Positions 1-44,915 of a stretch of DNA of 44,915 nt are shown in pieces. Under the pieces are notes generated by a model. The model worked only from the letters and a program-made list of their open reading frames with translations, searched no databases and was not told the DNA's origin. This stretch comes from Pseudomonas sp. GM78 (GTDB lineage Bacteria; Pseudomonadota; Gammaproteobacteria; Pseudomonadales; Pseudomonadaceae): positions 1-44,915 of the forward strand of contig NZ_AKJF01000019.1 in NCBI RefSeq assembly GCF_000282475.1, given 5' to 3'. Each line of letters starts with the position of its first letter. The first letter of the stretch is position 1. The position numbers and the translations under genes were made by a program.

Positions 1-198
1 CCCCCCCCCCTCTTTCCTGCCTCCCTCCCAACCCCCTCCCATCTCGGGAGGGTTAAGCGTTGTGCAGTCAATGTTTACTTGTCCGGCCAGTCTCTGGCGG
101 CCGGGGTGGTTGGGGAGGGAGGTTTTTTCACAGGGAATCCAAGAGCCAAAGAGTGGTGGATTGAACCGTAGCGTCGGGATTATTTAGGAATGTGAACA
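1..198. promoter_or_regulatory. Upstream region of the DUF1302 operon with hairpins and a G-quadruplex-type tract
   Basis: No gene is visible. The first 40 bases are C-rich. On the minus strand, positions 23-40 give four G-runs (3, 3, 5 and 3 G, loops of 1, 2 and 1), which fits the G-quadruplex pattern. A CCCTCCC/GGGAGGG hairpin spans 34-52, and a second one (GCCAG-tct-CTGGC) sits at 86-98. The promoter of the operon starting at 199 must lie here or upstream, but I see no convincing -35/-10 pair. A weak AGGA ribosome site is at about 187. Confidence 0.4.
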
Positions 199-2073
199 AT
201 GATAAGAATAAGTTCGCCACAAACAGGCTTTGTCCGGCATCAGCTTGGTCAGGCAGTCGTGCTTGGAATTCTCGGAGTGGGCGCCGGCAATGCCCAGGCA
301 TTCAATTTTGATACCGAGAGCGGTTGGTCGGGGAGCCTCGACACCACACTTTCCGTTGGCAGCAGCTGGCGCGCCGAAGGGCGCGATAACGAGTTGTACA
401 GTCGACTCGACGGACAGGTGATCGGCAAGAACGACGGCCTGGGCGGTTCCAATACCGATGGCGGCAACCTCAACTACGATCGCGGCGACCGGTTCTCTAC
501 CATCGGCAAGTTCCTCACCGAACTGAACCTGCACAACGGCGACATGGGCGGCATGCTGCGCGTGAAGGGCTGGTACGACCAGGCGCTGGAAGACGAAGAC
601 GTGCATTTCGGCAACCAGGCCAATGGTTACCAGAAAAAGCCATTGTCCGATAATGGCTTTGACGACCTGCAAAGGAACAAAGGCGTTTACCTGCTCGACG
701 CCTACGTCTACGACACCTACCACCTGGACGATCACCCGCTGCAGGTGCGCCTGGGTCGCCAGGTGCTGAACTGGGGCGAGAGCATCTTTGTTCAGGGGCT
801 CAACCAGATCAACCCGATCGACGTTCCTTCACTGCGCCGTCCGGGCACCGAGGTCAAGGAAGCGTTGCTGCCGGTGTGGATGATTTCCAGCAGCTTCGGT
901 TTGAGTGACGGGCTGTCGCTGGAAGCGTTTTACCAGTTCAAGTGGGAACCTACTGCCGTTGAGGGCTGTGGCAACTACTGGTCGACCACCGAAACCATCA
1001 TTTCCACTCATCCGGGTGGTTGCACCATGGCCACATCGCTGCCTAACGTCAGCAACCCGGTCGGCTTTCGCAATGGCATGAACGTCCCACTGAGCACTGG
1101 CGATGAAGCCCGGGATTCGGGGCAATGGGGGGTGGCGCTGCACTATCTGGTCGAATCGATCGACACGGAGCTTGGTGCCTACGCCATGACCATCCACTCG
1201 CGTACGCCAATCATTTCCGCCCAAAGCGGCGATTGGGGCCGGATTCCCGCCGGGGCGCGCGCACCATTCCTCAACCCGGTGCAGGTCCATGAAAATCTGC
1301 CGTTCGGTGCGACCTCGACGACTGCCTTCTGGGAGTATCCCGAAGACATCCACCTGTATGGTCTGAGCGCCGCCACAACGCTGGCCAGTTGGTCGGTCGG
1401 TGCGGAACTGAGCTACTCGCCAAACACGCCGGTACAACGTAACGGCAACGACCTGCTTGCCGCCGCTGCCCAAGGGGTGGGGCCGCAAGGCGCGGGCGCG
1501 CGAGCCGCTGGCCCGAATGCCTATATCACCGGGTATGACCGCTTCGATAAAACCCAGCTGCAGATCAACGGCATCAACCTGTTCCCCAACGTTCTGGGCG
1601 CATCGAGTCTGCAGGTGGCCGGTGAAGTGGCCTTCCAGTGGAACGACATCCCTCAGGGTGACAGCGACATTCGTTACGGTCGCGGTTTCATCTTTGGCCC
1701 GGGTTCGGCGCCCAGCTATGGCGGGAACCTCTGCGGCACTGCGACCAACCCGCAACCCGACGGCTGCAAGAACGACGGTTACATCACCGACTTCGCCTGG
1801 GGCTACAGATTGCGAGGGCAACTGGAGTACCCGGACCTGTTGGGCGTAGGCGTCAGCACTTACCCGAGTTTGTTTCTGGGGCAGGACGTGGAAGGGGTTT
1901 CGATGGACGGTCAGTTCAACGAAGGCCGGTTTACCGTCGGTGCCGGAGTTCGTTTCGACTACCTGAAGGCCCACAGCCTGGAGTTCAACTATGTGACGTA
2001 CAACAACGACGCCAAGTACGACCCGTTGCGTGACCGGGACTACTACTCGATGAATTACAGCTACAAGTTCTGA
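199..2073 (+). CDS. DUF1302 family outer-membrane protein
   Basis: This is a 624-residue exported protein. Residues 1-34 form a signal peptide ending in AQA, with mature FNFDTESG following. The rest is rich in Gly, Tyr and amphipathic strands and ends in YSYKF; a terminal aromatic residue is the usual C-terminal signature of an outer-membrane beta-barrel. The WSGSLDTTLSVG start and the LGRQVLNWGES motif are typical of DUF1302 proteins. In pseudomonads these lie beside a DUF1329 gene, as here (13-bp gap), and often near an RND transporter or genes for hydrophobic compounds. A role as the outer-membrane part of an uptake or export route for a hydrophobic substrate is inference; the substrate is unknown. 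Start chosen at the ATG directly before the signal peptide. Confidence 0.85.
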   Translation: MIRISSPQTGFVRHQLGQAVVLGILGVGAGNAQAFNFDTESGWSGSLDTTLSVGSSWRAEGRDNELYSRLDGQVIGKNDGLGGSNTDGGNLNYDRGDRFSTIGKFLTELNLHNGDMGGMLRVKGWYDQALEDEDVHFGNQANGYQKKPLSDNGFDDLQRNKGVYLLDAYVYDTYHLDDHPLQVRLGRQVLNWGESIFVQGLNQINPIDVPSLRRPGTEVKEALLPVWMISSSFGLSDGLSLEAFYQFKWEPTAVEGCGNYWSTTETIISTHPGGCTMATSLPNVSNPVGFRNGMNVPLSTGDEARDSGQWGVALHYLVESIDTELGAYAMTIHSRTPIISAQSGDWGRIPAGARAPFLNPVQVHENLPFGATSTTAFWEYPEDIHLYGLSAATTLASWSVGAELSYSPNTPVQRNGNDLLAAAAQGVGPQGAGARAAGPNAYITGYDRFDKTQLQINGINLFPNVLGASSLQVAGEVAFQWNDIPQGDSDIRYGRGFIFGPGSAPSYGGNLCGTATNPQPDGCKNDGYITDFAWGYRLRGQLEYPDLLGVGVSTYPSLFLGQDVEGVSMDGQFNEGRFTVGAGVRFDYLKAHSLEFNYVTYNNDAKYDPLRDRDYYSMNYSYKF

Positions 2074-2086
2074 TGAGGAACAAGGC

Positions 2087-3445
2087 ATGAAAACAATAAA
2101 GACTTGCCACACCCCGCGTGCCCTGGCTATTGCCATCGCACTGTTGCTTGGCGGGAACGACGCTTTCGCCAAATTGACCGACGCAGAGGCTGCGCGCCTT
2201 GGTAACGACCTCACTCCGGTTGGCGCCGAGAAGGCCGGCAATGCCGATGGCAGCATTCCAGCCTGGCAGGGCGGCCTGACGGCTCCTCCGGCAGGCTGGA
2301 GTCCGGAGAAGGGCTACGTTGATCCGTTCCCGCAAGACAAACCGCAGATGGTGATCACCGCGGCCAATGCCGATCAATACAAAGACAAGCTGTCGCCCGG
2401 CACCCTGGCTTTGTTGAAGAAGTATGACAACTTCAAGATGCCGATCTACCAGACCCGGCGCACTGCCGCACTGCCGGCTGAAGTCACCGCCAAAGCCAAG
2501 ACTCAGTCCACTCAGGTCGAGTTGCAGGGTTTCGGTCTGAGCAACCTCAATGGCTCGAACATACCGTTCCCGATCCCGAAGAACGGTCAGGAAGCAATCT
2601 GGAACCACTTGGTTCGCTACTTGGGCGGTGGCTTCGAGCGGACCTATCACTGGTTCCCGGTACGTAGCAGCGGCGAGTTCTACAAGGTCGGGTTCCGCGA
2701 GAACCGCGTGTTCGACCAGAACATGGATCGCAGTATGGACAACCACCTGTTTTCCTTCCTGGGCTACTTCCTCGAACCGGCCACGTTGCAGGGCACGGTC
2801 TACCTGGTGCGTGAACCGGTGGACCAGGTCAAGGAAGCGCGCTCGGCCTGGATCTACAACGCCGGTGCACGTCGTGTGCGCCGCGCGCCGGATCTGGCGT
2901 ATGACAACGTCAGCGATGGCACCGAGAGCATGCGGGTGACCGACCAGTACGACGGCTATAACGGCGCGCCCGACCGCTATGACTGGAAACTGGTTGGCAA
3001 GCAGGAAATCTATGTTCCGTACAACGACTACAAGTTGTCCGATAAGTCGCTGAAATACGAAAACATCCTGCAAAAAGGCACCGTCAATGCCGACCTGATG
3101 CGCTACGAACTCCACCGTACGTGGGTTGTCGAGGGCACGCTCAAGGCCGGGCAGAAGCATATCTACGGCAAGCGCGTGATGTATCTCGACGAGGACAGCT
3201 GGACCGTGTTGCTCGAAGACGCCTACGACACTCGCGGCCAGCTATGGCGCATTGGCGTGCACCCGATGATCCAGTTCTATGACGTCGGTGTGCCGTGGTA
3301 CCGCGCCAACATCTTCCATGACCTGAGCAACGGCAACTACATGGTCTCGGGCTTGGACAATGAGGTCAAGCAACCCTGGAAGTTCGGCGTCAAGGGGCGT
3401 CAGGCCGACTTCCAGCCCGATGCCCTGCGTCGCGCTGGTCACTAA
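2087..3445 (+). CDS. DUF1329 family periplasmic protein
   Basis: A 452-residue exported protein with a signal peptide cleaved at about residue 28 (DAFA|K). The mature N-terminus, with LTDAEAARLGNDLTPVGAEK followed by DGSIPAWQGG, is the hallmark of DUF1329 proteins, which have a fold related to LolA/LolB lipoprotein carriers. It has no lipobox Cys, so it is probably soluble in the periplasm. It follows the DUF1302 gene by 13 bp with a GAGGAACAAGGC ribosome site, consistent with cotranscription. By analogy to the LolA-like fold it may carry a hydrophobic molecule between the inner-membrane RND pump and the DUF1302 barrel; this is inference. About 68 bp separate it from the next gene. Confidence 0.85.
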   Translation: MKTIKTCHTPRALAIAIALLLGGNDAFAKLTDAEAARLGNDLTPVGAEKAGNADGSIPAWQGGLTAPPAGWSPEKGYVDPFPQDKPQMVITAANADQYKDKLSPGTLALLKKYDNFKMPIYQTRRTAALPAEVTAKAKTQSTQVELQGFGLSNLNGSNIPFPIPKNGQEAIWNHLVRYLGGGFERTYHWFPVRSSGEFYKVGFRENRVFDQNMDRSMDNHLFSFLGYFLEPATLQGTVYLVREPVDQVKEARSAWIYNAGARRVRRAPDLAYDNVSDGTESMRVTDQYDGYNGAPDRYDWKLVGKQEIYVPYNDYKLSDKSLKYENILQKGTVNADLMRYELHRTWVVEGTLKAGQKHIYGKRVMYLDEDSWTVLLEDAYDTRGQLWRIGVHPMIQFYDVGVPWYRANIFHDLSNGNYMVSGLDNEVKQPWKFGVKGRQADFQPDALRRAGH

Positions 3446-3513
3446 GCCCTCAGGCAGTCTCAAGGCGACCCGATTGCGGGTCGTCGATTACAAATACAAG
3501 AGAGGAGCGGCCA

Positions 3514-4470
3514 ATGGCTATTTTGGGCAAGTCCGTTCACAGGGTGTTGTGGGCGGCACTCATCGCGGCATCTGCTGTACATGCCGAGACGCCTGGCTCG
3601 ATCCAGACCGGGATCAATTCACAGCGAATCATCCTGCTCGATATCCAGCGTGTGGGCAGTCAACTGTTCAGTGCCGGCGAGCGCGGCTGGATCCTTCGTT
3701 CCGCGGACGATGGGCAACATTGGCAGGGCATTCATACGCCAGCCGATCGAACGCTGACCGGGCTTGCGTTCGCCAACGACCGACTGGGCATCGCCGTTGG
3801 ACATGGCGCGACCCTGTTGCGCACCACCGATGGCGGTCAGCAATGGACAGCCGTAGGGGTGGACGGTATCGGTCATGATTCGCTGTTCGGTGTCACCTAC
3901 CTGGGCGGCCAGCATTTCGTCGCCTATGGCGCATTCGGTCACTATCTGGAATCCGTCGACGCTGGCTTGAGCTGGAGCAAGAAAACGGTGATGGGGGAGA
4001 ACTTTGATCGGCACATCGCCAAAGTGCTGAAGGTCGGTGGTGACCTGTTTCTTTTCGGCGAGTCCGGCACCTTGCTGCGCTCGCGTGACCTGGGGCTGAA
4101 CTGGGAAGCGTTGCAATCCCCTTACGAGGGTTCTTTTTTTGGCGGACTGCAGACGCCAAGTGGTGCGCTGTTGGCTTTCGGCATGCGCGGCAATCTGTAT
4201 CGCTCAAACGATCAGGGAGATACCTGGCAGCTGATTCCCCTGGACGCCAAGGTTGCACTGCAAGGGGGGCAGGTTTTGCCTGACGGGCGTATCGCCCTGG
4301 TCGGCAATGCCGGGCTACTGGCACTGAGTAACGACGATGGCAAAAGCTTTGAGCTGAGTCACACCGCCCGTGGCGGGCTCTCGCAGATAGTTGCGGTGAC
4401 CGGCGGTGCCCTGGCCGTGGGCGATGCCGGTGTTCAGTCTCTGAGCTTGACGCAAGCGACAGCCAATTGA
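3514..4470 (+). CDS. YCF48/BNR-repeat beta-propeller protein, exported
   Basis: This 318-residue protein has a signal peptide (residues 1-24, ending VHA) and about six repeats of the form S-x-D-x-G-x-x-W: SADDGQHW, TTDGGQQW, SVDAGLSW, SRDLGLNW, SNDQGDTW and SNDDGKSF. These are Asp-box/BNR repeats of a beta-propeller related to the photosystem II assembly factor YCF48. In a non-photosynthetic pseudomonad such proteins are found next to RND/MMPL transporters with DUF1302/DUF1329 genes. The stop lies only 7 bp before the transporter gene, so translation is probably coupled. A periplasmic scaffold or assembly role for the transport complex is a reasonable guess but unproven. A GAGAGGAG ribosome site precedes the ATG. 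Confidence 0.8.
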   Translation: MAILGKSVHRVLWAALIAASAVHAETPGSIQTGINSQRIILLDIQRVGSQLFSAGERGWILRSADDGQHWQGIHTPADRTLTGLAFANDRLGIAVGHGATLLRTTDGGQQWTAVGVDGIGHDSLFGVTYLGGQHFVAYGAFGHYLESVDAGLSWSKKTVMGENFDRHIAKVLKVGGDLFLFGESGTLLRSRDLGLNWEALQSPYEGSFFGGLQTPSGALLAFGMRGNLYRSNDQGDTWQLIPLDAKVALQGGQVLPDGRIALVGNAGLLALSNDDGKSFELSHTARGGLSQIVAVTGGALAVGDAGVQSLSLTQATAN

Positions 4471-4477
4471 GGTTTCT

Positions 4478-6904
4478 ATGAGTAAGTACCACGACAATCA
4501 GGGGCTCGAGCTTGTGGGCGACGTTCAGGTGCTCGACCGCCACCACTTCTCCCGTAGTCTGGTCGGTCAGGTGTCCTGGTGGATTTTTCACTTGCGTCGC
4601 CCGCTTCTGATTTTTTTCATTCTATTGACGCTGCTGTTTACCTTCACCGCCACACGGCTGCGTGTGGAGGCGGGCTTTTCCAAGATGATCCCGCTGCAGC
4701 ATGAGTACATGCAGTCCTTTCTCAAGTATCAGTCGGTTTTCGGCGGCGCCAACAAAGTATTGCTGGCGTTGAAGAACGAAAAGGGCGAGATCTTCGACCC
4801 CGGATTCATGGAGAGCTTGCATCAGGTCACCGAGGAAGTTTTCTACATCAAGGGCGTCGAGCGTAGCTCGGTCACTTCGTTGTTCACCTCCAATGTGCGC
4901 TACAACGAGGTGGTAGAAGACGGCTTCAGGGGCGGCAACATTGTTGCGGCCGACTTCTCCGGTACTCCAGAGCAACTGAAGGCGGTGCGCGAAAATGTGC
5001 TGAAGTCCGATTGGGTCGGCCGTATCGTCTCCAATGACTTGAGCGCCGCCATGGTGGTGGCGAACTTGCAGGAAGTGGACCCGGAGACCGGCTTACGCCT
5101 GGATCTGCAAGCTGTCAGCAAGTCCCTGGAGGCGATTCGCGCCAAGCACGAAAAAGATGGCGTCAGCGTGCACATCATTGGTTTCGCCAAGTCGACCGGG
5201 GATATCGCAGACGGTGCCGCCGGGGTGCTGCTGTTCTTCGCCGTGGCCTTCGTGATCACCGCACTGTTGCTTTATTGGTATTGCGGTTCGCTGATGCTGA
5301 CGTCCTGGGCGTTGGTTTGCGCCATGGTCCCGGTGGTATGGCTACTGGGTCTTCTGCCGCTGTTGGGGTTGGCCCTCGACCCCATGTCGATTTTGGTGCC
5401 GTTCCTGATTTTCTCCATTGGTGTCTCCCATGCGGTGCAGATGACCAACGCCTGGAAACTGGAGGTGTTGCGTGGTCACGACAGCATTACCGCTTCGCGC
5501 AATTGCTTCCAGAAACTCTTCATTCCAGGTGCCATGGCACTGCTGGCCAATGCACTGGGTTTTCTGGTAATCGCCTTCGTGCAGATCGAGATGGTGCGGG
5601 AACTGGCCATCACCGCTACCTTGGGGGTCAGCCTGATGATCCTCACCAACAAACTGCTGTTGCCGATCCTGCTGTCTTACATGCGTATTTCGGCCAAGGA
5701 TGCCGAGCGCCTGCGGGGCAAGGAAACCTCTGGGGACTGGTTGTGGGAGCACCTGGGGGGATTGGCAACCCGCAAGGGCAGTGTGCCGGTCATCCTGATT
5801 GCGATGGTTCTGCTCGGCGTCGGCATGTGGCAGGCGGGAAAGTTGAAGGTGGGAGACACGGGGCAGGGTGTCCCGGAGCTGCGTGCCGATTCGCGTTATA
5901 ACCAGGACGTGGCGATGGTCACCCGTAACTTCGCCATCGGCGTTGACCTGTTGCAGGTGGTGGTTGAGGCAAAGGGCAACGAGTCGCCCTGTGTTGATCG
6001 CAACATTCTGGGCAAAGTCGAAGATTTCGAATTCGAGATGAAGCAGACCCCGGGTGTCGGTACGGTGCGAGGGCTGGCGGGCTATGTCGGGCAGATCACC
6101 CAGGGCTACGCGGAAACCTTCATCAAATGGCGCACCATTCCGGAGGAGCAGGCGCAAATTGCCCAAGGCGTGGGGTTCGCTACGCGCCTTGGCAATGAAC
6201 TGATGAACTCCACCTGCAGTGCCATGCCGATCTCGCTGTACACCGAAGATCACCAGGCCTCGACTATCAGCAACATCATCGAACGGATCAAGGCGTTCAA
6301 GGTAACCCACGACGGCGATGACCTCCGTTTTCAACTGGCCAGTGGCAATGTCGGGGTAATGGCCGCGACCAATGAGGCGGTCGAGGCGGCGGACAAGTGG
6401 GTGAACCTCGCGCTTTTCGGCTCGGTGACCTTACTCTGCCTGCTGAGCTTTCGCTCGCTGCGTATCACCCTGTGCATCATCCTTCCACTGGCGCTGGTCA
6501 CGGTGCTGTGCAACGGGTTGATGGCATGGCTGGGTATTGGTCTGAAGGTCAACACGCTACCGGTGGTGGCACTGGGCGTCGGGGTCGGCGTGGATTACGG
6601 CATTTACTTGTTCGAGCGGATCAAGCACGAAATGCATTCACGTCATTCGGACCTGCGTCAGGCGTTTGTCGAAGCGCTAAAGCAACGTGGCACTGCCTCG
6701 TTGTTCACCGCCATGACAATGACGGTGTCCGTATCCACATGGGTGTTTTCCACCCTCAAGTTTCAGGCTGACATGGGCGTACTGTTGGCGTTCATGTTCC
6801 TGGTCAATGTTTGGGGCGCCATCCTGTTGCTACCGGCACTGGCGGCATGGCTGCTACCGCCGGTGCACGCCGGCATGCATCCTGAGCAGCCACCCGCAAA
6901 CTAA
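4478..6904 (+). CDS. RND/MMPL superfamily inner-membrane transporter
   Basis: An 808-residue membrane protein with the layout of a single-subunit MMPL-type RND protein. One helix near residues 45-65 is followed by a large periplasmic loop, a block of helices at about 245-400, a second periplasmic loop, and a final helix block from about 640 to 795. The segment GVGVGVDYGIYLFERI in the C-terminal block matches the conserved helix motif of MMPL/RND proteins, whose Asp residues carry protons. No membrane-fusion protein is encoded beside it; instead it is linked to DUF1302, DUF1329 and YCF48 genes. It is the last gene before a strong terminator. The substrate is probably lipid-like, by family, but cannot be read from the sequence. 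Confidence 0.85.
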   Translation: MSKYHDNQGLELVGDVQVLDRHHFSRSLVGQVSWWIFHLRRPLLIFFILLTLLFTFTATRLRVEAGFSKMIPLQHEYMQSFLKYQSVFGGANKVLLALKNEKGEIFDPGFMESLHQVTEEVFYIKGVERSSVTSLFTSNVRYNEVVEDGFRGGNIVAADFSGTPEQLKAVRENVLKSDWVGRIVSNDLSAAMVVANLQEVDPETGLRLDLQAVSKSLEAIRAKHEKDGVSVHIIGFAKSTGDIADGAAGVLLFFAVAFVITALLLYWYCGSLMLTSWALVCAMVPVVWLLGLLPLLGLALDPMSILVPFLIFSIGVSHAVQMTNAWKLEVLRGHDSITASRNCFQKLFIPGAMALLANALGFLVIAFVQIEMVRELAITATLGVSLMILTNKLLLPILLSYMRISAKDAERLRGKETSGDWLWEHLGGLATRKGSVPVILIAMVLLGVGMWQAGKLKVGDTGQGVPELRADSRYNQDVAMVTRNFAIGVDLLQVVVEAKGNESPCVDRNILGKVEDFEFEMKQTPGVGTVRGLAGYVGQITQGYAETFIKWRTIPEEQAQIAQGVGFATRLGNELMNSTCSAMPISLYTEDHQASTISNIIERIKAFKVTHDGDDLRFQLASGNVGVMAATNEAVEAADKWVNLALFGSVTLLCLLSFRSLRITLCIILPLALVTVLCNGLMAWLGIGLKVNTLPVVALGVGVGVDYGIYLFERIKHEMHSRHSDLRQAFVEALKQRGTASLFTAMTMTVSVSTWVFSTLKFQADMGVLLAFMFLVNVWGAILLLPALAAWLLPPVHAGMHPEQPPAN

Positions 6905-6920
6905 CTCCATGCAGTACTTT

Positions 6921-6945
6921 GGCGGCCTTCGGGCCGTCTTTTTTT
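6921..6945 (+). terminator. Intrinsic terminator of the RND operon and group IIC intron target
   Basis: A 7-bp stem (GGCGGCC/GGCCGTC, one G-U pair) with a TTCG loop is followed by seven T. It lies 17 bp after the transporter stop. A group IIC-type intron begins four bases after the T-run, which is the preferred target of that intron class. Confidence 0.9.
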
Positions 6946-7470
6946 GGGGTGCGCCAGGCATGGCGCGTTGCGCGTAAGCGCAGCCAGCTTGGCTGTGGTG
7001 GCCAGGCTCGTGACTTGGAGGTGCAAGTCCTCTCACACCCGGCAAGGGGAAGTGTTAGCCAGAGGCAAGGGTGTCGCGGGCGACTGCGAATCTGAAGGAA
7101 GCCCGAGGCAAAATGCTGGCCTGACGAACAGGAAGCGGATAGAGGCGGCGCAGCGGGGTGAGACGGCCCAAATCGTCAAAGCCCAATACTTGCACGGGAC
7201 GCTGTGACGTAAATCCGACAGGCATAAGCAGGAAGGTCGCGCGAATTACCCTGGGAGATCTGCACGTTTGCCAGTGTGCTACCGAGCGTCGAGAGGCGAC
7301 GGGATGAGCGTGCAGAAGTCAGTCGAAGCCGTAGTAAGTGGCGAATAACCCCGCCACCAAGGGCTGAACAGGTTATGCCGCCAGTAGGCGTCAGAGTCTC
7401 GTCGAATGCTGAAACGCAGAATATTCTCCAAGAGAAAACTGTTACCCCAAGTCCCGGACGGTATCCGAAG

Positions 7471-8114
7471 ATGACGGCTGACAGGGCGCAAGCATCGACG
7501 GCGTCTGTGACGTGGACGAACGCGGAGCCGGACACGCTGATGGCGCGGGTGCTTGCACCCGCCAACCTCAGGCGTGCGTATCAGCGCGTAGCCAGCAACA
7601 AGGGTGCACCGGGTGCCGATGGCATGACGGTCGCCGAATTGGCGGGCTACGTGAAACAGTATTGGCCGACCCTCAAGGCCCGGTTGCTGGCCGGCGAGTA
7701 TCACCCGCATGGTGTACGCGCCGTCGAAATCCCCAAACCCAAAGGTGGAACACGGCAACTGGGTATTCCCAGTGTCGTGGATCGCCTGATCCAGCAGGCT
7801 CTGCTGCAACAGCTCACGCCGATCTTCGACCCACTGTTCTCGGATTATAGCTACGGCTTCCGTCCGGGCAGAAGTGCTCATCAAGCCATCGAAACCGCCC
7901 GCGCCCATGTGGCGGCGGGTCACCGCTGGTGCGTGGAACTTGATCTGGAGAAGTTCTTTGATCGGGTCAACCACGATGTATTGATGGCCTACATCGAGCG
8001 TCAAATCGAAGATAAACGTGTGCTCACGCTGATCCGTCGTTATCTCGAAGCGGGAACGATGTCAGACGGACTCGTCAGCCGCCGGGAGGAAGGGACGCCG
8101 CAAGGCGGCCCGCT
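7471..8114 (+). pseudogene. ltrA: Group II intron reverse transcriptase/maturase, 5' part
   Basis: N-terminal part of an LtrA-type protein. The ATG at 7471 (MTADRAQAS) is chosen because the upstream in-frame extension to 7276 is intron RNA. Visible RT features are NKGAPGADGMTV, IPKPKGGTRQLGIPSV (RT block 1-2), YGFRPGRSAHQAI, the catalytic-block Asp in ELDLEKFFDRVNHD, and GTPQGGPL, where the insertion breaks the gene. The interrupted frame runs on to a stop at 8149-8151 in foreign sequence. The 3' part resumes at 10118; joining 8114 to 10120 gives the expected Leu codon and continues as SPLLSNILLNELD. The gene is therefore broken by insertion, not by decay of this half. Confidence 0.85.
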
Positions 8115-8130
8115 AGCGCCGGCAACAATA

Positions 8131-8187
8131 GAGCAAACTACTCTCGGATAAAATGGGGGCTGCGCATCGCAAGGGAGAGTTTTGCTC
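8131..8187. repeat. Imperfect inverted repeat near the left end of the recombinase element
   Basis: GAGCAAACTACTCTC at 8131-8145 and GAGAGTTTTGCTC at 8175-8187 can pair over about 13 bp with a two-base bulge, leaving a loop of about 30 bases. It lies 17 bp inside the left junction and upstream of the 60-residue ORF, so it could be a recombinase-binding site, an operator or a leader hairpin. Confidence 0.55.
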
Positions 8188-8266
8188 CGAGGTATGCGGG
8201 ATGCCCCGACGTCGAGATTGTTCTCGTCATTGAGGTCATCGCCCCCACTGACGGGAGACTTCAGTC

Positions 8267-8449
8267 ATGAGCCGAAAACCGCGGGTCTGGCGTATTCGCT
8301 TGGCTTTTGAGCCAAATCGATTCTCTTGTGAACAGCTCGAGAGGGTCTATGAGCAGCTAAAACCGACAGAAACGCGGGTTTCCTCAGAATCGCCACAATC
8401 TCAACCCTCTGTCAAAAAACATCGTGCTGCCAAGCGAGGTGAGCAATGA
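8267..8449 (+). CDS. Small basic protein of the recombinase element (60 aa)
   Basis: This 60-residue ORF starts at ATG 8267 (MSRKPRVWRIRLAFEPNRF) after a GGGAGA ribosome site. It ends with TGA overlapping the ATG of the recombinase (ATGA at 8446-8449), so the two are probably translationally coupled. It has many Arg, Lys and Gln residues, no membrane segment and no recognised domain. Placement inside a small element directly before the recombinase suggests an accessory DNA-binding or directionality role, but nothing in the sequence proves it. It is intact although the recombinase behind it is frameshifted. Confidence 0.6.
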   Translation: MSRKPRVWRIRLAFEPNRFSCEQLERVYEQLKPTETRVSSESPQSQPSVKKHRAAKRGEQ

Positions 8450-10338
8450 GCCAGGCTGTGATGGTGGCGTTCTATGCGAGGGTATCCTCTGATCAACAGG
8501 CTAAACGCGGCACGATTGAAAGCCAGATTGCCGCGTTGACAGAGCGGATCTGTGGCTGATGGAGCCCAGGTTGCTGAAGACATGCGCTTTGTCGACGCAG
8601 GCGTTAGCGGCGCGACGCTGATTCGCCCACAATTGGAACGGCTCAGAGACCGCGCGGCACTTGGCTTGGTCGATCGTCTCTACGTCCTGGCCCCAGACCG
8701 GCTGTCGCGAAAATATGCTCACCAGGCCTTGCTGATGGACGAACTATCGGCGTGCGGCGTAGAGGTCGTGTTCCTCAATCATGCCATTGGCGTCACGCCA
8801 GAGGAGTCGTTGCTGCTGCAGATGCAGGGCATGATTGCGGAGTATGAGCGTGCCAAAATCATGGAGCGCCATCGTCGCGGCAAGCTTCATGGCGCCAGAC
8901 GCGGCAGCATCAATGTGCTGTCGACTGCGCCGTACGGTTATCGCTACATTCGTAAGCAACTTGATGGCGCACCGCACAGTACGTTATCGACTTGGCGCAA
9001 GCAGCGACGGTCAGAGCCATCTTTCAATGGATTGGGATGGAGCGGCTGAGCATTGGCGAAGTGGTTCGGCGTCTTGGTGCTACTGGCACCGTCACCGCTT
9101 CAGGTAAACCGTATTGGGATCGCAGTACCGTGTGGGGGTTATTACAAAATCCAGCGTACATGGGACGAGCTGCTTTCGGTAAAACACAGGCGCGTGATCG
9201 TTTACCTCGGATACGCGCGCAACGCCACAGTGCGGAAGTGCCCAGGAAGGGGTATTCAACCGTACGTACGGATCCAAGTCAGTGGGTCGAGATATCCGTA
9301 CCGGCAATCGTCAGCGAAGGGTTATTTCAGTCGGTTCAGGAACAGCTTACCGAAAATCGCAAATCGGCTCGTCAGCGCGGTCATGGTGCAGTTTACCTGC
9401 TTCAGGGCTTGACCGTTTGCGGCCATTGTCACTACGCCTATTACGGTAAAAAAGTCAGCAAGGCAGCGGTCAAAGGCCAACGTCGGAACTATGCCTATTA
9501 TCGTTGCATTGGAACCGATGCCTACCGCTTTGGTGGCGAACGCGTCTGTGATAATCAGCAAATACGAACGGATCGTCTTGATGAACTGGTGTGGCGGCAG
9601 GTTGTTGAGCTGCTCGCCCATCCTGGAAGAGTAAAGAATGAATATGAGCGTCGGCTGGGAATCCTCGAAGAAAGAGAAAAAACAGATCCTGATACTGCCA
9701 CACTGGAACGACAACGACTGCAACTCGAGAAAGGCAAGTCCCGGCTCATCGATAGTTATGCCGAAGGTATGATCGACAAAATGGACTTTGATCCAAAGAT
9801 GCGAAACTTGAAGAGCCGTCTGGAACAGCTTGATCGGCAGATTCAGGACTCACGGCGTCATCAGGTGGGTCAACGCGAGCTGTTTCTCGTCATTAATCGT
9901 CTCGAAGAGTTTGCCGCTGCTGTCCATGACCGATTGGGTGCTGTGGATTTCGTCACGAAGCGCGAGGTCATCCGTGGCCTGGTCAAACGAGTCGAAATTC
10001 ATAAGGACGAAATTTTGGTGGTGTTCCGGGTTGATCCGGATCCCGGGTTCAACGCCAGCGAGACGTTGATTGGCTCAGGCACCAGAGAAAAAAGTATGCA
10101 AGATCGTACGCGGCGTACTCTCGCCGCTGCTGTCGAACATCCTGCTCAACGAACTCGACCGCGAATTGGAACGGCGGGGCCATTGCTTCGTGCGCTATGC
10201 CGACGACGCGAACATTTATGTGCGCAGTTGTCGTGCTGGCGCGCGGGTGATGGCTGGCGTCGAGCGCTTCCTGAGTCAGCGCCTGAAACTGACGCTGAAC
10301 CGGGAAAAGAGCCGAGTAGCCGGGTCGTGGATGTGTGA
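8446..10338 (+). pseudogene. Large serine recombinase, two frameshifts
   Basis: The first piece (from ATG 8446) has the resolvase start FYARVSSDQQ with the catalytic Ser at about residue 14. It stops at 8557-8559. The homology continues one frame over from 8552 (DRLSRKYAHQ, the conserved Arg helix; IAEYERAKIMERHRRG) to about 8970. It then returns to the first frame as AQAATVRAIFQWIG, a Recombinase-domain region, followed by a zinc-ribbon (TVCGHCHYAYYG) and a coiled-coil C-terminus. The breaks fit one extra base at about 8551 and one missing at about 8972. About 550 residues would be intact. The frame has no stop inside the element: it crosses the right junction at 10119 and ends at 10338 in host sequence. 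Confidence 0.75.
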
Positions 10339-10492
10339 TTACTTGGGCTATGGAATGAGCTGGCATCAACAGCCAAGGTTGCGAGTGGCGACGATGAGTC
10401 TGCGTCGCTTGCGCGACCGACTCAGGGACCTCTTGCGCCGGGTGCGTAGGCGCTCAATGAGTCACATCGTTGAGCAAATAACCCCCGTACTT
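10118..10492 (+). pseudogene. ltrA: Group II intron reverse transcriptase/maturase, 3' part
   Basis: Continuation of the RT gene after the recombinase element. It reads SPLLSNILLNELDRELERRG, then the catalytic YADD box (CFVRYADDANIYV), then LKLTLNREKSRVAG and the start of the maturase (X) region to RRSMSHIVEQITPVL. At about 10492 the usual continuation (RGW..YF) is absent and unrelated sequence follows, so most of the maturase domain is missing. Frame and content match the 5' part ending at 8114. Confidence 0.8.
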
Positions 10493-10758
10493 GTAATGCC
10501 AAAATCTGCGCTCCTTCCAAACTTCTCCTTGCCTTGGAAAGTCGCGCTTTGTTGCAATAGACAAAAAGGCCGGCAGCACACCGTTGCAGCGTTCATTCGA
10601 CCCGGTTTGATGGTTGTCATGCACAGGGTGCTTTCGAGCCTGCCGCTCTACTCGCGTACTAGTCTACAAACCAGTGCAAGCTGCCCCCTTCGGCGAAAAG
10701 CCACCCATCAGAAAGGACCGCTTTCGGCTGAAGATGCCTTTCGCTAATGGCAGCTATG

Positions 10759-10801
10759 TGTCGCGACCTGAAATTGTTATCACTGAAAAATGGTCGCGAC
10801 A
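10759..10801. repeat. 10-bp perfect inverted repeat
   Basis: TGTCGCGACC at 10759-10768 and GGTCGCGACA at 10792-10801 are exact reverse complements separated by 23 AT-rich bases. Each arm also contains the palindrome GTCGCGAC. No T-run follows, so a dimer-binding operator or recombination-type site is more likely than a terminator. Confidence 0.6.
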
Positions 10802-10895
10802 GCTCGATGGGCCCGCGAAGACTGGGATTGAGGTAGGCAGCAGAAATACATGATGTACCTAGCCAAAAATTCCGATTGTCTATAGGTAAAACCGT

Positions 10896-11093
10896 CTAGT
10901 TCGGAACAGTAAAAGGCTGACCCGGCAGGGCGATCGAATTGACTATAATCGCACCGGTATGACCAGTCACTATTACTGTGGCGACTGGTGCATCGGCCAA
11001 TGGATACGGCATACATGCATTTTGGCAACGTACGTCGGCCCGAATATTCTCCCCTTCAAATTCCGTAGTAGTGTGTGCCCCCCTGAATTCCAA
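10896..11093 (-). CDS. Possible gene fragment, unknown function
   Basis: A 65-residue minus-strand frame reads as plausible beta-rich protein (TEFEGENIRADVRC, VATVIVTGHTGAIIVN). A TTG start at 11093 has a good AGGAGG ribosome site just upstream. The frame also stays open further upstream (RIHVQEAT), so it may be the tail of a larger lost gene. No family recognised; it could be chance. Confidence 0.25.
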   Translation of the reverse strand: MEFRGAHTTTEFEGENIRADVRCQNACMPYPLADAPVATVIVTGHTGAIIVNSIALPGQPFTVPN

Positions 11094-11230
11094 AGTCGCC
11101 TCCTGAACGTGAATCCGCCTGCCTGAACATTCGCCGCTGACCGAGTCTTGCTCGATTGTTAGGGGGCACGTTGCGAGGCGTTGGTCAGTACCTCCTCATT
11201 ATTTTTGTCGAATCTGAGTTCCGGATTGTT

Positions 11231-13942
11231 ATGCGAGTGTCGCGCCTGAAAACATCTATCCGCCCGGACTCACGCCCCTACCTATTGATCTGGTTCAGTT
11301 GCATCGCGTTGATCAGCCTGATTATCGGCCTGGGCAGCCTGAGCCTGTGGCGCGACTTTGAGGATCAGCAACGGACGATGACTGTTCGCACGCAAGTATT
11401 GGCGGCGGCGATTGCCGGTCATTTGGCCAATGAGCTGGAACAGCGCACGTTCGCCATGGATGCCCTGGCCAATCATTTGCTCAATCTGGACTGGCCATTG
11501 ACGGACGCGCAGGTGGGCACCGAACTGCTGCGATTTGTCGATTCCGACCCGCAAAACGGCCCCTTGATGGTCAGTGCCGGCCAGCAACACTGGGCATTGC
11601 CCGAAGCGGCTTTTCAAGGCATCGACTGGCAACCGCCCAAGGATGCCGGTCGTGGTGTCTGGTTTGGGGCCAGCCGGCACATGAACGGGAAACTCTGGTT
11701 GCCGGTCTTTCGTCGCTACGAATGCCCCAATGGCAAGTGGTTGACGGTCGGCGCGCTCATGCCGCTGACGAGCCAGCGTGACTACTTTTCCGGCCTGGGC
11801 TACACCTTCGATATTCCTCTGGTGTTGCTCGATCTACAGGGCAACGTCTATCGACAGCAGGGCCAAATGCCCGAACAGGCGCTTGTTGCCGGTGCAGAAG
11901 GGGGGCAATGGCTGAACAAGGCGTGGGGCGAGGATGTGCTGCTGGTGCGCAAGACCGTCAACCCATATCCCTTGCAGTTTGTGGTTGCCCGTTGGCCGCA
12001 GGAATACCTCGCCCAGTGGAACGAGCAGCGATTCTTCACCCTGATTGCCCTTTCGCTCACCTGCCTGGTGATCTTGTTGGCGTCCTTCGGTCTGGCCGCG
12101 GCCTGGCAGCGCATCGGCCGCAGTGAGCATCGCTACCGGCGGTTGTTTCAATCAATACGCGACGGCGTACTGCTGCTGAGTTCCTCCGGTATCCAGGAGG
12201 CCAACGAACGTGCCGCCAAGCTGTTTGGCGTAGACAACGCGCAATGCCTGGGGGGGCATCGGTTTGTCGACCTTTGCTGCCCCGAACAGTTGAACAATCA
12301 TCAGGCCCCGGCGCTGATTGCCCAGCTGTTGCTCGACGCCCATGACGGTGCCGAAATGTGCGTGACCCTGAAGTTCCGGCGCCTGGATGGCCAAGGGACG
12401 TTTTTCTGTGAAGTGCATTTATCGCCGATCCAACTGGGCAGGAAGGTCTACGTCCTGGCCTGCCTGCATGATATTTCGGTGCAGCAGCAGACCGAGCATG
12501 AGTTGAAGGTTTCGCAACAGAAGCTGTTGGAAGCACAACTGATTGCCGGGCTCGGGGTGTGGTCCTGGGAAGTCGGCGCCGAGAAGGCCACCTGGACAGA
12601 TGAATGCGCGCGCATTTTCGGGCTGCCCGGTATTTCCGACGAGGTCGCCTACACAGACTTCTTCGACAGCATCGTGTCCGAGCAGCGGCACTCAGCCCGG
12701 GAAGCGCTTGACCGGGCGCTGCTGGGCGAGCGGCTGGACATCGAATTGCAGATTCGCCGGCCCGACGGGCACCTGCGCAACATCCTCATCTGCGGCGAGT
12801 TGCGTCCGCACGATGACAAACCGTTGCTGCTGGGGGCGTTGCTCGATATCACCGAGCAGAAGCGCGTGGAACGCCAGTTGAGCGAAGGTGAGCGGCATTA
12901 CCGCGAACTGGTGGAGCTGCTGCCGGAAGGCTTGATGATTTTCCGTGGCTCGCGGGTGGTTTTCGCCAACTTGACCGCGGCGAAGTTGTTTGCCGCTGAC
13001 TCGGTCGAACAGTTCATCGGGCAGAACATTTTCCAGCTCATGGACGCCTGTTTCCACCCGCAGCTGATGGATGATCTCGAGCGGGTCTTGCGGCCAGAGT
13101 ATGTTCCGGCCTTTTTGCCGCGCCATTATCGACGGCTCAATGGCATCGAGTTCGAGGTCGAGATGGCCGCGCGAACCCTGTTGATGGAGGGCGAAGTGTG
13201 CATTCAGGTGATGTTGCGCGATGTCAGCGAACACCGTCGTTTGCAGGGAGACCTGGAGGCGGCCAATGGTCGCTTGCAGCGGCTGTCCGGACAGATCATC
13301 GAGGTACAGGAAAGCGAGCGGCGCCATCTCGCCCGTGAATTGCACGACGATGTCGGGCAACTGCTGACGTGCATCAAGATCAGCGCGGCAGGTATCCAGC
13401 GTCATCTGGACGGCACGATCGAAGCGCGCCAGGGAATGCTGGTGCGCATTGCCGATGAAGCGTTGAGCAAGGTGCGCGATCTCTCGCGCACGCTGCGTCC
13501 GGTGCAACTGGACAGCCTGGGATTGGTCGCGGCCATGCGCTGGCAGATCGATAACTATTTGCCCGATCTGCCGGGCGGTGTGTGCTGCCTGCTCGATTGT
13601 GTCGAGCTGCAACCGCGTTGCGAACCCTGCGTGGAAATCACCCTGTTCCGGATTTTCCAGGAGGCGCTGAGCAATGTGCTCAAGCACGCGGCTGCCGCTT
13701 CGGTGGAGATCAGTCTGGCGCGGGTCAACGACAACATTCATTTGCGGATTGCCGACAACGGACGCGGCTTTGACTATCACGATGCATTGTCGGATGGCAG
13801 TGGCATGGGGCTGATGAGCATGGCAGAACGCGCCAAACTGCTGGGCGGCGAGTTCGTTCTGACGTCGATCCGGGGGCAGGGCACCCGGATCGAGGTCGTG
13901 GTGCCCGACAGGTGTGATACTGAGCGAGGAAACGAGGCATGA
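11231..13942 (+). CDS. PAS-domain sensor histidine kinase, NarL/HisKA_3 type
   Basis: This is a 903-residue inner-membrane kinase. Helix 1 is at about residues 17-41, a periplasmic sensor loop of about 225 residues follows, and helix 2 is at about 268-292. Then come about three PAS-like modules (roughly 300-410, 425-535 and 545-665). The HisKA_3 box contains ESERRHLARELHDDVGQ, with His705 the likely phosphorylation site. The HATPase domain follows with ADNGRGF and GSGMGLMSM. The ATG at 11231 was chosen because the TTG at 11156 lacks a ribosome site. The stop overlaps the start of the regulator by ATGA, so the two form a coupled pair. The signal sensed is unknown; the periplasmic loop has no domain I recognise. 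Confidence 0.85.
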   Translation: MRVSRLKTSIRPDSRPYLLIWFSCIALISLIIGLGSLSLWRDFEDQQRTMTVRTQVLAAAIAGHLANELEQRTFAMDALANHLLNLDWPLTDAQVGTELLRFVDSDPQNGPLMVSAGQQHWALPEAAFQGIDWQPPKDAGRGVWFGASRHMNGKLWLPVFRRYECPNGKWLTVGALMPLTSQRDYFSGLGYTFDIPLVLLDLQGNVYRQQGQMPEQALVAGAEGGQWLNKAWGEDVLLVRKTVNPYPLQFVVARWPQEYLAQWNEQRFFTLIALSLTCLVILLASFGLAAAWQRIGRSEHRYRRLFQSIRDGVLLLSSSGIQEANERAAKLFGVDNAQCLGGHRFVDLCCPEQLNNHQAPALIAQLLLDAHDGAEMCVTLKFRRLDGQGTFFCEVHLSPIQLGRKVYVLACLHDISVQQQTEHELKVSQQKLLEAQLIAGLGVWSWEVGAEKATWTDECARIFGLPGISDEVAYTDFFDSIVSEQRHSAREALDRALLGERLDIELQIRRPDGHLRNILICGELRPHDDKPLLLGALLDITEQKRVERQLSEGERHYRELVELLPEGLMIFRGSRVVFANLTAAKLFAADSVEQFIGQNIFQLMDACFHPQLMDDLERVLRPEYVPAFLPRHYRRLNGIEFEVEMAARTLLMEGEVCIQVMLRDVSEHRRLQGDLEAANGRLQRLSGQIIEVQESERRHLARELHDDVGQLLTCIKISAAGIQRHLDGTIEARQGMLVRIADEALSKVRDLSRTLRPVQLDSLGLVAAMRWQIDNYLPDLPGGVCCLLDCVELQPRCEPCVEITLFRIFQEALSNVLKHAAAASVEISLARVNDNIHLRIADNGRGFDYHDALSDGSGMGLMSMAERAKLLGGEFVLTSIRGQGTRIEVVVPDRCDTERGNEA

Positions 13943-14580
13943 CTGTTCGAATTGTCCTGGTGGACGATCACAACCTGGTGCGCGCGGGTATCCGGGTCCT
14001 GCTGGAAGATTGGGGATATTCGGTGGTTGCCGAGGGCTGTGACGGCGACGATGTCGAAAGGCTGCTGGCGCAGCACAAACCGGACATTCTGCTGATGGAT
14101 ATCACCATGGAGCGTTTGTCCGGGCTTGAGGCGCTGACCCATCTGCGCGTGCATTGGCCGGCGCTGCCGGTGATCCTGCTGTCGATGCACGATACCCGGG
14201 ATTTCGTCCTCAAGGCCATGCAGGTGGGGGCCTCGGCCTATCTGCTCAAGGACGCCGCCGAAGTCGAGTTGCGCATGGCGATCCAGGCCGTGTTGAGCGG
14301 TCATCGTTACCTGAGCCCGAAGATTTCCGGGCGGGTGATCGAGGCCATGACTGCTCCCCGGGCAGCCGACCCCGAAGAGGTGACCCTGACTGCACGTCAA
14401 CGGGAAGTGCTCTATTGGCTGGTCAATGGCAAGACCAACAAGGAAATTGCCTATCAGCTCAATCTCAGCGTCAAGACCGTCGACGCCCATCGCGCGCAAC
14501 TCATGGTGCGCCTGAACATCCGCGACCTGGCGGGGTTGGTGGTGTACGCCATTCGGCAGGGGATTCTGGATCTGGGTTAA
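13939..14580 (+). CDS. LuxR/NarL-family response regulator
   Basis: A 213-residue protein with an N-terminal receiver domain: acidic pair VDDH at residues 9-10, phospho-acceptor Asp54 in LLMDI, Lys in YLLKDA. A C-terminal LuxR-type HTH follows (LTARQREVLYWLVNGKTNKE, then SVKTVDAHRAQLM). It overlaps the kinase gene by 4 bp and is its evident partner. Target genes are not known; the chemosensory operon 300 bp downstream is possible but separated by a REPIN repeat. No intrinsic terminator beyond the REPIN hairpin is seen. Confidence 0.9.
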   Translation: MTVRIVLVDDHNLVRAGIRVLLEDWGYSVVAEGCDGDDVERLLAQHKPDILLMDITMERLSGLEALTHLRVHWPALPVILLSMHDTRDFVLKAMQVGASAYLLKDAAEVELRMAIQAVLSGHRYLSPKISGRVIEAMTAPRAADPEEVTLTARQREVLYWLVNGKTNKEIAYQLNLSVKTVDAHRAQLMVRLNIRDLAGLVVYAIRQGILDLG

Positions 14581-14590
14581 TAACTCCTGT

Positions 14591-14680
14591 TTGTAGGAGC
14601 CAGGCTTGCCGGCGAACCGGGCTCCGCGGTTTGCCGGTTGTATCATCGTTCTTCGCGGGCAAGCCTCGCTCCTACGGGAG
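14591..14680. repeat. REPIN (paired inverted REP sequences)
   Basis: The left arm begins TTGTAGGAGCCAGGCTTGCC and the right arm, read as reverse complement, begins CCGTAGGAGCGAGGCTTGCC; each is a Pseudomonas-type REP palindrome. They lie in inverted orientation about 45 bp apart, just after the regulator stop. Such pairs are mobilised by RAYT transposases; none is in this window. Confidence 0.85.
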
Positions 14681-14891
14681 TGCGCGTGCCTGTGGCTCGG
14701 GCCAGGCGCCCAAAACTGTATAGGTTGTTTTACCTAGTCGTTCCCGGTAATTGGCTCGTAGTCGCTTTCCGTCACCCCCTCTAGACTTTGCCGACAATGG
14801 CGTGGCCTTCTGCCAGCATTTTTCGCTTGCTCGAGCAGCGCTGCCCTGGCAGCAGGCGCCCGCAAAAAAATAAAACGATGGGGTGAGTCTG

Positions 14892-16019
14892 ATGGAGCTG
14901 AATCCGCTGCGCACGGAGGGGCGTAATCCCTGGGTGCTGATCGCAGGATTGTTGCTGACCATCGGGATTTGCAGCGCCCTGGCAGATGCGTGGTGGAAGG
15001 CCGGCCTTGCCGTGCTTGCTCAAGGAACGTGCGCCTGGTTGTGCTGGCGCCGGGTGCCTGTCGCTGCGGTAAAACCTGCCGAAATACCGGTCGAGCATGA
15101 AGACTCTAGCGCTCTCTTCGCCCTTCGAAAGCTGCTGTCGAGCGTCCTGCCCCTGTGGGAAAAGCAGGTTGAACTGGCGCGCACGCAAACCGAAAACGCC
15201 GCTGACGGCTTGACGCAAAAATTCATCGCCATGAGCCGCCAGATGGGTGAAACCATCGCCTTGAGCGCTGACGACAGTAACGGCGATGGCGTCTTCGAGG
15301 TCATCCGCAGTGCGCAGGTCGAATTGCCCAAGGCCGTTACCGCGCTGGATGCAACCCGTGCCGAGCGTGAACATTTTCTGAGTGAAGTCCACACCCTCGG
15401 CAGTGTCGTCGAGGAACTGTTCGGTATGGCTGAAGACGTCGCCAAAATCGCCTCGCAAACCAATCTGCTGGCGCTCAATGCCGCCATTGAAGCCGCCCGC
15501 GCCGGCGAGTCCGGACGCGGCTTCTCGGTGGTGGCCGACGAAGTGCGCAAGCTCTCGACCCTGTCCGGTGCCACCGGGGCGCGCATCACCGAAAAGGTCC
15601 GCGTCATGGGCGGTTCGATGCATGAGTTGATCGAGCATGCCGGGCAAGTCGCCGAGACCGAGCAGGAGAAAATCCGCGAAGCCGAGCACATCGTCAATCA
15701 GGTGCTGGCAGAACTGACCCAGGGCATCGACCGGATGGAGCAGCGGATCACCCTTCTGCAGACCTCCAGCCGCGAAGTGGAACACACCGTCAATGAAGTC
15801 CTCGTCGATCTGCAGTTCCAGGACCGGGTCAGCCAGATCTCGTCGGTGATCACCAGCGACATGCGCCGTTTGCTCGAACGCCTGTACGACGTGGCACCGC
15901 TGGATGCACGCGCCTGGCTGCAGGTGCTGGAGGCCGGCTACACGACGCTCGAGCAAAACCGTATCCATGGCGGTGATACCCAGGCGCAGGTCGAACAGTC
16001 TTCAGTGACCTTCTTCTGA
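14892..16019 (+). CDS. Short methyl-accepting chemotaxis-type protein
   Basis: This is a 375-residue protein. One or two hydrophobic segments lie at about residues 15-60 ([16 protein letters not shown], then [14 protein letters not shown]). There is no periplasmic sensor domain of useful size and no HAMP domain. A signalling coiled coil has its hairpin tip at about 180-205 ([20 protein letters not shown]). The cytoplasmic part after it extends into a variable tail ending [10 protein letters not shown]. It is the first gene of the chemosensory operon. The ATG at 14892 is preferred over the GTG at 14883, because GGGGTGAG then serves as ribosome site. Its short form suggests it reads an internal signal or acts together with the second MCP. 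Confidence 0.85.
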
Positions 16020-16049
16020 TCTTCCGAAGCTAAAACCAGAGACAAGCTT

Positions 16050-16418
16050 ATGACAAAGACAGTATTGATCGTCGACGACTCCAGTAGTTTCCGCCAGGTC
16101 GTCGGCATCGCCCTCAGAAACGCCGGCTACAGCGTCGTGGAGGCGTTCGACGGCCGCGATGCCCTCGGCAAGCTGGACGGTCGTAAGATCAATCTGATCG
16201 TCTCCGACGTGAACATGCCGGTCATGGATGGCATCACCTTCGTCAAGGCGGCCAAGCAACTGCCGGCCTACAAATTCACCCCGGTGATCATGCTGACCAC
16301 CGAATCGGGCGAGGCGAAAAAGAGCGAAGGCAAAGCCGCCGGCGTGCGTGCCTGGGTGGTCAAGCCGTTCCAGCCACCCGTCCTGCTGGACGCCGTGTCC
16401 AAACTCATCCTGCCTTAG
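16050..16418 (+). CDS. cheY: CheY-type single-domain response regulator
   Basis: A 122-residue receiver domain with no output domain. Conserved residues are visible: Asp9/Asp10 (IVDDSSS), the phospho-acceptor Asp53 (IVSDVNMP), Thr83/Thr84 and Lys105 (VVKPF). It is the expected phosphorylation target of the CheA encoded two genes downstream. Whether it binds the flagellar switch cannot be told; the operon also encodes a receiver-EAL protein, so this CheY may act as phosphate sink or as output for a non-flagellar process. Confidence 0.9.
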   Translation: MTKTVLIVDDSSSFRQVVGIALRNAGYSVVEAFDGRDALGKLDGRKINLIVSDVNMPVMDGITFVKAAKQLPAYKFTPVIMLTTESGEAKKSEGKAAGVRAWVVKPFQPPVLLDAVSKLILP

Positions 16419-16431
16419 AGGTACGACTGCC

Positions 16432-16770
16432 ATGGCGACGATCAGCCACTTTGAACGCGCTGGAAAACACGGTCTCAGCCTGGTCGGTGAGCTGAATATC
16501 TACAGCGCTGCAACGTTGCGCCAGGAACTCTTGCAAGCCCTGGAGCCACACTCGCAGTTGCTGATCGACCTCGCCGGTATCGAGGACTTCGACACCGCTG
16601 GCGTACAGCTTTTGCTGGTACTCGAACGTGAAGCAGTGCGGCAGGAAAAAGTCGTCAACTTCGTCCGCCATTCCGCCGTCGTGTGGGAAGTGCTGGAGCT
16701 GCTCAATCTGGTCGCCGAGCTCGGTGATTCAACGTCAGGCACGCACGATCAAGCGGAGGTCAGCCAATGA
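16432..16770 (+). CDS. STAS-domain protein (anti-sigma-factor-antagonist type)
   Basis: A 112-residue STAS domain. The ATG at 16432 is used; the frame is open further upstream but overlaps cheY. The motif that carries the regulatory phosphate in SpoIIAA-type proteins (DSSG) appears as DTAG, with Thr55 in the acceptor position, so phosphorylation is possible but not certain. Its stop overlaps cheA by ATGA. STAS proteins occur in several alternative chemosensory operons; the role there is not well defined. No partner kinase (RsbW type) or PP2C phosphatase is in the window. Confidence 0.85.
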   Translation: MATISHFERAGKHGLSLVGELNIYSAATLRQELLQALEPHSQLLIDLAGIEDFDTAGVQLLLVLEREAVRQEKVVNFVRHSAVVWEVLELLNLVAELGDSTSGTHDQAEVSQ

Positions 16771-18965
16771 ATCTGGACAGCGCTCGTGGTGCGTTGGTGC
16801 AAGAGGGGCGCGAGTTGCTGGCGGCCATGGAAGAGGCGCTGCTGGCGATCGAAGACCAGGGCTTCACCGAAGAACGGATCAACGCGATTTTCCGTGCCGC
16901 CCACACCATCAAGGGCTCCGCCGGCCTGTTTGGCCTGGAGTCGCTGGTCAGTTTTACCCATGTCGCGGAAAGTTTGCTGGATCAGGTGCGCACCGGTGAA
17001 CTGTTCGTCGAAGGGGCCATGCTTTCGCTGCTGCTGACCTGCGGCGATTACATCGGCAGCCTCCTCACGGCAGTCGAGGAGGGCAGCGAAATGCACGAGC
17101 CGAACGCAGTGCTGCGTGCGCATTTGCTGGTGCAGTTGCAAGAGTATCTGGACCGCACCCACAGCGACCCCGGGCCGGAAGGCGAGGTGTCCGGTTCGAG
17201 TGAATCCGCGCTTGATGAGACATCCGGTGAACCGCTGAACAGCCACTTCTGGCACTTGTCCCTGCGCCTGTCGGCGGACGTGCTGCGCAATGGCATGGAC
17301 CCGCTGTCCTTCCTGCGCTATTTGAGCAAACTCGGGCGCATCGTCCATCTGCATACCGTCACCGAGCAACTGCCCATCGGCGACAGCTTCGATCCCGAAA
17401 GCTGTTACCTGGGCTTTGAGCTGGAGCTCGAATCCTCAGCCAGCAAGCAACAGATCGAGGACGTCTTCGAGTTTGTCCGCGACGATTGCCAGCTCAGCAT
17501 TCTGGCCCCCCACAGTCGGGTCGAAGAGTACCTGGACCTGATCAAGGTACTGCCGGAATCGCCGCAGCGCCTGGGCGAAATCCTCTTGCAGAGTGGCGCA
17601 CTCACGCCGACCGAACTTGACCGCGTGCTGGATCGTCAGCGTCTTGAAGCACCTCCTGCGCCGCTACTGGGTTCGCTGCTGCTGGAAGAACAACTGGTTC
17701 CGCCACCGGTGATGACCGCCGCGCTGAACAAGCAGAAACACAACGAAGACAAGCGTGTTCACGAACAGGTGTTCATCAAGGTCGAGGTGGGCAAGCTCGA
17801 CCAGTTGATCAACCTGGTCGGTGAGCTGGTGATCGCGGGCGCGGCGACCAATCTGCACGCCCTGCGCCGGGACATGGACATGCTGGAAGAGGCGGCGCAA
17901 TCCATGTCGGTGCTGGTCGAAAGCATCCGTGACGCATCGCTGAGCCTGCGCATGGTCGCCATCGGCGAAGTGTTCCAGCGCTTTCCCCGGGTGGTGCGGG
18001 ACATCTCCAAAGAGCTTGGCAAGGACATTCAGCTGCTGGTGACTGGTGCCGACACCGAACTCGACAAATCCATGGTGGAAAGACTCGCCGACCCATTGAT
18101 GCACATCGTGCGCAACGCCATGGACCACGGGATCGAGACGGCGCAAGAGCGCCTGGGCAATGGCAAGGTCGCCAGCGGTTCGTTGCGCCTCAACGCCTAC
18201 CACGAGTCCGGCAGCATCGTCATTGAAGTCAGTGACGACGGCCGTGGGCTGGATCGCCAGCGCATTCTGGCCAAGGCGATTCAGCGTGGCCTGGTCCCGT
18301 CGGATCAACCGCTGAGCGATGCCGAAGTCTATCGGCTGATATTCGAACCGGGTTTTTCCACCGCCGAACACGTGACCAATCTGTCCGGTCGCGGTGTGGG
18401 CATGGATGTGGTGCGCCGCAACATCGAACTGCTGCGCGGGGAAGTGGAAGTGCTCAGTGAGTTTGGTCGCGGCACCACCGTGCGCATTCGTCTGCCGTTG
18501 ACCCTGGCGATCATCGACGGGTTCCAGGTGCGGGTCGGCGAAGAACACTTCGTACTGCCGCTGGAACAGGTGATCGAGTGCGTCGACCTGCCACCGCAGG
18601 AAGGGCGTCATCACCTGATCAGCCTGCGTGGCGAACCCTTGCCATTCCTGCGTCTGCGCGATCTGTTCGGCATCACCGGCGGTGCCACCGGGCGCGAAAG
18701 CCTGGTGGTGCTGCAGCACGGCGCACACCGTGCCGGCCTGGTGGTGGATCAACTCGTTGGAGAATTCCAGGCGGTGATCAAGCCGCTGGGCATGTTGTTC
18801 CAGAAAAGTCGCGGTTTGAGTGGTTCGACCATCCTCGGTGACGGGCGCGTTGCGCTGATCCTCGATGTCGCCAACCTGCTCCAGCGTGCCAATGCCTTGT
18901 CAGTCGAAACGCCCGGTCGCCCCATGGATGTTGCACCTGACGTCAATCGCAGTGTGATGAATTAA
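16767..18965 (+). CDS. cheA: Chemotaxis histidine kinase CheA with embedded MshEN-like motifs
   Basis: This is a 732-residue CheA. The Hpt (P1) domain holds the phospho-acceptor His46 in [13 protein letters not shown]2-like region spans about 160-250. Residues 268-323 carry two MshEN-type repeats (motif 1: Arg268, Leu269, Gly270, Gly277, Gln291; motif 2 from Leu300 to Gln323). The dimerisation helices ([16 protein letters not shown]) begin at about 335. The ATPase has the N-box [12 protein letters not shown], then DDGRGLD and [10 protein letters not shown] CheW-like domain spans about 570-700. It starts four bases inside the STAS gene after a GGAGG site. CheA phosphorylates CheY, CheB and probably the receiver-EAL protein of this operon. 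The MshEN-like insert is unusual and suggests direct c-di-GMP binding (inference). Confidence 0.9.
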
Positions 18966-18987
18966 CTTAAGTCGTCGGAGAGAAAAT

Positions 18988-20628
18988 ATGCAGTGGTTCG
19001 CGAATCTGAAGTTGGGTGCAAAGCTGATCTCCACGTTCCTGGTGGTCGCCCTGGTCGCGCTGGTAATCGGCCTGGCCGCGGTCATCAATATCGGCAAAGT
19101 CAACGATCTGATGACCTCGATGTACAGTGATCGACTGGTGCCGATCCGTGACTTGAACAAGCTGCAGATCGAGTTGGTTCAACACAACCGCCGGGCCTAT
19201 GTTTCCGTGGCCATGAACGACCCGGCGATCACCACTTACCAGCAAACCGAAAACGCCAACTCGGTGCGCAAGATCGAGGAACTGGTTGCGGCCTACCGCC
19301 AGACCTATCTGGTCGACGCGGAAAAACGCCTGCTGGAACAATATGATCAACAAATGCCGGCCTACCTGGCTTCGGCCAAAACCGTGACGGATCTGTTGCT
19401 GGCGAGCCAGTCCGCAGAGGCGCTCGAACGTCTGCGCAATGAAACCAAACCAACGTTCGAAGCCGTGCTGAAAACCGTCTCCGATCTGGTTGAGGTCAAC
19501 AGCAAGACCGCCGAGACGGTCAACCTCGAAGCTGACCAGATCGTTGTCGGCATCAATAACTTCATGATCAGCCTGATGATCGGCGGCTTTGTCCTGGCCC
19601 TGGCATTGGGGTTGCTGATTACTCGCATGATCGTGCGTCAGGTGGGTGGCGAGCCGGCGGCGGCAATGGATGTCCTGCAGCGTGTATCGGGCGGTGATCT
19701 GACGGTCGACGTGCAACTGCGCCAGGGCGACAACACCAGCATGCTCTACAGCTTGCAACTGATGGTGGGCCGTCTGCGGGCGATCATGAGCGACGTACGC
19801 ATGACCGCCGATTCGCTGGCCTCTGCCTCGGAACAAGTCGCGGCGTCTTCCGAAGCCTTGAGCCAGAACGCTTCCGAGCAAGCGGCCAACGTCGAGGAAA
19901 CCAGTGCATCGGTAGAGCAGATATCCGCCACCGTGGCGCAGAACACCGAGAACGCCAAAGTCACCGACAGCATGGCCAGCCAGTCGGCCAAGGATGCGGT
20001 CGAGGGCGGCGAAGCGGTGGGCCAGATGGTCCATGCGATGCGCCAGATTGCGCAGAAGATCAGCATCATCGATGACATTGCCTACCAGACCAACCTGCTG
20101 GCGCTCAACGCGGCCATCGAAGCGGCGCGCGCCGGCGATCATGGCAAGGGCTTCGCGGTGGTCGCGGCCGAAGTGCGCAAGCTCGCCGAGCGCAGTCAAG
20201 TGGCGGCCCAGGAGATCGGCGGCGTGGCCACCGACAGCGTGACCCTGGCCGAGCGCGCCGGGCAGTTGCTTGATCAGATGGTGCCGTCGATCCGCAAGAC
20301 GGCCGACCTGGTGCAGGAAATCACCGCGGCTTCGCGCGAGCAGAATACCGGGCTTGAGCAAATCAATCTGGCGGTCAGTCAATTAGCGCAGACCACTCAG
20401 GTCAACGCGTCGGCCTCTGAAGAGTTGTCCTCGACGTCGGAAGAAATGAGCACCCAGGCGGTGCAGCTGCAAGAGATGATTCAGTTCTTCCGCATCGGCG
20501 ATGAAAACCTGAAAAAGTCCAGCCAGGCACTGGCTCCGGCACGCCGGCCACAACGGGCCGAGGTGATTCCGATGCGACGTCCTTCGCAGGAAGAGATAGT
20601 CGATGAAGCAGCGTTCACTCGATTCTAA
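18988..20628 (+). CDS. Methyl-accepting chemotaxis protein with four-helix-bundle sensor
   Basis: This is a 546-residue transmembrane receptor. TM1 is at about 12-33, followed by a periplasmic four-helix-bundle (4HB_MCP-like) domain of about 155 residues. TM2 is at about 190-212. A HAMP domain ([20 protein letters not shown]) and a long signalling domain follow, with the tip [20 protein letters not shown] at about 360-380. The C-terminus ends DEAAFTRF and lacks the CheR/CheB-binding pentapeptide of the WxxF type. It sits between cheA and cheW in the operon, so it is the main transmembrane input of this array. The ligand is not predictable from the 4HB sequence. Confidence 0.9.
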
Positions 20629-20640
20629 GAGGTTGTCGCC

Positions 20641-21168
20641 ATGTCTTCGTCAACACTGAGTCAGAGCCGTGCACCGGCTCTGCAAGAAGCTCCGCTGATT
20701 CAACAGTTCCTCACGCTGACCCTGGGTGATGAGCTGTACGCGCTGCCGATCGAGCACATCCGCGAGATCATCGAATTCGGCGGCCTGACGAAAATCCCGA
20801 TGATGCCGGCGTTCCTGCGCGGGGTGATCAACCTGCGTGGGGCGGTGCTGCCGGTTGTCGATCTGTCGGTTCGTTTCGGTCACGAGCGAACGACGATCGG
20901 CCGGCGCACCTGCATCGTGATCGTCGAGGTGGTACAGGACGACGAGGCCCAGATGCTGGGCATCATCGTCGACGCGGTGAATGAAGTGCTGGCTGTCGAA
21001 GCCAACCAGGTGGATGCGCGGCCGGCGTTCGGCGCACGCATTCGCGCCGACTTCATCGCCGGCATCCTCAGCCAGAACGATCGGTTCGTCATCGTGCTCG
21101 ACATTCGCCAGGTTCTGTCGGTAGACGAAATCCGCGAATTGGTGGGCATGACTTCGCACGACAAATAG
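20641..21168 (+). CDS. cheW: CheW coupling protein
   Basis: A 175-residue protein formed almost entirely by one CheW domain (FLTLTLGDELYALPIEHIRE, then FLRGVINLRGAVLPVVDLS). It links CheA to the receptors. It starts 12 bp after the MCP gene with an AGAGGTT site, and the CheR gene starts 10 bp after its stop. Confidence 0.92.
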   Translation: MSSSTLSQSRAPALQEAPLIQQFLTLTLGDELYALPIEHIREIIEFGGLTKIPMMPAFLRGVINLRGAVLPVVDLSVRFGHERTTIGRRTCIVIVEVVQDDEAQMLGIIVDAVNEVLAVEANQVDARPAFGARIRADFIAGILSQNDRFVIVLDIRQVLSVDEIRELVGMTSHDK

Positions 21169-21178
21169 GACGCAATGC

Positions 21179-22015
21179 ATGCCAGTCGATAGTGCGTGTT
21201 CAGCATTGGTTTCGACCATCAGCGATCAGGAGTTCGGCCTGTTCCAGCAGTTTTTCCATGAGCAGATCGGGCTCCAGTTGACCACCGTGAAAAAGCCGTT
21301 GCTGTGTGGACGGCTGTCGAAGCGACTGACGGCTTTGGGACTGGACAATTACCGCGCCTATTACAATTTGCTGGTGTCGAAGGCTGGCGCGCAGGAGCGG
21401 GAAACGGCGATCGACCTGATTACCACTCATGAGACCTACTTCTTCCGCGAGCCCAAGCACTTCGAACTGCTGCAGCACAAAGTGATTCCCGGCCTGCATG
21501 CCAGCCCGGAGTTGCGGGTGTGGAGCGCCGCCAGCTCGACCGGAGAAGAGGCCTACACCCTGGCGATGATTCTCGACAGCTTTCGCTCGCCCAAACCCTG
21601 GACGGTCATCGCGTCCGATATCAGCCGCCAGGTCCTGGTCAATGCCCAGCGCGGGCTGTACCCGATGAGTCGCGGCGAGCGCATTCCCGCGCCTTACCTC
21701 AAGCGTTACTGCCTGCGGGGCACCGGGCGTTACGCCGGGTATTTCATGGTCGAGGCGCCGTTGCGCGAGCGCGTGGAGTTCATTCCGGGCAACCTGACGC
21801 AGCAGGACAGTTCACTGGGCATGTTCGACGTAATTCTGCTGCGCAACGTGCTGATCTATTTCGATCAGCCGACCAAGCTGCTGGTGCTGCGCAATGTGGT
21901 GGAGCGGTTGAAGCCGGGCGGCTGGCTGATGGTCGGGCATTCCGAGTCGCTGCATGATTTGCGTTTGCCGCTGGAACTGGTCACGCCGTCGGTTTATCGC
22001 AAGGTCTGTGCATGA
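21179..22015 (+). CDS. cheR: CheR receptor methyltransferase
   Basis: A 278-residue SAM-dependent methyltransferase that adds methyl groups to receptor glutamates. Visible motifs are THETYFFREPKHFE, the SAM-binding segment VWSAASSTGEEAYTLAM and LLRNVLIYFD. The N-terminal helical domain covers about residues 1-80. The second receptor of the operon, with its long signalling domain, is a likely substrate. The stop codon overlaps cheD by ATGA. Confidence 0.92.
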   Translation: MPVDSACSALVSTISDQEFGLFQQFFHEQIGLQLTTVKKPLLCGRLSKRLTALGLDNYRAYYNLLVSKAGAQERETAIDLITTHETYFFREPKHFELLQHKVIPGLHASPELRVWSAASSTGEEAYTLAMILDSFRSPKPWTVIASDISRQVLVNAQRGLYPMSRGERIPAPYLKRYCLRGTGRYAGYFMVEAPLRERVEFIPGNLTQQDSSLGMFDVILLRNVLIYFDQPTKLLVLRNVVERLKPGGWLMVGHSESLHDLRLPLELVTPSVYRKVCA

Positions 22016-22509
22016 GCGAAAAATTGTTCATCAAACCGGGCGGCTGGTTTTTCGGCAGTGGCGACTGCCAGGTCGAAACGGTGCTGGGCTCCTGCGTCAC
22101 GATCACACTTTGGCATCCCGCGCAAAAGCTAGGCGGGTTGTGTCATTTCATGCTGCCCAACCGCTTGCGTGATGCAGTGCAGAAGCTCGATGGTCGATAC
22201 GGCGAAGAGGCTGTGCTGTGGTTGAAAGGCCAGGCCTGGGCCAACGGCGTGGATATCCGCGACTGCGAAGCCAAGCTGTTCGGTGGCGCGCGGGCTCTGG
22301 TCGGGACCAACGGGCACCATGGCGTAGGCGTGCGCAATATTCGCTTTGCCGAGGAGTGCCTGCGGGCCGAGGGCGTCGCCGTCGTCAGCTGTGACCTGGG
22401 CGGGCAGGGGCATCGCTACCTCAGGTTCGATCTTTCCAATGGCGACGTCTGGGTGCGCCATGGGGCGCCTTTGGCATTGCCCGGCAGTTGGGGCAAGAAG
22501 GTTTTATGA
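22012..22509 (+). CDS. cheD: CheD receptor glutamine deamidase
   Basis: A 165-residue CheD. The catalytic Cys28 lies in [10 protein letters not shown] and His45 in GLCHFMLP; both are in the expected spacing. CheD converts receptor Gln to Glu and can interact with CheC or CheY-type partners; no cheC is present here. Translational coupling to both neighbours by ATGA overlaps (cheR before, cheB after) suggests fixed stoichiometry of the adaptation enzymes. Confidence 0.92.
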
Positions 22510-23573
22510 GCATCAAGGTAATGATCGTCGATGACTCCGCTGTCATGCGCCAGGTCATGCAGGAATTGTTGTCCGGGCATAAAGACATTGCGGTGATCGG
22601 CACGGCGATGGACCCGCTGCTGGCTTTGCAGAAGATGCAAGGCAACTGGCCGGACGTGATTTTGTTGGACGTCGAGATGCCGCGCATGGACGGCATCACC
22701 TTCCTTCGGCAAATCATGGCCAGCCGACCGACGCCGGTGGTGATCTGTTCGACGCTGACAGAAAAAGGCGCCGACGTGACGCTTCAGGCGCTGGCTGCCG
22801 GCGCTGTCGAAGTCATCGCCAAACCCACCGCGGGCCTGCGCGATTTTCTCCAGCAGAGCGCCAATGAACTGGTGACGGCCATCCGCACTGCGGCGCAAGC
22901 ACGTCCTCGTCGCAACCGGCCCGAGGCAGGCAGCTACAAATCGCCGCCGGTGAAGCTGACGGCAGATGCGTTGCTACCGGCGTCCGGCAGTCTGCACACC
23001 CTGCGCACGACGCAAAAAATCGCCGTGCTCGGCACGTCCACCGGCGGCACCCAAGCGCTGGAAGTGGTGCTGCGCGAGCTGGGGGTCAACTGTCCGGGCA
23101 TTGCCATCGTGCAACACATGCCCGAGCGATTTACCCGCAGTTTCGCTGAACGCTTGAACTCGCTGTGTGCCATCGAAGTGCGTGAAGCGCGCGACGGCGA
23201 CCGGCTGTTGCCAGGCCTGGCGCTGATTGCGCCGGGCGGGCGGCACATGCAGATAAAACGCAGCGGTGCGCAGTATTACGTTGAGGTCAGGGACGGTCCG
23301 CTGGTCAGCCGGCACCGGCCTTCGGTCGATGTGCTGTTTCGTTCTGCGGCGCAGCAGGCCGGCAGCAATGTGCTCGGGGTGATCATGACCGGCATGGGGG
23401 ACGATGGAGCCAGGGGGATGAAAGAAATGTTCGACGCGAAGGCCCGTACTTATGCGCAGGACGAGGACAGTTGTGTGGTGTTCGGCATGCCCAAAGAAGC
23501 CATCAAGCTGGGAGGGGCCGGGCAGATCGTTGCGCTCGACGCTATTGCGGCGTTGTTGATGGGTTGGCAGTGA
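22506..23573 (+). CDS. cheB: CheB receptor methylesterase
   Basis: A 355-residue CheB. The receiver domain has Asp10 and phospho-acceptor Asp55 ([11 protein letters not shown]). A linker of about 40 residues is followed by the CheB methylesterase domain with the catalytic Ser in GTSTGG, His in QHMPERF and Asp in [11 protein letters not shown]. The ATG at 22506 overlaps the cheD stop; an in-frame GTG at 22488 would add six residues and is less likely. CheB demethylates receptors when phosphorylated by CheA. Confidence 0.92.
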
Positions 23574-23590
23574 GACAGGGAGGGGCGGGT

Positions 23591-24853
23591 ATGCAGTCGA
23601 GTATTACTCCAAAACGTATCCTGGTCGTGGACGACAGTCAGGTACAACGTGAATTCGCCGTGGACCTGTGTTCGCGACTGGGCGCTACGGAAATCCACCA
23701 GGCCGAGGACGGACATCAGGCCATTGCCATGTTGCGTGAAGTGCCGCACATCGAAGTGGTGATTCTCGACCTGGAGATGCCCGGCATGGACGGTGTGCAG
23801 GTGTTGCACGAGATGGTCCGGCTGGGCATGGACCCGGCGGTGATCGTCGCCAGTGCGCGGGAAAGCGTACTGCTCACGGTCGTCGAGAGCATGGGCAAGA
23901 GCCTGGGCGTCAAGCTTCTGGGCGTGTTGCAGAAGCCGGTTAGCCTCAGTCAACTGGCGACGAGCCTGGGGCGTTATGCCGCGGTGGTGCAGCAGCGCGA
24001 CACCTTCCTCGCGCTGGCCGAGCAAGGGCCGGAACTGACCGCAGAAGACGTCGCCGACGGCTTGCGCAATCAGCAGTTCTGCGCCTATTTCCAGCCCAAG
24101 GTTTCATTGCAGGATGGCCGGTTGAGCGGTGTGGAAGCCCTGATTCGCTGGCAACATCCCAAGCATGGTCTGTTGCTTCCCGGACATTTTCTCGATCTGG
24201 TCGAGCGCAGCGAAAACATGTCGGCGATCACCATGCTGATACTCGAATTGTCCTTGCGTCATTGTCAGAAATGGCACGCCGACGGCCTGCCGGTCAGCGT
24301 CGCGATCAACCTGTCGGCACGCTCGCTGGCGGATTCGAAACTGGCGGACGCGATCATCGAACGGGTAGCGGCCAGCGGTATCGCTCCGCACTACCTGATG
24401 CTGGAAATTACCGAAAGCGCGCTGATGACCGACCTGGCCATCACCCAGGGAACGCTGGCACGTTTGCGCCTCAAGGGTTTCGGTCTGTCGGTGGACGATT
24501 ACGGAACCGGCTTCTCCTGCATGTTGCAGTTGTCACGCGTGCCATGTTCCGAATTGAAGGTCGACCGTGCTTTCGTCAACGGCGCGAGTGAAAACGTTCA
24601 TCTGCGAATTCTGCTGGAAAGCGCACTGGACATCGCCCGGCGATTGAAGCTCAAAGTGGTGGCCGAAGGTGTGGAAACCCATAAGGACTGGGAGCTACTT
24701 CGCGAGTTGGGATGCGATGAGGCGCAGGGTTACTTCATTGCCAAGCCCATGCCGGGTGAAGCCTTGCTGCTCTGGTGGAGTGCCAACCAGCAGCGGTTGC
24801 AGAAGCTGTTGAAGCCTGCTGGTTTTTTTCGGCGGATTTTCGGTAGCGATTGA
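23591..24853 (+). CDS. Receiver-EAL c-di-GMP phosphodiesterase
   Basis: A 420-residue response regulator with an EAL output domain. Receiver: VVDDSQVQ, acceptor Asp in VILDLEMPGMDG, Lys in LQKPV. EAL: FQPKVSL with GVEALIRWQHP, Asn in INLSARS, ITESALM, VDDYGTGFS, LKVDRAF, AEGVET and QGYFIAKPMP. All metal- and substrate-contacting residues appear to be kept, so c-di-GMP hydrolysis is expected. It follows cheB by 17 bp and looks like the last gene of the chemosensory operon, probably phosphorylated by its CheA. The start is ATG 23591 behind a purine-rich GGGAGGGGCGG site. Confidence 0.9.
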   Translation: MQSSITPKRILVVDDSQVQREFAVDLCSRLGATEIHQAEDGHQAIAMLREVPHIEVVILDLEMPGMDGVQVLHEMVRLGMDPAVIVASARESVLLTVVESMGKSLGVKLLGVLQKPVSLSQLATSLGRYAAVVQQRDTFLALAEQGPELTAEDVADGLRNQQFCAYFQPKVSLQDGRLSGVEALIRWQHPKHGLLLPGHFLDLVERSENMSAITMLILELSLRHCQKWHADGLPVSVAINLSARSLADSKLADAIIERVAASGIAPHYLMLEITESALMTDLAITQGTLARLRLKGFGLSVDDYGTGFSCMLQLSRVPCSELKVDRAFVNGASENVHLRILLESALDIARRLKLKVVAEGVETHKDWELLRELGCDEAQGYFIAKPMPGEALLLWWSANQQRLQKLLKPAGFFRRIFGSD

Positions 24854-25156
24854 CGCGATGGATTTGTCGGCACCGCGGGTGGGGGGGCATCAAAGTGCCT
24901 TGGGATTGGCAGACTGGAATGAGGTGACAGTTTTGAACTGGACCAAACCTATTTCCCAACCATCATCGAGCCACGAGGGCCGTACGCCATGGGCAGATTT
25001 TTTCTACCCTGGCTCGCAGCTCCAACCTGTTTGGTGTCTGACCGTTTGGAACCCTGGGCGGCGAACAATGGCCGTATTACTCGCCTGTTAGGTCACAGCA
25101 CAGAGTTGGGCGGTTTTCTTTTTCCCAAAGCGGGCGGATTTTTCTGCGTCCTCGCT
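24854..25156. other. Intergenic region after the chemosensory operon
   Basis: No supported gene. A 77-residue plus-strand frame (24858-25091) has no ribosome site and no protein-like pattern. No clear intrinsic terminator is seen for the operon. This marks the beginning of the decayed accessory patch. Confidence 0.4.
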
Positions 25157-25525
25157 TTAACGGCATGAAACCTTCCAAAGTTGATCGAGCCTGGTCGTGT
25201 AGTTCTGGCTCATCAATTCCCGACGCATGCCCCAGGCAGGATTCACCGGTACGCTGGCCGTACGCAGTGTGCCTTTCCCCCAGCGCTGGTTGATCTCATC
25301 CAGGACCGTCATGACCTTCGTGGCCTCGGCGGGCTGTGAGATGGCAAACAGGTCATCGGTGTACTCACCAGGTTGGCAGAGGTTGAGTAGCATCACTTCG
25401 GCCTTGCTGTAGTTGAATCCTGGTCTGAAAAGTCGATCAAGTGCGTCGACGGCGGCTTTCGTCAATAGTGTAGGGTCACAAAATAGACGATTCGGGAGCC
25501 CCAGCAAACGTTGGTAGAAAATCAT
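25157..25525 (-). pseudogene. umuC: C-terminal remnant of UmuC (DNA polymerase V subunit)
   Basis: The 122-residue frame matches only the C-terminal end of Y-family UmuC proteins: LLTKAAVDALDRLFRPG with KAEVMLLNL, then the terminal DUF4113-like segment GKGTLRTASVPVNP and WGMRRELMSQNYTTRLDQLW. UmuC is normally about 420 residues; the polymerase palm and fingers are absent. Upstream (higher coordinates) there is no continuation, and an IS5-type element starts about 60 bp away. No umuD is present. It is a relic of an SOS mutagenesis gene, perhaps brought in with a mobile element. Confidence 0.75.
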
Positions 25526-25582
25526 CTTCTTCGTGGATCCGCCGGTTGGGATTCACAAAATAAATGAGAAAAGCTTACTCAC

Positions 25583-25586
25583 CTAA
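25583..25586. repeat. IS5 target-site duplication, left copy (CTAA)
   Basis: CTAA here and again at 26751-26754 flank the element. This is the expected 4-bp YTAR duplication. A 4-bp match alone could be chance, but the family and position support it. Confidence 0.6.
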
Positions 25587-26750
25587 GAATGCTCCAATCA
25601 ACTTGCCGCACGGCGGCAAGTCGAAATTTCCTCGGGACGCACCGCTATTTGCCAAAAAACGACCGATGCTTCGTGTATTGAGGGCTATTTCGTCTGGTCT
25701 TCCGTGTTAAGCACGCAACTCGCCCATACCCATCAGCTGTTTTCGAGCCATCCACAGGTTTGACAGGGCGAACAGCGTGGTCAACTGAGCTGTGATTTTC
25801 ATCAGTCCACGAAAGCGCACTTTAACGTAACCAAACTGCCGCTTGATCACCCGAAACGGATGTTCAACCTTGGCCCGTGTCTGAGCTTTGCAGTACTCGA
25901 TCTTGCGCTTGGCTTTGTACAGCAGGCTGCGTTTATTCAACTTGGAATAGGTGCTGCGGCGCGCTGCGATTTGACAGATCACTTCACGATTTTCATGCTC
26001 TTCACGCTTCTCGACACCGGTGTATCCAGCGTCCGCATAAACCGCGTTTTCTTCGCCATGCAGTAGCTCGGCGACCTGTGTGACATCGGCCACATTGGCG
26101 GCGGTACCATGGACGTGATGAACCAATCCCGACTCTGCATCGGCGCCAATATGGGCCTTCATCCCGAAGAAATACTGATTACCTTTCTTGGTCTGATGCA
26201 TCTCAGGATCGCGCTTGCCTTCCTCGTTCTTGGTGGAACTGGGGGCATGAATAATGGTGGCATCGACGATAGTGCCTTGACGCAGCGACAGGCCTTTTTC
26301 TTGTAAATAACCGTTGATGACCGCGAGGATCGCAGGTGCGAGTTGATGCTTCTCCAGCAAGTGCCGGAAGTTCATGATCGTAGTGTCTTCCGGGATCGGC
26401 GCGCTCAACGTCAGGCGTGCGAATTGGCGCATGGGCGTGATTTCGTAGAGCGCTTCTTCCATGGCCGGATCGCTCAGGGAGAACCAGTTCTGCAACAGAT
26501 GGATGCGCAGCATGGTTTCCAGCGGATACGGTTTACGGCCACCGCCGGCCTTGGGGTAGAACGGCTCGATCAGCCCCAGCAGGCCTGTCCAGGGCACGAC
26601 CTGATCCATCTCGGCGAGGAAGCGTTCGCGGCGTGTCTGCTTACGTTTTCCGGCGTATTCGAAATCGGAAAAGCTCATCTGGCTCATGGGCAGCTCGGAT
26701 CAGGTTGTCAGGCGTATTTCAGCACAGTTGAAGACTTGTTCGGAGATTCC
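25587..26750 (-). mobile_element. IS5-family insertion sequence (about 1.16 kb)
   Basis: The transposase lies inside. The ends are inferred from a CTAA direct repeat at 25583-25586 and 26751-26754, which fits the YTAR target of the IS5 group, and from imperfect terminal inverted repeats. The left end reads GAATGCTCCAATCAACTTG and the right end, as reverse complement, GGAATCTCCGAACAAGTC. Length fits the group. The inverted repeats match only partly, so the exact ends are tentative by a base or two. Confidence 0.7.
25707..26687 (-). CDS. IS5-family transposase
   Basis: This is a 326-residue DDE transposase that looks intact. The N-terminal segment FLAEMDQVVPW, FYPKAGGGRKPYPLETMLRI and the FRHLLEKHQL region are typical of the IS5 group (DUF772). 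The catalytic triad can be placed at VDATIIHAPSS (first Asp), VYADAGYTG (second Asp) and RAKVEHPFRVIKRQFGY (Glu in the R..E pattern). Its start lies about 60 bp inside the right end of the IS, as usual. It has no frameshift, so the element may still move. Confidence 0.92.
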   Translation of the reverse strand: MSQMSFSDFEYAGKRKQTRRERFLAEMDQVVPWTGLLGLIEPFYPKAGGGRKPYPLETMLRIHLLQNWFSLSDPAMEEALYEITPMRQFARLTLSAPIPEDTTIMNFRHLLEKHQLAPAILAVINGYLQEKGLSLRQGTIVDATIIHAPSSTKNEEGKRDPEMHQTKKGNQYFFGMKAHIGADAESGLVHHVHGTAANVADVTQVAELLHGEENAVYADAGYTGVEKREEHENREVICQIAARRSTYSKLNKRSLLYKAKRKIEYCKAQTRAKVEHPFRVIKRQFGYVKVRFRGLMKITAQLTTLFALSNLWMARKQLMGMGELRA

Positions 26751-26754
26751 CTAA
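26751..26754. repeat. IS5 target-site duplication, right copy (CTAA)
   Basis: Second copy of CTAA, directly after the right end GGAGATTCC of the IS. Confidence 0.6.
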
Positions 26755-26920
26755 CAGAATAGATGCGACCGAGTAGAAACGTGCTCAATTCGACCTTCAG
26801 CCGTTCATCCAGCGCGTTTGCGTATAAACATAAATTTGACGGTGCAGAGCCCATGCCTCTGATCATAAAATCAGACATCCCTCGGTATCGGTATCACAAG
26901 CTCTAAACAAGGGATTCAGC

Positions 26921-27076
26921 ATGAACAACCCTCGCTCCGCCCAAACCGCTAAACCGAAGCCACGTGCCAAGAAAGGTAACCGCGACTCCGTTACCGTGGT
27001 GCGCGAAACGGCTCGCACCGGCGACGAGGATTTCACTTACTTCGTTGTCACCGGAAAACTTCGGTCGACCAAGTGA
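26921..27076 (+). CDS. Small hypothetical basic protein (51 aa)
   Basis: ATG 26921 with a GGGATT-type upstream site opens a 51-residue frame. It has a Lys/Pro/Ala-rich start (AKPKPRAKKGNRD) and a more ordered end (DEDFTYFVVTGKL). The abrupt end and the IS-like debris after it suggest the 3' part may be lost. No family recognised. Confidence 0.35.
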   Translation: MNNPRSAQTAKPKPRAKKGNRDSVTVVRETARTGDEDFTYFVVTGKLRSTK

Positions 27077-27231
27077 GGCCGAGTGGTGTTACCGCCAATG
27101 CATTTTTGACCCAGGTGCCGACGCAATTCTGACCCAACCCAGCAGTCTGAAAGCGAAACTCAACAACGAGTTCGGAATTCGAAACTAGGTCAATGAAATT
27201 CCAGCGTGTGGGTGCGTCGGCGGCAACAAAC

Positions 27232-27516
27232 TCACTTCGCCGGCCAGCCAAGCAACGCCATAAAACGCACCTTGACCGCACCCTCAGGCATATCCTGAAA
27301 AAAAGATAGAAGTAGCTTGAATTGTTGGAACCGAACCCACCGCCCCGATTCATTTACTTCCCCCTCACGTTCCTCGGAGTACACGTCGGCAAAAAAGATT
27401 GCAGCCACTTCCGCTACTCGCTCAAGAATACTCTCCGGATAGCCCCTAGCAAAAATCTCCCCAGCACGAGGGGCCAAAAATTCCATTCTTCCCGCATTAA
27501 ATCGGGACTTATTCAT
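27232..27516 (-). CDS. Hypothetical protein (94 aa)
   Basis: A 94-residue minus-strand frame, mixed charged and aromatic (ILERVAEVAAIFFADVY, then FQQFKLLLSFFQDMP), soluble by composition. The ATG at 27516 has no good ribosome site; the ATG at 27483 (MEFLAPRAGE) is an alternative. It lies in the accessory patch; no family recognised. Confidence 0.4.
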   Translation of the reverse strand: MNKSRFNAGRMEFLAPRAGEIFARGYPESILERVAEVAAIFFADVYSEEREGEVNESGRWVRFQQFKLLLSFFQDMPEGAVKVRFMALLGWPAK

Positions 27517-27546
27517 GAAAGAGCAGCATCAGGCATTATATGATGC

Positions 27547-27765
27547 CTATAAATGACGTAGCCGCATAATCGCATCGGTGATGGATCGTGCATTCGTGTC
27601 CAGCGTTTCCATGGCCCCCATTGCATTAGCAGCAACACTCCCCACGCCATTCTCAGAGAGCCACTTGGTTACCTCTTCAATGGCCGCACATATGGCATGC
27701 TGGTTGTGCAGGAGTAGTGTGAGAGCGTCCGCTGTGGCAATGTTGGCTTGCGAGTTATCTGGCAT
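27547..27765 (-). CDS. Small hypothetical protein, Pseudomonas type (72 aa)
   Basis: A 72-residue helical protein (ALTLLLHNQHAICAAIEEV, then NAMGAMETLDTNARSITDAI) with a good AAGGACG ribosome site before the ATG at 27765. Its composition resembles small uncharacterised proteins of fluorescent pseudomonads. No membrane segment or catalytic motif seen. Function unknown. Confidence 0.6.
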   Translation of the reverse strand: MPDNSQANIATADALTLLLHNQHAICAAIEEVTKWLSENGVGSVAANAMGAMETLDTNARSITDAIMRLRHL

Positions 27766-28145
27766 GGGTATCGTCCTTGAGGAACGGGTGTGGGAATACT
27801 AGCTTAACTCGTCGCTGTCTGGAGCCACTTCTCCAGACTCGCTGACACCTGGGTAATTGCACTGACTTGACCATTCATTTGCAATCGACCTAACCGGCCA
27901 TTTGCAACGGATTTGACCTTCACCCCCAAGCCTCCATGACCAGGAGTGAAAGGCTAAAAGCAGCTGGTGGACGCGAAAGCTATGCTTGGTTTGTACGGGG
28001 CTGCAGGTAGTGCGGATAGGGTAGTGTTGGTGCGGGGCTCAGCCAACGAGCCATCCAACGCGCAAACTGGCAAACGGAGTTCCGCCAAGAGGACTGTGGG
28101 TAGGCTCGATGCTGGATGTGTACATTTCAATATTCCTGAAAAATT
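27766..28145. other. Gene-free stretch of the accessory patch
   Basis: No supported gene or RNA. The sequence has repeated CATTTGCAA words (about 27876 and 27899) and borders the broken 3' end of the regulator remnant at 28146. Confidence 0.4.
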
Positions 28146-28484
28146 TTAATTTATCTTGAAAATGACCGCTTCCTGTTTGCAAACATAACCCGAGGCGCCC
28201 GATTGCATGCAGCGTATACCGAACAGCGTCGGGCATTGTGCAGTCAATACCAAGGTTCTCGGGGGCGTATGCATGGCGTTGAATCGTGTCAGCACTTCCA
28301 GGCCATCCAGTTTGGGAATGCTGATATCGAGAATGAGCAGGTCGGGCATGCATTCGCGCACCATCTGCATGGCATCGACACCATTATCGGTTTCACCGAT
28401 GACCTTGAAGCCCTCGTGTTCAAGCAACATACGAACGGCAAGCCGGATGACTGGGTGATCGTCGACGATAAAAACGGAGTTCAT
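28146..28484 (-). pseudogene. Response regulator remnant (receiver only, HTH lost)
   Basis: A 112-residue frame from ATG 28484 (MNSVFIVDDHPVIRLAV) with acidic residues, acceptor Asp in LLILDISIPKLDG, Thr in LVLTAQ, and GYVCKQE. In NarL-family regulators this last segment leads into a LuxR HTH of about 70 residues. Here the frame breaks into VIFKIN and a stop, and no HTH is encoded downstream. It is therefore probably a truncated BvgA/GacA-like regulator; a working receiver-only protein cannot be excluded. The truncation point coincides with the edge of the accessory patch. Confidence 0.75.
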
Positions 28485-28722
28485 AATCAAATCCCATGCG
28501 AGCTCAGATAAAGCGCGCACCTTAGCTCAGATAGTTGAGGCGACGTATGAACTGACGAGGCCGTCGTTGCAATATAGGAATGTTCCTACATGCAAAAAGG
28601 AATTGGCTTACGAGTCAAACGGTTTTTTGCCGGGTTTTCACAAATAGTGTTGCTGTTTAATTGCGCGGTGCAGGGCGCTGTTTTGTGAGTTGCACAGTTT
28701 TTATCAGCGCCTGGTTGCAGGG

Positions 28723-29112
28723 TCAGGGAATCAATTTCAATAACTGCCTCAGTTCGCACTGTTTCAATGGTTTTATCAAGTAACCAAGTAATGGCAGCCC
28801 ATTGAGGATGGCCAGGTTTTCAAGTTCACCCAATTCAGTGGATGTCAGACTGCTTAAAAGTATTGCCTGCTTGATCATCCCCTGATGACTGGCAATTTTA
28901 ATCAGGTCAATACCGGATACTTCGGGCAGGCATTGATCGCATAATAGGATATCGAACGGCTGCTCTGCCCTGAGCATGTGTTGCAACGCGCCTCTGGCAC
29001 AGTCGCTGGTGGTCAAGTGAGTGAAGCCGTAACTCTCAAGCAGGCATTGAGTCGCCCTGAGCTGAAACGGATGGTCTTCCACCAGCATGATGCGCAGTTT
29101 GTCGTTGATCAT
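28723..29112 (-). CDS. Stand-alone receiver-domain response regulator
   Basis: A receiver domain of about 129 residues with no output domain. The start LRIMLVEDHPFQLRA has the acidic pair; the acceptor Asp is in ILLCDQCLPEVSG, and the Lys in GYLIKPL. Start codons at 29121 (GTG), 29112 and 29088 are all possible; none has a strong ribosome site, and 29112 is used. The sequence resembles receivers that precede EAL or HTH domains elsewhere, so this may be a split or shortened form. No kinase gene is adjacent. Confidence 0.7.
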   Translation of the reverse strand: MINDKLRIMLVEDHPFQLRATQCLLESYGFTHLTTSDCARGALQHMLRAEQPFDILLCDQCLPEVSGIDLIKIASHQGMIKQAILLSSLTSTELGELENLAILNGLPLLGYLIKPLKQCELRQLLKLIP

Positions 29113-29118
29113 ATTATT

Positions 29119-29149
29119 CACGCTTCTTCTATCGGAACCGATAGGCGTG
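29119..29149. promoter_or_regulatory. Perfect palindrome before the receiver gene
   Basis: CTATCGGAACCGATAG (29129-29144) is a 16-bp perfect palindrome. It is flanked by CACGC (29119-29123) and GCGTG (29145-29149), which can extend the pairing around a 5-base bulge. It overlaps the possible start region of the minus-strand receiver gene, so it may be an operator or an mRNA hairpin. Confidence 0.5.
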
Positions 29150-29293
29150 ATTGTTTCGCGTCCAAGCCGCGCATTCGATCAGTGCACTCGACAGAAGCTG
29201 TAGGGGGATTCGGTGTTTGTTGAATGTTTTTTGGGTTTTCAGGACGGATCGGCCATTACCGGAGGAGGGTGATGGCTGATCGGCCGTTTGTCG

Positions 29294-30622
29294 TCAGTGG
29301 CTGGAACGCCCCGTCATCTCGAGGGCCATGTGGCTGGCGTAGCTGTCGGTCATGCCGGCGATGAAGTCGATCATGCGCAGGAACGAGTTGTGCAGGGGGC
29401 CGTTCGGGTCGGGCGCATTGTTGCCCAGCAGGTCGAGAACGCGCCGGCTCTTGAAGGACGGCGTTCGACCGTTGTGTTGTTCCAGTGCGGCGCCGCAGAA
29501 TGCATTGAGCAGGATCTCCAGGGTGGTGTAGGCACCGATCTCGTGCAGGGTCTTGCGTTTGTCCTGGAAGATCTTCTGTCGAGCCATGTCCTTTGCGTTG
29601 AGGACGCAACGTTTGGCCGGGCCGTGCATATGCTCCACCAGGTCGCCGGTCAGGGAGCCGGCCAGCAGCGCGTCCTGTTGCTCGACAAAGGCGCGGGCCG
29701 CTGCGTTGGTCAGGTGTTCGATGGCCTTGCCCCGCAGGATCGCCAGTTTGCGCCGACGCGAATCCTCGGGGCCGAGCAGGCGATAGGTTTGCGGTAAATC
29801 GTCGCCCACCAGGTCCAGTAGCAGGGATTCGACTTCGGCGTACTCCAGCAACTCCATTTCCAGGCCGTCTTCCAGGTCGATCAACGCATAGCAGATGTCA
29901 TCGGCGGCTTCCATCAGGTACACCAGCGGATGGCGTGCCCAGCGCTGCTCCTCAAGCTGCGGCAGGCCAAGTTTTTGCGCGATCTGCTCCAGCAGCGGCA
30001 GTTCGCTCTGGTAGCAACCGAACTTGTGTTTCTTGTACCCCAGGGAGTCGGCGTGCCTGGCTGTCCATGGGTATTTCAGGTAAGTGCCCAGGGTGGCATA
30101 GGTCAGCCGGGTGCCGCCGTCGAACTGGTGATATTCAAGCTGGGTCAGTACCCGGAAGCCTTGGGCGTTGCCTTCGAAATTGAGAAAATCATTGCGCTGC
30201 TCTTCGTTCATCGCGTCCAGCCAGCCCCGTCCGGCGGCTTGCTGGAACCAGTGCCGAATCGCGTCTTCGCCGGAATGGCCAAAGGGTGGATTACCGATGT
30301 CATGGGCCAGGCAGGCCGATTGCACCACCATCCCCAGATCGCTGGGTTCACACCACTCGGGCAGGGCGCTGCGCAGGGTTTCGCCGACGCGCATACCCAG
30401 TGAACGGCCGACGCAACTGACTTCCAGCGAGTGGGTCAGGCGCGTGTGGATATGGTCGTTGCTGTGCACCGGATGAACTTGAGTCTTGCGCCCGAGACGG
30501 CGGAACGCTCCCGAGAAAATGATCCGGTCATGGTCTTTGTGAAAAGGGCTGCGGCCCACTTCTTCCGGGCTGTACAGGGGCTTTCCGAGGCGTTCGCGGG
30601 TAAGCAGGGTAGGCCAATCCAA
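29294..30622 (-). CDS. dgt: dGTPase-like HD-domain nucleotide triphosphohydrolase
   Basis: A 442-residue member of the dGTP triphosphohydrolase family, which splits dNTPs into nucleoside and tripolyphosphate. Visible features are the N-terminal [12 protein letters not shown], the first His in [11 protein letters not shown] and the HD motif in [17 protein letters not shown]. The family C-terminal region contains [13 protein letters not shown]. Length fits the family. The start is TTG at 30622 (read as Met) with a GGAGAG site; no ATG lies near. The next gene upstream on this strand ends about 70 bp before it. Confidence 0.9.
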
Positions 30623-30690
30623 GGCTGGTTCTCTCCGTCAGGTGACTGATTGTCTAGCTTCCCGGTTCGCATCGGTGCCTGCAAGTGTCG

Positions 30691-31854
30691 CTACAGCCCG
30701 ATTGCGTCGATATCGATGAGCAACAGGCGTTTGCCGTTGTCGAAAAATTGCCCGGCGGTGAGGCAGTACTGATTGCTGGTGGCGTCGCGGTAGGTATTGG
30801 AAAGGGTCAGCTGACGGTCTTCCCAGCCCTGGGCCAGCAGGTGATAGAAATACGGACGCCACGACCAGTTATGGCCCAGGTAGCGGTTGTCGGCGACCCA
30901 GCCGTTGTTGCGCCATTCCAGGTTGGGCGTCAGCTGCGTACCGTGCCGGTCGCACTGGTAGAAACGCAGCAGCCAGGGAAAGGCATCCAGTTGTGGCAAG
31001 GCATCCAGGGGCGCGCAAGCCTGTGCCCAGGCCTGCAGGATCGCCATCAGTTCGCTCAGTTGCTGGCGCATGATCTTCAGGCGACCGCGCTCGGCCAGCT
31101 TTTGCTGCACATAACGCTGGCGCAGGTACGCAAAGCGCTCGACGAAGGCGTCAGCGGCAAAGAAATCCGCTTGTGCTGCGGCAAACAGAAAGCCCTGGAC
31201 ATAACGTGAGCCGCACTCCAGGGCAAAATTCAGTTGCGCTTCGGTCTCCACGCCTTCGGCGATGATCCAGCATCCGGTTTTTTCCGCCATTTGTGCCAGC
31301 GCCTTGACCACATCGCTGCTTGGCCCGCCCAGCGCCGCCGCCTGGAACAGGCGCATATCGAGCTTGAGAATGTCCGGTTGCAGCGCCAGTACCCGATCGA
31401 GCTGAGAGTATCCGGCGCCGAAATCATCGATGGCGATCCGTGCGCCGGCTTGCCGATAGCGTGCCACCACTTGTGCCAGGCGCTGGATGTCGCCACCCAG
31501 TTCAGTGATTTCGAAAACGATGCGCTGCGGGTCGACACCGTGTTTTTGCAGTTGTGCGAGGCTCGGCAACGGTTGGTCCGGGCGCAGGCGGCTGATCCAG
31601 CGTGGGGAAATGTTCAGGCTGAGAAACCAGTCGCCGGGCGCTTCATGCAAGCGACTCAGCGCGTTGTCGCGTAGCTGGCGGTCCAGGCGACGCAGGGCAA
31701 CGGCGTTGGTTCGGGGATCGTCGAACAGCGGCCCCACTGAAGCCAGTTGGCCGTCGGCCTGGCGCAGTCGACCCAGGGCTTCCACGCCGGCGATACGGCC
31801 GGTGGCGGTATCGATGAACGGCTGAAAGCAGGCGAGCGGTTGCCCGTGGATCAC
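30691..31854 (-). CDS. EAL phosphodiesterase with YkuI-type C-terminal domain
   Basis: This 387-residue cytoplasmic protein has an EAL domain at about 1-245. FQPFID is followed by GVEALGRLR, LNISPRW, FEITELGG, IDDFGAGYS, LKLDMRLF, AEGVET and VQGFLFA, so catalytic residues look complete. The C-terminal domain (about 255-385) has the PAS-like pattern of the YkuI_C family: FYQCDRHGTQLTPN, then RPYFYHLLAQ and DATSNQYCLTAGQ. That domain is thought to bind a small ligand and regulate the EAL domain. The start is GTG 31854 with an AAGGAGG site. It is not linked to a kinase or cyclase gene here. Confidence 0.88.
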   Translation of the reverse strand: MIHGQPLACFQPFIDTATGRIAGVEALGRLRQADGQLASVGPLFDDPRTNAVALRRLDRQLRDNALSRLHEAPGDWFLSLNISPRWISRLRPDQPLPSLAQLQKHGVDPQRIVFEITELGGDIQRLAQVVARYRQAGARIAIDDFGAGYSQLDRVLALQPDILKLDMRLFQAAALGGPSSDVVKALAQMAEKTGCWIIAEGVETEAQLNFALECGSRYVQGFLFAAAQADFFAADAFVERFAYLRQRYVQQKLAERGRLKIMRQQLSELMAILQAWAQACAPLDALPQLDAFPWLLRFYQCDRHGTQLTPNLEWRNNGWVADNRYLGHNWSWRPYFYHLLAQGWEDRQLTLSNTYRDATSNQYCLTAGQFFDNGKRLLLIDIDAIGL

Positions 31855-31982
31855 AAGGCCTCCTTAGATGGATCTTGTTTTTGGATAAAGCCTGGTCACC
31901 GGGTAGGCGCGCAGGATAGAACCCCTCGATGGAGAGGTTCAATCCCGTGGGTACTGCAAGAATGTAGCCAGATCTGACAGTG

Positions 31983-32327
31983 TCAGTGTTTGCGCGAAGA
32001 ACCTTGCAAGACCAGTTTGACCAGGGGCGCCAGGGTGGTGCCCAGGCGGACCAGTCGGGCCAGGCTGCCCAGGCCAGCGCCGCTCTTGGCGCCTTTGCCG
32101 CTCAGAAAACCCAGCAGGGTGACGGCGGCCACGCCCCACAGAGGGGCATGCTTGATGCCGAAGCCGTCCTGCAGGTTCTGGGTCATGCCACGCACCCGCT
32201 GCAAGGGTTGCAGCAGTTGCGCGGATTCGTGGCGGATCTCCTGGCGATGCATTTCCATGCGCAGGCGAATCAGTGCCTTGCGCATTTCCGTGCGCGAGCT
32301 GTTTCGAGGCAGTTCAGGCAGGTTCAT
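31983..32327 (-). CDS. Small YqjK-like protein
   Basis: A 114-residue basic protein with an N-terminal helical part (RNSSRTEMRKALIRLRMEMH) and one or two hydrophobic stretches (LWGVAAVTLLGFLSG, LGTTLAPLVKLVLQG). It overlaps the next upstream gene by 4 bp. In position it corresponds to YqjK of the enterobacterial yqjD-yqjE-yqjK cluster, with which the gene order agrees. It is probably associated with the inner membrane. Confidence 0.7.
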   Translation of the reverse strand: MNLPELPRNSSRTEMRKALIRLRMEMHRQEIRHESAQLLQPLQRVRGMTQNLQDGFGIKHAPLWGVAAVTLLGFLSGKGAKSGAGLGSLARLVRLGTTLAPLVKLVLQGSSRKH

Positions 32328-32713
32328 GGCAGCAGGCGCTCCCGATCATTGGCCAGCTCTTCCAACGTGCCATGGAAGGGCGAGGACTCATCGAAGATCG
32401 CGGCTCGCAGGCGCATTGCGCAGAAGACGCAGGCAAGGCTGTAGAACACGCAGAGCGAAATGATGGCGGCCAGGCGGTATGTGTCCCAAAACAGGATCAA
32501 CACCAGGGTCGACAACCCCACCAGCAACAGCAAGGCAAACACCAACGCCAAGCCTGCAAACAGCAACAGGCTCACGGTGCGGGCTTTTTGTTCCTGCAAT
32601 TCGATGCCGAACAATTCGACATGGCTGTGCAGCAGTCCAAGGAAAGCGGCACCCAGGCGCCGCGGTGATGAACTTGGGCCTGTTCCGGACGAGCCGGATT
32701 CATCGATCGCCAT
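32324..32713 (-). CDS. YqjE/holin-like small membrane protein
   Basis: A 129-residue protein starting at ATG 32713. It has an N-terminal amphipathic part (FLGLLHSHVELFGIELQEQK) and two transmembrane helices (about 48-75 and 80-105). This is the phage-holin-superfamily (YqjE) layout. It starts one base after the DUF883 gene stop and overlaps the YqjK-like gene. It is probably a housekeeping membrane protein related to stationary phase or stress, not a phage remnant. Confidence 0.8.
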   Translation of the reverse strand: MAIDESGSSGTGPSSSPRRLGAAFLGLLHSHVELFGIELQEQKARTVSLLLFAGLALVFALLLLVGLSTLVLILFWDTYRLAAIISLCVFYSLACVFCAMRLRAAIFDESSPFHGTLEELANDRERLLP

Positions 32714-32714
32714 A

Positions 32715-33029
32715 TCAGCGCCGAGTTGCCAGCAGGCCAATCAGGAAGCCCACGCCGGCCGCGATGCCAACCGATTGCCATGGGTTGGCCTGGACATAGT
32801 CCTCGGTGGCGGTCACGGCAGCCTTGCCGCGTTCGCGCAGGGAGTCTTCGGTCAGCTTCAGGGTTTCACGTGCACGCAGCAGACTGTCGTGGATCTGGTC
32901 GCGCAATTCATCGGCCTGGTCACCGGCCAGGGAGGCGGTGTGTTCCAGCAACCGTTCGGTATCGCTGACCAGTGTCTGAAAATCGCTCATCAGAATTTCT
33001 TGAGCAGTCTTTGCCTTGATGCTGGCCAT
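32715..33029 (-). CDS. DUF883 (ElaB/YqjD) family protein
   Basis: A 104-residue protein from ATG 33029 with an N-terminal helical region and a C-terminal membrane anchor. The family signature YVQANPWQSVGIAAG is followed by GFLIGLLATRR. ElaB/YqjD proteins of E. coli are C-tail-anchored membrane proteins that bind ribosomes in stationary phase; the same role here is inferred. First gene of the yqjD-yqjE-yqjK-like set. Confidence 0.88.
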   Translation of the reverse strand: MASIKAKTAQEILMSDFQTLVSDTERLLEHTASLAGDQADELRDQIHDSLLRARETLKLTEDSLRERGKAAVTATEDYVQANPWQSVGIAAGVGFLIGLLATRR

Positions 33030-33099
33030 TGGTGATCTCCATAAGTGGCGTCTGAAACGTTCGAGTATGAGCCTTGTGCGAAGGTTCAGTACAAATGAC

Positions 33100-33115
33100 T
33101 GGTACAACTTTTGCT
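33100..33115 (+). promoter_or_regulatory. Putative sigma-54 promoter of the ammonium transporter
   Basis: TGGTACAACTTTTGCT has GG at 33101-33102 and GC at 33113-33114 with exactly 10 bases between, matching the TGGCAC-N5-TTGC consensus. A nitrogen-controlled sigma-54 promoter is typical of amt genes. It lies about 240 bp before the ATG, so the leader would be long. Confidence 0.45.
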
Positions 33116-33355
33116 GTGTCCTGGTGCGTCTGCCCGCGCCGTTGCGCTGTTGCTGGGCAAGATTCCAGTAAAACCTTAACTCAAACAATCGAAACCCGCG
33201 CAAATGTCCCGGTCGTGATTGGCCTTGATGAACCCTGTGCTCCAAAACGGTTCATCGGGAGAGATTTGGTCGAATCGACAAGTCTCAACTTGGTGCATGG
33301 ATTGCCCGCGCGAACTGCTTTGGTGCTTTTTTCAGCCTTAAGGTCTGCCAAATCC

Positions 33356-34564
33356 ATGGAAAATCTGCAAAGCGCTGTGGACACCCTGGTCCATAGCTCC
33401 AATACGTTGTTCATCCTGATCGGTGCGGTCATGGTGCTGGCCATGCACGCCGGCTTCGCCTTTCTCGAGGTCGGTACGGTCCGGCAAAAAAACCAGGTCA
33501 ACGCCTTGTCGAAAATCCTCAGCGACTTCGCCGTTTCGACCCTGGCCTACTTCTTTATAGGCTATTGGATCTCCTATGGGGTTACCTTCATGCAGCCGGC
33601 GGCCGTGATCAGTGCCGATCACGGCTATGGCCTGGTGAAGTTTTTCTTCCTGCTGACCTTTGCCGCGGCGATCCCGGCGATTATTTCCGGGGGCATCGCC
33701 GAGCGTGCCCGGTTCGTCCCGCAATTGTGCGCGACAGCGCTGATCGTGGCGTTCATCTATCCCTTCTTCGAGGGCATGATCTGGAACGGCAACCTGGGTT
33801 TGCAGGCCTGGCTGCAAGAGCGCTTCGGTGCCAGCTTCCATGATTTCGCCGGTTCCGTGGTGGTGCACGCCATGGGCGGTTGGCTGGCGCTTGCAGCGGT
33901 GCTGTTGCTGGGACCGCGCAATGGGCGTTATCGCGAAGGGAAGCTGGTGGCATTCGCGCCGTCGAGCATCCCGTTTCTGGCCTTGGGCTCGTGGATTCTC
34001 ATCGTCGGCTGGTTCGGCTTCAACGTGATGAGCGCGCAAACCCTGCAAGGGGTCAGCGGGCTGGTCGCGGTGAACTCGCTGATGGCCATGGTCGGCGGTA
34101 CGGTGGCGGCGCTGATCGTCGGGCGCAATGACCCGGGCTTTCTGCACAACGGCCCACTGGCTGGCCTTGTGGCAATCTGTGCCGGCTCCGACCTGATGCA
34201 CCCGGTGGGCGCGCTGGTTACCGGTGCCATCGCCGGGGCGCTGTTTGTCTGGTGCTTTACCGCCGCGCAAGGAAAATGGCACATCGATGACGTGCTGGGC
34301 GTGTGGCCGCTGCACGGTCTGTGCGGCGCGTGGGGCGGGATCGCCTGCGGCATTTTCGGCAAGACGACCTTGGGCGGGTTGGGCGGTGTGAGCCTGGTCA
34401 GCCAGTTGATCGGCACTGCACTGGGTGTGGTAGTGGCGCTGGCCGGTGGTTTTGCGGTGTATGGCGTGATCAAGGCATTTCATGGTTTGCGCCTGAGCCA
34501 GGAAGAGGAGTATTACGGCGCGGACTTGTCGGTGCACAAGATCGGCGCTGTCAGCCAGGATTAG
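33356..34564 (+). CDS. amt: Ammonium transporter (Amt/MEP family)
   Basis: A 402-residue membrane protein with about 11 helices. Family motifs are visible: HAGFAFLEVGTVRQKN, then DFAGSVVVHAMGGW (first pore His) and DDVLGVWPLHGLCGAWGG (second pore His). It moves ammonium across the inner membrane. The ATG at 33356 (MENLQSAVDTL) was chosen with an AAGGT site; the open frame upstream to 33074 is not protein-like. No glnK is beside it, unlike the usual glnK-amtB pair, so this may be a secondary Amt. Confidence 0.92.
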   Translation: MENLQSAVDTLVHSSNTLFILIGAVMVLAMHAGFAFLEVGTVRQKNQVNALSKILSDFAVSTLAYFFIGYWISYGVTFMQPAAVISADHGYGLVKFFFLLTFAAAIPAIISGGIAERARFVPQLCATALIVAFIYPFFEGMIWNGNLGLQAWLQERFGASFHDFAGSVVVHAMGGWLALAAVLLLGPRNGRYREGKLVAFAPSSIPFLALGSWILIVGWFGFNVMSAQTLQGVSGLVAVNSLMAMVGGTVAALIVGRNDPGFLHNGPLAGLVAICAGSDLMHPVGALVTGAIAGALFVWCFTAAQGKWHIDDVLGVWPLHGLCGAWGGIACGIFGKTTLGGLGGVSLVSQLIGTALGVVVALAGGFAVYGVIKAFHGLRLSQEEEYYGADLSVHKIGAVSQD

Positions 34565-34636
34565 CTTGGGTTCATTGGCTCGACGGCATTTCGGGGCAGG
34601 CCTAGAATAAGCACTTAATTTTCTGGTAGAGCGCTC

Positions 34637-34873
34637 ATGCTTCCTGAATGTCAGCTGTTCGGCACTCTCGGGTGCCATCTCTGTGAAGTGGCCGAAGCCA
34701 TGTTGATGGAGTTTGTCGAGCGAGGCTTGCTGGTGGAGTTGGTGGATATCACTGAGGACGAAGCATGGTTCCAGGCCTACAGCCTGCGGATTCCGGTGTT
34801 GCGTCGGGTCGATACAGGTGCCGAGTTGGGCTGGCCTTTTGGTTCCGACGAAGTCGTGCAATTCCTGAAATAA
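34637..34873 (+). CDS. Glutaredoxin-like protein
   Basis: A 78-residue thioredoxin-fold protein of the DUF836 group: LFGTLGCHLCEVAE with the redox motif Cys13-x-x-Cys16, a conserved cis-Pro region (YSLRIPVLRR), and a short C-terminus. Likely a thiol-disulfide oxidoreductase in the cytoplasm. It lies 72 bp after amt and may be transcribed with it. Confidence 0.85.
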   Translation: MLPECQLFGTLGCHLCEVAEAMLMEFVERGLLVELVDITEDEAWFQAYSLRIPVLRRVDTGAELGWPFGSDEVVQFLK

Positions 34874-34923
34874 GCGGCCGCCCGCCTGACAATCCCCTTG
34901 GCTAAACTGACGCGATTCGGATA

Positions 34924-34939
34924 CTGTATACGCATACAG
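34924..34939. promoter_or_regulatory. LexA-binding site (SOS box)
   Basis: CTGTATACGCATACAG is a perfect CTGTAT/ATACAG palindrome with a 4-bp centre, close to the pseudomonad LexA consensus CTGTATAAATATACAG. It lies about 75-90 bp upstream of the gene at 35014, which points to SOS induction of that gene. Confidence 0.8.
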
Positions 34940-35013
34940 TTATTCGGATTGTTGCCTTACTGCCGCTGATTTCGGCGTTCAGCGGGGCAAGTCCGGGCGT
35001 GAGAGGGTCAGTC

Positions 35014-35331
35014 GTGGTCAATGTCGAACAATTGAAGAACAGCGTTAACCGCATGTCGGTGGATGTGGTACGTGAAGCCGTCGCCGAATTGCGCTTGGAC
35101 GGCTTAGTGACGGAAGGCAAAACGCCCTTCAACAAGCTGCATTTCAATACCTGTTTTGCTGAAATCGAAGCCTTGTTTCAGCGCGCAGGCTATCACCGGC
35201 AGCTGGATGTCGTGGGTTATCAGGGTTTGCTGTACGCATTGTATGACCCGGGTCGCTGGGAGGCGGTCGACGTGCTGCGCTGGCTCAAGGAGTACACCGA
35301 GGCCGCCGGGCGCGCACAGATACCGGCTTGA
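35014..35331 (+). CDS. Hypothetical protein, probably LexA-regulated (105 aa)
   Basis: This 105-residue soluble protein has a helical N-terminal half (LKNSVNRMSVDVVREAVAEL) and an aromatic middle (FNTCFAEIEALFQRAGYHRQ). The start GTG 35014 is used because AGAGGG lies 7 bases before it; GTG 34999 would add five residues. I recognise no domain. The first 45 residues resemble a small winged-helix pattern only loosely. A LexA box sits upstream, so a role in the DNA-damage response is suggested by regulation, not by sequence. The next gene starts about 70 bp downstream. Confidence 0.75.
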   Translation: MVNVEQLKNSVNRMSVDVVREAVAELRLDGLVTEGKTPFNKLHFNTCFAEIEALFQRAGYHRQLDVVGYQGLLYALYDPGRWEAVDVLRWLKEYTEAAGRAQIPA

Positions 35332-35402
35332 GGATTCTGCGCTAGGTTCGTTTGCGCCGCTGTTGGATAATGCCGCCCTGCATTCAAGGTAAGAGCTTTT
35401 GT

Positions 35403-36293
35403 ATGTCCACTTCATCATTTTCTGCTGCACACAGCCAGGCCAGCACGCTGTACTTGCCGCCCGGCCCGTGGCAGACCGTTTTCGATTGCCTGTGCGAGCA
35501 CTTCAGCGCCATCGGTCGTGAACAGTGGCTGGACAGAATTGCTCGCGGCCGCGTGCTCGATGGGCAGGGCGCACCGATTGCCTTGGACCTGCCTTACAAG
35601 GAAGGCCTGCGGATTCACTATTTTCGCGAAGTGCCGGACGAAAAAGCGATCCCGGTGGTCGAGTCGATCCTCTACGCGGACGAGCATCTGGTCGTGGCGG
35701 ACAAACCACATTTCCTGCCCGTGACCCCGGCGGGTGAATACGTCGAACAGACCTTGTTGCGCCGCCTTATCCGTCGCCTGGATAACCCGCATCTGGTGCC
35801 CTTGCATCGCATCGACCGGCATACGGCGGGGCTTGTGCTGTTCTCCGCCAACCCGCAAAGCCGCTCGGCGTATCAGTCGTTGTTTCCAACGCGGCAAATC
35901 GAAAAGCGCTACGAGGCCATTGCCCGGGCGTTGCCTGAGCTGACTTTCCCGTTGGTGCACAAGAGCCGGCTCATCGATGGCGAGCCTTTCTTCCGCATGC
36001 AGGAAGGTCCGGGCGCGAGCAATACCGAGACGGCTGTCGAAGTCAGGGAAAAAAACGGTGATCTTTGGCGTTATGGGCTTTATCCGGTAACGGGCAAGAA
36101 GCATCAGTTGCGGGTGCATATGACAGCCCTGGGCGCCAGTATCTGCAACGACCCGTTTTATCCTCGGGTGCTCAAGGACGTGGAAGATGACTACTCCAAC
36201 CCGCTGAAATTGCTGGCCCAGGGGCTGAAGTTTGTAGACCCGGTCACCGGCGAGAACAGGGAATTCGAGAGCGCAATCACGCTGCAATGGTGA
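35403..36293 (+). CDS. RluA-family pseudouridine synthase
   Basis: A 296-residue enzyme that converts uridine to pseudouridine in RNA. The catalytic segment VPLHRIDRHTAGLVLFS has the conserved Asp in the RIDR motif. KPHFLPVTP and TGKKHQLRVHM are also typical. An N-terminal S4-like part (about residues 30-65, WLDRIARGRVL) may bind RNA. The target, rRNA or tRNA, cannot be decided from sequence. ATG 35403 is used. Confidence 0.9.
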   Translation: MSTSSFSAAHSQASTLYLPPGPWQTVFDCLCEHFSAIGREQWLDRIARGRVLDGQGAPIALDLPYKEGLRIHYFREVPDEKAIPVVESILYADEHLVVADKPHFLPVTPAGEYVEQTLLRRLIRRLDNPHLVPLHRIDRHTAGLVLFSANPQSRSAYQSLFPTRQIEKRYEAIARALPELTFPLVHKSRLIDGEPFFRMQEGPGASNTETAVEVREKNGDLWRYGLYPVTGKKHQLRVHMTALGASICNDPFYPRVLKDVEDDYSNPLKLLAQGLKFVDPVTGENREFESAITLQW

Positions 36294-36431
36294 GCAAGGG
36301 ATTCAATAAAATCGAATTTATGCGCAGGTCTGGAGTCTTTTGATCAGGCGCCACGCCTGTGGCGTTCTATGAACTCGGTACAGCCACAACGTTTTTCGGC
36401 GTCCCGAGACCTCCCATGCAAGGAGATTTTC

Positions 36432-36710
36432 ATGAAACGCACCGTTTTCGCTGGAATGTTGATTTGCACCGCCCTGTTGGCCTCTCCCGTATTTGCCGCG
36501 GACAACGACCTGTGCACTATCAAGCTGCAGGAACTCAAGGACAAAATCACCAGCCTGCCTGCCACGTCTGAAAACACCACCATGGAAATCAAGCGGATGC
36601 AGGCCAGCGCTGAAGCGGCCCGGGCTGCCAAAGATGACAGGAAATGCATCACCGAAGCCACGCAGGCGCTGGCAAGGGTGGATAAACTGAACAATGAGCC
36701 GAACCCGTAG
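36432..36710 (+). CDS. Small exported protein (92 aa)
   Basis: A 92-residue protein with a clear signal peptide (about residues 1-22, ending VFA|A) and a helical mature part with two Cys (DNDLCTIKLQELKDK, then KDDRKCITEATQAL) that may form one disulfide. It loosely resembles DUF1090-type periplasmic proteins. A strong AAGGAGA site precedes the ATG. A bidirectional terminator follows. Function unknown. Confidence 0.75.
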   Translation: MKRTVFAGMLICTALLASPVFAADNDLCTIKLQELKDKITSLPATSENTTMEIKRMQASAEAARAAKDDRKCITEATQALARVDKLNNEPNP

Positions 36711-36738
36711 CCCCGGGTTTTTCAGATGCAAACAAAAA

Positions 36739-36758
36739 TGCCCCGACACGTCGGGGCA
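36739..36758. terminator. Bidirectional intrinsic terminator
   Basis: TGCCCCGA-CACG-TCGGGGCA forms an 8-bp perfect stem with A-runs before and T-runs after. It serves the small exported protein on the plus strand and the lipoprotein gene on the minus strand. Confidence 0.9.
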
Positions 36759-36788
36759 TTTTCATGTATCCGGTAGTTGCCGCGAAGA

Positions 36789-37010
36789 TTACAACTCTTT
36801 GACGGTACGAACCTGATCCTTGTTGATGCGGGTCTGCTTGCCATCCAGCTGTTCGAATTCGTAGAAGCCCGAATCCTTGTCGTAGTTTGGCGTGTCGACG
36901 GCCTGGATTTCGCGACCGTCATTCAAGGTGATCACGGTAGGCGATGCGCAACCGGCGAGGGTAGCGAGGCCCAGTGCAAGCATGAAAGTGGCCAGGGTCC
37001 GTTGAGTCAT
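36789..37010 (-). CDS. YgdI/YgdR-type lipoprotein (DUF903)
   Basis: A 73-residue lipoprotein. The signal peptide ends in the lipobox LAG|C (LATLAGCASPTVITL), and the mature part holds the SH3-like DUF903 fold (LNDGREIQAVDTPNYD, then ARG-free end NKDQVRTVKEL). Location is the outer or inner membrane facing the periplasm. ATG 37010 is chosen since it starts the signal peptide. Function of the family is unknown. Confidence 0.88.
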   Translation of the reverse strand: MTQRTLATFMLALGLATLAGCASPTVITLNDGREIQAVDTPNYDKDSGFYEFEQLDGKQTRINKDQVRTVKEL

Positions 37011-37085
37011 GGAAGTGTCTCCGTAAATGAATTCTTTTGGTTGCTGGGATTGAGACGTAAACAGCGCGTGCAAGTTCCTTGGTAC

Positions 37086-37688
37086 TCAGTCTGACACAGC
37101 GTCCGGCGTGCTTAACAGTTCCGGCGTGTTGAGGTTCGCCAGGCGTGGATCGTTGTCGGGGCACTGCAATGCAGTCACGCCCAACTGGCGCATGAGCCGA
37201 CCCGGACTGCGCTCACCCTCCCTCCAGGCGCTTTCGAAATCAGCACGCAGGGCCACGGGAATGATGCACAGTAGAGGTTCCCAGTGGCCGTCATGGCGCA
37301 GCATCAGCGGTTTGTCGGGATGCTCGGCGGCGGCTTCGCGCATGCGGGTGAGCAGTGCGTTGTCGATACGCGGGACATCACAAGGCAAGATTAGCAGGTG
37401 TGTATGCCGAGCAGCCTTCAGACCTGCACGAATACCCGCCAAGGGGCCCGGAAAGTCGCCTTCGTCGTCATGGACCAATTGATCGGCGTAGGGCGCGTAC
37501 TTGTCCAGGTTCCTGTTGCACGAAATGATCAGGTCATCAGTCAGAGGGCGCGTCTTGCGGTGCAAATGCGCAATCAGCGGCTCGCCGTGCCATTCCAGCA
37601 ATCCTTTGTCCCGGCCGCCCATGCGTTGGCCACGGCCGCCTGCCAGGAGCAAAATGGAGCAGGGTGGCAACGCTGGGTTCGAAGTCAT
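37086..37688 (-). CDS. mobA: Molybdenum cofactor guanylyltransferase MobA
   Basis: A 200-residue nucleotidyltransferase that joins GMP to molybdopterin. The signature [19 protein letters not shown] lies at about residues 13-31; [25 protein letters not shown] and LPCDVPRID follow as expected. GGAG lies before the ATG. It is divergent from moaB (82 bp between starts), so the Mo-cofactor genes share one control region. Confidence 0.92.
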
Positions 37689-37769
37689 GACAGGTCTCCA
37701 TGGGGGCGGCGAAAAATGGGGGCGCTGTGATATAACACCGGGCTGTTTCTCCTACAACTGGACGAGCCT

Positions 37770-38309
37770 ATGAAAGCCAAGGCTGATGTACCTTTCGCGC
37801 CGCTCAACATCGCGGTGCTGACGGTCAGCGATACCCGTACCCTGGAAACCGATACCTCAGGCCAGCTCTTCGTTGACCGCCTGACGGCTGCCGGACACAA
37901 CCTGGCCTGCCGGGTCTTGCTCAAAGATGACCTCTACAAGATTCGCGCGCAAGTTGCCAACTGGATCGCCGACGAAGTCGTACAGGTGGTGCTGATCACT
38001 GGCGGCACCGGCTTCACTGGTCGCGACAGCACACCGGAAGCGGTGAGCTGCCTGCTCGACAAGCAAGTCGATGGTTTTGGTGAATTGTTCCGCCAGATAT
38101 CGGTGGCGGACATCGGCACCTCGACCGTCCAGTCCCGCGCCTTGGCCGGCTTGGCCAACGGCACGCTGGTGTGCTGCCTGCCGGGGTCGACCAATGCCGT
38201 GCGCACAGGTTGGGATGGCATTCTTGGCGAGCAGCTGGATTCGAGGCATCGGCCGTGCAATTTCGTGACTCACCTGAAACAGGCGGCACCCTGTGAATCC
38301 CGCGGGTAA
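37770..38309 (+). CDS. moaB: Molybdenum cofactor biosynthesis protein MoaB
   Basis: A 179-residue MoaB/Mog-fold protein thought to adenylate molybdopterin. NIAVLTVSDTRTLETDTSG and LITGGTGFTGRDSTPEAV are the characteristic motifs. It overlaps moeA by 17 bases, which indicates cotranslation. Confidence 0.92.
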   Translation: MKAKADVPFAPLNIAVLTVSDTRTLETDTSGQLFVDRLTAAGHNLACRVLLKDDLYKIRAQVANWIADEVVQVVLITGGTGFTGRDSTPEAVSCLLDKQVDGFGELFRQISVADIGTSTVQSRALAGLANGTLVCCLPGSTNAVRTGWDGILGEQLDSRHRPCNFVTHLKQAAPCESRG

Positions 38310-39519
38310 GCCGGGCAAGACCGGTACCCTGATGCCGGTCGAGGTGGCCCTGGCACGTTTGCTGGAAATGGCGGACGCCTCACGGATTGTCGAGCGCGAA
38401 CGTTTGCCGTTGGCGCAGGTCCAGGGCCGGGTGCTGGCCGATGATCTGCTGTCGACCCTCGATCTGCCGCCGTGGCCCAATAGCGCGATGGATGGTTATG
38501 CCTTACGCGTGGCCGACTGGAATGCAGAGCCGCTGGTTGTCAGTCAGAAAGTCTTTGCTGGCCAGGCCCCTGTTGCGTTGACGCCGGGCACCTGTGCACG
38601 AATCTTCACCGGGGCTCCTGTGCCACCGGGCGCAGATTGCGTCGAGATGCAGGAGAATGCCGAAGTCCTGGCGGATGGACGTGTACGTTTCACCGAAGCC
38701 CTGGTTCTCGGGCAGAACATTCGTCCGCAAGGCCAGGAAACCACCGTTGGCGAACAGGTCCTGCCGGCGGGCACGCGGTTGGGTCCGATCGAACAAGGCC
38801 TGGCAGCCTCCTTGGGGTGTGCCGAGCTGGAAGTGATTCGCAAGATGCGCGTGGCGGTGCTGTCCACCGGGGATGAACTGATCGAGCCGGGGCAGGTGCT
38901 GGGGCCAGGGCAGATCTACAACAGCAACCGTGTGTTGCTCTGCAGCTGGTTGCAGCGCCTGGGTTGCGAGGTGATAGACGCCGGGATCCTGCCGGATGAC
39001 CTGGCCACTACACGCGCGCGCTTGGGCGAGTTGGGGGATGTCGACCTGATTCTCTCGACCGGTGGCGTATCGGTGGGGGAGGCTGACTTTCTGGGCATCG
39101 CCCTGAGAGAAGAGGGCGAGCTGGCGCTGTGGAAACTCGCGATCAAGCCCGGAAAACCCCTGACTTTCGGGCATTTTCGTGGCGTGCCGGTGATCGGCTT
39201 GCCGGGCAATCCAGCCTCGACCCTGGTGACCTTTGCCTTGCTGGCAAGGCCTTATCTGCTGCGGCGCATGGGTGTCCTCGAGGTGGAGCCACTCAAGATA
39301 CAAGTGCAGGCAGGGTTCGACTGGCCCAAGGCCGGCAACCGGCGCGAGTACCTGCGCGGTCGCCTGGAGAACGGCCGGGCCATCATCTACAGGAATCAGA
39401 GTTCCGGTGTGCTGCGCAGCGCGGCCTGGGCCGATGGACTGGTCGAGGTCATGGAGGAGCGCACGCTGGTACAAGGCGATTGGCTCTACTTCATCCCGCT
39501 GAGCGAAGTGTTGGGCTGA
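38293..39519 (+). CDS. moeA: Molybdopterin molybdenumtransferase MoeA
   Basis: A 408-residue MoeA, which inserts Mo into adenylated molybdopterin. Visible: PWPNSAMDGYALR, GAPVPPGADCV, VLSTGDELIEPG, ILSTGGVSVGEAD and GVPVIGLPGNPAS. The GTG at 38293 is used; ATG 38332 (MPVEVALARLLEM) is an equally reasonable start, closer to the usual N-terminus. An intrinsic terminator follows. Confidence 0.92.
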   Translation: MNPAGKPGKTGTLMPVEVALARLLEMADASRIVERERLPLAQVQGRVLADDLLSTLDLPPWPNSAMDGYALRVADWNAEPLVVSQKVFAGQAPVALTPGTCARIFTGAPVPPGADCVEMQENAEVLADGRVRFTEALVLGQNIRPQGQETTVGEQVLPAGTRLGPIEQGLAASLGCAELEVIRKMRVAVLSTGDELIEPGQVLGPGQIYNSNRVLLCSWLQRLGCEVIDAGILPDDLATTRARLGELGDVDLILSTGGVSVGEADFLGIALREEGELALWKLAIKPGKPLTFGHFRGVPVIGLPGNPASTLVTFALLARPYLLRRMGVLEVEPLKIQVQAGFDWPKAGNRREYLRGRLENGRAIIYRNQSSGVLRSAAWADGLVEVMEERTLVQGDWLYFIPLSEVLG

Positions 39520-39544
39520 GCCTGGCCGCCGCCAGGTTGGCAAG

Positions 39545-39566
39545 CCCGGTCGATCGGCCGGGTTTT
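39545..39566 (+). terminator. Intrinsic terminator of moaB-moeA
   Basis: CCCGG-tcgatcgg-CCGGG followed by TTTT, 25 bp after the moeA stop. Stem of 5 bp with short T-run, so moderate strength. Confidence 0.6.
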
Positions 39567-39580
39567 GCAGCCATGGCGGT

Positions 39581-39892
39581 TCAATGGGCCAGCAGCATTG
39601 ACACGATCTGATCGAAACGGCTGTTGGCGATCCAGCCCATCAGCCCCAGGACAACGGCCGTTCCGCCCGCCGAATAGGCAAGCCTGTACCTGACGGACTT
39701 GATGTCACTGCGAATCTTTTCCAAATCGCTGCGCAGGGTGTCGAGGTGTGTCTCAAGCTCGTTGACGCGAGGTGGCATATCAACTTCTCCGCTGGATTTT
39801 GCATGGCTGACGAGTTCGGCTTGATGATCGGCCCGTTTCATTGCGAGCGGCACCACCGAAATCGCCGGTGACTTGATGTCTTGTAGTTGCAT
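39581..39892 (-). CDS. Small coiled-coil membrane protein (103 aa)
   Basis: A 103-residue protein starting at ATG 39892 (MQLQDIKSPAI). Residues about 42-68 form a coiled coil (NELETHLDTLRSDLEKIRSD) followed by one transmembrane helix (about 74-92, YSAGGTAVVLGLMGWIA). This looks like the tail-anchored, coiled-coil membrane proteins common in pseudomonads. Function unknown; convergent with moeA. Confidence 0.75.
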   Translation of the reverse strand: MQLQDIKSPAISVVPLAMKRADHQAELVSHAKSSGEVDMPPRVNELETHLDTLRSDLEKIRSDIKSVRYRLAYSAGGTAVVLGLMGWIANSRFDQIVSMLLAH

Positions 39893-39989
39893 TGCACGTC
39901 CTTGTGTCTGTCCTGCTGATGACTGAAAACCGCTGACACAAAAGTGTACCAATTGCCATTTCTGGTCAATTGAGCCGATTCCTCACGTT

Positions 39990-40005
39990 TTGTAAGAAAA
40001 ATCTC
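39990..40005 (+). promoter_or_regulatory. TTGTAAGAAA-type motif before the lipid kinase
   Basis: TTGTAAGAAAAATCTC lies about 100 bp upstream of the YegS gene. It resembles the pair of TTGTATAAGAAA repeats upstream of the kinase/regulator pair at 42.65 kb. Confidence 0.35.
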
Positions 40006-40105
40006 CTTATTGGGCTCAGGTGTAAATAATTCAGTTTTTTTCGACTTTTCCGCAGGGTGGCAAGGTCACATGTCCCATACGTCTTCAATCATGGGAGTGA
40101 CAACA

Positions 40106-41023
40106 ATGAGCGAACGCAAGGCGCTGTTGATCTTGCATGGCAAGCAGGCGCTCAACGAAGCGGTTCGGGCCGCCGTCGACAGCAAGCGTGAACAAGGCTG
40201 GGAGCTGGCCGTTCGGTTGACCTGGGAGGCCGGCGATGCGCAGCGGCTGGTGGGCGAAGCGCTGGAGGCAGGGTACCGGCAGATCATCGCCGGTGGCGGC
40301 GATGGCACGCTGCGCGATATTGCCGAAGCCATGGCCGGGCAGTCGCAGCAGGCCAGCCTGGTCCTGATGCCGCTGGGTACCGCCAACGATTTTGCCCGTG
40401 CCGCGGGTGTTCCGCTGGAGCCGGATCAGGCACTGGCGCTGCTGGACGTTGCCCCCAGTGCCATCGACCTCGGTGAAGTCGGGGGGCAGGTGTTCCTGAA
40501 CATGGCCACCGGTGGCTTTGGCAGTCAGGTCACGGCCAATACCTCCGAGGAACTGAAAAAAGTTTTGGGCGGTGCGGCGTATCTGTTCACCGGCTTATCG
40601 CGTTTCAGTGAGTTGCATGCGGCGTATGGCGAGCTGCAGGGACCGGATTTCCACTGGAGTGGTGAGTTGCTGGCCCTGGGGATCGGCAATGGCCGGCAGG
40701 CAGGCGGTGGGCATGTGCTCTGCCCGCAGGCACTGGCTGATGACGGGATGCTCGACATCAGCATACTGCCGGCACCCCAGGAGCTGGTCAGCACTTTGAA
40801 AGACCTGCTGGCCGATGGCTTCGGAATCGATAGCATGTTCGTTCGTGCCCGCCTGCCATGGGTTGAGATCAAAGCCTCGGAGGGCCTTTGCATCAACCTC
40901 GATGGGGAGCCGCTGGAGGGTGACAGCTTGCGATTCTCGGCGCGGCCGGCAGCATTGCGGGTGCATTTGCCCGAGCAGTCACCCTTGTTGAGCGGGACGC
41001 AAGCGGTCAGTCGTCCAGACTGA
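40106..41023 (+). CDS. yegS: YegS-type lipid kinase
   Basis: A 305-residue member of the diacylglycerol-kinase catalytic family. The nucleotide-binding motif is in IIAGGGDGTLRDIA; LMPLGTANDFARAAGVPLEP follows as in YegS. It phosphorylates a lipid, possibly phosphatidylglycerol as in E. coli YegS. ATG 40106 (MSERKALLIL) is used. Its 3' end overlaps the end of the convergent regulator gene by 17 bp. Confidence 0.9.
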   Translation: MSERKALLILHGKQALNEAVRAAVDSKREQGWELAVRLTWEAGDAQRLVGEALEAGYRQIIAGGGDGTLRDIAEAMAGQSQQASLVLMPLGTANDFARAAGVPLEPDQALALLDVAPSAIDLGEVGGQVFLNMATGGFGSQVTANTSEELKKVLGGAAYLFTGLSRFSELHAAYGELQGPDFHWSGELLALGIGNGRQAGGGHVLCPQALADDGMLDISILPAPQELVSTLKDLLADGFGIDSMFVRARLPWVEIKASEGLCINLDGEPLEGDSLRFSARPAALRVHLPEQSPLLSGTQAVSRPD

Positions 41024-41666
41024 TGATCTGCTCTCGCACGGCGAACAATACCAGGCCGGCCACGTCAAAGATCTGCAAGCGCTTCATGACTTGCGAGCGA
41101 TGGGTTTCGACCGTCTTGACGCTCAGGCCCAGGCCGTTGGCGATTTCCCGGGTGGATTTTCCACGCACGATCAGCCGCAGGATTTCCAGCTGGCGAGCTG
41201 TCAGGTTGTGCGAGTCTGCCGGGGCCGCCTGGTTTTTCTGGGTCCGGTTCAATGCCTGGGTGATCACGGTATGGGCGATGGCGGGGCTCAGGTAGCGCTC
41301 ATTGTTACGCAAGGCGTGCAGCGCGTGTTCCAGTTCGGTGGCCGTGGTGTCCTTGAGCAGATACCCATGGGCACCCGATTCCAGGGCCTGCATGATCAGT
41401 GCCGGGTCGGTGTGCATCGACAGGATCAGCACCTTGCTCTGCGGACGGACCCGCTTGAGCCGTTGCAAGGCTTCGAGGCCGCCTGTCTGCTTCATTGAAA
41501 TATCCAGCAGCACGATATCCGGGGACAGTTGCTGGACCATCTCGAGCAACTGCGAGCCATCGTTTGCCTCGCCGATCACTGCATAGCCAGGAAGGTCCAG
41601 CACCAGGGCGCGCACGCCAGCCCTGATCAGCGAGTGGTCATCCACCAGGAGTAAGTTACAAGTCAA
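41007..41666 (-). CDS. LuxR/NarL-family response regulator
   Basis: A 219-residue regulator. The receiver has Asp9/10 (LLLVDDHSLI), acceptor Asp55 (IVLLDISMK) and Lys in YLLKDTTA; the HTH contains LTARQLEILRLIVRGKSTRE and SVKTVETHRSQVM. It starts at TTG 41666, inside the kinase stop (TTGA overlap), with AAGG as ribosome site, so it is tightly coupled to the kinase. Targets unknown; the repeats at 42.65 and 39.99 kb are candidates. Confidence 0.9.
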   Translation of the reverse strand: MTCNLLLVDDHSLIRAGVRALVLDLPGYAVIGEANDGSQLLEMVQQLSPDIVLLDISMKQTGGLEALQRLKRVRPQSKVLILSMHTDPALIMQALESGAHGYLLKDTTATELEHALHALRNNERYLSPAIAHTVITQALNRTQKNQAAPADSHNLTARQLEILRLIVRGKSTREIANGLGLSVKTVETHRSQVMKRLQIFDVAGLVLFAVREQIISLDD

Positions 41667-42556
41667 TGCATAACCTTATTCGTACTGGCCCGTTCGAACG
41701 CACGCGGCGCCCATGGGAAGAGGGCTTCGATTTGAGTGCCTTTGCCTGGCTCGCTGGTCACGGTCAGCGTGCCGCCCAGTTGCTTGATCCGTTCCGACAT
41801 CCCGGCCATTCCGCGCTGTCCTTCACGCCCCGGGTCGGTGGCGGGCGAGAAACCCAGGCCATCGTCACTGATCATCAATGCCAGGCCCTGGGGCAAACGC
41901 TGCAGGCAGACCAGCAGGTTTTGCGCCTGGGCATGGCGCAGCATGTTGGTGACGGCCTCCTGAGTGATACGAAAGGCCGCCACTGCCATTTCTTCCGGGA
42001 TCCCGGTCAGCCGTTGATGGCACTCCAGGCTCCAGTGCACGGGGGTGTTGCTCAGGGTCTTGAGCAAATGCGCCCGCAGGCTGGCTTCCAGCCCAAGGCT
42101 GGCCAGTTGCCGGGGATTGAGGATGGCCGAAACATCGCGAACCTTGGCGAGGGTTTCCTCTAGCGTGTCGCACAGCACCGAGCATTGCCCCTGGAGGTCT
42201 TCGGGCATCCTGCGCTTGAGCCAGTCGCTCTGGAGTTTCGCCGCGGTCAGCAACTGGCCGATGTCGTCGTGCAATTCCCGGCTGAGGCGGTGGCGTTCGT
42301 TTTCCTGGACTTGCAGCAACCGGTCGGCCAGCTCCTGGGGCTGGAATTTGATCGACTTGCGTGACAGGCGGTACTGCACCCAGACGCAGCCCAGAGCAGC
42401 AATCTCGAGCACCAGCAGGCTCAGCGGCAAACGCGTAGACAGGCTGTAGACCAGCAGGCTGCCGAGCGTCGAGCCGATGCACAGCAACAGCGTGAATCTG
42501 CGTGCGTTTTCTCGGGAGGGTGGCCATTTGGCGATTGTCTTGAGGCTGGCGTACAT
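41663..42556 (-). CDS. NarL-type sensor histidine kinase
   Basis: A 297-residue kinase from ATG 42556 (a TTG at 42610 would add 18 residues). Two hydrophobic helices near the start (FTLLLCIGSTLGSLLVYSL, LSLLVLEIAALGCVWV) have almost no loop between them, so no periplasmic sensor is present. HisKA_3 box: ENERHRLSRELHDDIGQLL with the acceptor His. HATPase: ISDDGLGFS, then RGMAGMSERIKQLGG. It forms a pair with the regulator downstream. A signal from within the membrane or cytoplasm is likely. Confidence 0.88.
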   Translation of the reverse strand: MYASLKTIAKWPPSRENARRFTLLLCIGSTLGSLLVYSLSTRLPLSLLVLEIAALGCVWVQYRLSRKSIKFQPQELADRLLQVQENERHRLSRELHDDIGQLLTAAKLQSDWLKRRMPEDLQGQCSVLCDTLEETLAKVRDVSAILNPRQLASLGLEASLRAHLLKTLSNTPVHWSLECHQRLTGIPEEMAVAAFRITQEAVTNMLRHAQAQNLLVCLQRLPQGLALMISDDGLGFSPATDPGREGQRGMAGMSERIKQLGGTLTVTSEPGKGTQIEALFPWAPRAFERASTNKVMH

Positions 42557-42651
42557 AGCGGATGGAGCCAAAGGATGTTCGCTGCGGGCCGATCGGTCAT
42601 GCGCTGACAAATCGATATTTTTTTATTGTCAGCTGCCGACTTCAACGGATT

Positions 42652-42689
42652 TTGTATAAGAAAATCTGTTGTCTTGTATAAGAAATCAG
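42652..42689. repeat. Two direct TTGTATAAGAAA repeats
   Basis: TTGTATAAGAAAATC (42652) and TTGTATAAGAAATCAG (42674) are repeated with a 22-bp period, about two helical turns, roughly 100 bp upstream of the minus-strand kinase gene. This spacing is typical of sites for a dimeric regulator. Confidence 0.6.
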
Positions 42690-43009
42690 ACTTGTAACTT
42701 GTCATCTGAAATCGTTGCCGTTAATTGACGTCAACTAATGGGCGGCATAATACCACTTCGGATACCGTTGGTCGCGCCTGTGATCAATGTTCGGGAGGTC
42801 AGGAAATAACGCGGGAGAAATCGGGATAACGTCGCGCAGCTTGCGATTATTCGGGTCGTTACATACCCGAAAAACCGGGTCAGGCAGGGCGACACTTGTA
42901 CAAGTAATAGTTAATTGTCTCAAGGTGTCGCTGGCAGATATGAAGTATTCAATTGCGACATGAATCTTGTGATGCAGTCGTCCATTCGCAACTGCACATG
43001 CGGGGGAAT
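42690..43009. other. Intergenic region between kinase and Hpt-like gene
   Basis: No supported gene. A 62-residue minus-strand frame (42735-42923) lacks a ribosome site and protein-like pattern. TTCGGGT/ACCCGAA at about 42848-42870 can form a 7-bp hairpin, but without a T-run on either strand. Confidence 0.4.
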
Positions 43010-43480
43010 TTAAGCCTGGCGCTCTGAATAAGAAACGAGTGTGAACGGCCTGGAATTAACCGGGGGACGAAATTGACTCTGGCCGACCTGGAACGCAAAG
43101 GCTTCGATCAAGGTGGCTTGTTCCGTTTCATCGAGGCTGAGCTGACCGGTGTTCTGGTCGATCAGCTCAAGTTGCCAGGCGATCAGCGTGAGGCAGTCCC
43201 TGAGCGCATCCAGGGCCTCGTCGTGCAGTTCCATATGATTCTGGGCGTGATTGAGCAAGCCATGGATGTGTAATGAAAATTCTGACACAGCGGCGAGGGC
43301 CAGCGCATCGGCCTTGCTTGCCAGTTTGAGCAGGGTGCTTAGCATGCAGTCAATGGCGTCCGGGTCATTGCTGATCAATTGCAGATGACTCAGGCATTCC
43401 TCGGTTCTGGCCAGGAGTGTTTCAGCCTCGACGATAAACTCCGGAATACGCTTTGCCCACTCTTTACGATTGTTCGGCAT
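43010..43480 (-). CDS. Hpt-like helical protein next to cheV
   Basis: A 156-residue, almost wholly helical acidic protein from ATG 43480 with a GGAGATAAGC site. The order of helices (FIVEAETLLARTEECLSHLQ, then a second helix pair) recalls CheA P1/Hpt bundles, but the usual HxxKG phospho-site is absent. Candidate His residues lie in SLHIHGLLNHAQN. It is divergent from cheV, so a role as non-phosphorylated partner or decoy in chemotaxis signalling is possible; this is inference. No exact family recognised. Confidence 0.65.
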   Translation of the reverse strand: MPNNRKEWAKRIPEFIVEAETLLARTEECLSHLQLISNDPDAIDCMLSTLLKLASKADALALAAVSEFSLHIHGLLNHAQNHMELHDEALDALRDCLTLIAWQLELIDQNTGQLSLDETEQATLIEAFAFQVGQSQFRPPVNSRPFTLVSYSERQA

Positions 43481-43687
43481 GCTTATCTCCACAACGTCAT
43501 GTCAAATGAGGAGGGTGTCGTGTGTGTCGACGAGGGCAATGTAAACCTGATGTCTTGAGTTCCCGCTCTGGACGGCTCAAGTGCGCGATGAACGCTTGAG
43601 AGGGTGGCTGGCCACCGGTTTTCAATCGCGCGCAAATGCCCGACTCCATTTCATGCAATGAGAATGGCGTCACATTAATGGCTATTG

Positions 43688-43773
43688 GATATTGCGAATA
43701 TCAGGTTGCACCTGATTGTTGCTAGGGGAATCCCTTACAGGGGGGAACCAATCGCACGGATTGGGGTCGCGAC
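43688..43773 (+). promoter_or_regulatory. Cluster of short hairpins in the cheV leader
   Basis: Successive palindromes: GATATT-gcg-AATATC (43688-43702), CAGGT-tgc-ACCTG (43702-43714), AGGG-gaat-CCCT (43724-43735), CCAATC-gcacg-GATTGG (43748-43764) and GTCGCGAC (43766-43773). They lie 160-245 bp upstream of the cheV ATG. They may form a structured leader RNA or several operators. Confidence 0.45.
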
Positions 43774-43933
43774 GTAAAAAATGCAACAGATGAAATAACT
43801 GCCCCCAGTAAAGCATGATGTTAATGTGACATCAATGCCCGCGCGCGGCATTTGCCAAGGGGTCAAGCTCCGGCAACAACAGCCGATAACCCTCTATCCA
43901 GTGAATTCATCCGAACACGCCCAGGAGTCATCG

Positions 43934-44869
43934 ATGGCCGGCATTCTTGATACGGTAGATCAGCGTACGCAACTTGTGGGTGAGAATCGCCTGGAAATTC
44001 TGATGTTCCGGCTTGCCGGGCGGCAACTGTTCGCGATCAACGTGTTTAAAGTCCAGGAAGTCCTGCAACTGCCGAAGTTGACACTGATGCCCCAGCGTCA
44101 CCCATTCGTTTGCGGCGTGGTCAATCTGCGCGGCCAGACCCTGCCGGTCATCGACCTGTCCCAGGCCATTGGCATGCGTCCTTTGGTGCCAGGTCCTGGG
44201 AGCACGATCATCGTCACGGAGTACAACCGTTCGGTGCAAGCCTTCCTGGTGGGTGGGGTGGACCGTATCGTCAATATGAACTGGGAAGCGATTCTGCCGC
44301 CGCCCAGCAGTGCCGGCCGGCAACATTATCTGACCGCCATCAGCAAGGTCGATGATCAGTTGGTAGAGATCATCGACGTCGAGAAAGTCCTCGCTGAAAT
44401 CGTGCCTTACAGCGCCAAGGTCTCCCGGGAAAAACTCGAAGACCCGCTGTTGGCACACGCCCGTGGCCGCGAGGTGCTGCTGGTGGATGACTCGAATGTG
44501 GCCCTGGCGCAGTTGCGCGATACCCTTGGGCAGCTGGGTGTGAAAATGCATATCGCCAGCGATGGCTTGAAGGCGTTGAATTTGCTCAAGGCCTGGGCGG
44601 ACACTGGCGTCAACATGACCGACAAGCTGCTGATGGTGTTCACCGATGCGGAAATGCCGGAAATGGACGGCTATCGCCTGACTACCGAAATTCGCAACGA
44701 TCCACGGTTGCGTGGCCTTTATGTGGTGCTGCATACGTCGCTGTCCGGGAGTTTCAACGAGTCGATGGTCAAGAAGGTCGGCTGCGACAACTTTCTCTCC
44801 AAATTCCAGCCGGACAAGCTTGTTGATGTGGTGCGTGAGCGCTTGATGCTGGATGTGGTGCCGGCCTGA
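43934..44869 (+). CDS. cheV: CheV (CheW-receiver fusion) chemotaxis protein
   Basis: A 311-residue protein. The CheW domain covers about residues 15-165 (MFRLAGRQLFAINVFKVQEV, then GVVNLRGQTLPVIDLS). A receiver domain follows at about 185-305 (LLVDDSNVALAQ, acceptor Asp in MVFTDAEMPEMDGY, Lys in FLSKFQPD). CheV proteins couple receptors to CheA and tune adaptation. ATG 43934 (MAGILDTVDQRTQ) with a CAGGAG site is used; the frame is open to 43826 but not protein-like. It lies far from the che operon at 14.9 kb and probably serves the main flagellar array. Confidence 0.92.
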   Translation: MAGILDTVDQRTQLVGENRLEILMFRLAGRQLFAINVFKVQEVLQLPKLTLMPQRHPFVCGVVNLRGQTLPVIDLSQAIGMRPLVPGPGSTIIVTEYNRSVQAFLVGGVDRIVNMNWEAILPPPSSAGRQHYLTAISKVDDQLVEIIDVEKVLAEIVPYSAKVSREKLEDPLLAHARGREVLLVDDSNVALAQLRDTLGQLGVKMHIASDGLKALNLLKAWADTGVNMTDKLLMVFTDAEMPEMDGYRLTTEIRNDPRLRGLYVVLHTSLSGSFNESMVKKVGCDNFLSKFQPDKLVDVVRERLMLDVVPA

Positions 44870-44915
44870 TTGGGATGGGTTACTGGGAGTGTCGGCGAGG
44901 GCGGCCTGACAGCCG

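Follow-up and report, generated by a model that had tools for sequence, protein, structure and literature searches.

The chemosensory kinase CheA encoded in the 44,915-nucleotide stretch of Pseudomonas sp. GM78 DNA analysed here (the window) probably reads c-di-GMP directly, as judged from its sequence. We put at about two in three the probability that the insert ahead of its dimerisation helices is a genuine MshEN_N domain that binds one c-di-GMP between its two motifs and feeds the c-di-GMP level into the CheA of an F8-like array, bypassing the receptors. Binding of c-di-GMP by this domain is suggested by homology, by the predicted fold and by conservation of the contact residues.

CheA contains a tandem pair of MshEN-type motifs

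The Hpt, H-kinase_dim, HATPase_c and CheW domains of CheA were all found above the Pfam cut-off, and the kinase core residues are invariant across 60 aligned rows, its own included. The phospho-acceptor of P1 is presumably His46. The gene and its parts are as follows.

16767..18965 (+): cheA, histidine kinase of 732 aa with P1, P2-like region, MshEN, P3, P4 and P5 (translation of 16767-18962; Pfam)
16791..17027 (+): P1 Hpt domain, residues 9-87 (Pfam PF01627, 3e-14; His46 invariant, 60 rows)
17244..17504 (+): P2-like conserved region, about residues 160-246 (conserved in the 60-row CheA alignment)
17520..17549 (+): additional helix ahead of the motifs, residues 252-261, with a conserved EYxxLI (model helix 21-30; conserved along with the domain)
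17568..17639 (+): MshEN motif I, residues 268-291 (translation, phmmer, profile, NCBIfam, structural alignment)
17664..17735 (+): MshEN motif II, residues 300-323, with Leu300, Gln309 and Met316 off the MshE consensus (translation, profile, structural alignment)
17772..17936 (+): P3 dimerisation helices, residues 336-390 (Pfam PF02895, 2.9e-8)
18090..18503 (+): P4 ATP-binding domain, residues 442-579 (Pfam PF02518, 8.7e-19)
18519..18887 (+): P5 CheW-like domain, residues 585-707 (Pfam PF01584, 2.3e-27)

The name P2 is given to residues ~160-246 by position only; residues 152-251 had no significant match among PDB sequences, the single match standing at E 0.73. A search for promoter-like sites returned none, and terminator-like sites numbered 13 against 8.9 expected.

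A sequence-only reading of this DNA had placed two 24-residue motifs at residues 268-291 and 300-323, separated by 8 residues, and translation confirmed this. The consensus, present twice in tandem in MshEN, is (R/K/L)LGxx(LVI)(LVI)xxG(LVI)(LVI)xxxxLxxxLxxQ per motif. Motif I departs from it once, with Ala278 in place of the published L/V/I, and the claim that this motif fits at every fixed position therefore did not hold. In motif II, Leu300 and Gln309 depart from MshE as had been claimed, and Met316 for Leu at position 17 (Leu284 in motif I) had been overlooked; Leu300 fits the extended consensus, which leaves Gln309 and Met316 as the two misses. The ligand-contact residues Leu2, Gly3, Leu21 and Gln24 are present in both motifs, as Leu269, Gly270, Leu288 and Gln291 in motif I and Leu301, Gly302, Leu320 and Gln323 in motif II. 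The spacer of 8 is not of MshE length (5), and it ranges from 1 to 23 among 98 family rows; we treated its length as variable because the solved PilF GSPII-C and PilB pieces have 7 by our own count.

Profile searches link the insert to MshEN domains

At the level of sequence, the two-motif observation is real and goes beyond chance. Residues 252-337 were searched with phmmer against 177,635 PDB sequences, and the matches were PilF (6f8l, 1.5e-7), PilB (5zfr, 2.6e-4; 5tsg and 6olj, 2.1e-3) and, at just 0.26, MshE (5htl), behind an unrelated coat protein at 0.033. With a profile of 81 sequences, its own included, the values became 1e-18 for PilF, 2e-8 for PilB, 3.1e-5 for MshE and 9.6e-5 for the c-di-GMP-bound PilF GSPII-B (8pfa); all 14 PDB sequences at 0.015 or below were PilF, PilB or MshE, and the first unrelated entry came at 0.68.

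The profile search proposed in the sequence-only reading as a check gave a divided answer. The Pfam search of CheA contained no T2SSE_N match; this is uninformative, since the solved MshEN_N pieces of PilB and PilF escape Pfam too. The NCBIfam model NF053729.1, which describes an MshE-related c-di-GMP motif with a whole-protein cut-off of 38 bits, scored the whole CheA below that cut-off (32.1 bits, E 7.2e-8) and the isolated segment at 39.4 bits (86 residues) or 38.0 bits (115 residues), its best stretch covering motif I only in all three cases. The same model matched 81/81 family rows at E <= 1e-3, and the NCBIfam NfrB model matched 35/81 at that threshold. Pfam DUF4388 matched 44/81 rows at E <= 0.1 (best 1.6e-5); it also matched both PilB/PilF control pieces, below its cut-off.

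A model built on CheAs scored 99 of 139 family CheAs at 49.5-92.7 bits, 5 at 10-40 bits and 35 lower or not at all, and 30 PilB loci at 11.2 bits or less; this comparison is partly circular, the model having been trained on CheAs, and at least two of the PilB loci (L272 and L277) have no visible N-terminus. The PilB N-termini of the class with a clean start (10 of the 30) reached at best 20.0 bits under NF053729.1, with 0/10 over the cut-off of 38, 3/10 at E <= 1 and 1/10 at E <= 1e-3. Without maintenance, the signature can therefore disappear from a bundle of the same type. The 30 GspE control loci, at 0.4 bits or less under the CheA-built model, show little, since most of these proteins seem by eye to be without the four-helix region.

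The predicted fold suggests a route from c-di-GMP to the kinase

An AlphaFold model of the domain, compared structurally by VIA-align over 251 chains, is an antiparallel four-helix bundle of the MshEN type. Structure prediction, the second computational check that had been proposed, thus agrees with the sequence searches, and PilF GSPII-B and GSPII-C of Thermus thermophilus are the closest solved relatives by both sequence and fold. Profile, conservation and predicted fold together bear out an MshEN-type domain between the P2-like region and the dimerisation helices. PilF GSPII-B shares with CheA the Leu at motif II position 1, and at motif I position 1 it carries Lys against the Arg of CheA; the PLGEIL of GSPII-C is the consensus of the CheA family. 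Unlike CheA, PilF is a traffic ATPase with three such domains. Compared with MshE of Vibrio cholerae (PDB 5HTL), CheA shows no MshEN_C subdomain, has a spacer of 8 and Leu, Gln and Met at three positions of motif II, and carries the domain fused to a histidine kinase instead of an ATPase.

Helix 4 of the bundle is predicted to run towards P3; for the joining helix, the model's confidence holds no further than about residue 331, and the block means after it are 68 and 56. Binding of c-di-GMP would stiffen or shift the four-helix bundle and so alter the engagement of P1 with P4 and phosphotransfer. The domain might instead bind c-di-GMP and mainly control the placement of CheA, its partners or the assembly of the array, and not kinase catalysis. 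MshEN proteins elsewhere are pilus and secretion ATPases that act in large assemblies, and chemosensory arrays are themselves localised complexes, which speaks for such a role; the domain nevertheless adjoins P3, thought to be the site where kinase activity is controlled, and we consider control of placement rather unlikely.

A c-di-GMP phosphodiesterase gene follows the chemosensory genes

The operon runs in the order MCP, CheY, STAS, CheA, MCP, CheW, CheR, CheD, CheB, REC-EAL, with cheA as given above and the other genes as follows.

14883..16019 (+): MCP signalling-domain protein, first operon gene (Pfam PF00015)
16050..16418 (+): CheY-like receiver (Pfam PF00072)
16423..16770 (+): STAS domain protein, start codon assumed (Pfam PF13466)
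18988..20628 (+): chemoreceptor with a 4-helix-bundle sensor (Pfam PF00015, PF12729)
20641..21168 (+): CheW (Pfam PF01584)
21179..22015 (+): CheR (Pfam PF01739)
22012..22509 (+): CheD (Pfam PF03975)
22500..23573 (+): CheB, start codon assumed (Pfam PF01339, PF00072)
23591..24853 (+): REC-EAL response regulator phosphodiesterase, PvrR-like, start assumed (Pfam PF00563, 3.3e-63; PF00072)

We call the operon F8-like, a label taken from gene content and from what the accessible text of PMC11253619 and PMC7184735 describes, not from class models. The order from the first MCP to CheB recurs with variations in relatives, both with and without the MshEN domain. The REC-EAL protein scored 332.8 bits under the NCBIfam PvrR model, below its cut-off of 580.

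The sequence-only reading had proposed a closed loop in which c-di-GMP tunes CheA and CheA tunes c-di-GMP. Such a loop may operate in this bacterium, where the REC-EAL protein would be one likely target of phosphotransfer; our guess, barely better than even, is that c-di-GMP would raise CheA output and hence its own breakdown, a negative feedback. We doubt that the domain is there to serve a dedicated closed loop in which CheA drives the phosphodiesterase of its own operon. The REC-EAL gene, it is true, starts about 17 bp past cheB (start assumed). It also comes after the Che genes in L147, the nearest relative found, and in L056, L060, L064 and L076, but not every relative has it. Same-strand EAL or GGDEF genes at a distance of up to 8 kb occur at just 15/96 loci with an intact domain versus 4/39 others (EAL by phmmer, GGDEF by motif pattern; the downstream flank is shorter than 6 kb in 30/135 loci, among them 22 of the 96 with an intact domain). 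EAL linkage is thus unsupported as a family trait, and on these counts a closed loop does not look like the family's reason to keep the domain.

Elsewhere in the window, a CheW domain fused to a receiver (CheV-like) is encoded near the contig end (43826-44869, +), and another EAL protein, which has a YkuI_C domain, lies beside an HD-domain protein (30691-31854, -; 29294-30622, -). A recombinase-family protein adjoins an apparent reverse transcriptase fragment, recognised by eye, and a transposase-like ORF lies downstream of the operon (8992-10747, +; 25707-26687, -). CheA relatives occur on two plasmid records, NZ_CP139142.1 (Pseudomonas sp. HR96, 180 kb; 53.3% identical over 92% of the protein) and NZ_CP102455.1 (Aeromonas sp. 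BC14, 98 kb; 52.4% over 97%), so the system may move. The CheA of locus L012 carries the MshEN domain. On one contig (G008:C5), an interval of about 14 kb separates two adjacent operons of this kind (L148 and L149); the CheA of L149 has the domain and that of L148 scores as lacking it.

Contact residues are conserved across the CheA family

Three sets of relatives were gathered: 57 genomes of the same genus and order, this one among them; the best 80 of 579 related stretches in GTDB representatives; and 369 genomes of the class. A profile match starting in the first 36 positions was found in 109 CheA rows, 107 of them distinct; nine with a decayed or missing domain (L015, L092, L094, L098, L102, L105, L109, L111 and L116) were dropped by eye, and 98, own included, were counted. 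All conservation figures are inflated, as relatives were gathered partly by similarity of the domain and rows without it were excluded. Among the 98, Gly3 is kept in 98 (motif I) and 96 (motif II) rows, and Gln24 in 96 and 97. A relaxed rule on the twelve contact positions minus position 1 was passed by 89/98. Mean entropy was 0.60 and 1.04 bits at contact positions; core and turn positions gave 0.96 and 1.81, and the remaining positions 2.32 and 2.01. Gly270, Leu273, Glu283, Gln291, Gly302, Ala319 and Gln323 are invariant in 60 full-length rows picked among domain carriers.

Position 1 is Arg in 66/98 rows in motif I; in motif II it is Pro in 53, Arg in 13, Gln in 9, Leu in 8 and Lys in 4. 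Motif II had been called degenerate on account of Leu300 and Gln309, and only the second of these proved a real deviation. According to the accessible text of PMC11731258, Leu stands at motif II position 1 of PilF GSPII-B, which binds c-di-GMP with a KD of 6 nM, GSPII-C has Pro there and binds at ~460 nM, and the consensus at motif position 1 was extended to R/K/L. On these PilF data and the family counts, with Pro commonest, Leu300 was rejected as a mark of decay, and by analogy with GSPII-B it is compatible with tight c-di-GMP binding. Gln309 occupies the place of MshE Gly47. Wang et al. (2016), who defined the motif and reported that MshEN_N by itself binds at 0.35 uM, describe in the accessible text Gln32 and Gln61 of MshE as bonding ribose and phosphate, call Gly18 and Gly47 required for turns, and do not have the turn Gly among the ligand contacts listed there (PMC5013675). 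In one solved PilB (5zfr), Asn takes the corresponding place in motif I; the turn can thus form without Gly. In the CheA family, Gly10 of motif II is present in just 39/98 rows and missing in 59/98, own included, with Gln there in 19/98.

Some CheA copies appear to be losing the domain (L015, L098 and L142), and their motifs are eroded; L142 has a motif I near intact and an eroded motif II. In L019 and L026, from other families of the order, the spacer is shortened and motif I is without Gln24, so a short, possibly non-binding type exists. The least probable alternative, that the bundle of the present copy is a structural relic kept as a spacer or docking module and no longer binding c-di-GMP usefully, could draw on Gln309 for Gly, Met316 for Leu, the low whole-protein NCBIfam score and the crippling of binding by changes of the third-position Gly in MshE and rebuilt PilF GSPII-A, by which small changes matter, but it is unlikely given that this Gly (Gly270, Gly302) and both Gln (Gln291, Gln323) are present, that contact positions are better kept in the family than the rest, and that domains which do fail show eroded motifs.

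The domain appears to have been lost repeatedly

A quick kinase-core tree was built from 136 family CheAs and 3 outgroup rows after 3 short rows were dropped; among the family rows the domain is intact in 97, partial in 5 and absent in 34. At least 19 changes between intact and not intact are needed on this tree, a count that cannot separate gain from loss. Of the tree's 136 inner branches 40 stay open, and several of the long ones are unsure. Repeated loss is favoured because domain-less rows nest among carriers and remnants exist. From these sequences, the domain appears to change mostly by loss with the operon retained, and it looks like a removable modulator; the same operon occurs without it in many close relatives, so the domain is dispensable to the system.

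In the class sample, at least 34/369 genomes (own included) match the whole profile span at E <= 1.1e-42, and in at least two of these, G342 and G357, motif II or the domain is gone. In the phylum sample, a match to the domain region at E <= 1e-12 was seen in 14/398 genomes; the matches of three, from outside the class, are partial. A CheA in a record labelled Nitrospira (a MAG, L104) has a tightly spaced pair of MshEN-like motifs.

Discussion

Chemosensory systems and c-di-GMP are linked through adaptors and through enzymes under the influence of CheA-type kinases. A chemotaxis kinase that steers c-di-GMP breakdown has a precedent in P. aeruginosa, where CheA phosphorylation promotes Pch activity, as stated in the accessible text of PMC3861689. 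A kinase as c-di-GMP receptor also has a precedent, CckA being named as one, through its ATP-binding domain, in the part of a review open to us (PMC7288161). In E. coli NfrB, the MshEN domain stands in a glycosyltransferase fusion that is c-di-GMP-activated by the name of its NCBIfam model. The combination of MshEN with CheA is already known: Wang et al. (2016) named such fusions in one sentence, the only place where 'CheA' occurs in the main text (PMC5013675). No experimental study of an MshEN-CheA, on binding or kinase control, was found among the matches listed in the open-licence literature. The present analysis contributes the conservation across the family, the correction on Leu300, a predicted fold for the domain and the pattern of its repeated loss. 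The F8 systems of P. syringae (cluster II) and Methylomicrobium alcaliphilum are likewise further gammaproteobacterial Che systems, and in P. syringae not the chemotaxis one, according to the accessible text of PMC11253619 and PMC7184735.

Several points count against c-di-GMP binding by this insert. Motif II is off at three positions, one of them a turn Gly called required in the accessible text of PMC5013675; the whole CheA stays under the NCBIfam cut-off, with motif I alone in the best stretch; the spacer is 8 and not 5; and many close relatives with the same operon lack the domain. We still favour a genuine MshEN_N domain that passes the c-di-GMP level to CheA. With little more than even confidence, we extend this to a widespread gammaproteobacterial class of arrays gated internally by c-di-GMP through MshEN near the CheA dimerisation helices, in which the domain would be an ancestral input, shed independently many times while the operon was kept.

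If the kinase does have such a built-in receptor, the effect would be directly measurable on the purified protein, and a ready comparison is offered by natural relatives that have or lack the domain in the same operon. No route from the messenger to the array would then be shorter.
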